From Candidatus Schekmanbacteria bacterium (GTDB taxonomy: Bacteria > Schekmanbacteria > GWA2-38-11 > J061), in the NCBI GenBank assembly GCA_016219965.1, contig JACRJM010000014.1, forward strand, positions 70,146 to 134,145: a stretch of 64,000 nt of DNA. Direction: 5' to 3'. Position 1 is the stretch's first letter, and each line of letters opens with the position of its first letter. Below the pieces are notes generated by a model, which did not search any database, was not told the origin of the DNA, and saw only the letters and a list, made by a program, of their open reading frames with translations. Of the stretch, positions 1-64,000 are shown piece by piece. The position numbers and the translations under genes were made by a program.

Positions 1-2
1 TG

Positions 3-242
3 ATATTTATGTTCACCATGACCTTCACCGCTTCCTATGAACTTGTCGGGATGTTCATGGAAAAGGCGGCAAGTGCGGCATCAGCAGGAGAGGCACTCTC
101 CTTCAAGATAGATGCAGTGCTGGTAACCATGATGGCAGTTCTCGCCGCAGTGTCGCTTTTTGATATGCTTCATAAATGGTACGGATATTTCTCAGGAAGC
201 AGGGAAATAACAACCAGCGAAGTGATTGAGTGCGCTGACTAG
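3..242 (+). CDS. C-terminal end of a CstA-like membrane transporter (partial)
   Basis: The reading frame is open to the left edge of the window and ends with TAG at 240-242, so only the last 79 codons are seen. It starts inside a hydrophobic segment (I-F-M-F-T-M-T-F), has a second hydrophobic stretch (VTMMAVLAAVSLFDML) and ends in a short charged tail. The pattern resembles the last two membrane helices of the CstA carbon-starvation/peptide transporter family, which is a family judgement from a short fragment. A degenerate copy of the same 3' end lies at 2706-2928. Another multi-span carrier cannot be excluded. Confidence 0.5.
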   Translation: MFMFTMTFTASYELVGMFMEKAASAASAGEALSFKIDAVLVTMMAVLAAVSLFDMLHKWYGYFSGSREITTSEVIECAD

Positions 243-371
243 CACAAGCACAATATTTGTTGCTATACTTTGTCAGCAGGCAGCTCGCAATTGCTCACAT
301 ACAGAAAAAGTATGCTCCGCATTTCTCACCACCTGCTTCCTTGTCTATCATTCAAATCTTGCGCTTGAAAA
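19..371 (+). repeat. Long direct repeat, copy A (cstA tail plus 123-bp element)
   Basis: This stretch is repeated in the same orientation at 2706-3057 with about 25 differences over about 350 bases (counted by eye, roughly 92% identity). It joins the 3' end of the CstA-like gene to a downstream palindromic element. The two copies bracket about 2.3 kb of accessory genes. Confidence 0.9.
245..367 (+). repeat. 123-bp palindromic element, copy 1
   Basis: The element begins CAAGCACAATATTTG, and its last 15 bases read CAAGCGCAAGATTTG on the other strand, a 13/15 terminal inverted repeat. The arms are 58 bases each around a 7-base centre. Further paired blocks are GCAGG/CCTGC in the middle and CATAC/GTATG at the apex. 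It starts three bases after the CstA-like stop codon. Two more copies of exactly the same length occur at 2931-3053 and 42912-43034. Open reading frames through it look spurious. Confidence 0.85.
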
Positions 372-460
372 AAGAATTAAAGTACACCGTCTTATTTCTT
401 TACTATCATCTTTCTTATAATTTAAGACAGTTAAAAGAGGTCGTTGTGAGCGAAGTGTAA

Positions 461-481
461 AAAAGGGAATGCACTCTTTTT
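461..481 (+). repeat. Short GGG...CTCTTTT motif, site 1
   Basis: This site reads AAAAGGGAATGCACTCTTTT and overlaps the 3' end of the toxin gene on the minus strand. It belongs to a loose family of short sites (A-run, GGG or GGGG, 6-8 variable bases, T-rich run) found at the ends of successive accessory genes between 0.46 and 3.9 kb. Confidence 0.5.
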
Positions 482-770
482 ATGTGAGTTTCTTTCTGAT
501 CCAGGCCGGATTCCTGCGGCAATCTAAAATGGCATAAACCTGTACGGTTTCTATATTTACCTTATAATAAATGGCGAAGGGAAATCTTTTGGATAGCAAC
601 CGATGATATCCGAAATGGAGGGCGTGAACACCGGCAAAAATATAGAGTGAGTCAATATCTGAAAATAGTGATTCGAGAAAGTAACCACCAAGACCTTTTG
701 ATTTACGTTCATAAAATTCGAAACCATCGAGTAAATCTTTCTCCGCAGAATCAAGAAGTTCAATTTTCAT
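480..770 (-). CDS. ParE/RelE-family toxin of a type II toxin-antitoxin pair
   Basis: This 96-residue protein has the usual size and organisation of ParE/RelE toxins. It has an N-terminal segment ending in DLLDGFEFYERKSKGLG, a central GYHRLLSKRFPFAIYYKV strand region and a C-terminal AILDCRRNPAWIRKKL segment typical of the family. Such toxins inhibit gyrase (ParE) or cleave mRNA on the ribosome (RelE); which applies here cannot be told from sequence. It overlaps the upstream antitoxin by 4 bp (ATGA), implying translational coupling. Confidence 0.85.
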   Translation of the reverse strand: MKIELLDSAEKDLLDGFEFYERKSKGLGGYFLESLFSDIDSLYIFAGVHALHFGYHRLLSKRFPFAIYYKVNIETVQVYAILDCRRNPAWIRKKLT

Positions 771-985
771 TTAATCTGATTTCTGATTCTGTCTTTTGCT
801 TGATCAAAGGATGTAAACTTTGCATTACCTTCGTTTAACTCTTTTTCCCTTCCCTCTAAAACATCCTTGTGCCAGATTGGTGATTGGATGGCTTCGGGAT
901 CTCGACAGAGATCATCCCATAGCTTTTCCATCATTGCTATCTTATCTAAATTTGTCATTTTATCCAAAGGTAATGAAATATCCAT
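767..985 (-). CDS. Antitoxin of the ParE/RelE pair (TIGR02574-like addiction module protein)
   Basis: This 72-residue acidic protein contains the segment KIAMMEKLWDDL followed by a W-containing linker (SPIWHKDVLEGREKEL), the layout of the short addiction-module antitoxins that accompany ParE-like toxins. It is the first gene of the pair and overlaps the toxin by 4 bp. A strong ribosome binding site (AAAAGGAGAATG) lies just upstream on the minus strand, supporting this start. It would neutralise the toxin by direct binding and probably autoregulate the pair (family knowledge). Confidence 0.8.
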   Translation of the reverse strand: MDISLPLDKMTNLDKIAMMEKLWDDLCRDPEAIQSPIWHKDVLEGREKELNEGNAKFTSFDQAKDRIRNQIK

Positions 986-1012
986 ATCATCATTCTCCTT
1001 TTAATTATATCT

Positions 1013-1041
1013 TGTATACTTAAAAATAATTCACATTTCAA
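1013..1041 (-). promoter_or_regulatory. Candidate sigma-70 promoter for the toxin-antitoxin pair
   Basis: On the minus strand TTGAAA is followed after 17 bases by TATACA, and a second A/T-rich hexamer, TATAAT, lies a few bases further on. The site is about 30 bp upstream of the antitoxin start. The region is AT-rich, so chance matches are likely. Confidence 0.4.
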
Positions 1042-1146
1042 TTTTTTGCAATTAAGAACTTTCGGAGCTTTTAAAAGATAGACGGTAAAAGAAAAAGTTA
1101 AAACGTATAGATTTCTGAATATAAATATTTTTTCAAAGCACACACT

Positions 1147-1172
1147 AAATGGGGCGGTTATTTTTTTATTCG
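1147..1172 (+). repeat. Short GGGG...TTTTTT motif, site 2
   Basis: AAATGGGGCGGTTA followed by a T-run sits immediately beyond the 3' end of the minus-strand gene at 1174-1599. The core GGGG-CGGTT resembles the core at 3849-3874. Confidence 0.5.
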
Positions 1173-1173
1173 C

Positions 1174-1599
1174 TTAGCCAAGTTTTCTGACGTACGCCGT
1201 TGTTCCAGCCACAAGCATTTTATAACCACTACGAGTTTGATAAATTATGACTTGAGGCATATAAGAATACTTATATTGGTATTTGTAAGATGACTGCTGC
1301 CATTTTTGACCGTTTACTAACTTATAGACTGATTCTCCCATCCATCCATTAAATTCACCATCAATACAACTTTCAATGATATTATCAGCACGTCTCACGG
1401 GAATGGAATTGTCAGCTACTGATAAAATGAACCTGCCATTGTCTTCTGTAATTTTTGCTTGTGGATTATACGCATAGTGATACCAATACTTGTATTGATC
1501 TTGAATCCAATATGTGTCGTTTGTCATTTTAAATATTACTTCATCATCGAAACCCTCAAATTCGCCATCTATTCTTCCTTCATATATAATATGAAACAT
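1174..1599 (-). CDS. Tandem two-repeat protein of unknown function
   Basis: The 141-residue protein is two copies of a module of about 60 residues. Both copies start with IDGEF followed by G-F/W, carry a hydrophobic K-M/L-x-N/D core, an aromatic cluster (YKYWYHYAYNPQ in repeat 1, YKYQYKYSYMPQ in repeat 2) and end near a basic VRR/VRK. There is no signal peptide, so it is probably cytoplasmic. I recognise the repeat pattern as a widespread uncharacterised module but know no function for it. It stands alone on the minus strand, flanked by short recurring motifs. Confidence 0.75.
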   Translation of the reverse strand: MFHIIYEGRIDGEFEGFDDEVIFKMTNDTYWIQDQYKYWYHYAYNPQAKITEDNGRFILSVADNSIPVRRADNIIESCIDGEFNGWMGESVYKLVNGQKWQQSSYKYQYKYSYMPQVIIYQTRSGYKMLVAGTTAYVRKLG

Positions 1600-1617
1600 T
1601 TAAAAACTCCATTTCTT

Positions 1618-1643
1618 CAAAGGGAACGATTAATTTTTTATTC
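1618..1643 (+). repeat. Short GGGAACG...TTTTTT motif, site 3
   Basis: CAAAGGGAACGATTAATTTT overlaps the 3' end of the minus-strand reading frame at 1638-2345 and resembles sites 2 and 6 of the same loose family. Confidence 0.45.
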
Positions 1644-2345
1644 TTCTCGAAACTCACCAATATGATTGTCACTAGGATACTTAAACATTGGTTCTATTTT
1701 CAGGTCAAGCCCTGGATCATTTGGCGCACATCGCACTATGATGCCACCTTGACCACTAGGAGCTTTTCCAATCCCAACACCATTTCCTTGGCCATCATAA
1801 AATTTACCTTGAAATTGAATTCTGTCTTCCAATACTTTGACTTGCAAAACAATGTCCCCTGAATCATCTTTTACTTCTATTGCATTTTTTGAATAGTTTC
1901 TATCAAATGTGTTATTTTTATTTACCTTCCACTCATTATTGATGAGTTCTGCAACTATAGTTCCCTTTCTATTTCTGATAGTTGTTGAAACCTTCAGCGT
2001 ACCTTTGTCGGAGATAATAGTTAATGCGTTGTCGCCAAAGATTTTAAATAATGGTGCACCCTGCTGTCCGCTAAAGGCAAGTATCGCGCCGCTATCACCC
2101 AACTCGAGGTTACGAACCGTATTCTCTTGTGCTGAGAATAAAACTTTAGATGGTGGCTTGATTATCCCTACATATTTCGATTTTGCTTCCTCCTTCGAGG
2201 CTCGAATTTCTACAACTGTCTGAACAATTGCACCGACAATCAAAAACACTGAAATTAAAATACTTACTCAAATAGGCCATGAATCCTTTTTGTAGAGCCC
2301 AATCACGGCTATGGCTAAAGCCAAGATTATGAGCAATATTTTCAT
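1638..2345 (-). pseudogene. Membrane-anchored hypothetical protein interrupted by an in-frame TGA
   Basis: Starting from ATG at 2345, behind a GAGGGACA ribosome binding site, the frame reads a 25-residue hydrophobic N-terminus ending DSWPI, then TGA at 2270-2268. It continues in the same frame with VSILISVFLIVGAIVQTVVEI and about 200 residues of beta-rich sequence. The product would have two membrane helices and a C-terminal domain (IRNRKGTIVAEL, KNAIEVKDDSGD, KVLEDRIQFQGKFY) seen in uncharacterised proteins of many bacteria and archaea. A single TGG-to-TGA change explains the stop. A shorter product could start at GTG 2249, but no ribosome binding site precedes it. Confidence 0.6.
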
Positions 2346-2680
2346 TTCATTGTCCCTCGTTTAACATTTATATATATATTTTTTTTCAATTAGTTTTACC
2401 TCTCTCGCAGATAGTCAGTCAAGAAAGAAAAGTCTAAAATAATTACTTAAACTTTATTAAAATTAATAATTAAGCATGTATATATTTTATAATAAAAGAA
2501 TGATAAAGCGTGAAAAAGAAAAAAAGATTATAAGGTTATTAAAGAAGCTTTGACAGTTGGATGCATATTAAGAATTGTATCCTCCCTTTCTCATAGGAGT
2601 TTCAATAAAAAAACCAAATTTTATGACATAAGCTTTTAACATTTTTGTTAAATTATCAAGAAAATTGGATTGAAGGCATT
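2346..2680. other. AT-rich stretch without a gene
   Basis: About 335 bases of A/T-rich sequence with many short A- and T-runs. I see no open frame with a ribosome binding site, no RNA gene and no clear repeat. It lies between the interrupted membrane protein and the second cstA-tail copy. Confidence 0.6.
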
Positions 2681-2704
2681 AAAAGGGGTGCATCCCCTCT
2701 TTTT
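2681..2704 (+). terminator. Hairpin with T-run (terminator-like; motif site 4)
   Basis: AAAAGGGGTGCATCCCCTCT followed by more T forms a short G/C stem with a TGCA loop and a T-rich tail on the plus strand. It lies immediately upstream of the degenerate cstA tail, at the left junction of the repeated segment, and fits the same short-motif family seen at neighbouring gene ends. Confidence 0.5.
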
Positions 2705-2705
2705 C

Positions 2706-2928
2706 TGACCTTCACCGCTTCCTATGAACTTGTCGGGATGTTCATGGAAAAGGCGGCAAGTGCGTCAGCAGCAGGAGAGGCACTCTCCTTTAAGATAGAT
2801 GCCTACTGGTAACCATGATGGCAGTTCTCGCCGCAGTCTCTCTTTTTGATATGCTGCACAAGTGGTACGGGTATTTCTCAGGAAGCAGAGAAATAACAAC
2901 CAGTGAAGTAATCGAGTGCGCAGAATAG
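2706..2928 (+). pseudogene. Degenerate second copy of the CstA-like 3' end
   Basis: Aligned to bases 19-242, this copy keeps most codons, but a one-base loss near 2810 (GATGCCTACTGG against GATGCAGTGCTGG) breaks the frame, and nothing 5' of the fragment remains. Many differences from copy A fall at third codon positions, suggesting the parent of this copy was a working paralogue before truncation. It continues directly into palindromic element copy 2. Confidence 0.8.
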
Positions 2929-2930
2929 CA

Positions 2931-3053
2931 CAAGCGCAATATTTGTTGTTATACTTTGTCAGCAGGCAGCTCGCAATTGCTCACATACAGAAAAAGTATG
3001 CTCCGTATTTCTCACCACCTGCTTTCTCGTCTATCATTCAAATCTTACGTTTG
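2931..3053 (+). repeat. 123-bp palindromic element, copy 2
   Basis: Begins CAAGCGCAATATTTG and ends with the complement of CAAACGTAAGATTTG (11/15 paired). The apex is CATAC/GTATG, as in copy 1. It starts two bases after the TAG of the degenerate CstA-like tail, the same placement as copy 1. Confidence 0.85.
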
Positions 3054-3064
3054 AAAAATGTTTT

Positions 3065-3220
3065 TCACCTATACAGGGCTCTTAACAACTTATCTGCTTC
3101 CGAAAGATCAACGTCAAGGTCGGAGCCTTCGCCTGTTTCGATTTCTTTTTCTCCTTGAGCAAGAAGCCACAAAAGCTCACGCTCATGTTGAAAATGCTCA
3201 TATTCTTCTATGTTGATCAT
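3065..3220 (-). CDS. Small antitoxin-like orphan protein
   Basis: The 51-codon frame (too short for most gene callers) encodes MINIEEYEHFQHERELLWLL followed by AQGEKEIETGEG and an acidic tail with EADKLLRALY. The LLAQGEKEI-E-G-x-G segment is typical of the C-terminal half of Phd/YefM-like antitoxins, so this may be the remaining toxin-binding half of one. No toxin gene is adjacent and no convincing ribosome binding site precedes the ATG. It ends 12 bases from palindromic element copy 2. Confidence 0.45.
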   Translation of the reverse strand: MINIEEYEHFQHERELLWLLAQGEKEIETGEGSDLDVDLSEADKLLRALYR

Positions 3221-3275
3221 TGTAGTAAGAAATAATGTCCTATCTATTTTTTAATGTTTATATCACCGTTAATAA

Positions 3276-3303
3276 AAAATGGGTGCTATCCCTATTTTCT
3301 TTT
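3276..3303 (+). repeat. Short GGG...CCCTATTTT motif, site 5
   Basis: AAAATGGGTGCTATCCCTAT then TTTC overlaps the stop codon of the minus-strand gene at 3292-3777. GGG and CCC can pair. It is closest in form to site 4. Confidence 0.45.
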
Positions 3304-3777
3304 AAAAAGATTGTGATATAGCTTAAGCTTTGGTGGTGCGGCAAAGCGAAGAAGTGCTTCAATATTTTTTATTGCTTTTTCTTTTCCTTTTGGGTCGATT
3401 ATTTTAGAGTATTTTTCAAAAAAAAGACCTTCATGTGTATCTGGTATTTCTGGAGAGCTATAATATTCATGCCACACCTTATTGAATACTGTGAGTTCTT
3501 TGTTTGTTAAGAAAAGCATGAACTCATTTACTGCAATTTTATGCTTAATAAAAGCATCCTTAAGGAAGCTTGAGACATTCAAGGCAGGATCAGAATCTAG
3601 TTGAAGAGTAGCCAACTCGCTAGCAAAAGCCTCTCTCACCCTCATTCCGGCAAGCTGCTTAATATCGTACTGAGATCGGATAATAGAAAGTCTATGATTG
3701 AGCCAAGAGCCTGTCATAGTTCCTACAATCGCAAAACCGCCAGCAATAAGAGCGAGGGAATATGGGCTTATATTCAT
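3292..3777 (-). CDS. Membrane-anchored hypothetical protein
   Basis: The 161-residue protein has one N-terminal hydrophobic helix (residues about 6-25, LALIAGGFAIVGTMTGSWL) followed by a charged, mostly helical domain. The helix-then-basic layout (NHRLSIIRSQYD) suggests a cytoplasmic C-terminal domain anchored in the membrane. I do not recognise a family. It stands alone on the minus strand among accessory genes, and the short recurring motif overlaps its 3' end. Confidence 0.7.
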   Translation of the reverse strand: MNISPYSLALIAGGFAIVGTMTGSWLNHRLSIIRSQYDIKQLAGMRVREAFASELATLQLDSDPALNVSSFLKDAFIKHKIAVNEFMLFLTNKELTVFNKVWHEYYSSPEIPDTHEGLFFEKYSKIIDPKGKEKAIKNIEALLRFAAPPKLKLYHNLFKRK

Positions 3778-3848
3778 TATTATTCTTTTACCTTTTTGCT
3801 GTTAAAGTAAAAGGGCTTAACCATCCCATTTATTACCCTTAAACAATT

Positions 3849-3874
3849 AAAGGGGACGGTTCTCTTTATTTTTC
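3849..3874 (+). repeat. Short GGGGACGGTTCTC motif, site 6
   Basis: TAAAGGGGACGGTTCTCTTT followed by ATTTTT. It lies between two minus-strand genes, about 120 bases beyond the 3' end of the Mrr-like gene, and is the clearest example of the family. Confidence 0.5.
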
Positions 3875-3996
3875 CTCCATCTCTTTTGATGCCTAAATTG
3901 CTTCACCTTTTCAGAAATCTTATATGTCGTCGCCATCAACATATTAAATAGAACCATTCATCTTATTCTTTTTCTTATCTTTTGTGTTAGTCGAAT

Positions 3997-5319
3997 TCAT
4001 TGCATTGTTTTATCTCCCCGCCATTGAAAAGCTCTTCGAAATCCCAAGCTTTCAGCTTTTGCAACAGTTTCAACATAACATTCACTTCTCTCTTCTTCAA
4101 TTAGTGTTTTGTCATATTGTTGGTCAAATGGTAAGTGGTAAATTTTTTCCCCAGTTGTTCGAGATACATTACACTTGATTGAGGGATATGGCACAAAAGG
4201 GAATTTCTCTTTGATCTTAACTCCTAACGCACTCGCGAATTGCCTTGCTGAATCAGATAGCTCAGTTGATGTAATAAAACAAGGCATAATCTGTGCAGCT
4301 CGTATAGACGAAGGAAATAAATCAAACTGAACACTTTTATCTTTAACTTTTTGTATCCAATACATAACTGTTGTACCAAATAACTGATTAATATGCTTTT
4401 CATGTATGGTTTTATTCTTAGACCAACACTTGCATTGTACTATTTCAACATTATTTCCCTTCGTACAAATCAAGTCTCTCCCGAGATCCTCAAATCCCTT
4501 AACGATTCCTTGATAGTAAACTTCGAATCCTTCTGATTCATATAGATAGCCAATATACCTCTCATAGTCTCTTCCTATTTCCCATGAGGACTTCTTTTTC
4601 TCCCAATACCGATCTAATGCTAACTGATATTTCTCTACTGATGATAAGTTTTTGTACTCTGCATCGGTCAGCCAAATTCTTGCTGGATCGTCATTATCTC
4701 TGATAGATTCCTCTCTTCCGTCTGGCTCTAATATTCGCTTAATGATATCGTCTAATTCCTCACCTCTAAAATCTAACAACCAAGGAAACAGGTTTTCATA
4801 GTATTGTAGTAAATACTTTGATACTCGATATTCTTTCTCAAGTTTATTTTTCTCTTTACGCAGCAGTTTGACAGCTTCCGCACCCTTTAGGGCTGGAGGT
4901 CTTTTGTTTTCTAGATAGTCTCCAATTTGCTTATCTCGAAGGTCTAAATAGTCACCATATGCCTTAGCTAACCATGGGAACCCCAAAGTTTTTTCTTTAA
5001 AAATTTTTTTAATCGCTTCACGATCCTGTAATTGTTTTAATTCGAAAAACTTTCTATCCTTTTCAATCCTCTCGGCAATATCAGTCAATTGCTTCTCTGA
5101 TTCTGATTTCTGGATGTCAAATGCCTTTATTTGTTCTTGTAATTCACTTTTTCTTTTTGAAAGGTACTCATCGATAATCTTCTTGCTGTTTATTTCATTT
5201 CGTTGTATCCGCTTATCAATGCTTGCGTTGAAGTCCTGTAGATCTTTTTTTAAGCGCTCTATTTCTGTAACTTTAACTTCAAAAAGTGCAAGCTTTTGTT
5301 GAAATTCATCAAGTGTCAT
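3997..5319 (-). CDS. Mrr-like restriction endonuclease with N-terminal coiled coil
   Basis: The 440-residue protein has a charged coiled-coil region (about residues 1-110), a linker, and a nuclease-fold domain at about 240-320. That domain carries GRDYERYIGYLYESEGFEV, then GFEDLGRDLIC and VEIVQCKCW. The D...(Q/E)xK arrangement (D of GRDLIC, QCK) is the PD-(D/E)xK signature of Mrr-type enzymes, which cut foreign or modified DNA. The C-terminal region has extra conserved-looking cysteines and aromatics of unknown role. It is followed at 18 bp spacing by the 5' neighbour at 5338-5745, so the two are probably co-transcribed. No methyltransferase is adjacent, consistent with a modification-dependent or stand-alone role. 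Confidence 0.7.
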   Translation of the reverse strand: MTLDEFQQKLALFEVKVTEIERLKKDLQDFNASIDKRIQRNEINSKKIIDEYLSKRKSELQEQIKAFDIQKSESEKQLTDIAERIEKDRKFFELKQLQDREAIKKIFKEKTLGFPWLAKAYGDYLDLRDKQIGDYLENKRPPALKGAEAVKLLRKEKNKLEKEYRVSKYLLQYYENLFPWLLDFRGEELDDIIKRILEPDGREESIRDNDDPARIWLTDAEYKNLSSVEKYQLALDRYWEKKKSSWEIGRDYERYIGYLYESEGFEVYYQGIVKGFEDLGRDLICTKGNNVEIVQCKCWSKNKTIHEKHINQLFGTTVMYWIQKVKDKSVQFDLFPSSIRAAQIMPCFITSTELSDSARQFASALGVKIKEKFPFVPYPSIKCNVSRTTGEKIYHLPFDQQYDKTLIEEERSECYVETVAKAESLGFRRAFQWRGDKTMQ

Positions 5320-5337
5320 GGTTTAATCAGTGCCTTC

Positions 5338-5745
5338 TTAATCCACTGTTATTAAATCAAAGGTATTCGCATTTTTATCCGCAACTTTTACAAGATAACG
5401 ACAGTTAGGATAATTAGGACAACCAAAAATTTTACCATAATAAGCAGTATCTTTTACAGCCAAAGTATCTCCGCACTTAGGACAGATATTTATATATTCG
5501 CCATTTTCTTCTTTCAATTTTGCCAATGTCTTAAAAAAGCGTTGTTTAATATGGTTGATTTCCTTCACTAGTACCACCGTTTCTATTGCTTCAACCCGTG
5601 TTAGTAAGTTATCAAGTTTTGGACCAAGCTTTTTTATGAGTTTCTCTTGTCGCTTCCGTTCACAGTAATTAGAAATAAGCAACACAAGGTAAAAGAATAC
5701 AATGATTCCAATAATGGTAAATATAGTTTTCATAAGTATTGCCAT
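5338..5745 (-). CDS. Membrane protein with topoisomerase-type C4 zinc ribbon
   Basis: This 135-residue protein has an N-terminal membrane helix (about residues 5-26), a basic helical linker and a C-terminal zinc ribbon of the topoisomerase DNA-binding type (CPKCG...GKIFGCPNYPNCRYL), with four cysteines that would bind one zinc. It lies just upstream of the Mrr-like gene in the same direction and may deliver a nucleic-acid-binding domain to the membrane. That partnership is inferred only from the 18-bp spacing. Confidence 0.7.
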   Translation of the reverse strand: MAILMKTIFTIIGIIVFFYLVLLISNYCERKRQEKLIKKLGPKLDNLLTRVEAIETVVLVKEINHIKQRFFKTLAKLKEENGEYINICPKCGDTLAVKDTAYYGKIFGCPNYPNCRYLVKVADKNANTFDLITVD

Positions 5746-5854
5746 AAAAAAAAATTATCCGGCAAACTCGTATAGCGGATTCATTTCCTCTGGTTTGCTT
5801 TTTTTTGCATTAGCATTTCAATACGCTTCACAGTTTCCGGAGGTTGTAAGTTGT

Positions 5855-6247
5855 CTAAATATCCAGATACTCTTTCAAACTTATAATATTTATGCCATCA
5901 AATTCTTTCAGATTCAGCATTTTTTTATCTCCAGTAACTATTGCGTCAGCCTTGCCGCACTGGGAACATTCAAGAATCCTGTTGTCAGGCTCATCATTAA
6001 GTATTTTAATCTTCCTTGTTGGATTAACCACTTTGGCAAGCTCTGAAAGGTAAAAAGCAACATGGCTGACAGCCTCCCTGTCATATTGAAATTTTCTGGA
6101 AAGCACGGATAGGACTTCATCAATAATTACCTTAGAAATAATCAGTGAGTCATCACAATTAATTATTTTAAGGATTGCCTTCTCAGCTTGTGAGTGTGGA
6201 ATTACAATTGCAGAAATAAATATATTGGTATCAAAAACCAGTTTCAC
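5855..6247 (-). CDS. PIN-domain toxin (VapC-like)
   Basis: The 130-residue protein opens with MKLVFDTNIFISAI, the first PIN-domain acidic motif. It contains a central glutamate-bearing segment (KVIIDEVLSVLSRKF) and a late acidic cluster NDEPDNRILECSQCGKADAI followed by VTGDKKML. These are the acidic metal ligands of PIN ribonucleases, which cleave RNA. Its start overlaps the stop of the upstream RHH antitoxin by 4 bp. Confidence 0.85.
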   Translation of the reverse strand: MKLVFDTNIFISAIVIPHSQAEKAILKIINCDDSLIISKVIIDEVLSVLSRKFQYDREAVSHVAFYLSELAKVVNPTRKIKILNDEPDNRILECSQCGKADAIVTGDKKMLNLKEFDGINIISLKEYLDI

Positions 6248-6480
6248 TTTTGAAGGTATTTTTCAAGGTCTTTTTCAGTGAGAATGCCTTTTTGTTTTGC
6301 CTTACCACTCCAATAACCTTGAATTTGATAGAAACTTTTTTTGAGTCTTTCCTTTCTGGCCCTTCTCAAAGCATCCTGAATAACTGCACTCAGGGTCTTC
6401 CCTTCCTCTTCTGCTATAAGTTCAATTTCTTGTGCCAAATCAGGTGGAAGTGAGATTGTCTTTTTTACTGCTGTTCCCAT
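6244..6480 (-). CDS. Ribbon-helix-helix antitoxin partnering the PIN toxin
   Basis: From the ATG at 6480 (preceded by GGAGATAATCAA) the protein is 78 residues and starts MGTAVKKTISLPPDLAQEIE, a ribbon-helix-helix DNA-binding N-terminus, followed by EEEGKTLSAVIQDALRRAR and a C-terminal toxin-binding tail. A start 13 codons upstream is open but lacks a ribosome binding site. It would repress its own operon and neutralise the PIN toxin. Confidence 0.8.
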   Translation of the reverse strand: MGTAVKKTISLPPDLAQEIELIAEEEGKTLSAVIQDALRRARKERLKKSFYQIQGYWSGKAKQKGILTEKDLEKYLQK

Positions 6481-6538
6481 TTGATTATCTCCAATCACGG
6501 TATGAATTATTACTACCACATAATGTCATGCCGGTCAA

Positions 6539-7852
6539 TTAAAACAGATTAAACACAATCCCTGACAGCAGTTTCGGATAGAAGAAGGTAGATTTCTGAG
6601 GCATCTTCAAACCCTTTTCCGCCACCCTTTTCACTCCATCAGCAGGTGTCGGATTTAGAAGGAAAGCCGCCTGATAATTACCCTCTTTGAAATGCTTTAT
6701 TGTAAGCCCGCCTCCCTTAACATACTCGATGTTGGTCTGGTTTTTAAGGCTCTCTTCATCTATGCCAAGCACCTTCTCAAATATAAGCTTGTGGAGGATT
6801 GAGACATCGAGCTCTTTCAATTCAACAGGAAAACCAGGCTCAAAACAGCTGTCAGCAACAGCCCTTGATTTTAAGCCTGCAATAAAATAGCCTTTCTCAC
6901 CCTCAAGGGCAACTCCGAAAGAAGGAGTCTCCTTCCCCTTTTCCGCGACAAGCTTTGAAAGGGTTTCAGCATCAGTTCCCTCTGCAACTGGAGTGATGTT
7001 GAAAAGCTCTCCCATTTTTTTAAGCACATTCTTTGAGCTAAAATCTTTAACCGAGTGAATAAGCCTGTCAATGGGAAGCACCACAAGCCCTTCATCTTCA
7101 GTGTTTACGAACATCATGGTCACATAATCGAAAGGTTCATTTCCGTTATTTTTGCCTGTGCTTTTTCTCATCTCATTCCTGTAGTTCACTGCTGTCTCAT
7201 AGCGGTGATGACCGTCAGCAATGAAGAGGTTTTTCTCAGCCATGGTTTTACGCACCTCTTCAATAACCTCAGGGGAACTTACCTGCCAGAGCCTGTTAAC
7301 AAGACCACTGGGGTCGATAAAATCAAATACAGGTTTTGAAGGTTTTCCTTTCTCAAGAAGTCTATCTACCTTTCTTTCTGAATCAGTATAAAGAGAAAAA
7401 ACCTGACAGAGATTCCCCTTACATGCCCTCATTAAATTAAGCCTGTCTTCCTTGGGCTTTGCCAGAGTGTTCTCATGAGGAAATATGCTCCCCTTTCCCG
7501 GCTCGTCAAGCTTCACAAGAGCTATAAAACCTTTCCTGACCTTTCTTGAACCATCGGGAAGGGTAAACTCCTGTTCATACAAATAAATAGAGCTTTCTGA
7601 CTGCTGAGTGATTATCCCTTTATCTACCCATTCTCTAAGGAACGCAGCTGCACGGGTGTATTTGTTGTTATTTTCGCTGTCTCCCTGATTTTCCTTTCCC
7701 AATATGAGCCTTACTACATTGCAGGGATCAAGACGGTATAACGCATCCTGCTCCTCAGAGTTTATAACATCATATGGCGGGGCTACCACTTTTGAAGGTT
7801 CAACCATGCTGCTGTTGTAGACATATCCTTTGAAAGCTTTAATTTCCGGCAT
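6539..7852 (-). CDS. DUF1015 family protein
   Basis: The 437-residue protein matches the DUF1015 family over its full length: N-terminal KAFKGYVYN, VVAPPYDVI, DPCNVVRLILG, then SIFPHENTLAKPKEDR, the highly conserved ADGHHRYETA and a C-terminal LHKLIFEKVLGI. The family is soluble, widespread in anaerobes and often near serine or amino-acid metabolism genes; its reaction is not established to my knowledge. The start is followed 3 bases away by the end of the upstream TPR/periplasmic-binding gene, suggesting one transcript. Confidence 0.85.
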   Translation of the reverse strand: MPEIKAFKGYVYNSSMVEPSKVVAPPYDVINSEEQDALYRLDPCNVVRLILGKENQGDSENNNKYTRAAAFLREWVDKGIITQQSESSIYLYEQEFTLPDGSRKVRKGFIALVKLDEPGKGSIFPHENTLAKPKEDRLNLMRACKGNLCQVFSLYTDSERKVDRLLEKGKPSKPVFDFIDPSGLVNRLWQVSSPEVIEEVRKTMAEKNLFIADGHHRYETAVNYRNEMRKSTGKNNGNEPFDYVTMMFVNTEDEGLVVLPIDRLIHSVKDFSSKNVLKKMGELFNITPVAEGTDAETLSKLVAEKGKETPSFGVALEGEKGYFIAGLKSRAVADSCFEPGFPVELKELDVSILHKLIFEKVLGIDEESLKNQTNIEYVKGGGLTIKHFKEGNYQAAFLLNPTPADGVKRVAEKGLKMPQKSTFFYPKLLSGIVFNLF

Positions 7853-7855
7853 TTT

Positions 7856-9655
7856 CTATATCTCCACGTTTATCAATTCAAATTTCCCGTTCTTTATCCT
7901 TATAAAAAACGGTTCTTTACCTGATTTCCCTTTGTCACCAATAGTAATCGATCCTGAAATACCCTTGTACTTCTTCAAACCCGAAATACCCTTCCCCATC
8001 TCTTCGCGTGTCCTTGTACCTTTTTTTACCTGCTCTGCAATAATTGAAAAGGCATCAAAAGCCTGCGCCGCATAAGCATTAGGCATGACCGAAAACATAT
8101 CCTTGTACTGCTCTATGAATTCCTTCACTTCCTTGTCATTTGACCATGGATAAAATGAATCAGTGAACACTGCCCCTTCAAGCAGGTCAGTCTCATCAAT
8201 GAGATCTAAAAGCTTTTCAGGATTCCCATCAGATGAAATCCGCCCTGAATCCCATCCGCTGCTCCCTAAAAGCTGAATCTCTTTTATTCCATTGAATGCA
8301 AGCTGCGGGATCATGAGAGAAACCTTATCAAAATCTCCCGGAAGATATATGGCATCAAATTTACCACCACCATTAATATAATTCTTAAGCTGCCCTATCT
8401 GCTCTGCATAGTCTCCTTCTTTGCCGGAATAACTTATTCTTATCTTAACTTCTCCTCCCTGCTTCTCAACTTCTCTGGAAAATCCTTGATCAAGTTTCCT
8501 GCCGTAATAATCATCAGTGTAAAGTACCGCGAAACTCCGTTTATTTAATTTTTTGACAGCATAATCCGCCATATGTATGGCTTCCTGCTCGGGCAGAAGA
8601 CAATTGCGGAAAATGTAATCAGATATCCCTGTTATGTAATCTGCGTCTGCCGTGGGCGATATAACCGGGATGCGGTTCTTGTCTGCCGAAGGAGCGCAGG
8701 CTTTAAGCGATTGACTCCTTAATGGACCCAATATGGCGATTACCCTGTTGTCCTTTGCAAGTTCGTCTAATGCTGCAACCGATTTCTGAGGACTCCCTTC
8801 TGAATCTTTGAAGATAAGTTCCGCAAGGGATTTACCGGATTTCTCATTATATATCACCTGGGCCGTCAATATCCCATTCCTGACGTATTCGCCAAGCCCC
8901 TCATATTCACCTGAAAGAGGAATTATACAGCCGATCACCGGAACACTTAGCGCAGATTTTTCTGCTTCATCGATTAATTTGCTTAACTCTTCCGCTTTGT
9001 CACCTTTCGGGAATTTCTCCTTATATTTTTCAAGTATCTTCCTGCTTCCTCCAATATCACCTTTCAAAACCCTCATTTTACCCAGTGCAAAGAGTGCTTC
9101 GTCAGCAGGGAATTTCCCGCCATAGTTGTCAATAACCCTTTCAAGATCAACAGGCTTTGCCTTTTCCTGAAAAATCTTGCCGGTTTTTCCCCTGAGCTCT
9201 GATTCTCCGGCAGAAGTCTCGGTATATTCCAAGGCTGTGACATACTCGCCGGCAGCCTTGAATATATTGCCTGTCATGGCAGAGACATCTCCCAGAAGTT
9301 CAAACTTTTTGGCAAGGATATGATTTTCCGTCCCCTGGATTGGAACCTGTCTTGCAAGAATCTGTGCCTTTTCAAAATTTCCTTTTTCGAGATAGGCTGA
9401 AGAAACGAGAAGCTTCAGTTCATAAAGCCTCTGGTTGCGTGGAAGTTCTGCCTCAAAACTGCGTAATATCTTCTCTGCTGTTTCAAAGTCGCCTGCGTTT
9501 ACGGCATTGGCACCCTGATTGTAAAGGACACTCTCCCTTGAAGCAAATATCTGGCAGGAACTTAGAAATATAAGAAAGACAAGTACTGCGCGTAAAAAAA
9601 TATTATGTGAAAATGTTTTTTTCATACTAAAGAGAATATTAGAAACATCCCTCAT
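7856..9655 (-). CDS. Lipoprotein with TPR region and periplasmic-binding-protein (LpoA-like) domain
   Basis: The 599-residue protein has a lipoprotein signal (hydrophobic VLVFLIFLSSC with lipobox LSSC). TPR-like helical repeats span about residues 45-235. A type 1 periplasmic-binding domain runs from about 240 (VIGCIIPLSGEYEGLGEYVRNG, AILGPLRSQSLKACAPSADK, YAAQAFDAFSIIAEQV). The order TPR plus Leu/Ile/Val-binding fold is that of LpoA-type activators of penicillin-binding proteins, or of branched-chain amino-acid receptors; no transporter genes are nearby. A start at ATG 9625 gives a more typical lipoprotein signal, but the upstream ATG has a modest AGG-containing ribosome binding site. Confidence 0.75.
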   Translation of the reverse strand: MRDVSNILFSMKKTFSHNIFLRAVLVFLIFLSSCQIFASRESVLYNQGANAVNAGDFETAEKILRSFEAELPRNQRLYELKLLVSSAYLEKGNFEKAQILARQVPIQGTENHILAKKFELLGDVSAMTGNIFKAAGEYVTALEYTETSAGESELRGKTGKIFQEKAKPVDLERVIDNYGGKFPADEALFALGKMRVLKGDIGGSRKILEKYKEKFPKGDKAEELSKLIDEAEKSALSVPVIGCIIPLSGEYEGLGEYVRNGILTAQVIYNEKSGKSLAELIFKDSEGSPQKSVAALDELAKDNRVIAILGPLRSQSLKACAPSADKNRIPVISPTADADYITGISDYIFRNCLLPEQEAIHMADYAVKKLNKRSFAVLYTDDYYGRKLDQGFSREVEKQGGEVKIRISYSGKEGDYAEQIGQLKNYINGGGKFDAIYLPGDFDKVSLMIPQLAFNGIKEIQLLGSSGWDSGRISSDGNPEKLLDLIDETDLLEGAVFTDSFYPWSNDKEVKEFIEQYKDMFSVMPNAYAAQAFDAFSIIAEQVKKGTRTREEMGKGISGLKKYKGISGSITIGDKGKSGKEPFFIRIKNGKFELINVEI

Positions 9656-9793
9656 TGTTAACCTGCTTTAAAGATGCTCCTAATACATTACAAAACCTTA
9701 ATATGTCAAGGGTTTTGAGAATGCTTCAATTTGCAGCAATAGGTAAAGTTGAGGTAATGCCGCTAAGAAAGCTCTGGTCTAAAGTGTCACAAA

Positions 9794-11479
9794 TTATTTT
9801 ACAATAATTTTCTTCACGGCTATGTTGTTGCTCTCATCAGATTCCGTTATAGTATTATCGCTATCACAGAATGCCTTGACATAATAATTTCCTTTAGCTT
9901 TTTTGATCTTAAATTTAAAAGTCATTGTCAGGGCTTTCTGTTTATTCAGATTATTTATTACTTTAGAAACAATAGATTTTTCCCCATCCCCTACTGACAG
10001 ACTATCGCTGCTTGATAAATATAAACTCAATCTTGATTTATCGCTTTTTACTGTGCCAATATTTTTTACAGTTATACTAACATTTAATTTTTTGCCCTTC
10101 TTGACCGTCTTTTGACACTTGATTGATATCGTCGTCAGATCGGGAAAACTTTCTGCCACCACACCGGTTTGTGTAATCGTATGCGTAACGCCTTGTACAG
10201 AAATAATCGCTGTACGTAAATCCGCGCCTGTGTTTGCAGAAACCGTGTAAGTAATCGTTTCACTGCCGATTCCGCTGATAGTGGGGGTTATGACAAGCCA
10301 CCCTGAATCACTTGAAGCCGTCCAGTCGCAATCATTAGTTGTCGTTATAACCAGATTCCCTGTACCGCCGGTATGATCAAATTCTTCATCTGAAACTGAT
10401 ATTGTATAAACACATTGCCCGGACGACTGACCGGAACGAACTGGCCACACGAAGTTGGAGATCCCCTTATCGTTGAATCCCGAATCGCCATACCACATAT
10501 TGACATACCAGGAGCTGTCCGTACTGTTTGCATAAGTAGAAGACGACCAGTATTTGACAGACTGTACATTGCTGAAACCCTGCGAATTAAGCCAATTGGA
10601 TGTATAATCCTCATTAGCATTTACAAGGCTTTTAAGTTCATTAACATTTGGAAGATACCAGTCGTTAAACCCAAGATAATTGCTGCTGTTTAGCGATGCT
10701 ATATAGTCAAGAGCACCCTGCCATGTTGTTCCAACGGAAAGGTTCCCGTCTTTTGTCCACATCAATCCGGTGAGATTATCAGTTACGGTACTATCGCCAT
10801 TATCAGTAAAGCGGGAACTCGGCCATGCTGCACCTGCCTGAATATCTCCATCGTCTCCTGTTGCATAACTTATTGTCTGCCCTGTCTGCGGAAGAGATAT
10901 AGTCGAAGACCCGGAGCCGGAACGAACAGGCCAGATATCATAGAAGTTGCCCTTTCCGCTGCTGCCGACTAAGCCAGTCAACATATGGACATACCATCTA
11001 TTGTAAGTATCGTATGAATAAGTAGTGGACGTCCAGTAGTAGCTAGGCTGTATATTGTTGAAACCCTGTGCAGTAAGCCATGCAGATACAGAAGACTCAT
11101 TAGCATTGACAAGACTTTTAAGTTCATTAACATTAGGCAGACGCCAGTCATTAAACCCAAGATAGCTGCTGCTGTTAAGTGACGCTACATAGTCAAGAGC
11201 CCCCTGCCATGTGGCTATATCGGAAAGGTTCGCATCTTTTGTCCACATCAATCCGGTGAGGTTATCAGTTATGGTTTCATTGCCATTATCGGTAAAGCGG
11301 GGACTGGGCCATGCTGTGCCTGTCTGAATATCTCCATCGTCCCCTGTTGCATAACTTGTCGTTTGTCCTGTCTGCGGAAGCTCAATTGTTCCTCCTGCTT
11401 CTGAAATAGATAAACAGATAAAAGGCATCAGTAAAACAGCAATAATACAAAATAATAAAATTGATTTTACTTTTCGCAT
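9794..11479 (-). CDS. Exported DUF1566-BACON-CARDB multidomain protein
   Basis: The 561-residue protein has a signal peptide (about residues 1-28). Two DUF1566/Lcl-type domains follow, each with TVTDNLTGLMWTKDGNL-like, YLGFNDWYLPNVNELKSLV-like and a WPVRSG ending (about 30-190 and 195-350). A BACON-type domain (GGTGNLVITTTNDCDWTASS) and a C-terminal CARDB domain (about 445-561) complete it. These are extracellular ligand or carbohydrate-binding modules, so a surface or secreted adhesin-like role is likely. The two DUF1566 units are an internal duplication visible in the DNA. It stands alone on the minus strand. Confidence 0.8.
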   Translation of the reverse strand: MRKVKSILLFCIIAVLLMPFICLSISEAGGTIELPQTGQTTSYATGDDGDIQTGTAWPSPRFTDNGNETITDNLTGLMWTKDANLSDIATWQGALDYVASLNSSSYLGFNDWRLPNVNELKSLVNANESSVSAWLTAQGFNNIQPSYYWTSTTYSYDTYNRWYVHMLTGLVGSSGKGNFYDIWPVRSGSGSSTISLPQTGQTISYATGDDGDIQAGAAWPSSRFTDNGDSTVTDNLTGLMWTKDGNLSVGTTWQGALDYIASLNSSNYLGFNDWYLPNVNELKSLVNANEDYTSNWLNSQGFSNVQSVKYWSSSTYANSTDSSWYVNMWYGDSGFNDKGISNFVWPVRSGQSSGQCVYTISVSDEEFDHTGGTGNLVITTTNDCDWTASSDSGWLVITPTISGIGSETITYTVSANTGADLRTAIISVQGVTHTITQTGVVAESFPDLTTISIKCQKTVKKGKKLNVSITVKNIGTVKSDKSRLSLYLSSSDSLSVGDGEKSIVSKVINNLNKQKALTMTFKFKIKKAKGNYYVKAFCDSDNTITESDESNNIAVKKIIVK

Positions 11480-11611
11480 AAAACTATCTCCAGTAAATTA
11501 ACAGGATATGCAGTTTTAAATTCTTTAACGTGAAGGTTGTAATATTGTTACCATTTTGTGATTTCAAATGAAAAAGTCAATAGCATATCCTGTTGAAAAT
11601 AGAAAATCTCA

Positions 11612-11643
11612 TTGCCTTTTAAAAAGCCTTGCCTTTTAAAAAG
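11612..11643 (+). repeat. Two 15-bp tandem units upstream of the pyr operon
   Basis: TTGCCTTTTAAAAAG occurs at 11612-11626 and again at 11629-11643, about 60 bp before the first pyr start. Each contains the palindrome CTTTTAAAAAG (one mismatch). It could be an operator or a slippage duplication; no clear PyrR-type RNA hairpin is apparent by eye. Confidence 0.5.
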
Positions 11644-11705
11644 ATAGTGTGATATTTTGCCTTCGAATTTTTACAGTGTTAACTAGCAAACCCACCAATG
11701 ATGCG

Positions 11706-12254
11706 ATGACGACTGTGAAAGAGATAGAGATACTAGACGCTGAAGGGCTGAAGAGAACAATCACCCGGATAACCCATCAGATTTTGGAAAAAAACAAGGG
11801 CGCAAAAGATCTTGTTCTTGTTGGGTTAAGGACACGGGGTGTTTTCATTAGCAACCGCATAGCACAGTTCATTAAACGGACCGAAAAAATAGCAGTACCG
11901 CAGGGAATAATAGACGCCACTCTTTACAGGGACGATATTGGAATTAAAGGACCTAGCATTGAGCTTAGAAAGACAGAACTGGACTTCCCGCTTGAGGGGA
12001 AAACAGTAGTTCTTGTTGATGATGTGCTTTTCACAGGAAGAACCACGAGGGCGGCGCTTGACGCCATAATGGACATCGGACGGCCCAATTTCATAAGGCT
12101 TGCCGTATTGATAGACAGAGGAAACAGGGAACTGCCGATTGAAGCCAATTTTGTTGGCAGGACTGTGCCGACAACCCGCGAAGAAATGATAAATGTATTG
12201 CTTAAGGAAACTGACGGTATAGACAGGGTGCTTCTATGCAGAAAAACGAAGTAA
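11706..12254 (+). CDS. pyrR: PyrR bifunctional pyrimidine regulator / uracil phosphoribosyltransferase
   Basis: From the ATG at 11706 the protein is 182 residues, the normal PyrR length. It has the PRPP-binding motif [17 protein letters not shown] at 101-117 and family-specific segments [29 protein letters not shown] and [12 protein letters not shown]. PyrR binds pyr mRNA in many bacteria to control attenuation and also makes UMP from uracil and PRPP. An upstream in-frame ATG at 11649 would add an unconserved leader. The gene heads the operon and overlaps pyrB by 19 bp. Confidence 0.93.
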
Positions 12255-13201
12255 TAGCTTCTTCCGGCACGAGGAAACATTACCTTGGAACTAAAGATCT
12301 TTCCAAAGAGGATATAGAGCTTATTCTCAGGACTGCGGAAGCCTTAAAAGAGGTTTCTACAAGGGACATAAAAAAAGTTCCGGCGCTTCGGGGCAAGACA
12401 ATAATAAATCTTTTCTTTGAGGCAAGCACGCGGACAAAAACTTCCTTTGAACTTGCCGCAAAAAGGTTAAGTGCAGATTCCATAAGCATTGCCACCTCCG
12501 CAAGCAGTACAACCAAGGGGGAAACACTCAAAGACACTGCAAAAAACCTTGAAGCGATGAATCCTGATATAATCATAATTAGACATCCTCATTCAGGTGC
12601 CCCCCATATGCTTGCAAATTGTCTTAAGCCTTCAATAATAAATGCAGGGGACGGTTCACATGAACATCCTTCACAGGCAATGATAGACCTCTTTACCATA
12701 AAAGAAAAAAAGAAACGCATAGAGGGGCTTAAGGTTTGCATAGTAGGAGATATAACTCACAGCCGGGTGGCACGCTCTGATATTTATGCTCTCACCACCA
12801 TGGGAGCGGAAGTGACTATCGTCGGTCCCCCGACACTCATACCTGTTGAGGCAGATAAATTAGGAGTAAATATCTCATATAATTTTGATAAAGTAGTGGC
12901 TGAATCGGATGTAATCATTATGCTCAGAATCCAGCTTGAAAGGATGCAGGCAAATTTATTCCCTTCATTAAGAGAATACTCAAGGCTTTTTGGCCTTAAT
13001 CTTGAGCGGCTTAGCAAGGCGAAAAAAGATGTTATGGTAATGCATCCAGGGCCAATTAACAGGGGAATAGAGCTTGCCCCTGAAGTTGCCGACGGACCTT
13101 ATTCAGTCATATTAAACCAGGTAACAAACGGAATAGCAGTGAGAATGGCAATGATCTATCTTCTTCTTGGAGGAAAAGGGAAAAGTGGATTTACTGATTA
13201 A
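12236..13201 (+). CDS. pyrB: Aspartate carbamoyltransferase catalytic subunit
   Basis: The 321-residue protein carries the carbamoyl-phosphate motif [13 protein letters not shown] (about 60-72), the HPHSGAPH segment and [15 protein letters not shown]. It makes N-carbamoyl-L-aspartate in the second step of UMP synthesis. It overlaps pyrR by 19 bp and pyrC by 35 bp. No regulatory subunit (pyrI) is present, so the enzyme is probably of the class controlled through PyrR and/or complex formation with dihydroorotase. Confidence 0.95.
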
Positions 13202-14471
13202 AGGCGGCCGGGTCATAGACCCTTCACAGGGTTTGGATGGTAAAAAAGATATCCTTGCATCAGGAGGGAAAATCCGCGAGATCGGAGACAAAATCTCATC
13301 CAAAGGAAAAGACATCACAGTCATCGATGCGTCAGGGCTTATCGTATCCCCCGGGCTTATTGACATGCACACGCACTTGCGGGAGCCGGGACGCGAGGAT
13401 GAAGAAACCATAGAAACCGCATCTCTTGCAGCAGCAGCGGGAGGCTTTACATCCATTGTGGCAATGCCTAACACCGACCCTGTCAATGATAACGGAGCAA
13501 TCACGGATTTTATCCATAATGAGGCAAAAAAAAGAGCCATAGTCAACGTGTTTTGTACAGGCTCCATAACAAAAGGAATGAAGCAGGAACAGTTGAGTGA
13601 GCTTGGGGAACTGGCGCATGCCGGCTGCGTAGGATTCACTGAAGACGGATACTCTGTTAAAGACTCGGATATGATGAGAAGGGCAATGGAATATATTAAG
13701 ATGTTTGATCTTCCCGTAATATCCCACTGTGAAGACAAATCGCTGAGCAGAAACGGAGTGATGCATGAGGGGTTTATCTCTACAGAGCTCGGTCTTGCAG
13801 GCATACCGAGAGAATCCGAAGAAATAATGGCGGCGCACGATATAATCCTGTCTAAAATGACGGGAGTAAAACTTCACATAACTCATGTCAGTTCTGCCGG
13901 GACAGTGGAACTTATAAGAAATGCAAAAAAGAAAGGCTTGACCGTCACAGCCGACGCAACACCTCATCATTTCAGCCTGACCGATGAATCAGTGAGAGGT
14001 TACGATTCAAACTTCAAGGTTAATCCGCCCTTAAGGGAAAAGAGCGACGTGAAAGCCATAATTAAAGGGCTAAAAGATGGGACCATCGACGCCATAGCAA
14101 CCGATCATGCACCGCATCATCTTGCAGAAAAGGACGTGGAATTCAACCTTGCCCCATTCGGACTGATAGGCTTGCAGACAGCGCTTCCACTTGCTCTTAA
14201 GCTCTATCATGGCGGAGAACTTACCTTAAACGATATAATAAGACTTCTTACAAAAGCTCCAAGAGAGATACTGAACCTTAAAAAAGGTTCTCTCACTCAG
14301 GGAAGTGATGCTGATATAACAATAATAAACCCTGATCTGAAGTTCCGTTTTGAAGAAAAAGACATAAAATCTTTAAGCAGGAACTCACCTTTCATTGGCT
14401 GGGATTTAAAGGGTAAAGCCGTTACAACAATAGTGAGCGGCAAAATAGTATATAATTCCGCTAAATGCTGA
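13167..14471 (+). CDS. pyrC: Dihydroorotase
   Basis: The 434-residue amidohydrolase has the metal ligands [10 protein letters not shown] (about 64-73), the HCED and [13 protein letters not shown] segments and the catalytic ATDHAPHH motif. It closes carbamoyl-aspartate to dihydroorotate. Length and motifs fit the type I (PyrC, Aquifex/Bacillus-like) class that often associates with PyrB. The start lies 35 bp inside pyrB, so translation is likely coupled, and its end overlaps pyrK by 7 bp. Confidence 0.95.
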
Positions 14472-15271
14472 CCACAATAGTTTCCAACCGCAGGCTTAAC
14501 GAAACTCAATTCCTTCTCAGGTTGAAGACAGGAGAAAGAATCGCGAATTTGATACCGGGGCAGTTTTTCATGTGCCGCATACCGGGAAGTTCAGGGCTTA
14601 TACTCCGAAGGCCTTTCAGTATAAGCGATGCAAATGTTCAAAGCCTGGAAATCGCATACAAGATTACGGGAGCAGGTACATCGGTAATCTCGCAGCTTAA
14701 AGAAAAAGACACTTTGGATATTCTCGGCCCATTCGGAAATGGTTTTATCCTTGAGCACCAGCTAGAAAATGCATTCTTAGTCGCAGGCGGTATAGGTGTC
14801 GCACCCTTCCCTTTACTGGCAAAAGTCATCCATAAAAAATGGGGAAAGAAAACAGACATAACCCTATTTTACGGAGCCAGAACTTCACATGAACTTGTCC
14901 TTAAGGACAAACTTTCAAGTGTGACCGACAAGATATTATTTGCAACTGAAGACGGATCAAAAGGGAAGAAGGGATTTGTTACGGACTTACTTTCAGAAAA
15001 ACTTGGCAAACTTTCCCAAACTGCAAGAGATGAAACAATGATATTTGCAAGCGGACCCACAGCTATGCTCAAGGCGGTTGACATAATAGCTCAAAAATGG
15101 AATGTGAGATGCCAGATTTCTGTTGAAACAGTCATGGGGTGCGGCTATGGAGTCTGCCTTGGATGTGTCATGAAGATAAAAGGAAACTGCAATGAAACAA
15201 ATGGGAAAAAATATAAGCTTGCCTGCAAAGACGGGCCTGTTTTTTACAGCGGACAACTTGAATGGGACTAA
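14465..15271 (+). CDS. pyrK: Dihydroorotate dehydrogenase electron-transfer subunit
   Basis: The 268-residue protein has the FAD-binding motif RRPFSIS (about residues 41-47), the NAD-binding region GGIGVAPFPLLAK and a C-terminal 2Fe-2S site in the cysteine pattern CGYGVCLGC followed by a later C (LACKDGPVF). It passes electrons from dihydroorotate via PyrD to NAD+. It overlaps its partner pyrD by 10 bp, supporting a class 1B dehydrogenase. Confidence 0.92.
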   Translation: MLTTIVSNRRLNETQFLLRLKTGERIANLIPGQFFMCRIPGSSGLILRRPFSISDANVQSLEIAYKITGAGTSVISQLKEKDTLDILGPFGNGFILEHQLENAFLVAGGIGVAPFPLLAKVIHKKWGKKTDITLFYGARTSHELVLKDKLSSVTDKILFATEDGSKGKKGFVTDLLSEKLGKLSQTARDETMIFASGPTAMLKAVDIIAQKWNVRCQISVETVMGCGYGVCLGCVMKIKGNCNETNGKKYKLACKDGPVFYSGQLEWD

Positions 15272-16215
15272 AAAAGAATAAAACTATTGAGACGGCGGCA
15301 AGCGCCAAAAGCCTTGAGGTTAAGATATCAGGTATCACTTTTAAAAATCCGGTAATCCTCGCTTCAGGAACCTGCGGCTATGGGGAGGAGATATCTCAAT
15401 TCATTGACCTTAACAGTCTCGGAGGCATAACGACAAAGGGAATCTCTCTGGAGCCAAAATCCGGCAATTCCCCCGTAAGGATCTGTGAAACTGCATCAGG
15501 GATGCTTAACTCCATTGGACTTGAAAACGTAGGTGTAAAAAGATTTATTGCAGAGAAGATCCCATTCCTTAGAAGATTTAAAACCAATATCATAGTAAAC
15601 ATATTCGGCAACACAATAGAAGAATACGCTCAAACAGCAAAACAGTTGTCAGATGCCGGCGGGATAGATGCAATTGAAATCAATGCATCGTGCCCGAATG
15701 TAAAAAAAGGGGGAATGGAATTCGGGAAAAGCTCTGAAGGGATCACAAGGCTTGTTGAGAAAGTAAAGGAAGTATCCTGTGTTCCCGTTTTTATCAAGCT
15801 TTCTCCAAATGTATCAGATATAGCTGAGCTAGCCAGAGCTGCAGAGTCTGCCGGAGCAGACGGAGTTTCACTTATCAATACCCTTGTTGGGATGGCAATA
15901 GACATTAAGAGGAAAAAGGCTGTACTTTCTACAGCAACTGGAGGACTTTCAGGTCCTGCTATAAAACCTGTTGCTCTGGCAATGGTATGGAAAGTAAAAA
16001 ATGCCGTTAAAATCCCCATCATTGGGATGGGAGGAATAATGAACAGCCGGGATGCCCTGGAATTTATAATTGCAGGTGCAACAGCGATTGAAACAGGAAC
16101 GGCAAATATGGTAAACCCTTACGCAGTTATAGAGATAATAAAAGGTATGACTCAATTTTTAAAAGATGAAAAACTCAGCAGCATAAACATGCTTGCAGGA
16201 ACGCTTAAAACGTGA
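15262..16215 (+). CDS. pyrD: Dihydroorotate dehydrogenase, class 1B catalytic subunit
   Basis: The 317-residue FMN protein has the class 1 features NPVILASGTCGYG, the active-site strand AIEINASCPNVKKGG with the cysteine base, and FMN phosphate-binding IIGMGGI and GTA segments near the C-terminus. With PyrK it oxidises dihydroorotate to orotate using NAD+. It overlaps lspA by 4 bp. Confidence 0.95.
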   Translation: MGLKKNKTIETAASAKSLEVKISGITFKNPVILASGTCGYGEEISQFIDLNSLGGITTKGISLEPKSGNSPVRICETASGMLNSIGLENVGVKRFIAEKIPFLRRFKTNIIVNIFGNTIEEYAQTAKQLSDAGGIDAIEINASCPNVKKGGMEFGKSSEGITRLVEKVKEVSCVPVFIKLSPNVSDIAELARAAESAGADGVSLINTLVGMAIDIKRKKAVLSTATGGLSGPAIKPVALAMVWKVKNAVKIPIIGMGGIMNSRDALEFIIAGATAIETGTANMVNPYAVIEIIKGMTQFLKDEKLSSINMLAGTLKT

Positions 16216-16724
16216 CAGGATTATTTCGCTACATGGAACTTATAACAATTGCCGGAATTTTAATTTTAGATCAGATTACTAAAGCGGTCATACAGTTTTA
16301 TATGGTACCCTCCCAAAGCATCAGGGTAATAGAAGGGTTTTTTAATATTACATATGTTTTGAATAAGGGAGCAGCATTCGGGATAATGTCACAAATGAAT
16401 TCATCCCTGAGAACTCCTTTTTTCATAGTAATAACTTTGAGCGCCATTGGTATGCTTTCTTATCTTATGGCAACAACTGATAAAAAAGAAACAACATTAA
16501 GAACAGCATACTCAATGATAATTGCGGGTGCGGCAGGAAATTTTATAGACAGGATATTCCTGGGTGAGGTAAGGGATTTTCTTGATGTATACTGGAAGAC
16601 TTACCACTGGCCTGCCTTTAACGTCGCAGATTCTGCGATATGCATCGGAACAGGCTTTTTGATAATGGCGCTTTACTTTGTCAAGGACAACGATAACAAA
16701 GAAGGATTGGATAATATCACCTGA
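16212..16724 (+). CDS. lspA: Signal peptidase II (prolipoprotein)
   Basis: The 170-residue protein has four hydrophobic segments and the two catalytic aspartate motifs, AAGNFIDRI (about residue 115) and FNVADSAICIG (about 140). It removes signal peptides from lipid-modified prolipoproteins in the inner membrane. It is inserted in the pyrimidine operon between pyrD and carB, overlapping pyrD by 4 bp, so its expression likely follows pyrimidine control. Confidence 0.93.
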   Translation: MTGLFRYMELITIAGILILDQITKAVIQFYMVPSQSIRVIEGFFNITYVLNKGAAFGIMSQMNSSLRTPFFIVITLSAIGMLSYLMATTDKKETTLRTAYSMIIAGAAGNFIDRIFLGEVRDFLDVYWKTYHWPAFNVADSAICIGTGFLIMALYFVKDNDNKEGLDNIT

Positions 16725-16749
16725 ACACAGGTATTAAAGAGGGAAAAAA

Positions 16750-19700
16750 TTGCCAAAAAGAAAAGATATTAAAAGCATCCTGCTCATAGGATCAGGGCCT
16801 ATTGTCATAGGCCAGGCGTGCGAATTTGACTACTCAGGCACACAAGCATGCAAGGCATTGAGAGAAGAAGGATATAAGACAATACTTGTAAACAGCAATC
16901 CCGCTACTATCATGACTGACCCGGAGATGGCTGATTCCACTTACATCGAGCCCCTTGATTCAGAAGCTCTCGAAAAGATAATCGCTAAGGAACGCCCGGA
17001 TGCGCTTTTACCCACCATCGGAGGACAAACAGGACTTAATATTGCAATAGATCTCCATGAAAAGGGAATCCTGCAGAAATACAATGTTGAACTCATTGGG
17101 GCAAACGTAAACGCCATTAAGAAAGCCGAAGACCGGAACCTCTTTAAAAAAGCCATGAAGAATATCAATCTCGATATTCCGGCAAGCGGTTATGTGACAA
17201 CTGAAGAAGGTGCGATGGAAGTAATAAAAGAAATCGGATTTCCTGCCATAATAAGACCGTCTTTCACTCTGGGAGGCACCGGGGGGAATGTAGCCTACAA
17301 TATGGAAGAGTACGTTGAGCATGTGCGGTGGGGCCTGGCAGCAAGCCCTTTCAGCCAGATTCTGATTGAAGAGTCGCTCATAGGATGGAAAGAATTTGAG
17401 CTCGAAGTAATGCGTGATTCAAAAGACAATGTTGTCATAATATGCCCCATAGAAAATTTCGACCCCATGGGAATACATACAGGCGACAGCATAACTGTGG
17501 CACCGGCACAAACTCTTACAGACAAGGAATATCAGATCCTCAGGGATGCCTCTATAAAGATAATAAGGGAAATAGGTGTGGATACGGGAGGTTCCAACAT
17601 TCAATTTGCGGTGAATCCCAAAGATGGCAGGATGATGGTAATAGAGATGAATCCACGGGTCTCAAGGTCGTCTGCGCTTGCGTCCAAGGCAACGGGATTC
17701 CCGATTGCAAAGATAGCTGCAAAACTCGCCGTTGGGTTTACTCTTGATGAGATCGCAAACGACATTACAAAAAAAACCCCTGCATCCTTCGAGCCAACAA
17801 TAGACTATTGCGTTGTAAAGATCCCTAGATTTACCTTTGAGAAATTTCCACAGGCAGATCAGACACTCACTACCCAGATGAAATCAGTTGGAGAAGTAAT
17901 GTCAATCGGACGGAACTTCAAGGAAGCTCTCCAGAAAGCAGTGCGCTCTCTTGAGATTGATATTAAATCACTTGAAATCTACGATGAAGCAAAGTCTTTA
18001 TCAGATGAAATGATTAAAAAAAGAATCCAGTCTACAAACTGGCAGAGACTATGGTTTATTGCTGAAGCTCTTAGAAGGAATATTTCAGTAAAAGAGATAA
18101 ACACCCTTTCAAGTATAGACCCCTGGTTTATAAACAACATTAAAGAGATAATAGAATTTGAATCACTCTTAAAAAAATCTCTTTCTGCATACAGGAACGA
18201 AGTTAATATATTGCTTTCATGTTGTGAAGATTCTTCAAAAGGATGTTCTCAGGAAAAACCTGCCAAAAACACAATAGATGAAATCTCTTCACTGCTGAGA
18301 AAGGCAAAACAACTTGGATTCTCCGATGAATACATTGCTTCAATTCTTAAGGTAGAACAGATCATGTTTAGAAAGTTAAGAAAGCATCTCGGTGTGGAAG
18401 CAACTTACAAGATGGTTGATACCTGTGCCGCAGAGTTTGAGGCATACACTCCTTATCTTTATTCCACTTACGAGAGCGAATGTGAAGCAAACCCTACCAA
18501 CAGGGAAAAAATAATAATACTTGGCGGAGGTCCAAACCGGATAGGACAGGGAATAGAGTTTGATTACTGCTGTGTCCATGCAGCCCTTGCTTTAAAAGAG
18601 GATGGTTTTGAAACAATCATGGTAAACTGCAACCCGGAAACCGTGAGCACAGACTATGATACCTCAGACAGGCTTTATTTTGAACCTCTCACGCTTGAAG
18701 AAGTACTTAATATAATCGAAAAAGAAAATCCTCTTGGAGTTATAGTGCAATTCGGAGGACAGACACCGCTTAAACTCTCGACACAGCTTAAAAAAAATGG
18801 AGTGAGAATCCTCGGAACTTCTCCTGAAAACATAGACATCGCTGAGAATAGGGAGAAATTCAAAGTACTTATCACAAGACTTAATCTTCTCCAGCCTCCA
18901 AACGGGACTGCAATGACCCTAGAACAGGCTATAAATGAAGCAGAAAAAATAGGATACCCTGTCCTGTTAAGGCCATCTTATGTTCTTGGCGGAAGAGCCA
19001 TGGAAATTGTTTATGACAAGGGACACCTTGAAAGATATATGAAGTTTGCTTTGCGGGTCTCCCCTGAACATCCCATACTTATAGACAAATTCCTTGAAGA
19101 CGCCATAGAAGTTGATGTAGATGCAATTTGCGACGGCAAGGTATGTATAATAGCAGGTGTCATGGAGCATATAGAAGAAGCAGGTATTCATTCCGGGGAC
19201 AGCGCCTGCTCCCTTCCCCCCTATTCAATTAGCAAAGAACTTATTGAAGAAATAAAGGTACAGACAAGAGCGTTAGCCTTTGAGCTTAATGTAATAGGGC
19301 TTATAAATATTCAGTTTGCGATTAAAGACCAGAATGTTTACATACTTGAAGTAAATCCACGGGCATCGAGGACAATCCCATTTGTAAGTAAAGCAATAGG
19401 AATCCCCTTTGCAAAACTTGCAGCAAGGGCTATGGCAGGAAAAACACTTCAGGAAATGGGGCTGATATCGGAGACTCATGTCTCCCATATTTCTGTGAAA
19501 GAGGCTGTATTCCCATTCATCAAGTTCCCAGGTGTTGATACAATACTGGGACCAGAAATGAAATCCACCGGAGAGGTAATGGGAATAGATCAGAACTTCG
19601 GGAGAGCATTCTATAAGTCTCAGCTTGCAGCAGGCACAAAACTGCCAAAAACAGGGACTGTCTTTATAAGTGTAAAAGACAAAGACAAGGAACTTGTTAT

Positions 19701-20055
19701 TCCCATTGCTCAAAAATTGTCACTTCTTGGATTCAATATAATAGCAACTACCGGTACTCATAATACTCTGGCTGCCAATGGTGTAAAATCAACACTGGTC
19801 AATAAAGTAAAAGAGGGAAGGCCTCATATCGTTGATATCCTAAAGGATGGGAAAATTGATATGGTAATAAATACATCATTCGGGAAAGAAACTGTAGAAG
19901 ATTCATATACCTTAAGAAGGACAACTTTAATAAAAAATATTCCCTATTGTACTACAATAGCAGGTGCAGTCGCAGCAGTTACAGGAATTGAATCATTTTT
20001 TTCAGGAAGCCTCGATGTAACTTCCCTTCAGGAATATTATAGACATGACAAATAA
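16750..20055 (+). CDS. carB: Carbamoyl-phosphate synthase large subunit
   Basis: The 1101-residue protein has the full duplicated ATP-grasp architecture. The N-terminal half opens [20 protein letters not shown] and the second half repeats it as [19 protein letters not shown] at about 590. It carries [18 protein letters not shown] and [16 protein letters not shown], and ends with an MGS-like allosteric domain. It makes carbamoyl phosphate for pyrimidines and arginine. It appears to start at TTG behind GAGGG. The small subunit gene carA is not in the window. Confidence 0.95.
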
Positions 20056-20168
20056 AGTCACTTTTATGGACTTTTTCTGTCAATTTGTTAACGTCACAAT
20101 CCTATAGGTCATCAGTTTTAAAGCCTTTTCATCATATAACTATCTGATATTTAATATTATACTATTCT

Positions 20169-20184
20169 CACGAAATCTTTCGTG
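20169..20184 (+). promoter_or_regulatory. Perfect 7-bp inverted repeat upstream of pilA
   Basis: CACGAAATCTTTCGTG is a perfect 7+7 palindrome with a 2-base centre, only 4 bp upstream of the sigma-54 -24 element. It could be a regulator binding site. It is an unlikely terminator for carB because no T-run follows. Confidence 0.45.
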
Positions 20185-20188
20185 TTAC

Positions 20189-20203
20189 TGGCATGATATT
20201 TGC
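20189..20203 (+). promoter_or_regulatory. Sigma-54 (-24/-12) promoter of pilA
   Basis: TGGCATGATATTTGC matches the sigma-54 consensus (TGGCAYR, four bases, TTGC) with exact GG-GC spacing. It lies about 40 bp upstream of the pilin start. Pilin genes in many Gram-negative bacteria are sigma-54 dependent under PilR-type activators, so the match is functionally sensible. Confidence 0.8.
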
Positions 20204-20244
20204 GATAGTAAATATAACTTTAAAAGAAGAAAGGAGGTGCTGAT

Positions 20245-20697
20245 ATGTTCAGCAAACTTAGAGAGAAAAAGGGGTTTACACTTATTGAGTTAATGATTGT
20301 TGTAGCCATTATAGGTATACTTGCTGCTATAGCAATACCTAACTTCCTGAAGTTCCAGGCAAAGGCAAAGCAATCAGAAGCAAAGAACAACCTCTCAGCC
20401 ATATTTACTGCACAGGTAAGTTATTTTGGTGAGAGAAATGCATTTGCAGCCACTTTTGCAACCCTTAACTGGGCACCAGAAGGAACAACAAGATATGAAT
20501 ATTTCCTGGCCAGTGGAGAAACAGCGATAGGTACCGGTACTGGCAGTGCAACAGGTATGACTATGCCGACAGGTGTGGCAGTGGCAACAAATGCTTTCAC
20601 AGCAGGAGCATCAGGAAACATAGACTCTGATGCCACAGAAGATCAGTGGACTATCAATGATGTAAAAAATCTCAATAATTCCAATAATGACGTCTGA
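20245..20697 (+). CDS. pilA: Type IV major pilin (geopilin-like PilA)
   Basis: The 150-residue prepilin has a short basic leader and the PilD cleavage motif [20 protein letters not shown], with cleavage after G10 and the conserved glutamate at +5, then the long hydrophobic N-terminal helix. The helix region has aromatics at mature positions 1, 24, 27, 44, 50, 51 and 57, a spacing close to that of Geobacter-type pilins. The globular part is short and Ala/Thr/Gly-rich. A strong AAAGGAGGTG ribosome binding site precedes the ATG, a sigma-54 promoter lies upstream and an intrinsic terminator follows. It encodes the pilus fibre subunit. Confidence 0.9.
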
Positions 20698-20721
20698 CAT
20701 TAGTTGAAAAATAAAGTTTAA

Positions 20722-20757
20722 AAAGGGAGGATATCTCAGATATCCTCCCTTTTTATT
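20722..20757 (+). terminator. Intrinsic terminator after pilA
   Basis: A 14-bp stem (AAAGGGAGGATATC paired with GATATCCTCCCTTT) around a TCA loop is followed by TTATTTT. It lies 25 bp after the pilin stop and just before the next gene, so pilin mRNA would be much more abundant than downstream message. Confidence 0.9.
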
Positions 20758-20772
20758 TTGTGAGTGTCATAG

Positions 20773-22725
20773 ATGAAAAAATATCTTTCTTCTCAAAATT
20801 GCACATTCTATCTACTAGCTTCTACAATATTAATCTCACCATTCATTGCAGGTGGAACTACTTACGCATCTGTTACCGGAATAAGAGCTCTTACGCTCAT
20901 TGCGCTAATCATTATTGCTTTTAACGAAGACAATAAAAAAGAATCTATAAGTCTTAATCTTTCAGCATTGAGCTTTTGCATAATGACTTTTTTTTCCCTA
21001 TTTATAATTTCAACTTTTTTTCTTTCTCCCTCTTTTTATGATTCGCTGCAATTGACAATGTGCATTGTTAATTACGGAGGCGTTTACATAATTTGCAGAA
21101 ACATGCAAAACTACCATGTGAGAAAATACTGGATAGCCTTACTTATCATAGTCAGTGCATCCTTAGAAGCTGTTTATGGAATCATAAAGTATTTAGCTTT
21201 GAATGAACCAAGAGCAGTTGGAAGTTTCTTCAATCCCAATTTCTTTTCGCTCTATCTCGGAGTATCTTCTGCAATTATAATCAGCATCCTTTTTTTTAAG
21301 AATAGTAATAACTGTCAAATAAGCCATAGAGCGTTAAAAACAATATTCTCAACCTCATCATCAGTAATTATACTTTTATTCCTTGTTTCTGGGATTATAT
21401 TTTCTGCTTCAAGAGGGGCGGCAATGGCACTATTGATAACTCTTATTCTGCTTACTTTTCTGCGATTTAGATTCAAAGCATTAATAGTACTACCTCTCAT
21501 ATTAGCTATTCTTTTTTTTGTACCCAACCCTCTGAAAACCAGGATTGAAACATCCTATTCCCATGATTTGTTCGGATTCAGCCGGACAGGAATATGGGAG
21601 AGCACATACAGAATGTTCGCCGAAAATCCATGGGGAATAGGTGCCGGAATGTATAAATACTATTTTCCAAAGTACAATTTCCCTGTCGAAGGAGCTGTTG
21701 CAAGGTTTGGCCGCCATGCTGTTACTGCCCATAATGAATATCTTCAGTTTCTGGCAGAAATGGGAATTCAGGGCCTTTTAATTTTGATCATACTTTTTCT
21801 GCTTTTTATTAAAAAATTAAGACCATTCTTTAGCACATGTTTAGGGGGAAAAGGCTATGGGTTGGAAACAGGTATATTGGGAGGGTTCTTGGTCATCGTT
21901 ATCCATTGCATGGTCGATTCATCACTTCATGACTATACAGCAGGTATAATGCTTTCAATACTCGCTGCAATGTTGATTAATGAAGCTGAAACGCTAAGCC
22001 CTCCAAAGACATTCAACCTGAAAGTATCTTTTCTCTTCCGGTGGATAATCTCATTCCCTTTGGTTATTTTAATATTGCTTTCCCTTTTGTTTTGCGGAGG
22101 GCAATTTTATAAGGATCAGGGCATTACTTATAATAAAAAATCTCAGTACAAAATCTCAGAAGAACAATTTACTAAATCCTTATTAATGATGCCCTTTGAT
22201 TCTGAAACATTCAATGCACGGGCGAATTTATGGTTCAATAAATTTCTGGATTCTAAAGATGTACACTATCTCGATAAATCGCTTGTTGATGAAAGCACCG
22301 CTATTTCGCTTAACAAAATGAACAGTTCTTTTTACTATTATTCAGGCAAAATAATCTCCGCTTTTCCCTCTGAAAAGAATTCCAGTTATTATCTGATGAA
22401 GGCTCTCACTTTTTTCGAAGCGGCTAAAGAGCTTAGCCCCTATAACCCCTTTTACAGTATTGAGATAGTCTCACTATTTGCAAAAGTTGGTGAAACAGAA
22501 CGTGCTGAAGCAGAGGCTCAAAAACTTCTAAAGATAGAACCTGATTTTCTTCCTGCGCTGGAATCATTATACTGGCTTTATGAGAAATCTTCTGAAAAAG
22601 ATAAAAGCGGAAAAATACTTGCTGACATCAAAGAAAAGTTTAATGATTTGAAAAACCAGCAAAATCTGTCAGACTATGAAAAATCTTTTTTAAAACTCTC
22701 AACTGAGTTGAAGCAAAAACTGTGA
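20773..22725 (+). CDS. O-antigen-ligase-like membrane protein (possible pilin glycosyltransferase)
   Basis: The 650-residue protein has about 10-12 hydrophobic segments over residues 1-430, with the Wzy_C/O-antigen ligase region near 200-340 (SASRGAAMALLITLILLTFL, HNEYLQFLAEMGIQG) and a C-terminal soluble TPR-like part (about 450-650). Family members polymerise or ligate lipid-linked glycans at the periplasmic face; one branch (PilO/TfpO, PglL) transfers glycans to pilins. Its position directly after pilA suggests the pilin role, which is inference. It is followed by the next gene after 1 bp. Confidence 0.75.
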   Translation: MKKYLSSQNCTFYLLASTILISPFIAGGTTYASVTGIRALTLIALIIIAFNEDNKKESISLNLSALSFCIMTFFSLFIISTFFLSPSFYDSLQLTMCIVNYGGVYIICRNMQNYHVRKYWIALLIIVSASLEAVYGIIKYLALNEPRAVGSFFNPNFFSLYLGVSSAIIISILFFKNSNNCQISHRALKTIFSTSSSVIILLFLVSGIIFSASRGAAMALLITLILLTFLRFRFKALIVLPLILAILFFVPNPLKTRIETSYSHDLFGFSRTGIWESTYRMFAENPWGIGAGMYKYYFPKYNFPVEGAVARFGRHAVTAHNEYLQFLAEMGIQGLLILIILFLLFIKKLRPFFSTCLGGKGYGLETGILGGFLVIVIHCMVDSSLHDYTAGIMLSILAAMLINEAETLSPPKTFNLKVSFLFRWIISFPLVILILLSLLFCGGQFYKDQGITYNKKSQYKISEEQFTKSLLMMPFDSETFNARANLWFNKFLDSKDVHYLDKSLVDESTAISLNKMNSSFYYYSGKIISAFPSEKNSSYYLMKALTFFEAAKELSPYNPFYSIEIVSLFAKVGETERAEAEAQKLLKIEPDFLPALESLYWLYEKSSEKDKSGKILADIKEKFNDLKNQQNLSDYEKSFLKLSTELKQKL

Positions 22726-22726
22726 G

Positions 22727-23593
22727 ATGGATAAACCAATAAAATCATTAGTTGCAGCATCATTAATAGTCTCAATCTTATTTATCGTTTTCTTCGTCCA
22801 GTGCCGCATTGACGAAGTGAAGGGTAATTTCAAGAAATCTGAGGAGCTTGAAATGCTTCCTCCTGCCTATGTCATTAAAACCATATCTTTGAACCAGACT
22901 GCTTTCATAAGCGATATTCTCTGGCTGAGAGTCGTACAGTATATGGGCGATAAAAAACAGACAGAAAAAGGGTGGTCATGGTTTAGCCATACAATCGATG
23001 TTATAACAGACCTTGACCCGGACTTTACACTCGCTTATCAGTTCGCAGGGTTAATGTTTACAGTGGTAGCCGGAAAATCAGAGGAGAGTGTGAAAATACT
23101 GGAAAAAGGAATAAAAAATACCTCTAATAATTGGTTCCTCTATTTCCTGATTGGATATAATTATTTCGAGTTACAGCAGGATTACGGGAAAGCAGCATAT
23201 TATATCGACAGGGCATCAACGCTTCCCGGCTCTCCTGTGTTTCTTAAGCTTTTTGCTTCACGCCTTTACAGCAGTGCTGGAAAGCCTGAAAATGGGATAA
23301 TCTTCGTGAAAAAACTCCTTGAAACAACTGAAGACGAAGATATGAAGGCAAAACTCGATAAACGTCTCAATCTTTTATACATAGAACGGGATTTGAGCAT
23401 TCTAAATAATTTGATATCTGACTTTCATTCTACTTATAAAAAATATCCTGAAAGTATTGATGACCTTCTCAAAGCAGGCTTGATAAGAGGCATTCCTTCG
23501 GATCCCTTCGGAAAACCATACTACATAGATAGCCACGACAATACGGCAAAAAGTCAAAGCACAACAGAAAGATTGAAAGTATTCAAAAGGTGA
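22727..23593 (+). CDS. TPR protein with pseudopilin-like C-terminal segment
   Basis: The 288-residue protein has one N-terminal membrane helix (about 6-25) and TPR-like helices over about 60-220. The C-terminal segment YPESIDDLLKAGLIRGIPSD with PFGKPYYID is typical of the end of GspG-like pseudopilins and related periplasmic proteins. It is one base from the O-antigen-ligase-like gene and is probably co-translated with it. A scaffolding role in the pilus or glycan machinery is plausible but not shown. Confidence 0.65.
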   Translation: MDKPIKSLVAASLIVSILFIVFFVQCRIDEVKGNFKKSEELEMLPPAYVIKTISLNQTAFISDILWLRVVQYMGDKKQTEKGWSWFSHTIDVITDLDPDFTLAYQFAGLMFTVVAGKSEESVKILEKGIKNTSNNWFLYFLIGYNYFELQQDYGKAAYYIDRASTLPGSPVFLKLFASRLYSSAGKPENGIIFVKKLLETTEDEDMKAKLDKRLNLLYIERDLSILNNLISDFHSTYKKYPESIDDLLKAGLIRGIPSDPFGKPYYIDSHDNTAKSQSTTERLKVFKR

Positions 23594-23604
23594 GTTTATC
23601 TCTT

Positions 23605-24024
23605 TCAGTCTTCCTCAGGATATGTATAGGTAATGCTGAAATCATCAACTGATTCGAGGTAATCATAGACTCTTTTTCCATTTTTTGTAAGCCAGCTGTG
23701 ACCATCAAGCTTTCCGTCATCTTTCTTCACGGCAAAATGTATTTTCACTTTCATCCCGTATCTGTTGAGCAAATGGTAAAGAAGAAGAGATTTTCTAAGG
23801 CATGACGGAGTAAAAACAAAAAACCGAATTCCAAGTATGGAATCAGTAATCTTCAATATCCTCTCTATAACCCTGTCATCCATCTTCTTTTTTTTTCGAG
23901 GGGTAAGCAGTTTCAGCAAGCGCGGCAGGCTAAGACTCTTCAACAATAACGGAAGAGCAAGCACAAGCAGGAATATTTTAAAGAAAAGAATTACATTTGT
24001 TATCAGTAATGAGAGGCGGTTCAA
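23605..24024 (-). CDS. Lasso-B2-like transglutaminase-fold protease (RiPP maturation)
   Basis: The 139-residue protein has two N-terminal hydrophobic stretches (about 5-40) and then the Transglut_core3 fold used by B2 leader peptidases. The nucleophile region is FTPSCLRKSLLLYHLLNRYG (Cys75), followed by DGHSWL (His109) and an aspartate near 121 (VYDY), a Cys-His-Asp triad. B2 proteins remove leader peptides from precursors presented by a PqqD-like domain. It is the last gene of a minus-strand cassette with radical SAM, HPr-kinase-like and PqqD-like genes, 7 bp after the radical SAM gene. Confidence 0.75.
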   Translation of the reverse strand: MNRLSLLITNVILFFKIFLLVLALPLLLKSLSLPRLLKLLTPRKKKKMDDRVIERILKITDSILGIRFFVFTPSCLRKSLLLYHLLNRYGMKVKIHFAVKKDDGKLDGHSWLTKNGKRVYDYLESVDDFSITYTYPEED

Positions 24025-24031
24025 TTCGCTC

Positions 24032-25057
24032 TTAATCCCTGTTCCAGGGGTTCTTGGGGTCTTTCTTCAGCCAATTCAGCTTTCCAAAATACTTTGCACA
24101 ATAAAAACAGGGGAACCTGTCGAGTGAGCCTACGGATTTACTGCTTATCAGGGACACCCTGTCTTTCTGAAATTCAGCAATCTTGTCTATCAGCATCTTG
24201 TGCGCATCAAAAAGGCTCACCTTGGAAAGATTTGCAATTACATCTTTGTTCGCTTCCCCTCCTGCATATCCTGAAAGCTGGCAGCAGAACATGAGGTTTC
24301 CCATGAAATCCACTGTCAGAGAAGACATCCTTAAAGCTCTGCACTGGAACATAAGCTCGGGAACATCAAAGCCCGGCGAGAGGAAAATGCCGATTGAAAA
24401 AACGCCTGCCATTCTTACAATTTCGGCAGCTACACGGGTTTGCTCCTCAGGGGTCGGAACAAGACCTTCCCTTACATTGCCGGGAGTAGGCTGTATAAAA
24501 GCAAAAAAGAGCCTTTCTGCCTTTAGCTTCGATGCAAGCAAAGCCATCTCATCGAGCTGGTCAATATTCTTGTTACAAATAGTCATCTGAAGGCTGAAAG
24601 GGATTTTTTTAAGGAAACACGCGCTGATGGCAGACATGACCCGTTTATATGAGCCTTTGGCCCTTATTTCGTCGTGCACTTCCTCGCGGGGACTGTCAAT
24701 GCTGAACGAAAGTCCTTTCAATTTTCCTAAACCGTTCCTTTCGAGGATAGGGAGCACGTCGAGGAAATTCCATGCATTTGTAACAACATGGTAAGTGAAT
24801 CCGTGAGTCACAACTTCTTTTATGATTTTCTCAAACTCAGGATGCAGAGTAGGCTCTCCGCCTGTGAAGGCTATGTGCTTTATACCGTAGACTTTCGCTT
24901 CCTTTAGTATCTTTTTTATAAGTTTAAATGATATGTTCCTGCGGGGAAGCCTCTCGTCCCTTAAACAATGTTTACAAACAAAATTGCAGCGGTTTGTAAG
25001 TTCAATCCCAAGTTCCGTGAGAAAAGCCATGTCATCCGGCATATCAGCACTCCCCAA
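24032..25057 (-). CDS. Radical SAM protein of a RiPP-type cassette
   Basis: The 341-residue enzyme binds the SAM iron-sulfur cluster through C24-C28-C31 (CNFVCKHC), followed by the conserved GGEPTLHPEF. Further cysteines in the C-terminal part (FQCRALRM, LMFCCQLSGY, FPCFYCAKYF) suggest extra iron-sulfur clusters of a SPASM-like domain, as found in peptide-modifying enzymes. It overlaps the HPr-kinase-like gene by 14 bp. The true start may be an internal ATG (MAFLTELGIELTNRC). The modification made is unknown; thioether or C-C crosslinks are typical. Confidence 0.8.
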   Translation of the reverse strand: MGSADMPDDMAFLTELGIELTNRCNFVCKHCLRDERLPRRNISFKLIKKILKEAKVYGIKHIAFTGGEPTLHPEFEKIIKEVVTHGFTYHVVTNAWNFLDVLPILERNGLGKLKGLSFSIDSPREEVHDEIRAKGSYKRVMSAISACFLKKIPFSLQMTICNKNIDQLDEMALLASKLKAERLFFAFIQPTPGNVREGLVPTPEEQTRVAAEIVRMAGVFSIGIFLSPGFDVPELMFQCRALRMSSLTVDFMGNLMFCCQLSGYAGGEANKDVIANLSKVSLFDAHKMLIDKIAEFQKDRVSLISSKSVGSLDRFPCFYCAKYFGKLNWLKKDPKNPWNRD

Positions 25058-26045
25058 AAAGTTCTTTTTTTATCATAGAGACTACAGAGTGCGGGCTCTT
25101 TATAAGATCAGCTCCGCTTCTCATCCTGTAAGATTTCGATTTCTCCACAATTTTTTTTAATGCAGCAAGATGCATCGGAGCAATATCTTTGTCCATCATC
25201 ACAAGCAGACTGCTGGGTATCAATCTTGCCAGAGCCTCGGCCCTGCCAAGCGGAATTAGAGCTGACTTTTCTTCTCCTGTTATTTCCGGGAAAAGAATGA
25301 ATCCCTGCTTTGCTTCAAGGACGAACTGTTCCGGATAAACATCCTCCGCCCTGAAAGAACGCTTTGGCCCATCCCCGTATTTCCTTGCATTCTTTACCCT
25401 CTCAAGCTCCTCAAATCTTTCGGAGATTGCAGGATCTATATGAAAATCCCCTGGCAGAGACAATATCCTCACATTTTCCCCTTCATCCTTTAAAAGCACT
25501 CCATCGTCTGAGAGATACTTGCATCCTTCGCGAAGGAGCGTTATGCACAAAGTCGACTTGCCCACCCCTGTATCTCCGGAAATCAGCACGCCCCTGTCTC
25601 CAACAGATACACATGAGGCATGGACATAGTATAGCCCTCTGTATCTTAACATCTCAACAAGCATAATATAAAAAAATATAAAAGAAAAAAATCTTCTTAT
25701 CTCTATCGTCTTGAGGTTGAGGTAAATATCAGCAATTCCCCTGTCCGGATAGCAAACCGCAGCGGAATGGCCGTCAACAAGAATAAGCCTTTCTCCAACT
25801 CTATAGCCCGTTAATCTGTCAAAAGCAAAAAGCTGCTCTATCCCATCCAATTCTTTCATGACTTTTTCAATAGACTCACCATCAGATTTTAAGATTGAAA
25901 TCCTTATAGAGCCTGCCTTCTCATCAGCCGCTGTTGCAGAGAAAAAACCTATTATATCATCAACAAGACCAATCACATCTTCCTGGTCAGTAGTGACTGT
26001 AACCGGATTGCCATAGATCAGATAGGACTTTTCAATCATAGGCAT
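25044..26045 (-). CDS. HPr-kinase-like P-loop protein of a RiPP-type cassette
   Basis: The 333-residue protein has a P-loop, GDTGVGKST at 157-165, preceded by YVHASCVSVGDRGVLI and followed by CKYLSDDGVLL, the layout of HprK/P C-terminal kinase domains. Genes of this type sit next to PqqD-like and B2-like genes in peptide-natural-product clusters, where some phosphorylate the peptide; others have no assigned role. It overlaps the radical SAM gene by 14 bp and lies 41 bp after the PqqD-like gene. Confidence 0.8.
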   Translation of the reverse strand: MPMIEKSYLIYGNPVTVTTDQEDVIGLVDDIIGFFSATAADEKAGSIRISILKSDGESIEKVMKELDGIEQLFAFDRLTGYRVGERLILVDGHSAAVCYPDRGIADIYLNLKTIEIRRFFSFIFFYIMLVEMLRYRGLYYVHASCVSVGDRGVLISGDTGVGKSTLCITLLREGCKYLSDDGVLLKDEGENVRILSLPGDFHIDPAISERFEELERVKNARKYGDGPKRSFRAEDVYPEQFVLEAKQGFILFPEITGEEKSALIPLGRAEALARLIPSSLLVMMDKDIAPMHLAALKKIVEKSKSYRMRSGADLIKSPHSVVSMIKKELFGEC

Positions 26046-26086
26046 ATTATGAGTTATAAAATGAAGTTAAAAAATTTCTAAAAAAA

Positions 26087-26371
26087 TCAAACGGAGGCTT
26101 TAAAATTGATAAGTTTATTTCCATTAAGCTCTTCCAGCAGCCTTACGACACTTTTCATCGCATTCTGGGGAGTTACATCAAACTTGCTGCATATATTTTC
26201 GACTATACCATCCACTTTAATCACTCCATCAATAAGACCCCATATGACAAGCGCTACTTCATTGAGTCCGTAATAACATTTTGTATTGAGATCAAGAAGA
26301 ACAGCCTCTTCATCTAATTCAGTGCAAAGGATAGATGGATTCTTAACTGGAATAGTATTTTTAGTAATCAT
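26087..26371 (-). CDS. PqqD-like peptide-recognition (RRE) protein
   Basis: The 94-residue protein has the PqqD pattern: N-terminal strands, LDEEAVLLDLNTKCYYGLNE, VALVIWGLIDG and a C-terminal winged-helix segment VVRLLEELNGNKLI. PqqD-like proteins bind precursor leaders and present them to radical SAM and protease partners. It is the first gene of the four-gene minus-strand cassette. No precursor gene is visible in the 156 bp upstream or within the cassette. Confidence 0.85.
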   Translation of the reverse strand: MITKNTIPVKNPSILCTELDEEAVLLDLNTKCYYGLNEVALVIWGLIDGVIKVDGIVENICSKFDVTPQNAMKSVVRLLEELNGNKLINFKASV

Positions 26372-26393
26372 TTTATCATTTCCCTATATCATT

Positions 26394-26422
26394 TTTTAAC
26401 AGAATATTCTTTTAACTGTCAA
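26394..26422 (-). promoter_or_regulatory. Candidate promoter of the peptide-maturation cassette
   Basis: On the minus strand a perfect TTGACA -35 box (26422-26417) is followed after 17 bp by TTAAAA (26399-26394), about 20 bp before the PqqD-like start. The -10 match is weak. Confidence 0.4.
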
Positions 26423-26527
26423 GGTATAAGGTATGATGATATAGCAGCTTGATAAATATGGAAAACTTATTTATTAGTAAAAGACAGCAACTCGTTATTT
26501 TCAAAACAACATACAAGGCACGGGGAA

Positions 26528-27658
26528 ATGGATAAAACTGTAAAGGCAATAAAAAAATTAGTTCAGGAAAACCTTGGAATAAAAAAAGAAGAGAGGGTAC
26601 TTATTTTCTGCGACATAATATCAGAACATGAAACCCCTAATGACGATGACCGGAGCAGACGTGCGCAGCTGGCAGAGACTGCCCATAGCATTTTCAAATA
26701 CATTTCCAAGACAAACGAAACTGTATTCCTGAAATACGAAGCCACAGGTACTCATGGAGTCGAACCTCCGGACTATATATGGAAGGAAGCTTTTGGAAGT
26801 CATGTTTACGGTTCACTGCGCGACTCAGGGGTCCTTGAAGCATTGCTCAAAAAAAAGGCAGGAAAGAAACAGATTCTTGAAGCTGAACAGATTGTAATGG
26901 AGAGGAGCGATGAAGCAGTTGACGTAGTAATTGCCCTTTCAAACTTCTCGACGAGCCATACTAAATTCCGCGACCTTGTGACCACCTGTGCCGGTGCACG
27001 ATATGCAAGCATGCCATTATTTGACCCTGACATGTTTTTGGGACCAATGGATGTTGACTGGAATGAGGTTCAAAAAAACACAATAAGAATCGCAGAAAAG
27101 CTTACAGACGCTGTTTCGGTAAGTATTACTGCACCGAACGGCACTAACCTCTCCATAGGATTAAATGGGAGACAGGGAATCGCAGATACCGGGATACTTA
27201 CGGAAGAAGGGGCATTCGGCAATCTCCCTGCAGGAGAGGCATTCATAGCGCCGCCTGAATATACCGCCGAAGGATTATTTGTAGCAGAGTGGGGACCGAC
27301 GAGAAAATTCAAATTCCCTGTGAAATTTGAAATAAAAAAAGGCACTATTTTTATTCTGCAGGGACTTGATAAATTTGCCTCGGCAATGCGTCAGCAGATA
27401 GACATTGAACCCAAATGCGCTGTCCTTGCAGAGCTTGGCATTGGAACAAACCCTAAAGCGTCAAAACCGGACAATATCCTTGAATCAGAAAAAATACTTG
27501 GGACCATTCATATAGCTTTTGGTGATAACATGTCATTCGGAGGAAAAATCAGGACAAGTTTTCATCAGGATTTCGTTCTTTTCTCTCCTACTGTCGAGCT
27601 TGAATATGCTGACGGAAACAGGGAAATAATCATCAAAGAGGGCAAACTTGTCGGTTGA
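26528..27658 (+). CDS. M29-family aminopeptidase-like protein
   Basis: The 376-residue protein resembles thermophilic aminopeptidases of family M29. It has an N-terminal alpha/beta region (VLIFCDIISEHE), ITAPNGTNLSIGL, the metal-ligand segment FGNLPAGEAFIAPPE and a C-terminal stretch GTIHIAFGDNMSFGG. Such enzymes remove N-terminal residues from peptides using a two-metal centre. Some expected metal ligands are less clear, so substrate is uncertain. It overlaps the following iron-sulfur gene by 11 bp. Confidence 0.75.
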   Translation: MDKTVKAIKKLVQENLGIKKEERVLIFCDIISEHETPNDDDRSRRAQLAETAHSIFKYISKTNETVFLKYEATGTHGVEPPDYIWKEAFGSHVYGSLRDSGVLEALLKKKAGKKQILEAEQIVMERSDEAVDVVIALSNFSTSHTKFRDLVTTCAGARYASMPLFDPDMFLGPMDVDWNEVQKNTIRIAEKLTDAVSVSITAPNGTNLSIGLNGRQGIADTGILTEEGAFGNLPAGEAFIAPPEYTAEGLFVAEWGPTRKFKFPVKFEIKKGTIFILQGLDKFASAMRQQIDIEPKCAVLAELGIGTNPKASKPDNILESEKILGTIHIAFGDNMSFGGKIRTSFHQDFVLFSPTVELEYADGNREIIIKEGKLVG

Positions 27659-28928
27659 CGGGATACTCAAAGACGCACTTTCAACCTGTGTAAAATGCGG
27701 AGCCTGCCAGGCTGTCTGTCCTGTATATGATATCTTAAAAACAGAACGCTCCGTAGCCCGCGGGAAAATTGCCCTTATTGAGGCATTATCTAAATCTGAT
27801 CTAGAGCTTTCTGACAGCCTTTACGAGGCCCTGTCGCAGTGCATCCTTTGTACGTCATGCAGGGAAACATGCTCGGCGAATGTCGAGATTGAAAGGATAA
27901 TAGCCGGAGCAAGGGAGATCGCGCTCAACAAAAAGGGAATGCCTCCATTAAAAAAGGCAGTGCTGAAAATCCTGTCAGCAAAAACCTCATCCAAGAATCC
28001 GGTTTTTAAAACAGCAGGACTTATTCAGAAGGTTCTCTTGAAAAAAATCCCGACAACAAGTGGACTCTTATACAGAGGAATTTTTCTGCCAGGAGAAGAA
28101 AAGCTCATACCCGAAATTGCGGCAAAAACTTTTCATCAAAGATTTGAAAACCATGAGAGCGACAAAAGCCGAAGTGCGTGTTCAGCAATTTTTTTTCAGG
28201 GATGTACCATAAATTATATATATCCTCATATCGGGGAAGCGACAGTAAGCGTCATACGAAAAGGAGGGTTTACACCTCTAATTCTTCCGGAACAATTCTG
28301 CTGCGGTTTGCCTTCATATTTTTCAGGCGACAGGGAAACTGCTCTAACTCTTGCAATGTCGAATCTTGAGCTTTTCTCAAAATATGATTTTGAGTATATC
28401 GTCGTAGCCTGTGCAAGCTGCGGAGCGGCTTTTAAAAATATATATCCAATACTCTTTGAAAAAAACAACGCTATGAAATCCCAGTGGGACAAATTCAAAG
28501 AAAGAGTGATTGACATATCACAATTTACAGAAGGACCCGGAAGAAAACAAATTACAGAACTGCTGAATAAAAATAACAGAGAGAGAAAACTGAAAGTCAC
28601 TTATCATGATCCATGCCATCTGAGAAAATCGCAGGAAGTTGTAAATGAGCCGAGAAAGTTAATCAAGATGCTTTCAAACGTAACTCTTGTTGAGATGGAA
28701 GGAAGTGCTGACTGCTGCGGATTTGGCGGAATGTTCAGCCTTGAAAATGAGAAACTAAGCTCCGAGATAAACCGCCGCAAGACAGAAAAAATCATGGCAA
28801 CCGGAGCAGACATGGTGCTCACTGGCTGTCCAGGGTGCATAATGCAGATTAACAGAGGCCTGGCAAGAGCAGGCGGAAAGCAGAGTGTAAAGCACTGGGT
28901 TGAGCTTTTGGATGAAGCGACTGGTTAG
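27648..28928 (+). CDS. GlcF-like (Fe-S) oxidoreductase subunit
   Basis: The 426-residue protein has two 4Fe-4S motifs in the N-terminal 80 residues (CVKCGACQAVCP, CILCTSCRETC) and two CCG domains (FCCGLPSYF, ADCCGFGGMF). This is the architecture of glycolate oxidase subunit GlcF and of heterodisulfide-reductase-type electron carriers. It appears to start at TTG inside the preceding gene. No GlcD/FAD partner is adjacent, so its electron donor is unknown. Confidence 0.82.
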   Translation: MSVDGILKDALSTCVKCGACQAVCPVYDILKTERSVARGKIALIEALSKSDLELSDSLYEALSQCILCTSCRETCSANVEIERIIAGAREIALNKKGMPPLKKAVLKILSAKTSSKNPVFKTAGLIQKVLLKKIPTTSGLLYRGIFLPGEEKLIPEIAAKTFHQRFENHESDKSRSACSAIFFQGCTINYIYPHIGEATVSVIRKGGFTPLILPEQFCCGLPSYFSGDRETALTLAMSNLELFSKYDFEYIVVACASCGAAFKNIYPILFEKNNAMKSQWDKFKERVIDISQFTEGPGRKQITELLNKNNRERKLKVTYHDPCHLRKSQEVVNEPRKLIKMLSNVTLVEMEGSADCCGFGGMFSLENEKLSSEINRRKTEKIMATGADMVLTGCPGCIMQINRGLARAGGKQSVKHWVELLDEATG

Positions 28929-28937
28929 TAAATTACC

Positions 28938-29531
28938 ATGACTATGAGAATAACAGGCGGAGAAAAGTCCGGCCTAAGACTCAGCACATTTCCCAAGAAT
29001 ATCATTCGCCCCACGCGCGATATGGTAAGGGAGGCAGTGTTCAACACTCTTGGAGACACTATTCATGACGCAAGCTTCCTTGATATATTCGCAGGCACAG
29101 GAAGCACAGGCATCGAGGCTTTAAGCCGCGGGGCATCCCATTCCACTTTTATAGAAAGTGAGCGCAGGGCTGTTGAGGTAATAAAGAAGAACCTCGTGAT
29201 TACAGGCTTTCAAGGACAGTCTCTTATAATGGCGGCTGACTATGTGCATGCATTAAAGAAACTCTCCTCCCAGAAAATAAAATTTACCATTATATATGTT
29301 GACCCTCCCTATCAGTCAGGCTTCTATGACAGATGTATCAGACTGATTGATGAAGGAGAGCTTCTTATTTCACATGGAATATTAATAGCAGAATCATTCA
29401 AAAAAATGGATTTACTGCACAAATTCGGGTATATTGAATTGACACGGGAAAAACTTTATGGGGAAACAAGAATATCGTATTATATCAATACAAAGGAATT
29501 AAACCCTGATATTGTGAGAAAACAATCATGA
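28938..29531 (+). CDS. rsmD: 16S rRNA (guanine-966-N2)-methyltransferase
   Basis: The 197-residue protein has an N-terminal RITGGEKSGLRL, RPTRDMVREAVFNTLG, SAM-binding FLDIFAGTGSTGIEALSRGA and the catalytic VDPPY motif. It methylates G966 of 16S rRNA. It overlaps coaD by 4 bp, a pairing common in bacteria. Confidence 0.92.
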   Translation: MTMRITGGEKSGLRLSTFPKNIIRPTRDMVREAVFNTLGDTIHDASFLDIFAGTGSTGIEALSRGASHSTFIESERRAVEVIKKNLVITGFQGQSLIMAADYVHALKKLSSQKIKFTIIYVDPPYQSGFYDRCIRLIDEGELLISHGILIAESFKKMDLLHKFGYIELTREKLYGETRISYYINTKELNPDIVRKQS

Positions 29532-30025
29532 GACGAATCGCTGTGTATCCCGGAACATTCGACCCCATAACCAACGGACATATTGACATAATAGAACGGG
29601 GTCATCAGATCTTCGACGAAGTAATAGTCGCAATTGCAAAGAGTGCCGATAAAAACCCTCTTTTTTCAGTTGATGAAAGAATGAAGATGATTAATGCAGC
29701 AACAAAGAAATTTAAGAATCTCAGGGTAGAATCCTTCGAAGGCCTTCTTATCTCCTACGTAAGAAACGCAGGGGCCAAGGTAATTATCAGAGGACTGCGC
29801 GCCGTAAGCGATTTTGAATATGAGTTCCAGATGGCCATAACAAACAGGAAACTCTATGAAGATGTTGATACTGTTTTTCTAATGTCCACTGTGAAATATT
29901 CTTATTTGAGTTCAAGCATTGTGAAAGAAGTAGCGCAATACGGCGGCAAAATGGACGGTATGGTCCCGACTGTTGTATCGAAGTGCCTGAAAGAGAAATA
30001 CAGAAACCTGAAAAAAGGATTATGA
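29528..30025 (+). CDS. coaD: Phosphopantetheine adenylyltransferase
   Basis: The 165-residue protein begins RRIAVYPGTFDPITNGHIDI, containing the TxGH nucleotidyltransferase motif. It has RGLRAVSDFEYEFQMA and the ISSSxVKE-type motif (YSYLSSSIVKEVA). It makes dephospho-CoA from 4'-phosphopantetheine and ATP. It follows rsmD with a 4-bp overlap. Confidence 0.95.
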   Translation: MRRIAVYPGTFDPITNGHIDIIERGHQIFDEVIVAIAKSADKNPLFSVDERMKMINAATKKFKNLRVESFEGLLISYVRNAGAKVIIRGLRAVSDFEYEFQMAITNRKLYEDVDTVFLMSTVKYSYLSSSIVKEVAQYGGKMDGMVPTVVSKCLKEKYRNLKKGL

Positions 30026-30026
30026 A

Positions 30027-30374
30027 ATGTCAATGGACTGTATATTCTGCAAAATAATAAAGGGAGAGTTAAAAGCAAAATTCGTATACGAAAACGACAA
30101 GGTAGTAGTCATTGAGGACATAAATCCGCAGGCGCCTGTCCATATTCTCATCATACCAAGGAAACATATAGCTACTCCAATGGAAATTGAGGATAATGAC
30201 AAGGATATTTTATCAGCAGTCTTTCAGGCGGCAAAGCATGTGGCAAAGGAAAGGAAGATTGACAGCTCCGGGTTCCGCACAGTGCTTAACTGCATGGAAG
30301 GAGCGGGACAGAGCGTTTTCCATATTCATTTTCATCTGCTCGGCGGAAGACAGATGCAGTGGCCGCCCGGTTGA
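30027..30374 (+). CDS. Histidine triad (HIT) nucleotide-binding protein
   Basis: The 115-residue protein starts DCIFCKIIKGE and ends with the triad motif QSVFHIHFHLLGGR. It matches the HinT/PKCI branch, which hydrolyses adenosine 5'-phosphoramidates. It begins 1 bp after coaD. A second HIT protein of a different branch is at 44023-44448. Confidence 0.92.
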   Translation: MSMDCIFCKIIKGELKAKFVYENDKVVVIEDINPQAPVHILIIPRKHIATPMEIEDNDKDILSAVFQAAKHVAKERKIDSSGFRTVLNCMEGAGQSVFHIHFHLLGGRQMQWPPG

Positions 30375-30416
30375 GACAAAGATACAAAAAAACAAGAAAG
30401 GCGAAAATCTGAAACT

Positions 30417-30725
30417 ATGAAAAAAGAAATGATACTCAAGGAACTTGAGGATATAGTTTCCAAGCTTTCAATCAGACTCCAGTATGATGATCTGAAAAAA
30501 GCTGGAGTGAAGACAAGGGGCGGACTTTGCAGGGTAGGAAGCGAAGAAAGACTCATTGTTGACAAGAAGCTTGATACTGATGAAAAAGTTGAAGTCCTCT
30601 CAGTGGAACTCTCAAAAGTCAATCTCGACAATGTATTCATACCTCCACGCATAAAAGTGTTACTTCAAAAAAAATCGGAAACCAATACTGGTACCGACGA
30701 AGATACTGCACAGGAAGCAAGATGA
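30417..30725 (+). CDS. Conserved hypothetical protein
   Basis: The 102-residue protein has a helical N-terminus (LKELEDIVSKLSIRLQYDDL), a central GGLCRVGSEERLIVDKKL and NVFIPPRIKVLL, then a polar tail. The middle pattern recurs in uncharacterised proteins of anaerobic bacteria. No signal or membrane segment. It overlaps the next gene by 4 bp in the rsmD-coaD-HIT run. Confidence 0.7.
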   Translation: MKKEMILKELEDIVSKLSIRLQYDDLKKAGVKTRGGLCRVGSEERLIVDKKLDTDEKVEVLSVELSKVNLDNVFIPPRIKVLLQKKSETNTGTDEDTAQEAR

Positions 30726-31255
30726 ACGATGCTAGTTTAAACGATGGTTCACCAGCAATTAATCCGGAAAGCAAACAGAAGAAAAAACCGCTGGTTTATG
30801 TTCTTGCAGCAGTTCTTATAATCCTTATAGTTGTCTTTGCGACTTCTTATTCATCTAAAGATTTATTAAAAAAATGCACATTCCAGTTCAAGCATATTGA
30901 AATAAACGGGATGGATTTCGGCAGCAACAAAGTCAAAGGTACAATCACGCTATCAGTAAATAATCCTAACTGGCTCTCTTTGAATGTAAAATCCTTAAAA
31001 TGCAAAGTTAATATGGGAGACAACACTCTTGTAAAAGGGAACACAACTGACAGCATAAATCTTCCGGCACGCACGAAAACAGATATAGAGATTCCTTTCA
31101 AGGCGAGCTATGCAAATCTTTCACTGAATGATTTAAAATCCCTATTTCGGGACAATGAGAAAGTTTTAGTTACAGGCAAAGCCGTGTTAGAAACCTTTTT
31201 TATAAGCTTTCCCGTAACATTTAAAACTGAAAAAGACATCAAGAAGATTCTCTGA
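30722..31255 (+). CDS. LEA type 2 / WHy-domain-like membrane-anchored protein
   Basis: The 177-residue protein has one membrane helix (about 22-42) and an exported beta-sandwich resembling LEA14/WHy domains (FKHIEINGMDFGSNKVKGTI, VNNPNWLSLNVKSLKCKV, IEIPFKASY). Such domains occur in desiccation and stress proteins and in bacterial envelope proteins. It ends 7 bp from the convergent gyrA stop. Confidence 0.7.
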   Translation: MNDASLNDGSPAINPESKQKKKPLVYVLAAVLIILIVVFATSYSSKDLLKKCTFQFKHIEINGMDFGSNKVKGTITLSVNNPNWLSLNVKSLKCKVNMGDNTLVKGNTTDSINLPARTKTDIEIPFKASYANLSLNDLKSLFRDNEKVLVTGKAVLETFFISFPVTFKTEKDIKKIL

Positions 31256-31262
31256 ACTGCTC

Positions 31263-33695
31263 TTAATCTTCCTTACCTATCTTTGCAATGCCGGCAACAT
31301 GGGAGCTCTTATCAGCATCAATAAGTTTTATTCCCTGCGTGTTTCTGCCTATTACTGAAATATCGCTCACTGCCATCCTTATAACTTTTCCGTCGGCAGT
31401 AATGATGATTAAGTCATCGTTGTTGCTTACCTGTTTAACACCTACTACACTGCCGTTCCTGTCTGAGGTCTTGATGGTGATTATCCCTTTTCCACCTCTT
31501 GACTGCACTCTGTATTCTTCCACAGGAGTCCGCTTGCCAAAGCCATTTTCAGTAACTGTGAGTATTGTGTTCGCATTATCAAGGACCTCCATGGCAATGA
31601 CAGCATCACCTTTACTGAGTGTGACTGCCTTAACGCCCATGGCATTTCTTCCCATAGACCTTACATCTTCCTCGTTAAACCTGATGCTATTGCCGTCTTT
31701 AAGCCCTATGAAGATGTCCTTCTTGCCGTCTGTAAGACCGACCGAGACAAGTTCGTCCCCTTCATCAAGGGAAAGGGCAATAATGCCCCCTGAGCGAGGA
31801 TGACTGAATGCATCAAGGGTAGTTTTCTTGCAAATCCCATGGCGGGTAAGCATTATTATGTAATGCTCAGAATCAAATGTTTTAACCGGAAGCGAAGCGC
31901 AGACTTTCTCGTTCGCCTCAAGGTTAAGGAGGTTTACGATCGCCCTTCCCTTGGCGCTTAAACCCAGTTCAGGAAGCTCATGAACCTTTATCCAGTAAAC
32001 TTTCCCCTTGGTTGAGAAGAAAAGGATATAATCATGTGTGCTTGCGATGAAGAGGTACTCAACAAAGTCCTCCTCTCTCGTTGCCATTCCTGTTTTTCCC
32101 TTGCCACCCCTTCTCTGACTTCTGTAAACGCTGAGTGCATTCCTCTTGATGTAGCCATTATGTGAAATCGTAACTACCATTTCTTCTTCTTTAATGAGAT
32201 CCTCAATGTTTATGTCGCTTGTCTGCTCGATTATCTGCGTACGTCTTGCGTCTGCATATTCGTCCTTAACCTCATTAAGCTCCTTACGCACAATATCTCT
32301 TACAAGCGCCTCGCTTGAAAGAATGGCTATGTATTCGGATATGGTTTTTAAAAGAGCCTTGTATTCCTCTATTATCTTTTCACGTTCAAGACCTGTGAGC
32401 CTCGAAAGCCTCATCTCGAGTATTTCTTTTGCCTGTATCTCAGAGAGGGGGAATCTTTTTATAAGGTTCTCTTTAGCCTGCTGAGGGTTTGCAGCTTTCT
32501 TTATGATTGCAACAACCTCATCTATGTTCTCTACAGCAGTCTTCAACCCTTCCAATATGTGCGCTCTTTCTTCAGCTTTCCTTAAGTCATAGCGCGTCCT
32601 CTTTACAACCACCTCTTTCCTGAAATCAATAAAGCACTTGATGACTTCTTTGAGGTTTAAAACCTTGGGCTCACCGTTAACCATGGCAAGCATGATTATG
32701 CCGAATGTAGATTGAAGCTGGGTGTGTTTATAGAGGTTATTAATAACGACCTCAGGGAATTCGTCACGTTTAAGTTCAATAACTATCCTCATCCCTTCGC
32801 GGTCTGATTCATCCCTTATGTCTGATATTCCTTCAATCTTCTTTTCCCTTACAAGCCCTGCTATAGCTTCGATGAGCCTTGCCTTGTTGACCTGATAGGG
32901 TATTTCAGTGATAATTATGCTCGATCTGCCAGACTTTTTCTGTTCCTCAACACTTATTACCCCACGCATCAGGACCTTTCCCCTTCCCGTCCTGTATGCT
33001 TCTATAATCCCATCCCTGCCATAGATATAGGCGCCTGTCGGAAAATCAGGACCTGCAACATATTTTAACAGCTCATCAATAGTTGTATCAGGATTCTCAA
33101 GGACTGCCAAAGTCGCATCAATAATCTCACCAAGATTGTGCGGAGGGATATTTGTTGCCATTCCAACTGCAATACCTGCTGAACCATTGATCAGAAGGTT
33201 TGGTATACGTGAAGGAAGAACCACTGGTTCAACGAGAGTGTCGTCAAAGTTTGGTACAAATTCCACCGTCTCCTTATCAATATCGAGGAGTATATCGTGG
33301 GCGATCTTCGCCATACGGACTTCCGTATAACGCATGGCTGCCGCCGAATCCCCGTCTACGGAACCGAAGTTTCCCTGACCATCAACAAGGGGATAGCGAA
33401 GAGAAAAATCCTGCACCATTCTGATCATGGCATCATAGACAGCATTGTCTCCATGAGGGTGATATTTACCGAGAACTTCTCCGACAATCCTTGCAGATTT
33501 TTTATATGGTTTGTTATATTCAAGGCCCAGCCCGTCCATTGCATAGAGAATACGGCGGTGTACAGGCTTTAACCCATCCCTCACATCAGGAAGCGCCCTA
33601 CCCACTATTACGCTCATTGCATAATCTATGTAAGAGTTGCGCATCTCATCTTCAATGTTTACAGGTATAAGATTAATAGGTAAATCTGAAGCCAT
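31263..33695 (-). CDS. gyrA: DNA gyrase subunit A
   Basis: The 810-residue protein has the breakage-reunion domain with the catalytic tyrosine in [10 protein letters not shown] (Tyr123) and a C-terminal beta-pinwheel containing the gyrase-specific GyrA box QRRGGKG, which separates it from ParC. In the quinolone region the sequence is [10 protein letters not shown], so the position of E. coli Ser83 is Asn84 while the Asp87 equivalent is kept. gyrB is not in the window. It converges with the LEA-like gene and diverges from lgt. Confidence 0.95.
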
Positions 33696-33880
33696 TACTT
33701 CTCCTTACTTTTTTATATTTATTTGGACTATTTATAGCTTTTATCATAGTCATTTTAACAGGAAAAACCATGACTGTCAACGTGATTGAGGAATGGCTAA
33801 ATTAATAAAAAAACCTGAAATTGATTGATTTGGTTTTTGAAAAATGCAATTGTATAATATTAAAGAAAGGCAGGAATTCT

Positions 33881-34702
33881 ATGTATCCAACACTTTTTGA
33901 AATATTCGGCTTTGGCGTAAAAACCTACGGCACAATGATTGCCATAGGTATTGGTTTTGCCCTTCTTTATATATCAAGACAGACAAAGCGTGAAGGGCTC
34001 GATGTCGAAAAATCACTGGACATAACGCTTTATCTTGTTCTTAGCGGTGTAATCGGAGCCCGCCTTCTCTATGTTCTCCTAAACTTCGGTTATTACAAAA
34101 ATAACCCATCTGCCATATTCAAGATATGGGAAGGGGGACTGGTTTTTTACGGAGGATTTCTCGCAGCCCTTGCAGTCGGCTATTTCATGCTTACTAAAAA
34201 CAAGATGCCTGTCTGGAAATTCCTTGATATTTTCGCAACAGCTCTTCCGCTTGGACATGCTTTTGGAAGAATAGGGTGTTTCTTTGCCGGATGCTGTTAC
34301 GGGAAACCAACCGATGTCCCATGGGCAATCACATTTACCAACCCTGAATCCCTTGCCTATCCGGTATTAGGCGAGCATATTCACCCGACACAACTATACG
34401 AATCAGCATCAAATCTCATGATTTTTGTAATCTTAAATCTTACGCTTAAAAGAAAGAAGTTTGACGGACAGAACGCCCTTCTCTACATTGCATTATACGG
34501 CACAGCACGATTCATAATAGAATTCTTCAGGGGAGATGAAAGAGGATTCATCTTTGACAGCGTCATCTCCACATCACAGGGGGTAGCGCTCATAATAGTC
34601 CCCATTGTCCTATTCATCCTTATTTTTAAATTAAAGGTTGCCTCCATAATAGAAACAGTCCCAAAAAATAAAACGACAAATAAAAATCAAAAGAAAAAAT
34701 AA
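33881..34702 (+). CDS. lgt: Prolipoprotein diacylglyceryl transferase
   Basis: From ATG 33881 (preceded by GAAAGGCAGGA) the protein is 273 residues with about seven hydrophobic segments. It carries Lgt signatures: GARLLYVLLNF, WEGGLVFYGGF, GHAFGRIGCFFAGCCYGKP and PTQLYES. It adds diacylglycerol to the lipobox cysteine of prolipoproteins, the step before LspA, encoded at 16.2 kb. An upstream in-frame ATG would add a non-family leader. Confidence 0.93.
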   Translation: MYPTLFEIFGFGVKTYGTMIAIGIGFALLYISRQTKREGLDVEKSLDITLYLVLSGVIGARLLYVLLNFGYYKNNPSAIFKIWEGGLVFYGGFLAALAVGYFMLTKNKMPVWKFLDIFATALPLGHAFGRIGCFFAGCCYGKPTDVPWAITFTNPESLAYPVLGEHIHPTQLYESASNLMIFVILNLTLKRKKFDGQNALLYIALYGTARFIIEFFRGDERGFIFDSVISTSQGVALIIVPIVLFILIFKLKVASIIETVPKNKTTNKNQKKK

Positions 34703-34719
34703 TCACCGGGAAATCAAAC

Positions 34720-37167
34720 ATGACTCAACTGGAAAAGATATTAAAGAAAAGAATCTTCATTTTTGACGGCGCCACAGGGACAATGCTCCAGGGCAAAGAT
34801 GTTGATAAAAGCAAACCGCCGGAGATGGTAAACATAGAGCACCCTGAATGGCTTCAGGAGATCGGGCAAAAATACATTGATGCAGGCTGTGAAGCCCTTG
34901 AAACAAATACATTCGGCTCAAGCAGGATAAAGTTCTCCGAGTTTTTCGCTGAAGATAAAATCAAAGACAAAATCCATAAAGTGAATTTTGATGGGGTAAA
35001 ACTCTTAAAAAAGGTTGCAAAGAATAAAGCTCTGATTGCGGCTTCCATAGGACCTACGGGCAAACTCATGTATCCTATGGGGGAGCTTACCTTCGATGAA
35101 GCAGTGGCGGCTTTCAAAGAACAGATAAAGCCATGCGTTGATGCCGGAGCAGACATAATCATCATAGAGACAATGTCAGAGCTCTCAGAGATCAAGGCCG
35201 CAATAATCGCAGCAAAGTCTTTGCTCATCAATAAACAAAATAAACCCATAATCGCGACAATGACCTTCCAGACCAATCTTCGCTCACTCGTTGGTGTAAC
35301 GCCAGAGATTGCGGCAGTTGTTCTTAGCTCTATGGGGCTATCCGCAATAGGAGCAAACTGCAGTCTCGGCATAGATGGAATGGTCGAAATCGCAAAACAG
35401 ATGAAGAGCGTTTCAGTGACACCTCTCATTTGCCAGCCTAATGCAGGCTTACCACAGTTGATAGATGGAAAAACCGTTTTCCCTGCGACTCCATCAGAAA
35501 TGGCAAAGGGGGCAAAGAAGCTTGTATCAGTGGGAGCAAACATTATTGGCGGATGCTGCGGGACAACGCCGGTGCACTTAAAAGCAATGAAAAAAGCTGT
35601 AAAAGGAGTGAAACCCAAGCAAGCAACGGTAATTAACAATCTCCTTGTAGCAAGCAGGACAAAGCTTGTCGCAATTGGGAGCGGCAATCCTGTTGCAATA
35701 ATTGGAGAACGGATAAATCCCACGCGCCGCAAAGACCTTTCTGAAAAAGTTCTTGCTGGAGATTTTTCCATTGTAAGGGAAGATGCCATAAGGCAGGTCG
35801 AGGCAGGCGCATCTATCCTTGATATCAACATGGGGATTCCAGGAGCTGATGAGGCTTATCTTATGAGAATGGCGGTGCTTGAAGCCCAGTCAGCCGTAGA
35901 TGTGCCTCTTATGATAGATTCATCCAACCCTGAGGCTGTGGAAGCAGGGTTAAAGGCATTTTCAGGCAAGGCAATAATAAACTCCATAAGCGGAGAAAAG
36001 AAAAAGCTAAATACACTTATCCCAATCGCAAGAAAATATGGCGCTGCAATACTGGCTCTTACAGTTGATGAAACTGGAGTGCCTAAAACAGCAGAGGGAA
36101 AACTCGCAATCGCAAGCAAGATTGTAAATTTAGCAGTAAAAGCAGGGATAAGACGTGAAGACATAATCGTTGACTGCGTTGTCTCCACTGTTGCGGCAGA
36201 GCCTGAAGCTGCAATGGAAACACTAAGAGCCATAGGGCTTATAAAGAAAAAGCTTGGTGTTGCCACGATACTTGGCGTAAGCAATGTTTCCCACGGATTG
36301 CCGTCAAGGACCACTATCAATGCCACATTCCTTGCAATGGCCGTAGCTCAGGGGCTTGATGCAGCGATTGCAAACCCTCTTGATTTGAGGATGAAAGAAG
36401 GAATGGCAGTTTCAAAGCTTCTCTCAGGATTCGACAGGGGTGCGAAGGAATACATTACCTATGCAATGGCGAACAAGACAGTTTTAAAAACAGAGACACC
36501 GGAAAAGAAAACCCTTGAGGCCTTAGAAGTTTGCAAAGACACCCTTGAAGAAAAGATAGCAAGGGCAGTTATGGAAGGGAACAAAAGCGATATCATCCCT
36601 CTTGTAGAGCAGGCATTGAGCGAAGGTGTAGCTCCTGTTGATGTGAGCAACCGCTATCTCATCCCTGCACTTGAAAAAGTTGGCACAAAATTTCAGGACA
36701 ATGAAATGTTCCTTCCACAGGTACTTATGTCAGCAGAGGTAATCGAAGCAGGATTTAAAAGAATAAAAAAGGAAATTAAAGCTTCAGAAACGGTAACAGG
36801 GAAAAAAATAATCCTTGCCACTGTTAAAGGTGATGTCCACGACATAGGGAAAAATATAGTTTCAACGCTTCTTCAAAACCATGGTTTTAATGTGATTGAC
36901 CTTGGAAAAAATGTCCCCACTAAAACAATAATAGAAAGAGCAGTAAAGGAAAAAGCCGACATCATCGGTCTCTCAGCCCTCATGACCACAACCGTCATGG
37001 AAATGGAAAAGGTGATAAAGTCATTGAAGGATTTATCCATCAACATACCAGTAGCCGTAGGCGGCGCAGTCGTAACCCAGAGCTTTGCCGACAAAATCGG
37101 CGCCGATGTCTACGCCAAAGACGCCCTTGATGCAGTGAAGAATCTCAAGAAATTTTTTAAGCTTTGA
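34720..37167 (+). CDS. metH: Methionine synthase-like corrinoid methyltransferase lacking the reactivation domain
   Basis: The 815-residue protein has an N-terminal homocysteine-binding domain (DGATGTMLQ, zinc ligands in GANCSLG and GGCCGTTP) and a pterin (DHPS-like) methyl-tetrahydrofolate domain from about 330 (GERINPTRR, DINMGIPG). A B12-binding helical cap follows, then the cobalamin domain with DVHDIGKNIV (the DxHxxG motif). It ends there; the C-terminal AdoMet-binding activation domain of E. coli MetH (about 1,227 residues) is absent. It would transfer the methyl group from methyl-folate to homocysteine, with reactivation by a separate protein. Confidence 0.85.
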   Translation: MTQLEKILKKRIFIFDGATGTMLQGKDVDKSKPPEMVNIEHPEWLQEIGQKYIDAGCEALETNTFGSSRIKFSEFFAEDKIKDKIHKVNFDGVKLLKKVAKNKALIAASIGPTGKLMYPMGELTFDEAVAAFKEQIKPCVDAGADIIIIETMSELSEIKAAIIAAKSLLINKQNKPIIATMTFQTNLRSLVGVTPEIAAVVLSSMGLSAIGANCSLGIDGMVEIAKQMKSVSVTPLICQPNAGLPQLIDGKTVFPATPSEMAKGAKKLVSVGANIIGGCCGTTPVHLKAMKKAVKGVKPKQATVINNLLVASRTKLVAIGSGNPVAIIGERINPTRRKDLSEKVLAGDFSIVREDAIRQVEAGASILDINMGIPGADEAYLMRMAVLEAQSAVDVPLMIDSSNPEAVEAGLKAFSGKAIINSISGEKKKLNTLIPIARKYGAAILALTVDETGVPKTAEGKLAIASKIVNLAVKAGIRREDIIVDCVVSTVAAEPEAAMETLRAIGLIKKKLGVATILGVSNVSHGLPSRTTINATFLAMAVAQGLDAAIANPLDLRMKEGMAVSKLLSGFDRGAKEYITYAMANKTVLKTETPEKKTLEALEVCKDTLEEKIARAVMEGNKSDIIPLVEQALSEGVAPVDVSNRYLIPALEKVGTKFQDNEMFLPQVLMSAEVIEAGFKRIKKEIKASETVTGKKIILATVKGDVHDIGKNIVSTLLQNHGFNVIDLGKNVPTKTIIERAVKEKADIIGLSALMTTTVMEMEKVIKSLKDLSINIPVAVGGAVVTQSFADKIGADVYAKDALDAVKNLKKFFKL

Positions 37168-37216
37168 CAGTTAGTTTAGTCATGTGGTAAATCTTATTCT
37201 GTAAGGAGGTACTGTC

Positions 37217-37468
37217 ATGCTTAAAGTGATAGATGCTGTTTATGAAAATGGAGTTTTTAAGCCAACAAAGAAAATAAATTTAAAAAATAAAAAACAGGTT
37301 CAATTACAAATAATTTCTGAAGATGACTGGCTGAAAAATTTTGACCGGATACTTAGAGCAATCCACAGTAAAACTTCAAAATTCTCTCCTGAAGAAATTG
37401 AAGCTGATATAGAAGAAGCTATAAAAGAAGTTCGCAAGGCAAAGCGAAATCGTGAAAGCCGTCGTTGA
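37217..37468 (+). CDS. AF2212/DUF104-family antitoxin
   Basis: The 83-residue protein opens with MLKVIDAVYENGVFKPTKKI, the signature of DUF104 antitoxins, and ends in a charged helix (EEIEADIEEAIKEVRKAKR). These proteins usually pair with PIN-domain VapC toxins. A strong GTAAGGAGGTACTGTC ribosome binding site precedes the ATG. The partner reading frame overlaps its 3' end but is cut short. Confidence 0.8.
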   Translation: MLKVIDAVYENGVFKPTKKINLKNKKQVQLQIISEDDWLKNFDRILRAIHSKTSKFSPEEIEADIEEAIKEVRKAKRNRESRR

Positions 37469-37508
37469 TACAAACATCTGGGTATCATCGCTCTTAGCAG
37501 TCCTATAG
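37452..37508 (+). pseudogene. Truncated PIN-domain (VapC) toxin remnant
   Basis: GTG at 37452, overlapping the antitoxin end, starts VKAVVDTNIWVSSLLAVL and then stops with TAG at 37506-37508. VDTNIWVSSLL is the first PIN motif; the remaining 110-120 residues expected are absent. The toxin is therefore lost while the antitoxin is kept. Confidence 0.75.
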
Positions 37509-37546
37509 TCAAGATTGAACAGTTAATTTTGCAAGAGATTGTTCTT

Positions 37547-37660
37547 TCAGCTCCCCGGATTAAAGCACTGTGGTATTATGCAAGTTGACTGATTCGGTCC
37601 TGCCCCTGTATCACTCTTGCAAACTCCAAGCACAGCTTCTTCAGGAACGAGGTGAAGCAT
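37547..37660 (-). pseudogene. Leader-truncated copy of the Cys-containing precursor-like peptide
   Basis: The frame encodes a 37-residue peptide MLHLVPEEAVLGVCKSDTG followed by AGPNQSTCIIPQCFNPGS. It matches the last 34 residues of the peptide at 38880-39035 with two substitutions, but the YxxP leader half is missing and no ribosome binding site precedes the ATG. Over the 34 shared codons, 14 differ synonymously and 2 change the residue, so the copy was under protein-level selection until recently. Unrelated DNA starts where the leader should be. Confidence 0.7.
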
Positions 37661-37688
37661 ACAGAAACAGAAAAGAGGTAATTGGAAA

Positions 37689-37766
37689 ATGATAAAGAAA
37701 TATGTTAAAGATCAGGGACGTGAATATTGCCAAATTTATCGTGCTCAACTCAATCTATTCGATTGA
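37689..37766 (+). CDS. Small ORF, possible tail of a REP-associated transposase
   Basis: The 25-residue frame, MIKKYVKDQGREYCQIYRAQ then LNLFD, has GAGGT about 10 bases before the ATG. The YVKxQGxEY...QLxLF pattern resembles the C-terminal tail of some IS200-like transposases in my memory, and an inverted repeat of REP type follows 15 bases later. It may be a relic rather than a gene. Confidence 0.3.
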   Translation: MIKKYVKDQGREYCQIYRAQLNLFD

Positions 37767-37780
37767 ATTTTTGTTTTCGG

Positions 37781-37805
37781 GTACCTCGGAGCTTGCTGCG
37801 GGGTA
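37781..37805. repeat. REP-like inverted repeat
   Basis: GTACCTCGGAGC, TT, GCTGCGGGGTA forms an imperfect stem of about 11 bp. The TACCCCGCAGC half is typical of dispersed extragenic palindromes in many Gram-negative genomes. Confidence 0.5.
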
Positions 37806-37883
37806 ATTCATTATCTTAACCAGAAATATTACCTCCTACTAACTGGAAAAACAATTAGATGCATAGAATTTTCAAAATTAATT

Positions 37884-38807
37884 TCAATGTATGTCAGGCC
37901 AAGAACCTGCAACTCGCTTCAAAGTTACATTTTTAGGCGAATCCCATTTTATCTCAAATGCAACTATAGGGTGTTGTGAGTTTTCTACCGCTTTCTTTAC
38001 AGTTGATTCCACTAATTCAGCCACAAGACAGCCAATCACTGGCTTTCCGTTTGCAAGGTTTTGTATATAAGGACTTGTGAGGTAGCGTGCAATCTGTTCT
38101 TCTACGTGGATTGGTTGCGCACGTCCTTGTTTCACCTCAAATATTATTAAACCTTCTGATACTTTATCTTGAAGCAGAATATCTATTAATCCTGTTTCCA
38201 CTCGAACTTGGCGGTCTATCACGCGAATCTTTCTTCCTAAAGAATGCTCATCTAAGTTTTCCATAAGCCATCTTTCTATATCAGCTTCTTCACTAAAACC
38301 CGGATATTTTTCTGGATGACCTCTACGACCTTTCCGTGGTGCGTGAATATCAAGATATGGCAAACATGCTTTGATTGCTTTCTCAACATAGTCTACAGGC
38401 ACTTCTATATTGCTTGCATTTCTGTATTTTTCTACTTCAAACGGAATATCTGATTGCTTTAATACGTGGCGATAGTGTTTTCTGAATAAAACTTTTTTTA
38501 CATCAGTGCGAGAGTTTGGATTTGTTGGTGAATTTTTATTTAGTACCATCAAACATAATTCATTAGGTACTCGCCCAAAGGATAAATATTCCGCACCATC
38601 TCCCATTGGTTCACGCTTGCTTGGCTGGGGATGACCATTCTGTATGAGGCTGACTAATCCATTTTGTAGAGCAATTTCTATTATTTTTATTACCTGCTGT
38701 GTAAGTCGCCATTCTTTTGCAACATAAGCATCACCGCCTTGACTTATGAGCAATCCCCTGTCAACTTGCTCGATTGTTAAGTCGTATTTTTCCCAAATTC
38801 TTTTCAT
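37884..38807 (-). CDS. NucS-like nuclease-domain protein
   Basis: From ATG 38807 (preceded by GGGGCAGG) the protein is 307 residues. The C-terminal part has an EADIERWLMENLDE helix followed by RKIRVIDRQVRV, GLIDILLQD and GLIIFEVKQGRAQP, the D...ExK active-site arrangement of NucS-like endonucleases (PD-(D/E)xK fold). The N-terminal half is helical and unrecognised. NucS enzymes act on branched or mismatched DNA; this one sits alone in an accessory island, so a defence or repair role is open. Confidence 0.7.
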   Translation of the reverse strand: MKRIWEKYDLTIEQVDRGLLISQGGDAYVAKEWRLTQQVIKIIEIALQNGLVSLIQNGHPQPSKREPMGDGAEYLSFGRVPNELCLMVLNKNSPTNPNSRTDVKKVLFRKHYRHVLKQSDIPFEVEKYRNASNIEVPVDYVEKAIKACLPYLDIHAPRKGRRGHPEKYPGFSEEADIERWLMENLDEHSLGRKIRVIDRQVRVETGLIDILLQDKVSEGLIIFEVKQGRAQPIHVEEQIARYLTSPYIQNLANGKPVIGCLVAELVESTVKKAVENSQHPIVAFEIKWDSPKNVTLKRVAGSWPDIH

Positions 38808-38879
38808 ATTGACCTGCCCCAAGTTATTATTTCGCATTTAAAGTAGCATTTTGCAAAAAGTCAATCAGTGTGCTCTCCA

Positions 38880-39035
38880 TCAACTCCCCGGATTGAAGCA
38901 CTGTGGTATTATGCAGACAGACTGATTCGGCCCTGAACCAGTGTCGCTTTTGCATACGCCGAGCACTGCTTCTTCAGGTACGAGTTTTACTTGTTTGATG
39001 GTTGGTTTCTTGTAAGCGTTCTTTATGTTATCCAT
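38880..39035 (-). CDS. Candidate RiPP precursor peptide (51 residues, three Cys)
   Basis: ATG at 39035 follows a strong AAAGGAGAAAATT ribosome binding site. The peptide is MDNIKNAYKKPTIKQVK, LVPEEAVLGVCK, SDTGSGPNQSVCIIPQCFNP then GS. The leader half contains Y8-K-K-P11, the YxxP motif recognised by PqqD-like domains of lasso-type systems. The tail holds Cys28, Cys41 and Cys46 with Gly/Pro/Asn-rich spacing. The maturation cassette at 23.6-26.4 kb has PqqD-like and B2-like proteins but no precursor beside it. The pairing is inferred. A truncated paralogue lies at 37547-37660. Confidence 0.65.
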   Translation of the reverse strand: MDNIKNAYKKPTIKQVKLVPEEAVLGVCKSDTGSGPNQSVCIIPQCFNPGS

Positions 39036-39098
39036 AATTTTCTCCTTTAGTCTTTGTCATTCAGAACAACTAAATCTGTGACCCTACACACCTAAAGC

Positions 39099-39126
39099 TG
39101 TCATCCCGCACTTGATGCGGGATCCA
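39099..39126. repeat. Short palindromic repeat (CATCCCGC...GCGGGAT type)
   Basis: ATCCCGCACTTGATGCGGGAT is an inverted repeat of ATCCCGCA around a short loop. It is one of the common dispersed palindromes of proteobacterial-like genomes and lies just beyond the end of the beta-propeller gene, where it could also act as a terminator. Confidence 0.6.
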
Positions 39127-39140
39127 GAATCTTTCTTGTT

Positions 39141-40448
39141 TTACTTCTTCTTTGTCTTAACCTTCTTTGCCGTCACTTTCACCTTCACTGCATCGTGCTG
39201 AGTCGGTACTGTATTACTGTCTATATCCTCAAGTTTGTACCAGTAGGTCTTCCCTGCCTTAACCTTCTTGTCTTTGAATTGATATGATGCACCCTTAGTA
39301 GAAGTGCCCTTAGCCTTTATGAGATTCTTGTTAATCTTCTGATATTCTCCGTCCTCAGACTCACTCCGCAAGATGTTGAAACCGAGGTTGTCAATTTCAG
39401 TTCCAGTTTGCCATTTGATGATGACTTTTTTATTTTTCTGGCTAACTTCAAATGAAGAGAGTTCAATTACAGTGGGATCTCCCACATACTTGATTTCATA
39501 TATTTTAAAATAACCTGTTGAAAATAATACATCTCCTACAAACAAACTTGTTCCATCATTATTAAAAGCAAGAGATATTGGTGTATTGAACCCCGAAGCA
39601 AAGATACTTGAGTTGCCATATTCATCTACTTTAAATATTGAACCGCTTCCAGAAGAGTCGTCTAATCCTCTTGAACCAACAAACAAGAATCTGCCAAAAA
39701 AGCTATTTGGGCCAAATGTTAAAGAATATGGATTATCAACATCAGTTGCGAAAGTTTCTATTGCACCAACTGCGGAAATCCTTACAATCGTATTTGTTCC
39801 AAGAGGGACAGAAGATTCAGGAGGATTTTTTAAATCTGCTACAAATAAACTGTCATTCCCAAATGAATTACCCGCTTCATCGTATCCGAAAGTCATTCCC
39901 ATTGGATATTTCAAACTGCCTGGTGTCGTCAAATTTGAAACAGTCCCTGAAGGCTCTACCTTCAAAATATTTTTTGACCATGAAGACCCAACAAAAAAAG
40001 AACCTTGAGATATGAAAGCTCCATTATGATCTCTTGTAAATGAAATTCCAATTGCACCTATATCAACATTTGAAATCAAATTGGTAATATTTCCATTATG
40101 GTCGATTTCTAAAATGTCATCTCCTCCTGGGCCACTAATTGCATTTAGGAGATAAAGCTTAATGTCACCATTTGCATCGGGACCAAAAGTTAGCCCACCC
40201 ACTGAATCGTGTAAGTTTGATACAAAAGTTGATGCTGGCTCATTTATAGGGATTTTTAATATTGTATCAAATGAACCACTGTATAACTTATTTCCAAACA
40301 TCCCTTCTCCAAAAGCAAGGGTTCCAGTACCAGAACCATTAAATTCTGCGTATATTTTCACTTCAAAATTAGGGTCATTAACTATTACTTGAGCAAAAAC
40401 GGTTGTTGCGTATAACAAAAAAACAAGTGCTAAACAATATTTACCCAT
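39141..40448 (-). CDS. Exported beta-propeller protein with C-terminal fibronectin-like domain
   Basis: The 435-residue protein has a signal peptide (about 1-19, ending VFAQ) and five to six beta-propeller-like repeats (motifs such as GLTFGPDANGDIKLYLLNAI and LFVADLKNPPESS). A C-terminal domain (from about 335) of the type ELSSFEVSQKNKKVIIKWQT followed by LGFNILRSESEDGEY is common in secreted proteins of this kind. The tail is very lysine-rich. A surface or secreted binding protein is likely; no catalytic motif is evident. Confidence 0.75.
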   Translation of the reverse strand: MGKYCLALVFLLYATTVFAQVIVNDPNFEVKIYAEFNGSGTGTLAFGEGMFGNKLYSGSFDTILKIPINEPASTFVSNLHDSVGGLTFGPDANGDIKLYLLNAISGPGGDDILEIDHNGNITNLISNVDIGAIGISFTRDHNGAFISQGSFFVGSSWSKNILKVEPSGTVSNLTTPGSLKYPMGMTFGYDEAGNSFGNDSLFVADLKNPPESSVPLGTNTIVRISAVGAIETFATDVDNPYSLTFGPNSFFGRFLFVGSRGLDDSSGSGSIFKVDEYGNSSIFASGFNTPISLAFNNDGTSLFVGDVLFSTGYFKIYEIKYVGDPTVIELSSFEVSQKNKKVIIKWQTGTEIDNLGFNILRSESEDGEYQKINKNLIKAKGTSTKGASYQFKDKKVKAGKTYWYKLEDIDSNTVPTQHDAVKVKVTAKKVKTKKK

Positions 40449-40626
40449 GTTCTACCCCCATAAGAAAAACTGAATTTAAGAAAATTTAATAATTAAATGC
40501 AAAATAAGTGCCAATTGACAATGCACGCTATAAGCTATTGATTTAAATGTAAACAGGAAAATATTGTTCCCTTGAGGTTGCTGAGAAACTGTTCAATTCC
40601 CCGACAAAGCGAGGGGTGAATGTCCA

Positions 40627-40685
40627 AAACCCCGACATAATAGGATTCATTTGGCTAAAATGATGCTGAACAAATTACGGGGTTT
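40627..40685. other. Intergenic inverted repeat before the antitoxin-like gene
   Basis: AAACCCCG at 40627-40634 pairs with CGGGGTTT at 40678-40685 around a 43-base loop, overlapping the 3' end of the antitoxin-like gene. A smaller hairpin, TTCCCC...GGGG, lies at about 40600-40620. The remaining 235-bp spacer shows no gene. Confidence 0.4.
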
Positions 40686-40911
40686 AAACAGAGAGCTTTT
40701 TTTGTTCGGTTTTCTTTTTTCTGCGTAGTATGGCAGCAAGGCTGCGCAAAGCGTCGTTGACAGACTTCTGATCCGGGAAATATTCAAGAACATCTGCGTC
40801 GATCAACACAATATTTGTTCCTGCGGCATATCTTTTTGCATATTTTCCGCGAACGCCTTTGCTAAAATCATACTCAGGCAACATGTCTTTATCGTTACTC
40901 ACTTTTTTCAT
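40684..40911 (-). CDS. Small antitoxin-like protein, copy 1
   Basis: The 75-residue protein contains LPEYDFSKGVRGKYAKRYAA and NIVLIDADVLEYFPD then QKSVNDALRSLAAILRRKKK. This layout belongs to a family of small proteins encoded beside type II toxins and usually called antitoxins. No classical toxin is adjacent; the next gene upstream is the nucleotidyltransferase. A near-identical gene lies at 41816-42061. Confidence 0.7.
   Translation of the reverse strand: MKKVSNDKDMLPEYDFSKGVRGKYAKRYAAGTNIVLIDADVLEYFPDQKSVNDALRSLAAILRRKKKTEQKKLSV
40702..40911. repeat. Direct repeat, copy 1 (antitoxin-like ORF)
   Basis: About 210 bases match 41852-42061 in the same orientation with roughly 93% identity by eye. 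The match covers the coding region from the start codon inward and does not extend into either flank. Confidence 0.85.
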
Positions 40912-40927
40912 AACACAATGAAAGGGA

Positions 40928-41254
40928 TTAAATCTTTATTTCCATTCCCCTCTTTTTTATTTCGCCTGAAATAAAATCATTGTCATCATTCAGATAATCA
41001 CGATAGGGAAAAACAACAGGCTGAATGTCCACTTTAAATTTATTGATTAACATTATTAGTTTACTCATTATTTCCAGTCTGTTTTTCTCATTTACTTTCT
41101 TGGAAAAAATAGCAACGTCAATATCGCTATCCTTATTATTAAGCCCTTTGGCATAAGAACCAAACAGGACAGCTTTTTCAACCGGGCAGATTTTATTTAC
41201 CTCAGTAATATATTCTTTTAAAAGCTTTATGATATTAGTTTTGACTTTAGACAT
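40928..41254 (-). CDS. MNT-type nucleotidyltransferase (antitoxin of HEPN/MNT pair)
   Basis: The 108-residue protein carries the minimal nucleotidyltransferase signature AVLFGSYAKGLNNKDSDIDV (GS...DxD). In HEPN/MNT modules this protein neutralises the HEPN ribonuclease, in known cases by transferring AMP to it. It overlaps the upstream HEPN gene by 28 bp, confirming the pairing. Confidence 0.85.
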   Translation of the reverse strand: MSKVKTNIIKLLKEYITEVNKICPVEKAVLFGSYAKGLNNKDSDIDVAIFSKKVNEKNRLEIMSKLIMLINKFKVDIQPVVFPYRDYLNDDNDFISGEIKKRGMEIKI

Positions 41255-41619
41255 TGGTAAAGTTTTTCCGTTTTATTTAATAGTGTTGCACTCTGTGCTT
41301 TATCAACCAAAGATGACAATTTCTTTTTATAAGAAGGATATCTCCCCTCTATATAAAATGCAGTTAAAACAGCAAGAAGTTTTCTCTGAGACTCTGATAA
41401 ATCTAATTCTAAATTACTTTGAAGATAAACAAGGTTGTGCGAGTAAGAAGATTCTTTACCAAATTTTTTAATATGAAGAGATTTCAGGATTTTTTCCAAT
41501 GCCTGTTGGCAGAGGAAAACCGTATAAAGATATCTTCCTCTCGCTTGCATATGACGTGCTGTTTCCATGTCATATTCTGCTATATCTAACCAATATTCTA
41601 TTTTATTTTCAATTTTCAT
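41227..41619 (-). CDS. HEPN-domain toxin of the HEPN/MNT pair
   Basis: From ATG 41619 the protein is 130 residues, starting MKIENKIEYWLDIAEYDMET. It has the HEPN helices YLYTVFLCQQALEKILKSLH and YSHNLVYLQSNL. HEPN proteins are usually RNases; the classical RX4-6H motif is not obvious here. A longer frame upstream (to 41796) is unconserved and hydrophobic, so the internal start is preferred, though its ribosome binding site is weak. Confidence 0.8.
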   Translation of the reverse strand: MKIENKIEYWLDIAEYDMETARHMQARGRYLYTVFLCQQALEKILKSLHIKKFGKESSYSHNLVYLQSNLELDLSESQRKLLAVLTAFYIEGRYPSYKKKLSSLVDKAQSATLLNKTEKLYQCLKSKLIS

Positions 41620-41815
41620 TTGTCTTAGAAAGATCCTAAACAGAACCATCTCAATCCTACTGCTTGGTACAATATTTTTCAATGAATTATAAGTTATCAC
41701 AGCAAAGGATGGGAAGCAATCTAAAGGAAAAAAGTAAATCTTGATTATCAAAAAACTATTATAGGTAAGAAAGAATGGTTGAAAGATAAATAGCAATTTC
41801 TATATAAAACAGTTC

Positions 41816-42061
41816 TCACCGGCGTGCAGCAGTGCGTCCGTGTGGAACAGCCTGTTCGGTTTTCTTTTTTCTGCGGAGTATTGTCGCAAGACTGCGCAAA
41901 GCGTCGTTGACAGACTTCTGGTCCGGAAAATATTCAAGAACATCTGCATCAATCAGAACAATATTTGTTCCTGCGGCATATCTTTTTGCATATTTTCCGC
42001 GGACACCTTTGCTAAAATCATACTCAGGCAACGTGTCTTTATCTCTACTCACTTTTTTCAT
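41816..42061 (-). CDS. Small antitoxin-like protein, copy 2
   Basis: From ATG 42061 the 81-residue protein repeats copy 1 (MKKVSRDKDTLPEYDFSKG, then KSVNDALRSLATILRRKKK) with few changes but ends in a different tail, AVPHGRTAARR. The two copies bracket the HEPN/MNT pair. An upstream in-frame ATG at 42076 is possible. Confidence 0.65.
   Translation of the reverse strand: MKKVSRDKDTLPEYDFSKGVRGKYAKRYAAGTNIVLIDADVLEYFPDQKSVNDALRSLATILRRKKKTEQAVPHGRTAARR
41852..42061. repeat. Direct repeat, copy 2 (antitoxin-like ORF)
   Basis: Partner of 40702-40911, same orientation. Recombination between the two would excise the HEPN/MNT module and leave one antitoxin-like gene. Confidence 0.85.
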
Positions 42062-42120
42062 ATTGCTTCTTTTCAATGTCTTATTGCCAGCCTCTTGGTT
42101 TTAAGTCTGCACACCGTATT

Positions 42121-42486
42121 TCAATCAATCTCAATTTTCTTTTTAATAAAAGAAAAAAATCTTCGCACACCAGCAATATCATTGCTAATATCACTTTCCT
42201 TCGTATCTTCTTTCCTGCTGCTGCCATTATGGAAATGGTGCGGATAAGTTTTTATGCTTCTCCACTTTTTATGAGGAATATTGTCATAACGATAAAATTT
42301 ATCATCTATGTTTCTTCTGTCCCAGTGATAAGCATATCTTCCTTTGATTTTTTCGGAAAACCAGATATCTACAAAGGAATTTTCTTTTAGGAAAATTCTG
42401 AGTTTGTTATGGACTATCTCAGTCCCTTCAACAATATCAGAAAATTCTATTGATATAATTCTTTCAATTGATTGGATATCAGGCAC
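42121..42486 (-). CDS. DUF6516-like putative toxin
   Basis: The 121-residue protein has IWFSEKIKGRYAYHWDRR, a Y/F-R-Y/W-DN segment, TYPHHFHNGS and a final ESDISNDIAGVRRFFSFI. This pattern fits a toxin family I know as DUF6516, with conserved histidines around PHHFH that could be catalytic. It overlaps the upstream small helical protein by 1 bp, typical of toxin-antitoxin order. Confidence 0.65.
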   Translation of the reverse strand: MPDIQSIERIISIEFSDIVEGTEIVHNKLRIFLKENSFVDIWFSEKIKGRYAYHWDRRNIDDKFYRYDNIPHKKWRSIKTYPHHFHNGSSRKEDTKESDISNDIAGVRRFFSFIKKKIEID

Positions 42487-42761
42487 TAAAGTGAATTTAA
42501 CGCTTTAAGTATATGATCTTTTTGAGACTCGTAGTAATCAAGCTCCTGATAATCAGAGAGCACTTCATCTTCTTCAACCAAACCTTCTTTTAATTTTTCA
42601 TCTAACTCTTCTACGGATTTAACGCCATGCTTCATTGCTATTTTGAATATCTCTACTTCAATGCTCCTCAGCTTCTGGCTTAAAAAGGATTTAATGCTTT
42701 CTCTCTCCAAATCCTTAGTATCCATCTCAAGGATTTCAGATATTTGTTTAATCGATTTCAT
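42486..42761 (-). CDS. Putative antitoxin partner of the DUF6516-like protein
   Basis: The 91-residue protein is acidic and helical (MKSIKQISEILEMDTKDLER, then a charged middle with VKSVEELDEKL). It contains a segment resembling proteins encoded directly before DUF6516 toxins. It shares one base with the downstream gene. Function is inferred from position. Confidence 0.55.
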   Translation of the reverse strand: MKSIKQISEILEMDTKDLERESIKSFLSQKLRSIEVEIFKIAMKHGVKSVEELDEKLKEGLVEEDEVLSDYQELDYYESQKDHILKALNSL

Positions 42762-42857
42762 ATCAACTTTTCTCTTTATTTTAATACTAATTTAGCCTGA
42801 AATATTGCACTTATCAATTACTTTTTTATCAAAAGACTATTATAAATAAGGAAAAAT

Positions 42858-42882
42858 GGATTCCCTCTTTCGAGGGAATGAC
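42858..42882. repeat. dRS3-like short palindrome (ATTCCCTC...GAGGGAAT)
   Basis: GGATTCCCTCTTTCGAGGGAAT contains the 8-bp inverted repeat ATTCCCTC/GAGGGAAT. It is the same kind of dispersed palindrome as Neisseria dRS3 repeats and lies 29 bp from palindromic element copy 3. Confidence 0.65.
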
Positions 42883-42911
42883 AAAACAAAATCAATGGCA
42901 AATTTTTTTGG

Positions 42912-43034
42912 CAAATTCAAGTTTTGTGTGGAAGACGAGGAAGTGGACAGCGAGCAATACCGGAGTGTACTCTTCTGTACATGAGGATTTGCGAGCTGGT
43001 CACTGACGAAGTATAACACCAAAAATTGAATTTG
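42912..43034 (-). repeat. 123-bp palindromic element, copy 3
   Basis: Read on the minus strand it begins CAAATTCAATTTTTG and ends with the complement of CAAATTCAAGTTTTG (14/15 paired). The apex is TGTAC/GTACA instead of CATAC/GTATG. The interior matches copies 1 and 2 in order (TATACTT-GTCAG, CAGCTCGCAA, CTCCG). Length is exactly 123 bp, as in the other copies. It lies 5 bp from the moaA stop. Confidence 0.8.
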
Positions 43035-43039
43035 TCTGC

Positions 43040-44026
43040 TTAGCCGCCGATTTCCGACATAGCCCGCGCAATGGGCCTCCCCAGCGCATCCAGATTCAAC
43101 TTCTCCGGCTTCGACTGCACGGCATGGAGCAGAAGTTTCTCCAACTCCTCTTCGCTGTTTCCGTTGGCAATGCGAAGAACAGTCCTCACATCCACCTCAT
43201 CATCGGAGAAAAGACATTTGCGGAGCCTTCCGTCAGAGGTTAGGCGAAGCTTGTTGCAGCTTGAACAGAAATGATTTGATATGGGGCTGATAAGCCCTAT
43301 TTTTCCTTTAGCCCCCTTAAGCCTGTAATAAACAGCAGGGCCATGTCCCGTTGAGCCTATTTTCTCCAGCGTTCCAAGAGAATTTAAAATTTCAAGCATT
43401 TTATCAGTCGGCATATACCTGCTGTCATTCCAAAGGTCTGTTGAACCGATTGGCATATACTCGATGAATCTAATATTCAAATCTTCCTTCATTGTCATCA
43501 TTGCAAAATCTGCGATCTCATCATCATTTAATTCTTTTATTACAACTACGTTAATCTTTACAGGTAAAAGACCAACTCTTCTGGCAGCCTCAATCCCTTT
43601 AAATACCTTTTCAATATCACCGCCATAGGTTATCTCGCTGTATTTTTTAGGCTTCAATGAATCAAGACTCACGTTCACGCGCATGATACCCGCTGACTTT
43701 AGTCTCTCTGCATAATCCTCAAGGAGGCTTCCATTCGTGGTGAGGCTTAAATCTTTTATTCCAGGAATCTTCGATATTTTTTCAACAAAGGAGATAAATC
43801 CCTTCCTGACTAAAGGCTCTCCTCCTGTAAGACGCACCTTTGATATCCCGAGCTTCACAGCGGAAGACACAATACGCTCGATCTCCTCGAAGGTAAGTAT
43901 CTCTGCCTTCTCTTTCTGCTCAAGCCCCCCCTGTTTCATGCAGTAGATACAGCGAAGGTTACAGCGGTCAGTCACTGATACACGAAGATAATTGATGCTT
44001 CTTCCGTGGCTGTCTATTAATTTCAC
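43040..44026 (-). CDS. moaA: GTP 3',8-cyclase
   Basis: The 328-residue radical SAM enzyme has the N-terminal cluster site CNLRCIYC, TGGEPLV, and the C-terminal second cluster site FCSSCNKLRLTSDGRLRKC. The family's C-terminal double glycine (SEIGG) is also present. It starts molybdopterin synthesis from GTP. It overlaps the HIT gene by 4 bp and diverges from the aldehyde ferredoxin oxidoreductase, a molybdopterin/tungstopterin enzyme. Confidence 0.95.
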   Translation of the reverse strand: MKLIDSHGRSINYLRVSVTDRCNLRCIYCMKQGGLEQKEKAEILTFEEIERIVSSAVKLGISKVRLTGGEPLVRKGFISFVEKISKIPGIKDLSLTTNGSLLEDYAERLKSAGIMRVNVSLDSLKPKKYSEITYGGDIEKVFKGIEAARRVGLLPVKINVVVIKELNDDEIADFAMMTMKEDLNIRFIEYMPIGSTDLWNDSRYMPTDKMLEILNSLGTLEKIGSTGHGPAVYYRLKGAKGKIGLISPISNHFCSSCNKLRLTSDGRLRKCLFSDDEVDVRTVLRIANGNSEEELEKLLLHAVQSKPEKLNLDALGRPIARAMSEIGG

Positions 44027-44448
44027 AGTAAACCCATCCCGTTCCCCGCAATTATTTTTTCCTTTAACGCAGAAAGCTCTTCTGCGTCTGCCTGCTTCCT
44101 GTCGGGCCTGAAGCGCAAAGGATCATCCTTGAATCGCGGGATTATGTGAAAATGAATATGCGGGACTACCTGCCCCGCATGAGTGCCGTTATTCTGAAAA
44201 AGATTGAATCCCGCAGCATCAAGTGCATTACAAACCTGTATGCCGACTTTTTTAGTCGTGACAATCAACTGTGAAAGCACCTCGTCAGGAACATCTATCA
44301 TGCTGTCATAATGCTTTTTCGGCACAATCAAAGTATGTCCCCTGTTAAGAGGATGATTGTCAAGAAATCCGGCGACACTATCATCTTCAAATATAAAATG
44401 TCCCGGGCATTCTTTTTTTAATATCTTGCAGAATATGCACTCTTCCAT
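44023..44448 (-). CDS. HIT family hydrolase
   Basis: From ATG 44448 (preceded by GGAGAGTAAGTTA) the protein is 141 residues. It has MEECIFCKIL, the RGHTLIVPKKHYDSMIDVPD segment, NGTHAGQVVPHIHFHIIPR with the HxHxH triad, and a charged tail. This is the Hit/HinT-like bacterial branch with the longer C-terminus. It overlaps moaA by 4 bp. Confidence 0.9.
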   Translation of the reverse strand: MEECIFCKILKKECPGHFIFEDDSVAGFLDNHPLNRGHTLIVPKKHYDSMIDVPDEVLSQLIVTTKKVGIQVCNALDAAGFNLFQNNGTHAGQVVPHIHFHIIPRFKDDPLRFRPDRKQADAEELSALKEKIIAGNGMGLL

Positions 44449-44647
44449 TAACTTACTCTCCAGCTTCATAAATCTCTTTTCGTCTCTCACTTATTAAAAT
44501 CAGCCCTGTTTGTCAACGCTCGTTTTATCAATGTGTTATCAATGTTATCAATGAAAAAACCATAGAGATAAGAATAAGATATGATTGACTTGCTCTTTTT
44601 TTTGCTTAATAAATTATCATGATGAAATAAAAATCATGAGGACTACT

Positions 44648-46468
44648 ATGAAATACAAAGGCTATACCGGTAACATTCTCAATGTAAACCTCACAGAAGG
44701 AAGAATTGAAACAATCCCCTTTCCGGAAAAACTCGCAGAAGATTACATTGGCGGCGGCGGGGCAGCGGCAAAGCTTATATCCGACAGCTTAGACACCATA
44801 TCGAGTCCACTTGATGAAAAGAATCCTTTAATATTTATGACAGGTCCTTTGACAGGCACCATAGTTCCCTGGAGCGGCAGGCATTGCGTAGCAACCATTT
44901 CGCCCCTTACCGGATTATGGGGAGAATCATACGCCGGCGGCACCTGGGGAAAGGAGCTTAAAAGAGCAGGCTTTGACGGTATTGTAATTTCCGGAAAATC
45001 TGAAAAGCTTGTTTATCTCAGGATAACAGACTCCAGCGTTACAATTGAAAATGCCGCACATCTAAAGGGGAAAGATTCATGGGAAACCGATTCCATCATT
45101 AAAAAAGAGGCAGGAGAAAAAACAAAAGTCGCTGCCATTGGGGCTGCCGGTGAAAACCTTGTACGCTTTGCATCAGTAGTCCATGACGGACCGGCATCGC
45201 GAATAGCAGCAAGGTGCGGAGTGGGCGCGGTAATGGGGTCAAAGAACTTAAAGGCAATTGCTGTTAGCGGTGAAAAGAGGGTCGAAGTGGCAAACAGCGA
45301 TGCATTGATGAAATCCATAAAAGAAAAACTGCCGGCACTTATTATAAATGACACTGAGCACCGTGTGGAAAAAGCAAAGTTTGTTTTCTCCAATTTTGTC
45401 GCTGATGGAAGGCATGGAGTTAATAACTGGCGTGACGGCGAGCTTGCCGGTTTTGAAGAAGCCCTTCTCAAAGAAGCTGAGCTTCATGTTCGTCACACAA
45501 AGCCCTACTTATGTTCAGGTTGCAGAACAGGCTGTGTTGAATCGAACGTGAAAGACGGCATTAGACAGTCTGTCTGGGAATCCTTTGCCCCACTGGGCTC
45601 TCAATGCGGTGTAACCGACATGAAGCATATTCAGAAAGCCTACGACATATGCAACCAGCAGGGGATAGACTCCATATCTGCTGGAGGTATTATTTCATTC
45701 GCCATGGAATGTTTCGAGGAAGGGATAATCACTGAGAAGGACACTGATGGAATAAATCTGAGATTCGGCAATGGCAGGGGAATGATAGAAATGCTTAAAA
45801 AACTCTGCCAGCGCGAAGGCTTTGGCAATATCCTTGCAGAAGGAACAAAAAGAGCTGCCTCGCTTATAGGCAGGGGAGCAGAGAAATTAGCCATAGAGGT
45901 AAAGGGGCTTGAAGTGCCGGCACATGATCCAAGAACCCATAATTTTCTCGCTTTGACTTACGCTACAGACAACCGTGGCGCAAGCCATTTATCCGCATCA
46001 AACCCGCATATAGACGGCTCAGACCTCGTAAATTTGCTGGATGTGAGATTCACTGCAGAAGGCACTGCTGATATGGTTGTAAGAAGACAGAACTATTCGA
46101 ATATATTAAACTCGCTTGTGCTTTGCATATTCGCTCAGGCAGGTTATGCCCAGTATTATTCCCCTACATCATTTGGAGGTATAACTGCAAAGGAAGTTAC
46201 TGAATGGTTTAATTTAGTCACCGGTGCTGATGCAAGTTTTGAATCGCTTATGTCATGCGGCGAGAGGATGTTTAACCTTAAGCATGAGATAAACACGAAG
46301 CTTGGATTAACCCCGGATTTAGACACTCTGCCGGAACGTCTTCTGACATTAAAAAGAGGACAGGGTCCTGCAGCAGACCATCTCCCCCAAATGAAGGAAA
46401 TGATAGAAGAATATTATCGCATCAGAGGATGGGGTGCATCAGGGAATATGAGAAGGATGGAAAAATAA
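44648..46468 (+). CDS. Aldehyde:ferredoxin oxidoreductase family protein
   Basis: From ATG 44648 (after GAGGACTACT) the protein is 606 residues. It begins MKYKGYTGNILNVNLTEG and carries family motifs IGGGGAAAKLI, SPLTGLWGESYAGG and VGAVMGSKNLKAI. The 4Fe-4S ligands are CSGCRTGC plus a later cysteine near LCIFAQ. It oxidises aldehydes to acids (or the reverse) with ferredoxin, using tungsten or molybdenum bis-pterin. The diverging moaA gene supplies the cofactor pathway's first step. Confidence 0.9.
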   Translation: MKYKGYTGNILNVNLTEGRIETIPFPEKLAEDYIGGGGAAAKLISDSLDTISSPLDEKNPLIFMTGPLTGTIVPWSGRHCVATISPLTGLWGESYAGGTWGKELKRAGFDGIVISGKSEKLVYLRITDSSVTIENAAHLKGKDSWETDSIIKKEAGEKTKVAAIGAAGENLVRFASVVHDGPASRIAARCGVGAVMGSKNLKAIAVSGEKRVEVANSDALMKSIKEKLPALIINDTEHRVEKAKFVFSNFVADGRHGVNNWRDGELAGFEEALLKEAELHVRHTKPYLCSGCRTGCVESNVKDGIRQSVWESFAPLGSQCGVTDMKHIQKAYDICNQQGIDSISAGGIISFAMECFEEGIITEKDTDGINLRFGNGRGMIEMLKKLCQREGFGNILAEGTKRAASLIGRGAEKLAIEVKGLEVPAHDPRTHNFLALTYATDNRGASHLSASNPHIDGSDLVNLLDVRFTAEGTADMVVRRQNYSNILNSLVLCIFAQAGYAQYYSPTSFGGITAKEVTEWFNLVTGADASFESLMSCGERMFNLKHEINTKLGLTPDLDTLPERLLTLKRGQGPAADHLPQMKEMIEEYYRIRGWGASGNMRRMEK

Positions 46469-46488
46469 TTTTTTTGAAAGGGGATAAA

Positions 46489-46860
46489 ATGAAATACCTT
46501 AAAAAACTTCCGCTCTACCTTTCCCGTGTACTTATCGCTGCGATATTTCTTATTTCAGGTGCAGGGAAAATAGCTGACCCGCAGGGGACAATGAAGTACA
46601 TGGCAGATTACGGCATGCCATTAACCGGGTTCTTTCTGGTGTGTGCTATTATACTGGAGCTTGGCGGGGGGCTTTTAGTTTTAACCGGTTTCTTTGACAA
46701 AATGGGCGCACGTTTTCTGATCCTTTTTCTTATTCCAACTACTCTGATATTTCATACTGACTTTTCACAAAAGATGCAGATAATACAGTTTCTAAAAAAC
46801 TCAGCTATTATAGGCGGACTCTTCGCATTCCTTTCAAGGGACCCGCATAATGATAGATAA
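46489..46860 (+). CDS. DoxX family membrane protein
   Basis: From ATG 46489 (after GAAAGGGGATAAA) the protein is 123 residues with four hydrophobic helices and the DoxX features RVLIAAIFLISGAGKIADP and ELGGGLLVLTGF. DoxX proteins are inner-membrane proteins tied to thiol/quinone redox balance. It starts 20 bp after the aldehyde oxidoreductase, so co-transcription is likely. Confidence 0.85.
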   Translation: MKYLKKLPLYLSRVLIAAIFLISGAGKIADPQGTMKYMADYGMPLTGFFLVCAIILELGGGLLVLTGFFDKMGARFLILFLIPTTLIFHTDFSQKMQIIQFLKNSAIIGGLFAFLSRDPHNDR

Positions 46861-46879
46861 ATGATAACTAAGGAGAGAT

Positions 46880-47269
46880 ATGCGATACGGAGAAAAAGAA
46901 ATAGATGAAGCAAAGCTTGAGAAATGGGAAAACCCTGCAACAGACAAAAACTATCATATAAAAATAGAATCGCGGGAATTTACATGTTTATGCCCCCGTT
47001 CAGGTTATCCTGATTTTGCAACTGTTGCAGTAGATTATATGCCTGATAAATACATAGTTGAGTTAAAATCATTTAAGCTTTATCTCAACAAGTACAGAAA
47101 TGTTTACATATCCCACGAGGAGGTAATAAACAAGATTTTCGACGAACTTGTAGCCCTCCTCAAGCCGCGGTGGCTTGAGATTACAGGAGACTTTAATCCG
47201 CGCGGTAATATAAAAACGATTATAACTGTGAACACTGAATCAAGCCGGAAAAGAAAAAAAAGGAGATAA
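46880..47269 (+). CDS. queF: NADPH-dependent 7-cyano-7-deazaguanine reductase
   Basis: The 129-residue single-domain QueF has the catalytic cysteine region [16 protein letters not shown] and the QueF motif region ELKSFKLYL, followed by [12 protein letters not shown]. It reduces preQ0 to preQ1 in queuosine synthesis. It is the short Bacillus-type form. AAGGAGAGAT precedes the ATG. Confidence 0.92.
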
Positions 47270-47275
47270 AAGAAA

Positions 47276-47521
47276 ATGAATCTTATCCTTTATCACATGG
47301 ATGAATGCCCATACTGCGCAAAAGTAAGGGATGCAATATCAAAGCTCAAAATCAAAAAACTCATTGAGTACAGGGAAATAGGTAATGAGAAATACAGGGA
47401 TGAGCTTATAGATTTGACTGATGATTATCAGGTCCCCTGCCTTGTAATAGACGGCAAGCCTATGCTTGAGTCAGAAGACATAATAATATTCCTTAAGAAA
47501 AAGTTTGGCGGCAAGAAATAA
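47276..47521 (+). CDS. Glutaredoxin-like protein
   Basis: The 81-residue protein has the active site CPYC at residues 12-15, the cis-proline segment QVPCLVIDG and ESEDIIIFLKKKF. It is a small thiol-disulfide oxidoreductase of the glutaredoxin fold. It follows queF by 6 bp. Confidence 0.88.
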   Translation: MNLILYHMDECPYCAKVRDAISKLKIKKLIEYREIGNEKYRDELIDLTDDYQVPCLVIDGKPMLESEDIIIFLKKKFGGKK

Positions 47522-47604
47522 AGTCTCCATTGCAATATTTTCAATAATATTATAGGGATGTTTATAGTCTATCAGCGAAATTTAAATTACCGGAGGTAAT
47601 AATT

Positions 47605-48081
47605 ATGGCCAGAGAGGAAGGAAAGACACTCCCTGTTGAAAAACAGAGGGAAATGCTTATCAATGCTAATGCCATTAAATTTACAGAACTTTATCTCGCA
47701 CTCACCGAAGCCTATGGCGAAGCGGAAGGCGCAAAGATGTACGAGGAAATTTATGAAACAAAATTTAAAAAAGGTTCGCAGGGTCCCAAGAGAGACCTTG
47801 ATGACATCATAAAGGCTGAGCTTTCAATTTTTCCTGTCCTTGGCTGGAAGCTTTGGGCTGAAAAGAAAATAGAAAACGGAGAAGAGATCTGGTACGAACA
47901 TCTTGAACATTGTCCCTACCTTACAGTAACAAGGAAAAGAAACCTTCCTGATCCATGCCCGATACTTTGCGATTATGATTCCAAGTTTGGTGAAAAATAC
48001 GGCCTCGGGAAATGGAAAAGAGTAAAACATATCCCTTCAGGCGACAGCGAGTGCAGTTTCAAGATTACTAAGATTAAATAA
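47605..48081 (+). CDS. ATC-hydrolase-like (L-2-amino-thiazoline-4-carboxylate hydrolase family) protein
   Basis: The 158-residue protein has a helical first half and a C-terminal region rich in cysteines ([39 protein letters not shown]) resembling the ATC hydrolase family PF14196. A strong CCGGAGGTAATAATT ribosome binding site precedes the start. Many family members have no proven substrate, so the role is uncertain. It converges with the YyaL-like gene, overlapping by 8 bp. Confidence 0.55.
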
Positions 48082-50134
48082 TCTTAGCCAGCTCATCAAT
48101 GCTGTAAACTGGTGGCTTGCAGGATTTTTCATCGCAGAAGTAAAAAGCCATATCTTTACCGTGTGGCAGTTCTTTATCAACTAAAGAAGGAAGGATTGCT
48201 TTATAAGCTTCTTTGCTGTCAGCATTAATAATCCCTGCAAGAGAAGTCTGTGAGTCACAGCAACCTGAGAGAGATGATATTATTTCTTGAAATGTTCCCC
48301 TGTCCTTTAAAACAGCGAAGAGTTCTTTCTTTTTGAAAAAGTAATCGTACAATCCTCCAAGAAATCCCGGATAAGCCTGCGGAGCAGAATTTAATGAAGG
48401 ATAAAATGCTTTAAGTGTTTCTTCTGTTTTCCTGCTATCTTCATCTCTCTTACACAGGAGGGAGAGATTGACCATAGCTTCAAACATCATCGAGTTGCCT
48501 GAAGGCATTGCATTGTCATATGAACTTTTCCCGCGCACTATGACATCTATATTCCCGGCATCGGTATTGAAAAATCCCCCCTCGTCAGAGTCCCAGAAAA
48601 GCTCAATAGCTTTATCTTTGAGCATAATCGCATTGGCCAGCCACGCCGGATCAAATGTCGCCCTGTAAAGGGTAATAAAGGAAAGAGCTAATGAAGCATA
48701 GTCTTCAAGAAAACCCTTCTGGTATCCTTTCCCATTCCTGTAAATCCTGAATATTAGGCTGTTGTTTGAAAAACTTTCTGCAAAGAATCTTGCAGCTTTA
48801 AGCGCCGGAGTAAGATATTTTTCTGATGAAGTGAGCATATAGGCGCGTGTAAAAGCTGATATCATTAGACCATTCCAGCTCGTTATACATTTATCATCAG
48901 TTGAGGGCCTTACTCTTTTTCTTCTTTCTTTGGCGAGGATATTTTTCCATTCGATCAAATTCTCTCTCAATCTCTGAGAGTCTATCTTCCATTTTCTTGC
49001 TGCACCATCAATATCCATCCTCATGAAAGGGATGTTTTCCCCTTCTTCAAAGTTGCCATTCTGTTCAATGCTGAAAATATCGGAGAACACCTCTGCATTC
49101 TCACTCCCTAAAAGAGAGCTAATCTCCTTTCTCTTCCAAAGGTAATATTTCCCCTCAACACCTTCACTGTCTGCATCAAGGGCTGAATAAAAAAGTCCGT
49201 GAGAAGAAGTCATCTCATCTGTTACAAAATCAAGTATTTCAATGGCAATGGATTTAAAGAACTCATCCTTTGATATCCTGTATCCCTCAAAATAGACTGT
49301 CGCAAGTAACGCATTATCATAGAGCATCTTCTCGAAATGCGGAGCAAACCATCTCTCATCAACTGAATAACGATGGAATCCTCCTGCGATATGATCTCTT
49401 ATCCCTCCCTCTGCCATTTTGCGGAGAGTAAAAAGCGCCATGTCGCGGCAAAACTGATAATCATTTATTTCTGAAAGTATTTCTGAAAGTTTTATGAGTA
49501 ACTGAATGTCCATAGGTCTTGGAAATTTTGGAGCATCTCCAAACCCTCCGTGTACGCCGTCAAAGGAAAACCTCAGGTTTCTTGCCGCATCATCAAATAT
49601 ATCCTGAGAGATTTTCCCTTCTCTCCCCGATGGCCGCGCCATTTCCTTAAGTCCTTCAAAAAGCTTCTCGCATGAATCAGCTACTTTTTCAGGATTATTC
49701 CTGAAATGTGCCGCAACAGAAATAAGAACACGCTTGAAACCTGGCAATCCTCCCCTCTCATCAGGAGGAAAATAAGTGCCTCCAAAAAAAGGCTTAAGGT
49801 CAGGAGAGAGAAATACTGTCAGCGGCCATCCGCCTCCTCCGGTCATCATCTGTACCGCATGCATATAAATTTCATCGATGTCAGGACGTTCCTCCCTGTC
49901 AACCTTGATATTTATAAAATTTTCATTCATGACTTTTGCAATATCTTCATTTTCAAATGATTCTCTTTCCATCACATGGCACCAGTGGCAGGATGAATAA
50001 CCGATGCTCACAAGTATTGGTTTGTTCTCTCTACGGGCATGCTCCAGAGCTTCATCGCACCATGGATACCAGTCCACAGGATTTTCTGCATGCTGTCTCA
50101 GATAGGGGCTCTGTTCATTGGCTAATCTGTTCAT
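48074..50134 (-). CDS. YyaL/DUF255 thioredoxin-domain protein
   Basis: From ATG 50134 (after AAGGAG) the protein is 686 residues. The N-terminal thioredoxin-like DUF255 domain has [22 protein letters not shown] and the [13 protein letters not shown] segment; an (alpha/alpha)6 six-hairpin glycosidase-like domain follows ([25 protein letters not shown]). This is the SPATA20/YyaL family, of unknown reaction. Cys-x-x-Cys in SCHWCH suggests a redox role. Confidence 0.88.
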
Positions 50135-50239
50135 CCCGCTCCTTCTCAATCAATAAAATAGAACATTAATCTATTTATTGTTTTAAAAAAAACGGATATT
50201 AATTCAAGGAGGAGATATAAAAAGATAGGAGATTTTCAG

Positions 50240-53200
50240 CTATTTGCCTTTTACAAAAATCTTCTTTTCCGCATATTTTGTGGAATCGGCAAAGCTCTCA
50301 GCTCTTATGGTCACCGAAGTAAATGACGGAGAAGAAGGCATTTGATATACACCTTTACTGCTTATTTTTCCCACAGTGCTATCACCACTTTTAATTCCAT
50401 TAACCTTCCATACTATTTTCTTTTTCTTAGCATTTTTAACAGAGGCATTAAGCTTCATGGATCCACCTTTTTTAATTTTTATCCTGTCCGGACCATCTAT
50501 TTTTACTTCTACAGGGATAATTCTGATATTAACTATTTTATAAATTTCCGGATCGTAAACAGAAACTGCCTTAACCTTAACAACTTTTGGAGTCACAGCC
50601 CTTGCAGGCGACTTGTAAATACCCTTGTTGGCATCTATAGTCCCTTCTCCTTCTAACATGGTCCATCTGACTCTTTTAAGGTTTATTTTTTTTATCTCAG
50701 CTTTGAATCTTTTGGTTTTCCCAAGGATAATACTTACATTATCTGTAGGAATAATTTTCATTGAGCCTTTTGGTATTATACTCCCAATCTTAACCTCAGG
50801 CGCTTCCACTTCCCCTGAACCGGCAGATTCATCAGACACAAGGCTGAAATTCAAATTAACAGCTTTATTTTTCTTGAGGGAAGTTTTTAAAAGCATGTCG
50901 ATGATAACCAAGGCTTCGCTCTGGGCAGGAACATCAAATCCTGAAAGTAGAATAACATATTTTCCGGCTTCGATGAATGACTCGTTATTTACTCCATCAG
51001 GCACAGATACAACAGAATAGGAACTAAAAGTGCCAGGCAAAAAAGTCGTAATTTTAAAATTCGAAGCATCTGCACTTCCACTGTTAACAAGGTGAAGCTT
51101 ATATCTTAGTGTATCGCCTTTATTTACTTTCTTCCCGTTGACATCTTCAATACTGATAAAAGATGAAGAAAGATCTGCCTCCCCTTTTAATATAAACTGA
51201 AAATCATTCCCAAAAACTTCATCTGATTCAGTGGACGTGATGGAATATCCGGTAAACGTAATTTTGGTACCGTCCGGAATGTCACCTGAAACTTTTACCT
51301 TAAACGATAAAACACCATTCCCCTTAATGCCAATATTACCAGGTTCCCACACTATTGATTGGTTATCCAGAGAACCAAGATCCGATGCTGATACAAAAGC
51401 AACTTCTTCAGGCAAAGGGACAGTTACCCCTACTCCTGTATAAGTCTGAGATGACGAATTTGAGTAATAAACATTCAATGTTATTTCACTGTCGCGTCCT
51501 GCTGTTGAAGGACCAACAATGTTAACAGAAAGACCCGGCAGAGTAATATTAAAAGGCTCTGAATATCCTGAAGAACCGTTTGGCCCGGTGGCTGTTGCAA
51601 GCAGGTAATCTCCTACAACAAATGAAGACGTGATGTCGAACGTCCATATACCCTTATTATTGGGAGCCGCTTCTCCTATGAAACTTATGTTTTCAGGCGC
51701 CCCTGAAGAATATCCGAAAATTTCTATCTTTGTACCGCTATCAGCAATACCTCTGATATGCAGAATTCCATCTTCGTCTATAGAAGCGCTGATTATTGAA
51801 GGACTATCTGTAGGCGGCAAAGGGTCGTTTGGGCTATCATGAACTACTATATCTGTCTCTTCATTAGAAGAAACAAGATTTTTTGACAATATGTTTCCGC
51901 CAGAATAAATATTTATCCCGCTTCCTCCGTTGTATTCAATCTTATTCTCTTCAATCTGGTTTGATGATGCTCCTCCTTTTATAATTATCCCGTTGCCGCT
52001 GTTACCGATTCCGATGGAACCAGAAGGGTCCGTTCCAATAATATTCCCCGACACTTTATTGTCCGACGTACCATTCCCGCTTATAGTTATCCCATCTCCA
52101 TTATTTCCTGAGATAACATTTGAACCTTCAGAATAATCTGCAAAACCGATGATATTATCTTTTGGGCCGTCTATTATAGCTATTCCCCCAAAGCCGTTGC
52201 CCACAGCCGCAGTGCCGTCAGAAGAAACACCTATGTAATTTCCGGCTACTGCGTTATTGTCAGTTCCTGAATCAGCAATAATAATCCCCCAAAAACCATT
52301 TCCTGATATTATGTTTCCTGCTGATGCGCCATTCTGAAAAACTGGATCAAAACCTATTATGTTGCCGCTGGCACCGTCAGAAATAAAAATACCGGCGTGA
52401 TCATTGCCTAAAGGATTTTCACCTGTAACATCAACTCCTATATAATTGCCTGCTATTATGTTCAGTGATGAATTGGTCCCTCTTAAATAAATTCCTCTTT
52501 TATTTCCGGAGAGAACATTCCCTTCGTTTCCATCACCTATACCGTCACCATCTGTGCCAATAATATTCTGCTGTGGACCATTAATTATATTGATCCCGCT
52601 ATCACCGTTGCCCAGGTCGTTTTTGCCAGTAACATCTGTCCCAATATAGTTCCCGCTTACCCTGTTCCTGTCACATCCGGCACCGTATATATCCACACCG
52701 AAATTTCCGTTTGCTGAAATAATATTCCTTTCAGCTATATCATCAGAACCATCGCCATTGGTTCCTATTATGTTGTCACTTGCTCCATCTATTAAAATAA
52801 CGCCATCATTAGAATTCCCTTTAGCTGTTAAACCTGAAGAATCAGTCCCAATATAGTTTCCCCATATCCAGTTGTTTTTTGCATTAGTTCCTGAAACATA
52901 GACACCATGATCTTGAAAGCTGTGAATGGAAAGCCCGCAGATTTCATTATTTGAAGAGGAAACCGCAAAGCCGCTGTATTTGCCGGCAAGCAAGCTACCA
53001 TTAATTTCGACCATTATAATGGCATCACTTTGTGTCGTCCTGTCGGTTACGGTGTTTTGCGAGGAACCTGGCTGTGAATATCCATCAATGACGGTTCCGC
53101 TATCATTGATATTAGGTAGTGGACTCACAATATCTATAATATGAGGACCTTCTCCGGAAATATTGAAATTTATCGTATCAGAGATTCCTTGCCCCACTTC

Positions 53201-53419
53201 ATCTGAAATAAAAGACTGTTCATCAGTAGTGAGATCTGAAGCAAGAAGTGTCCCTTCTGAAAGCTGTATAGCTTCCCTGAGTGTAATGGTTGAATCCCTC
53301 CCGCTCCCCTGGGAATTCGAACTTACGGTTATTGTACCTGCATCTGCACTGAATGCTACAAACAGGAAAACAAGAGGGAAAAAATATAAGCAGTTTTTTA
53401 TCTTATCCATCCAGATCAT
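50240..53419 (-). CDS. Large exported parallel beta-helix protein with DUF11 and Ig-like domains
   Basis: The 1,059-residue protein has a signal peptide (about 1-28) and a CSLREA-type start (SSNSQGSGRDSTITLREAIQ). About ten right-handed beta-helix repeats follow, of the form NIIGTDG-GDG, GNVISGNG-GI, NYIGTD-GLGN. Then come an Ig-like region (about 515-600), two DUF11-like domains (about 610-860) and tandem basic Ig-like repeats ending VSVYDPEIYKIVNIRIIP and KKKIVWKVNGIKSGD. Such proteins are surface adhesins or secreted S-layer-like proteins. No catalytic residues can be assigned. Confidence 0.82.
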   Translation of the reverse strand: MIWMDKIKNCLYFFPLVFLFVAFSADAGTITVSSNSQGSGRDSTITLREAIQLSEGTLLASDLTTDEQSFISDEVGQGISDTINFNISGEGPHIIDIVSPLPNINDSGTVIDGYSQPGSSQNTVTDRTTQSDAIIMVEINGSLLAGKYSGFAVSSSNNEICGLSIHSFQDHGVYVSGTNAKNNWIWGNYIGTDSSGLTAKGNSNDGVILIDGASDNIIGTNGDGSDDIAERNIISANGNFGVDIYGAGCDRNRVSGNYIGTDVTGKNDLGNGDSGINIINGPQQNIIGTDGDGIGDGNEGNVLSGNKRGIYLRGTNSSLNIIAGNYIGVDVTGENPLGNDHAGIFISDGASGNIIGFDPVFQNGASAGNIISGNGFWGIIIADSGTDNNAVAGNYIGVSSDGTAAVGNGFGGIAIIDGPKDNIIGFADYSEGSNVISGNNGDGITISGNGTSDNKVSGNIIGTDPSGSIGIGNSGNGIIIKGGASSNQIEENKIEYNGGSGINIYSGGNILSKNLVSSNEETDIVVHDSPNDPLPPTDSPSIISASIDEDGILHIRGIADSGTKIEIFGYSSGAPENISFIGEAAPNNKGIWTFDITSSFVVGDYLLATATGPNGSSGYSEPFNITLPGLSVNIVGPSTAGRDSEITLNVYYSNSSSQTYTGVGVTVPLPEEVAFVSASDLGSLDNQSIVWEPGNIGIKGNGVLSFKVKVSGDIPDGTKITFTGYSITSTESDEVFGNDFQFILKGEADLSSSFISIEDVNGKKVNKGDTLRYKLHLVNSGSADASNFKITTFLPGTFSSYSVVSVPDGVNNESFIEAGKYVILLSGFDVPAQSEALVIIDMLLKTSLKKNKAVNLNFSLVSDESAGSGEVEAPEVKIGSIIPKGSMKIIPTDNVSIILGKTKRFKAEIKKINLKRVRWTMLEGEGTIDANKGIYKSPARAVTPKVVKVKAVSVYDPEIYKIVNIRIIPVEVKIDGPDRIKIKKGGSMKLNASVKNAKKKKIVWKVNGIKSGDSTVGKISSKGVYQMPSSPSFTSVTIRAESFADSTKYAEKKIFVKGK

Positions 53420-53536
53420 AAGATCCTCAGCAGTTATAGTAATTGATACAGCTGATAATCAGAAAACTTCGAATTTGATGGATAACTTTATCGACAGGTA
53501 GGTAATAAAACTAATATGGTATTCTACTATTTACAT

Positions 53537-54154
53537 TTATACTTTTGAAGCAAGCCTTACACCCAGATTAAAGGCTTTTTGGAGCTCATCAGGGCGTTCT
53601 TTCACTAACCCTCTTTTAAGATTTCCCAAACTCATATGGTCTCCGACAAAAGTAGTTCTGAAATCATTAAGGTTGGTAACAAGTGCCTGTATCGCCATAA
53701 CTCCTGAAAAAGCCATGGGGTCTCCCTGGCTAGTAACAACTGCTGTTCTCTTCCCCGCAATCATGGATTTAACTTCTGCTGACACAATCTTTCCATTATC
53801 ATCCAATATGGGCTTCATCCGCAAAAGAGGGATCATTCTTGTAAGGAAATTGAGCATCGGTGCTGAAAGAGTCCTCATATGAATAGGGGTTCCGAAAACC
53901 AGGATGTCTGCTTTTATCAGCTTTTGAAGTATCTCTGCCATGTCATCATCCTGCGAACATCTCTTTCCTTCATCCTTGTCAGCCTGCTTAAGATGAAATC
54001 CACAGCCTGTGCAATAGTTTATATTCTTGTCAATTATATATATTTTTTCAGCAGTTAGGTCTGTTACGCTTGCAATCCCCTCAAGAATCTTATCAACAAG
54101 CGTATCAGTATTGGAACCCTTCCTTGGACTTCCGACTATTGCTACGGCATTCAT
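53537..54154 (-). CDS. NADPH-dependent FMN reductase / iron-sulfur flavoprotein-like
   Basis: The 205-residue protein has the flavodoxin-fold FMN loop VGSPRKGSNTDTLVDKIL and a cysteine motif INYCTGCGFHLKQADKDEG then RCSQDDDM, similar to the 4Fe-4S-binding region of iron-sulfur flavoproteins in anaerobes (C-x2-C-xn-C). LVFGTPIHMRTLSAPM completes the FMN site. It likely transfers electrons or reduces quinones and nitro compounds. It sits 17 bp from the rubrerythrin-like gene. Confidence 0.82.
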   Translation of the reverse strand: MNAVAIVGSPRKGSNTDTLVDKILEGIASVTDLTAEKIYIIDKNINYCTGCGFHLKQADKDEGKRCSQDDDMAEILQKLIKADILVFGTPIHMRTLSAPMLNFLTRMIPLLRMKPILDDNGKIVSAEVKSMIAGKRTAVVTSQGDPMAFSGVMAIQALVTNLNDFRTTFVGDHMSLGNLKRGLVKERPDELQKAFNLGVRLASKV

Positions 54155-54171
54155 CTTTTTGTACTTCTCTC

Positions 54172-54660
54172 CTATTCTCTCACATAGAAATCAAGTTCAA
54201 ACTCCTCGAAGGGGAGCCCAAGTACGGCCTTTCTCTCTTTTTCGAGTACATTTATATGGGCCTCTTCGTCCGCAATAAGCTGTACAAAGAGGGCATTAAT
54301 ATCAGCATCAGAGCCGTAAACCTTCTGTGCTTTTATGAAATGGTCTTTTTCCCTGTGCTCATATCCCATCGCAACATCTATGATATGAATTGAATAGGGT
54401 TCAAGGGTTAAATTTTTTATTGCTTTGAGCGAGTGGTCTTTAAGCTTGGCGCCATCTATTTTTTTACCTATTTTCTTCTCAAACACCTCGCTAAGCATTT
54501 TCATATGCCTTTCTTCGTCCCTTGTGACCGCCTTAATGCTTTCACGGGATTGTTCACTCAAGTCGCGTTTAAGGCAATGAGTATATAACTCAATTACACG
54601 TATTTCATTCTTCATCGCAATAATCAAAGCTTCTGCAAGACTTTTAAATGAGTCGCTCAT
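54172..54660 (-). CDS. Rubrerythrin-like ferritin-fold protein
   Basis: The 162-residue protein has four helices with the diiron ligand sets NEIRVIELY, RDEERHMKM, YEHREKDHF and IADEEAHINV (E...E-xx-H twice). There is no rubredoxin domain. Such proteins reduce hydrogen peroxide or bind iron in anaerobes. It is divergent from the epimerase-like gene and close to an iron-sulfur flavoprotein, suggesting an oxidative-stress pair. Confidence 0.8.
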   Translation of the reverse strand: MSDSFKSLAEALIIAMKNEIRVIELYTHCLKRDLSEQSRESIKAVTRDEERHMKMLSEVFEKKIGKKIDGAKLKDHSLKAIKNLTLEPYSIHIIDVAMGYEHREKDHFIKAQKVYGSDADINALFVQLIADEEAHINVLEKERKAVLGLPFEEFELDFYVRE

Positions 54661-54826
54661 ACGCTCTCTCCTTTGTTAATTTAAAATCCTTATATCGAAG
54701 ACTTTTCCCTCTGTCAACCTCATGATAAAAATCTCTTATACATCATACTTTTTTCAGAGAGCATATCCTTCAAAGCTTGCTGAGATAGAAGCAAGTAAAT
54801 ATAATACTAATGGAGAATGATAAATT

Positions 54827-55735
54827 ATGAATAAACCAATATTTATTACAGGTGCTACTGGTTATGTAGGTAAATCGATTCTAAAGGCTGGAATTGAAAA
54901 AGGTTATTCATTTAAATGCCTTGTGAGAAACCCAGCCAATGAAATATCTCTATGGAAGTTTCCTAGATGCGAGTTCGCCAATGGCGACATCACAAACAAT
55001 GAAGAGCTCCCTGAAAAGATGTCAGACTGCTCTGCAGTTATCCACCTTGTAGGAATAATAGCTGAAACTGACACAGCTTCATTTGAAGACATTCATTACA
55101 GAGGAACGAAGAACATCGTTGATGCTGCGAAGTCTGCCGGAATAACAAGATTTATTCATATGAGTGCTCTTGGAGCAAGGGAAAACGGAAAAACCGCATA
55201 TCATATCTCAAAATGGAAAGCGGAAGAGTATGTGCGGATGAGCGGACTAAATTACACCATATTCAAGCCGTCCGTCATATTTGGAAAGGAAGATAACTTC
55301 ATAAACCTGTTCATAAAGATTATTAAACTCTCGCCGGTAATACCTGCAATTGGAAGCGGCAGTCTTGAACCTATATGGGTAGAAGATGTTGCTGCCTGCT
55401 TTATTTCAGCGCTCCAAAATCCTCTGACAGAAATGAAGACTATTGAACTAGGCGGCGGCAAAGTATACAGGCATCCGGAGCTTATTAAACTTATCTGTAA
55501 GTCTTTTAACCTCCGAAGGATAGTTTTTCAAATGCCGCATCTTCTGGCGAAGCTGGCAGCAATTTTTTCTGAAATCGCAATAACAGGAGGACTTCTTACA
55601 AGAGACCAATTAATCATGTTAAATGAATCAAACATTGTAAGAAACGAACGACCAGAAAACGTTTTTAGATTCAGTTTCCGAAGTCTTCAAGATTACCTTG
55701 AAGAACTAAGCCATGAAAAAACACTTACAAAATAA
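54827..55735 (+). CDS. NAD(P)-binding epimerase-like (NDUFA9/NmrA family) protein
   Basis: The 302-residue Rossmann-fold protein has the dinucleotide motif ITGATGYVGKSILKAGIE and YHISKWKAEEYVRMSGLNYT, an atypical short-chain-dehydrogenase active-site region. IGSGSLEPIWVEDVAACF is typical of the complex-I NDUFA9-like subfamily. Substrate unknown. It is followed 11 bp later by the exported DJ-1/PfpI gene. Confidence 0.8.
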   Translation: MNKPIFITGATGYVGKSILKAGIEKGYSFKCLVRNPANEISLWKFPRCEFANGDITNNEELPEKMSDCSAVIHLVGIIAETDTASFEDIHYRGTKNIVDAAKSAGITRFIHMSALGARENGKTAYHISKWKAEEYVRMSGLNYTIFKPSVIFGKEDNFINLFIKIIKLSPVIPAIGSGSLEPIWVEDVAACFISALQNPLTEMKTIELGGGKVYRHPELIKLICKSFNLRRIVFQMPHLLAKLAAIFSEIAITGGLLTRDQLIMLNESNIVRNERPENVFRFSFRSLQDYLEELSHEKTLTK

Positions 55736-55746
55736 GGGAGATAGAT

Positions 55747-56337
55747 ATGAGAATCCCAATTGCACTTGTAATTGCTTCAATATTATTCCCTATTTTTTTA
55801 GCAGGAATAGTTCAGGCAGACAGTAAAAAATCCGTGCTCATGATAATCGCAAGTAAAAACTATCGTGATGAAGAGCTTATTGTGCCGAGGGATTTCTTCA
55901 AGTCAAAGCAAATTTCTGTAACAATTGCCTCATCAACAACATCTCCTGCCAAGGGGATGCTGGGAGCAGTCGTAAAACCGGACATCAAGATTCAGGATAT
56001 TGACATCTCCAAGTATGATGTACTGTTACTTGTAGGAGGCACAGGCGCATCCGAGTACTGGGATGACGGGCTCGTACATAAAATAGCGACGAAGGCATAT
56101 AATGAAGGAAAAATTGTTTCTGCTATCTGTCTCGCTCCTGTAACTCTTGCTAATGCTGGATTGCTCAAAGGGAAGAAGGCAACTGTATGGCAATCCGAAG
56201 GGGATACGCTAAAAAAGAAAGGTGCAGTATATACAGGAGAGGCAGTAACAATTGACGGGAAAATAATCACCGCAGACGGACCGGCATCTGCAAAAAAATT
56301 CGCCGAGGCTGTATATAACGCTCTGGAAGGGAAGTAA
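55747..56337 (+). CDS. Exported DJ-1/PfpI-family protein
   Basis: The 196-residue protein has a signal peptide (about 1-24, ending VQADS) followed by a DJ-1/PfpI glutaminase-like domain with IVPRDFFKSKQI, LLVGGTGASEYWDD and the nucleophile elbow SAICLAPVTLA. Most family members are cytoplasmic; the signal peptide here suggests a periplasmic location. Function (protease, glyoxalase or deglycase-like) cannot be fixed. A GGGAG ribosome binding site precedes it. Confidence 0.82.
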   Translation: MRIPIALVIASILFPIFLAGIVQADSKKSVLMIIASKNYRDEELIVPRDFFKSKQISVTIASSTTSPAKGMLGAVVKPDIKIQDIDISKYDVLLLVGGTGASEYWDDGLVHKIATKAYNEGKIVSAICLAPVTLANAGLLKGKKATVWQSEGDTLKKKGAVYTGEAVTIDGKIITADGPASAKKFAEAVYNALEGK

Positions 56338-56340
56338 CAA

Positions 56341-59100
56341 TTAGATAGCAAAATCTAAATTTATCCTTTCTCTTAAAAATTTTCCCGTATAAGATTCTTT
56401 GCACTTCGCCACATCCATCACTGTTCCCTCACAGACTATTCTCCCTCCGCTGTCACCACCTTCTGGCCCCATGTCTATAATGTAATCAGCGTTTATTATG
56501 AATTCGAGATTGTGTTCAATGGCAACTATTGAATTACCTTCTGCAACAAGCTTCTTAAAAACTTCAACGAGATTATAGACATCAGCCATATGAAGACCGG
56601 TAGTTGGCTCATCAAAGAGAAACAGATAGCTTGCCTCTTTTTTCTTCTCAACAAGAAGCCCGGCAAGCTTAAGCCTCTGTGCTTCCCCCCCGCTTAATGT
56701 CGATGTACTCTGTCCAAGCTTTAAATATCCAAGCCCCATATCTTTAAGTACCGACAAATTCTTCTTCACCTGAGGAGAATCAGAGAAAAAAGCAAGAGAC
56801 TGTTCAACTGTCATATTAAGGATGTCTGATATGTTCTTGTTTCTATGTGTCACATCCAAAACTTTTTTTCTAAACCGTTTACCGTCACATTCATCGCAGA
56901 TAAGCTCAAGGTCTGCAAGGAACTGCATCTCAACCCTTTCTTTGCCAAGTCCATTGCATTTGGGGCATCTGCCGTCACCGGTGTTAAAAGAAAAATCACG
57001 TTCTGTAACTCCAGCTATTTCAGCACTCCTTGTTCCTGCCATTAGTTTTCTTATCTCGCTGTATGCTTTCACATAGGTCACAGGATTAGAGCGTGCCTGT
57101 CTCCCGATAGGCGACTGGTCAACCATGATTACAGAATCAATGTTTTTTATCCCGTCGATACTGTCAAAACATTTCGTTGATGAAATTTTACCGCCCTTCA
57201 TACTCTTAATTGCCGGATATAATATCTCTTCAAGAAGAGTTGATTTTCCTGCACCGGAAACACCTGTAAGACATACAAAGGATTGAAGTGGAATTTTAAA
57301 ATCAACACCTTTTATGTTGTTCTTTTTTGCCTTCGAGATTGTTATTACATTACTGACACTATGTTTTTTCCCTGCGGAAATTCCCCGCTGAGCTGATATG
57401 TGTTTTGCTGTCAGTGAATTTTTGTTCGTCAACAGTTCATCAAAAGTTCCCTCAAACACTACTTCACCTCCTAATTCACCCGCACCCGGGCCAAGGTCAA
57501 TAATCTTATCAGCATTTTTTATTACCTGCATATCATGCTCTACAACTACAAGAGTGTTACCGCGGCGGCTAAGTTCTTTTAATACCCCTATGAGCCTTGA
57601 TGTGTCCCTCGGGTGAAGCCCTACGGTCGGTTCATCAAGGACATAGAGCGTTCCTGTAAGAAGACTGCCGAGCGCTTTGGAGAGGTTTATCCTTTGCATC
57701 TCTCCGCCGCTCAATGTCCTTGCCTGACGGTTGAGCGTAACATAATTTAAACCAACATTAAGAAGATACCCTGTCCTGTTCCTAAGTTCTTCGAGGATTA
57801 ATTTTACTGGTTCAAAACCGGAATCACGAAATGCAGGGTAAGAAAAAAATACGGAAAGTTCATCAATAGACATTGTTTGAAGTTCAAATATATTTTTTCC
57901 CAAAACCTTCACCCATAACGCATCATCCTTGAGTCTTGTACCATTGCATACAGCGCAGAGTTCAAAACTCCTGTACCTTGAAAGCAGTACGCGGATGTGC
58001 AGTTTGTATTTTTTCTCTTCCAGATACTTGAAAAACCCATTTATGCCGCAGAAATCTCCCGCTCCTTCAATGAGGATCTCCCTTCCCTTCCGGGAAAGTT
58101 TATTAAATGATGAAGTAAATGATATTCCTGCTTTTACAAGCTCGTGCCGTAAAGTGATATACATATCCTCATAAGCTGGGCTGTTCCAGGGAGCGATAGC
58201 CCCCTTGTTTAAAGGTTTATCTCTGTCCGGAATTACCTTGTCGAGATCTATCCCTATTACTCTTCCAAAACCATGGCAGTTTGGACATGCGCCAACAGGA
58301 GAATTATAAGAAAACATATGAGGTTCAGGGCTGGTAAAAAATTTCCTGCATTTCTCACAGGAAAAAGAAAAAGCATAATGGAATATACCGTAGCCTTCAA
58401 TAACAACCGCGCCTCTTTCCGTGTTAAGGCGAAGTCCTGTTTCAACAGCGTCGCTTATTCGTCCGGTATTTTCCTGCGATATTAAAAACCGGTCAACGAC
58501 CATGTCTATTTCATCATATTTAGCAAATTGACCGGAGGTAATGCTGTCGATATCCTTAACCTCTCCATCAATCATTACCCTGAAAAAGCCGTCTTGTTTA
58601 AGCCTTTCAGCGAACAAGTTTAAAACATCTATTTTGTGCGGAACAGGAACTGGAATAACGAGAGTTCCTCTATTTCCGGAAAATTTTTCAATTATTCTGT
58701 CCACAAGGCTTTGCGGCGTATGCCTGACTGCCGGGATATTGCACTTAGGACAGAATGTCGTTCCTGCACGTGCAAAGAGAAGCTTCAGATAATCGTCTAT
58801 CTCGGAAAGGCTGCCCACTGTGGCACGGGAGCTGCGGATATAATTTTTCTGTTCAACGGCGATGGCTGGCTGAATACCTGTAATACTGTCTACATCAGGC
58901 TTTTCCATCCTCTCCAAAAACTGGCGGGCATAAGCTGAAAGCGACTCGACGTAACGCCTCTGTCCCTCCGCGTAGATCGTATCGAAAGCCAGAGAGGATT
59001 TCCCTGAACCTGACACTCCTGTAATAACCGTAATTCCCCCGGATGGGATTGAGCAGTCAATGTTCTTAAGGTTGTTTACGCGTGCGCCTTTAATTTCCAT
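56341..59100 (-). CDS. uvrA: Excinuclease ABC subunit A
   Basis: The 919-residue protein has two ABC ATPase halves: Walker [14 protein letters not shown] near residue 30 and [15 protein letters not shown] at about 610. Signature motifs are [15 protein letters not shown] and [24 protein letters not shown]...CPNC and CPKC...CDEC cysteine pairs indicate zinc modules. It recognises bulky DNA lesions and loads UvrB. Its length and insertion pattern match UvrA, but several family-invariant stretches differ ([11 protein letters not shown]), so it may be a paralogue rather than the main UvrA. uvrB is not in the window. Confidence 0.85.
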
Positions 59101-59298
59101 TCAGCAGACAAAGCTCCCTGTTATGTCATTACAAGAAAATTATAAATAATTTTTATAGCTTTTAAAAAATGTTATGTAAACTTATGACACCATTAGAATT
59201 AATAAAAAAAATTTATTGAAGAATTGAAAAAACATATATTATGAATAAATTTAAATTTTAGTCTCTGTTGTATTTAACCTTGTTCAGGAGGTATCAGG

Positions 59299-60708
59299 AT
59301 GAAAAAATTTACTCCGCTTATTTCCATTATTATCTTTTTTTCGATTAGCCTGCTCTGTTATTCAGAAGGACAAACAATGAAAGAAATTGAAAATATGGGA
59401 ATATTCGATTTCAAGGCTGTAAAGGTAAAAGACTTCATAAGCCCTGAAGTGTGCGCAGACTGCCATACGCAGATATTTGACCAATGGAAAGGATCCATGC
59501 ATAGCAAGGCATTTACAGATCCAATATGGCGTGCAGCGACAAAACTTTTTATGGTTGACGCAACCACGGAGGGGCAACAGCTTGAGATGAAGGCATGCGT
59601 AAAATGTCATGTTCCTCTTGGTTTCAGATCGACTGTCCTCACTTCGCCTGCGGGAGATTACGACAAACTTCAAGATATCGCGGCCCAGGGTATTTTCTGC
59701 AACTGGTGCCATTACATCGATGAGATTAAACATTTGGGCGATGCAGGTTATGAGGTTGAACAAAGGGAAAGAGAAGATAGCCCTTCCGCCATGCTTGGGC
59801 CTTTCAAAGATTCCAAATCATCTTATCATCCTTCAAAATACTCTGAACTTCATACTAAATCTGATTTCTGCGGTCTTTGCCACAACGTGTCCCACATGTC
59901 AACAAAGGTACCGATTGAAAGCACATACGAAGAATGGAAAAAAAGCGTTTATAATACTCTTGATCCCTCTACTACGGTCACCTGCCAGGATTGTCATATG
60001 AGGCAAAGGCCGGGTATTCCTGCCACCGGTACCACTGAAAGACCGGACAACCCGGGAAAAGCATGTGATACTGGTCCGGAGAGGAAGCACATATGGACGC
60101 ATTATTTCGTCGGGGGCAACGCAGTTGTAACATCGCTGCAAAATAATCAGGTTCACTCTGACATGGCGGTCGAGAGGCTCCAGAATGCCGCTTCCCTGGA
60201 ATTCATAAAAAGCGGTTCATACAGTAAAAATGCTCCTGCAATGGTTCAGGTAAAAGTTACAAACTCCGGTGCAGGTCATTATCTGCCTACAGGACTCTCG
60301 GAACTGAGGGAAATGTGGCTTGACATTAAAATTACGGACAATTCAGGTAAAGAAATCCTTAGGACCGGAGCAATCGATGAAAAGGGAGAGATAGATAAAA
60401 AAGCAGTTAGATATTACACTCAGCTTGGAAATGAAAAAGGAGAACCTGTCATCAATGTTGCCCTCGCCGACAGGATTCTTTCCGACAACAGGATTCCTCC
60501 AAAGTCTTCAGCCATTGAATCATATTCTTTTAATATCCCTGCTGATGCAGTATCTCCGCTCACTGTAGATGTCCACCTGAGATACAGGAGTCTTTCGCAG
60601 GGTATTGCCACCGCACTGATGGGAATATATGCTCCTAAAATCCCGGTTATCGATATGGCAGAAGTTAAAGGCAAAATAGATTTTTTGGAAGAAAACCCAC
60701 TAAAATAA
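59299..60708 (+). CDS. Five-heme cytochrome c with C-terminal beta domain
   Basis: The 469-residue exported protein has a signal peptide (about 1-22) and five CxxCH heme motifs (CADCH, CVKCH, CNWCH, CGLCH, CQDCH) in the first 240 residues. A C-terminal beta-sandwich follows (KNAPAMVQVKVTNSGAGHYL, PPKSSAIESYSFNIPADAV). The arrangement resembles cytochrome c554-type and extracellular-electron-transfer multihemes. CAGGAGGTATCAGG is a strong ribosome binding site. It probably passes electrons in the periplasm or at the cell surface; partners are not adjacent. Confidence 0.85.
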   Translation: MKKFTPLISIIIFFSISLLCYSEGQTMKEIENMGIFDFKAVKVKDFISPEVCADCHTQIFDQWKGSMHSKAFTDPIWRAATKLFMVDATTEGQQLEMKACVKCHVPLGFRSTVLTSPAGDYDKLQDIAAQGIFCNWCHYIDEIKHLGDAGYEVEQREREDSPSAMLGPFKDSKSSYHPSKYSELHTKSDFCGLCHNVSHMSTKVPIESTYEEWKKSVYNTLDPSTTVTCQDCHMRQRPGIPATGTTERPDNPGKACDTGPERKHIWTHYFVGGNAVVTSLQNNQVHSDMAVERLQNAASLEFIKSGSYSKNAPAMVQVKVTNSGAGHYLPTGLSELREMWLDIKITDNSGKEILRTGAIDEKGEIDKKAVRYYTQLGNEKGEPVINVALADRILSDNRIPPKSSAIESYSFNIPADAVSPLTVDVHLRYRSLSQGIATALMGIYAPKIPVIDMAEVKGKIDFLEENPLK

Positions 60709-60734
60709 AATAATCTTAATAATGGCTTTGCAAA

Positions 60735-60772
60735 ATAAAAGGGGTGAAAAAAATCACCCCTTTTATTTTTTC
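60735..60772. terminator. Bidirectional intrinsic terminator
   Basis: AAAAGGGGTGA and TCACCCCTTTT form an 11-bp stem with an A-rich loop, flanked by T-runs on both strands. It lies between the convergent cytochrome and MCP genes and can stop both. Confidence 0.88.
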
Positions 60773-60792
60773 TATCTATATTTTATATAACG

Positions 60793-62913
60793 TTAAAACG
60801 ATTGAAGTATATCCCTGTCATTCATATCCTGAAAAGGGATTATTTTTTCCGGATCCTTTTTCATGGAATTAACGCCTGTTCTTTTATTAACTGCGGTTGG
60901 TTTCGCAATAATTCTTTCTGTCATTCTTTGGTTTACATCTGTTTTTTTTGTCAGGTTCGACATCTGGGAATTTGCAGCAGTAAGCTTGAATGATGAAACC
61001 ATGCTTCGCATTTCCTCTGCCTGCCCTGAGAGCTCTTCAGCAGCGCTTGCCGATTCTTCAGAGTTTGCTGCGTTCTGCTGTGTAATCTGATTCATCTGCT
61101 CTACAGCTGTATTTATCTGCTCCATCCCCTGCGTCTGCTGTTCCGAAGCAGCAGCAATTTCTTCCATTACAGCTCCAACCTTGTGTATCTGTTCATTTAT
61201 ATCATTAAGATTCCTCAATACTTCCTGATTGATAATAACACCTTCTTCAGAGTTTTTTACTGAACCTTCTATCATTGCAGCCGTATTTTTCGCTGCGTCT
61301 GCACTTCTTATAGCAAGGTTTCTCACTTCTTCAGCGACAACTGCAAAACCTTTCCCTGCATCACCGGCACGCGCTGCTTCAACTGCAGCATTAAGCGCAA
61401 GAAGATTCGTCTGAAAGGCTATCTCATCTATTGTTTTAATAATCTTGGCTGTTTCATCTGAAGAAGCTTTTATCTTATCAATTGCCGAGGAAAGACGGCT
61501 CATGCTCTCTGTACCTTTTGCCGCACTTTCTCTTGCGGAATCTGAAAGCGCTTTTGCTTCTTTCGAATTTGCTGAGTTTTGTCTTGTCATTGATGACATC
61601 TCATGTAAGTTGCTCGATATTTCTTCAAGGGAACTTGCCTGCTCTGACGCACCGCTTGCAAGAGCCTGGCTCCCGGAGCTTATCTCGCCCGATGCAGATG
61701 AGACCTGTTGAGACGAAAGCGCAACCTGCTGAAGGCTCTGGTCAAGGTTTTCTGCAGCAGCATTTAGGGCATTCTTTATCTTTGCATGATCACCTTCATA
61801 ATTCCCGGTAACTCTTACTGAAAGGTCACGTTTTGCTAAACGCTCTAAAACTTCTGATGCCTCATTTACTGGTTCAATTACTGCATCTAGCGTTTCATTG
61901 ATTCCCTTTACAAGTTCACGAAAAGAACCATCAAATCCTGAAACATTCCCTCTCCTGGATAAAACTCCCTCTTTAGCAGCATTGACCAGCTCCGACATTT
62001 CAGCAGTCAGACTGAGTATAGTTTTCTGAAGTTTTTGAAACGCCTTGCTAAGCACATCTTTTTCACTTCTAATATTAATATTCGCCGACACATCACCTGA
62101 AGCAATTTTCTCCGCAGCATTTGCCAGCTCTGTCTGTGATGCAATTATTTTACCGAACGAATCTGCAAGCTGTCCAACTTCATCTTTTGAAGTTATTTCA
62201 ATCTTCTGATTAATATCTCCAAGAGCCATCTGCTCTGCAGCCTCAGTTATTCTTTTCATAGGCTTTCCAATTAAGGAAGAAAGCCAGAATCCAAGACCTA
62301 TTGCAAATGCAACAGTTATTCCTAAAACAATAAGAACAGTCCTACTAACTCTATCAGCAAACGCTACATTTACATCAGCAGATGCTTTTGCTTCTGAAAT
62401 TTTCTTTTTAGTAATCTCATCTATCATGTCCTGCACAACTCTCATCTTCTTGTAATATTCACCATTAAGGAGGTCTATCGCTTCCTGATCTTTTCCGGCA
62501 AACGCAAGATCGAGAACAGCTTTTTTTGCTGCATCATAGTTTTTGTGTGCGCTTTGGTAGTTACTGTTAAAATCTCTCATCTCTTCGGTATCTACGCTTT
62601 TGCTGAACTCCTCAATGTTTTTATCCATTTCGGATTCGCGCTCTTTGACTTTTTCAAGCATTTTCTGTTTTTCTGATTCAGTCTTTACCATAACAACATC
62701 ACGCAGATTCCCCCTTGCTCTTTGAAAACTTGTAGCAGCAATCCCCAAATTGCTAACCGGAACAGTAATTTCCTTGTAAAGTTTTTCATTGGAATCTGCC
62801 ATGTTGCGAATACTGTTTAAATTCATCCAGCCAACTGCACCGTTTATTAAAGATACTGCTATAAAGGCAAAGATCAGTTTTGATGAAAGCTTTAAATCGT
62901 AGAACCATTTCAT
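60793..62913 (-). CDS. Methyl-accepting chemotaxis protein
   Basis: The 706-residue protein has an N-terminal membrane helix (about 10-28) and a periplasmic four-helix (4HB_MCP-like) sensor domain (about 30-185). A second helix (about 190-213) is followed by HAMP segments (about 215-395) and a long coiled-coil signalling domain with the conserved hairpin tip [20 protein letters not shown] then [17 protein letters not shown]. It has no NWETF-type CheR tether at the C-terminus. It signals to CheA through CheW, whose gene is 71 bp upstream. Confidence 0.92.
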
Positions 62914-62984
62914 ATTCCTACTCCCATTTAGAATTTCATAAACCCTTTTTTAAAATGTTGATAAAAAAGAATTTGCCTTAGCCA

Positions 62985-63497
62985 TTATTCTGCACATGAA
63001 TTTACATTCAGTTTCTCTGTCTTTTCATTTTCAAGAATCTTATCAATATCAAGAAGGAGTTTTACTCTCCCTTCAGATTTTCCAAGTCCAAGGATATATT
63101 CGATGTTTACACCAGCCCCAAAAGAGGGTGCATCCTCAATATTTTCGTTTGCTATATCAAGCACCTCCGACACCCTATCAACAATTATGCCTGTCTGAAC
63201 TCCATCGGACTGAACCACTATTATGCAGCTTTCGTCTGTCTGCTCAACTGAAGACATTCCAAATTTCTGTCTCAATTCCATAACAGGGATTATTCTGCCC
63301 CGAAGATTAATTACACCACGGACAAACTTGGGGGTGCGGGGAACAGGAGTTATAGGCATCATCCCGATTATTTCGTGGACTTTTAGGATTTCAATCCCGT
63401 ACTCTTCTTTACCAAGAAAAAAAGTTAAAAATTTACCCCCTTTATCCGGATGATTTGTCTCTACGGCAGATTTGTGTTCAGTTAATGAATCCCCCAT
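62985..63497 (-). CDS. cheW: Chemotaxis coupling protein
   Basis: The 170-residue protein has FFLGKEEYGIEILKVHEIIG, PRTPKFVRGVINLRGRIIPV and VDRVSEVLDI, typical of CheW, plus a 20-residue N-terminal extension. It links the MCP to the histidine kinase CheA, which is outside the window. GGAGGATA precedes the start. It is followed by the MCP gene, likely one transcript. Confidence 0.93.
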   Translation of the reverse strand: MGDSLTEHKSAVETNHPDKGGKFLTFFLGKEEYGIEILKVHEIIGMMPITPVPRTPKFVRGVINLRGRIIPVMELRQKFGMSSVEQTDESCIIVVQSDGVQTGIIVDRVSEVLDIANENIEDAPSFGAGVNIEYILGLGKSEGRVKLLLDIDKILENEKTEKLNVNSCAE

Positions 63498-63765
63498 TTA
63501 ATATCCTCCTTAAGAAGTTGTAATGCGATAACCTCTATATGAGATACCGCTCAGATTGCTCCACTATAAGCATAATTCATACCAATATAATTAGTTGGAT
63601 AAATTCTAAAACTGCCAATTATTTTGGCTAAAAGTGCTTAAATGCCAACACTAACCTCGTAAAATATTTGACGCAGATGGCAGGGATGTCTCCAAGAAAT
63701 TGACGATGGCAATACTTTGAAATAATGATAGTAAAAGATGACAAATTAGGTAGTTTTTAAATAAA
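63498..63765. other. Intergenic stretch without a recognised gene
   Basis: About 270 bases upstream of cheW, AT-rich. It will contain the cheW promoter. I see no open frame with a ribosome binding site, no tRNA and no riboswitch that I can support. Confidence 0.55.
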
Positions 63766-63795
63766 AAGGGGTGAGAGACTCATCTCTCACCCCTT
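63766..63795. terminator. Hairpin terminator (minus-strand gene end)
   Basis: AAGGGGTGAGAGA pairs perfectly with TCTCTCACCCCTT around CTCA (13-bp stem). On the minus strand it is followed by TTTTATTT and so terminates the gene entering from the right edge. Confidence 0.85.
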
Positions 63796-63822
63796 ACATT
63801 AAATCAGTTTGTTTCGTTAAAT

Positions 63823-64000
63823 TTACTTCTTCAATTCTCTTCTTTTCTTGGTTCTGTTGATCATATCGTGGGCAACACCTGTGAAAAGCCCTATGGCGTC
63901 TGCATTCGGAATCCCCTTAACCATTACGAAAGTTTCGGTAAGGATTATCCTTGCGATCTTTCCAAACTGATAAACCCTTGTCTCAACATTGATTGCATAC
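63823..64000 (-). CDS. C-terminal part of an unrecognised protein (partial)
   Basis: The frame enters from the right edge and ends with TAA at 63825-63823, giving 58 residues that end GVAHDMINRTKKRRELKK. The visible segment is amphipathic with a basic C-terminus. I do not recognise a family. An intrinsic terminator follows 28 bases later, which supports a real gene. Confidence 0.65.
   Translation of the reverse strand, partial: YAINVETRVYQFGKIARIILTETFVMVKGIPNADAIGLFTGVAHDMINRTKKRRELKK

Follow-up and report, generated by a model that had tools for sequence, protein, structure and literature searches.

A dispersed family of small cysteine-containing peptides in Schekmanbacteria: RiPP-type precursors probably matured by an enzyme cassette elsewhere in the genome

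Which enzymes act on the small peptide encoded at positions 38880-39035 of the window (the whole 64,000-nucleotide stretch of Candidatus Schekmanbacteria DNA that was analysed), and where would the finished product work? A reading made from the letters of this DNA, here called the sequence-only reading, had proposed a RiPP precursor that serves as substrate of the enzyme cassette at 23605-26371, with a B2 protease of that cassette cutting the leader as in lasso peptide biosynthesis. The features needed at the outset are the following.

38880..39035, minus strand: RiPP-type precursor gene, intact copy, 51 aa (window DNA, genome matches, pN/pS)
39042..39048, minus strand: ribosome binding site AAAGGAG, 6 nt before the ATG of the precursor gene
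39003..39014, minus strand: Y8KKP11, a motif of the RRE-binding type
38949..38984, minus strand: LVPEEAVLGVCK (residues 18-29), the signature seen in family alignments, with C28-K29 at its end
38883..38885, minus strand: C-terminal Ser51, predicted kinase target
23605..26371, minus strand: PqqD / HprK-like / radical-SAM / B2 cassette, a distinct type by blast comparison and radical-SAM tree, with no precursor-like gene detected beside it

Translation of window:39035-38880(-) gives MDNIKNAYKKPTIKQVKLVPEEAVLGVCKSDTGSGPNQSVCIIPQCFNPGS*, of which CKSDTGAGPNQSTCIIPQCFNPGS is the core. The strong and well-spaced ribosome binding site (AAAGGAG at 39048-39042, 6 nt to the ATG) described by the sequence-only reading was borne out, and Y8xxP11, the signature segment and the three cysteines (Cys28, Cys41 and Cys46) are all present as it had them. 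A promoter and terminator scan around the precursor gene gave a signal no better than in shuffled sequence. The 51-codon precursor gene is real, far beyond chance, as its further copies make plain; these copies, one of them truncated and within the window, and a partner gene immediately upstream were missed by the sequence-only reading.

The genome from which the window derives (3.58 Mb) contains 12 matches to the precursor, namely eight intact copies, two truncated copies and two scraps, spread over contigs C3, C6, C7, C14 and C15. Two to four copies are also found in each of three genomes from the same order. The eight intact copies share 71-88% DNA identity, and across their residues 11-51 synonymous divergence is near saturation (pS 0.67) while pN is 0.039, so that the resulting pN/pS of 0.058 (about 0.06) indicates purifying selection on the peptide. 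Near-saturated synonymous sites combined with low pN point to strong selection and imply an old, translated peptide whose form has to stay the same wherever a copy lies. A dispersed repeat or mobile element was considered and is ruled out by the same DNA identities, the near-saturated synonymous sites and the almost constant protein. The truncated copy in the window is as follows.

37547..37660, minus strand: second copy of the precursor, core complete, leader lost (window DNA, genome matches)

A NucS/YhcG-type nuclease gene (window 37884-38837) separates it from the intact copy. The decay of precursor copies is illustrated by a fusion on contig C6 (L038, about 7560-7690; G000:C6:27570), where a truncated copy is joined to the end of a C-terminal-domain gene, apparently by deletion.

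Relatives of the precursor were detected by a scan of genome contigs in a deltaproteobacterium (L023), an Aminicenantes genome (L024) and a Nitrospirae genome (L025), and precursor profile matches occur in 41 of the 396 sampled genomes of the phylum containing the Aminicenantes genome. This phylum we take to be the Acidobacteriota of GTDB. The family pattern consists of [YW]xxP, 20-21 residues, CK, usually three cysteines, and a C-terminal Ser. Among full or nearly full sequences from the 396-genome sample the [YW]xxP motif is found in 39 of 39 (and in all 16 rows of precursor alignment A1), with a spacing to CK of 20 residues in 34 and 21 in five, counts that are partly built in because the search profile itself contained YxxP and CK. 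Exactly three cysteines, counted from CK onward, are present in 35 of the 39, and the C-terminal residue is Ser in 37 and Thr in two, a count much less dependent on the search profile. In most genomes from outside Schekmanbacteria the peptide gene is single-copy and usually adjoins its enzymes. Searches of the precursor peptides against NCBIfam and Pfam gave no family match (one chance match, E 0.055), and no published description of the family was found in the literature searched.

The neighbourhoods of these homologues show which enzymes accompany the peptide. At the loci in the deltaproteobacterium, the Aminicenantes genome and the Nitrospirae genome, a PqqD-type gene lies upstream, followed by a SPASM radical-SAM gene, the peptide gene and an HprK-like gene. 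A tblastn survey of 40 loci from the Aminicenantes-containing phylum gave PqqD, radical SAM, peptide, HprK and signal peptidase as the usual order, with an HprK-like kinase adjoining most peptide genes and a radical-SAM gene near the peptide in 35 of the 40; this enzyme is of the type named here C4a, after a cassette on contig C4 of the window genome. An SpI-type protease is encoded on the strand of the peptide in only 26 of 44 loci, many loci being cut by contig ends, and a B2 peptidase was found beside the peptide homologues in none of the 40 surveyed. A precursor gene beside dedicated modifying enzymes, the general mark of a RiPP system, is thus seen in the homologous loci, and the PqqD-radical SAM-peptide-HprK arrangement, being the rule in the survey, ties the [Y/W]xxP leader genetically to a PqqD-type RRE, as the sequence-only reading had supposed. 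NTP_transf_5 genes lie in or adjoin the cassettes of G001 (a related genome), L024 and L133, and two ABC exporters adjoin that of G001. Proteins encoded within the peptide cassettes of the deltaproteobacterium (L023:3049-4584) and the Aminicenantes genome (L024:4001-4834) matched the peptide-arginase family NF052474 with scores under its cut-off.

Four PqqD cassettes are present in the window genome, among them the C4a cassette (L039; contig C4, 131.3-134.1 kb), which encodes a radical-SAM enzyme of 359 aa, a PqqD protein of 97 aa, an HprK-like protein of 306 aa and a protease of 157 aa that scores above the curated threshold for archaeal-type signal peptidase I. By blast, the peptide-adjacent enzymes of L023, L024 and L025 resemble those of C4a over most of their length (radical SAM 41-48%, PqqD 40-42%, HprK 33-35%), far better matches than those to the window cassette, whose radical-SAM enzyme is 25-29% identical to the peptide-adjacent ones over part of the length only. 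Scored against the C4a type, a peptide-adjacent gene gives 180-447 bits; against the window enzyme the same gene gives no more than 80. In a maximum-likelihood tree of the radical-SAM proteins, 47 rows comprising the peptide-adjacent enzymes, C4a and those of G001 and G002 form one clade (100/99), and the window type forms a separate clade (100/100). The SPASM cysteine set is full in C4a-type enzymes and incomplete in the window enzyme; the HprK-like proteins retain the His, the P-loop Lys-Ser and the Asp. C4a-type cassettes also occur in G001 and G002 (L072, L077).

The precursor is therefore to be weighed against two cassettes. One explanation makes the window cassette, at a distance of 12.5 kb, the source of the modifying enzymes, and its B2 the leader peptidase, as for lasso peptides. 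It has in its favour that peptide gene and cassette lie on one contig, that the window-type cassette is kept with B2 in G001, G002 and G003 (L068, L070, L074) with no YxxP precursor of its own beside it, and that G003 (70% complete) yielded a window-type cassette and four copies of the peptide gene but no close C4a-type radical-SAM gene, so that the window cassette may have a role in that lineage. The nearness of one copy means little, however, because the copies are dispersed over five contigs, and the window cassette was rejected as the cognate one on the type of radical-SAM enzyme, the fully supported separation in the tree and the lack of B2 at the homologous loci. The co-occurrence check set beforehand also went against the assignment to 23605-26371 and against cleavage by B2: outside Schekmanbacteria, peptide homologues were met only in neighbourhoods without B2. 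This explanation is accordingly judged improbable, and the call of a RiPP precursor is supported while its assignment to the window cassette and its lasso/B2 element are not. Maturation in trans by the C4a cassette is the likely alternative, a pairing that rests on relatives, because none of the peptide genes seen in Schekmanbacteria adjoins a cassette. No YxxP small ORF was found beside the C4a cassette, and none with a ribosome binding site beside the window cassette, which with its B2 gene in three related genomes and no recognisable precursor appears to be an orphan. The two other cassettes of the window genome have small ORFs of this kind, each probably another precursor: L041:8736-8912, at the C4:210 kb cassette, carries a ribosome binding site, a YVQP motif and a core with ...GPAQACSTTPCTVSPSGSGF, and L040:7614-7817, adjoining the C15:233 kb cassette, has a ribosome binding site, a WISP motif, two cysteines and a C-terminal Ser. 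Genes for a C25 peptidase and a signal-peptidase-like protein also lie in the C4:210 kb cassette (L041).

Sequence itself establishes the gene and its family, the operons in which homologues of the peptide lie, and the orthologous relation of their enzymes to those of the C4a cassette; the course of maturation from leader binding to export is projected from relatives. The PqqD-type RRE would bind the leader at Y8xxP11, whereupon the SPASM radical-SAM enzyme would modify the core, most likely via one or more of Cys28, Cys41 and Cys46; the full SPASM cysteine set of C4a-type enzymes makes a cysteine-based crosslink plausible. The HprK-like kinase would then phosphorylate or polyphosphorylate Ser51, possibly with extension by an NTP_transf_5 enzyme where one is present, the SpI-type protease would remove the leader, and the product would exit the cell and work outside. 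The kinases PadeK, ThcoK and SyanK phosphorylate a C-terminal Ser, a site called "extremely conserved" for paeninodin-type precursors accompanied by the kinase gene (PMC9266682), and the C-terminal Ser/Thr of the present family fits phosphorylation of that kind. Leader cleavage by SpI has its model in the LPP RiPPs, which employ YxxP, an RRE, an HprK-like kinase and an archaeal-type SpI that cleaves the leader (PMC13381572).

Among known systems, LPP is similar in its YxxP leader, discrete PqqD-type RRE, HprK-like kinase and archaeal-type SpI leader peptidase (PMC13381572), the last three of which, taken here as a mark of LPP, are found together in C4a-type sets; NTP_transf_5 and ABC exporter genes adjoining the G001 cassette, and the lack of a lasso cyclase in the loci checked, add to the likeness. 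The present set differs in its SPASM radical-SAM enzyme, the word "radical" being absent from the LPP main text (PMC13381572), in its leader (YxxP..VxLxPEEAVLxxCK rather than YxxPxVLxHQxIxFETxxS, a motif not encountered in the family alignments), in its cysteine-containing core with a C-terminal Ser (the LPP phosphosite is S3), and in its occurrence in other phyla, with Schekmanbacteria precursors dispersed beside surface-protein genes. Phosphorylated lasso peptides of the paeninodin type share the RRE motif, HprK-like kinase, conserved C-terminal Ser and nucleotidyltransferase companion (PMC9266682), and the lasso combination of a [Y/W]xxP leader with a PqqD-type RRE is found in the homologous operons; unlike them, the homologues have no B2 beside them, no identified macrolactam cyclase, a radical-SAM enzyme and three core cysteines. 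No cyclase (C protein) was seen among the Pfam-scanned neighbours of five loci (L039, L072, L077, L118 and L133), and with B2 unlinked a lasso peptide was rejected. Sactipeptides and ranthipeptides likewise combine a SPASM radical-SAM maturase with a cysteine-containing precursor, but the discrete RRE, HprK-like kinase and SpI set the present family apart. PqqD-like, HprK-like (ScmC) and radical-SAM/SPASM genes also stand together in SynChlorMet (Scm; TIGR04248-04251), from which most loci differ in having one radical-SAM gene and not the ScmE/ScmF pair. In scans of the window and L024 cassettes all SynChlorMet matches, and the best NCBIfam matches of the radical-SAM proteins, fell far below curated cut-offs.

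Where the product might work is suggested by the genes beside the Schekmanbacteria copies, of which those in the window are as follows.

39141..40448, minus strand: partner gene, 435 aa, N-terminus resembling a signal peptide; same strand as the peptide gene and 105 bp upstream of it
39144-39458, minus strand: fn3-like C-terminal domain of the partner (predicted fold)

The partner at 39141-40448 has weak SMP-30/ScyD-E (beta-propeller-type) matches, and all eight intact copies in the genome lie close to, and on the strand of, a secreted-protein gene, mostly of beta-propeller type; the partners scanned with Pfam have propeller-type repeats that are SMP-30-like, RCC1, SBBP or LVIVD. Common to the partners is a C-terminal domain, some 105 residues long, that matches nothing in Pfam or among the sequences of solved structures and whose predicted model (pLDDT 87) resembles fibronectin type III domains. 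A profile of this tail found 27 places in the genome. The 17 with the highest scores are confined to clusters that contain a peptide copy or its remnant, and the other 10, which score lower, lie elsewhere; this score gap is partly built in because the profile drew partly on those same clusters. In the Aminicenantes-containing phylum, a related fn3-like domain lies within several large proteases of family C25 (gingipain/PorU) adjoining the peptide; C25 genes are near the peptide and on its strand in 14 of 40 loci, and one adjoins a peptide copy in G001 and in G002. C25 is commoner in peptide-bearing genomes (28 of 41 against 111 of 355; Fisher p 7e-6, the kinship of genomes being ignored). The literature searched offered no connection between C25 proteases and RiPP precursors.

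The recurrence of one near-invariant peptide beside varied secreted proteins that share only their tail hints at the tail as its working partner, and the co-orientation and close spacing argue that the finished peptide probably acts with those proteins. More specifically, but only tentatively, the modified peptide may be a dedicated partner of fn3-tailed secreted proteins (a bound subunit, a prosthetic peptide or an attached tag or anchor) and not a free product; each partner gene cluster would then keep its own copy. That the proteins so served are of beta-propeller type in Schekmanbacteria and are C25 proteases in other bacteria, one cassette serving all copies, is a similarly uncertain proposal. 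A somewhat stronger contender, though still short of an even chance, is a peptide matured in the same manner but released as a diffusible signal or antimicrobial, its surface-protein neighbours setting expression only and its eight copies providing dosage. RiPPs are usually diffusible, and the single, enzyme-adjoining copy of most other genomes agrees with this; the confinement of the best-scoring tails to peptide clusters and the related domain in C25 proteases beside the peptide in other bacteria speak against it. A small unmodified cysteine peptide, metal-binding or disulphide-bonded and multicopy by accident, is very improbable: an odd number of cysteines could bind metal, yet the operon position between radical-SAM and HprK genes is kept across phyla, and the RRE motif and C-terminal Ser/Thr are conserved.

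Were the peptide a partner of secreted proteins, radical-SAM RiPPs would act in cell-surface building or protease function. The layout in Schekmanbacteria is unusual, with near-identical precursors as satellites of secreted-protein genes and far from their putative enzymes, and mining by nearest gene would pick the wrong cassette for such dispersed precursors, as for 38880-39035. The combination of a discrete RRE, SPASM radical SAM, HprK-like kinase and archaeal-type SpI is absent from the papers found. The family, recognised by no NCBIfam or Pfam model used, occurs in four or more lineages and, within one phylum, in roughly a tenth of the genomes sampled, and it includes a diverged sub-branch (L147, L149 and L151) in which several radical-SAM genes accompany WxxP versions of the peptide.
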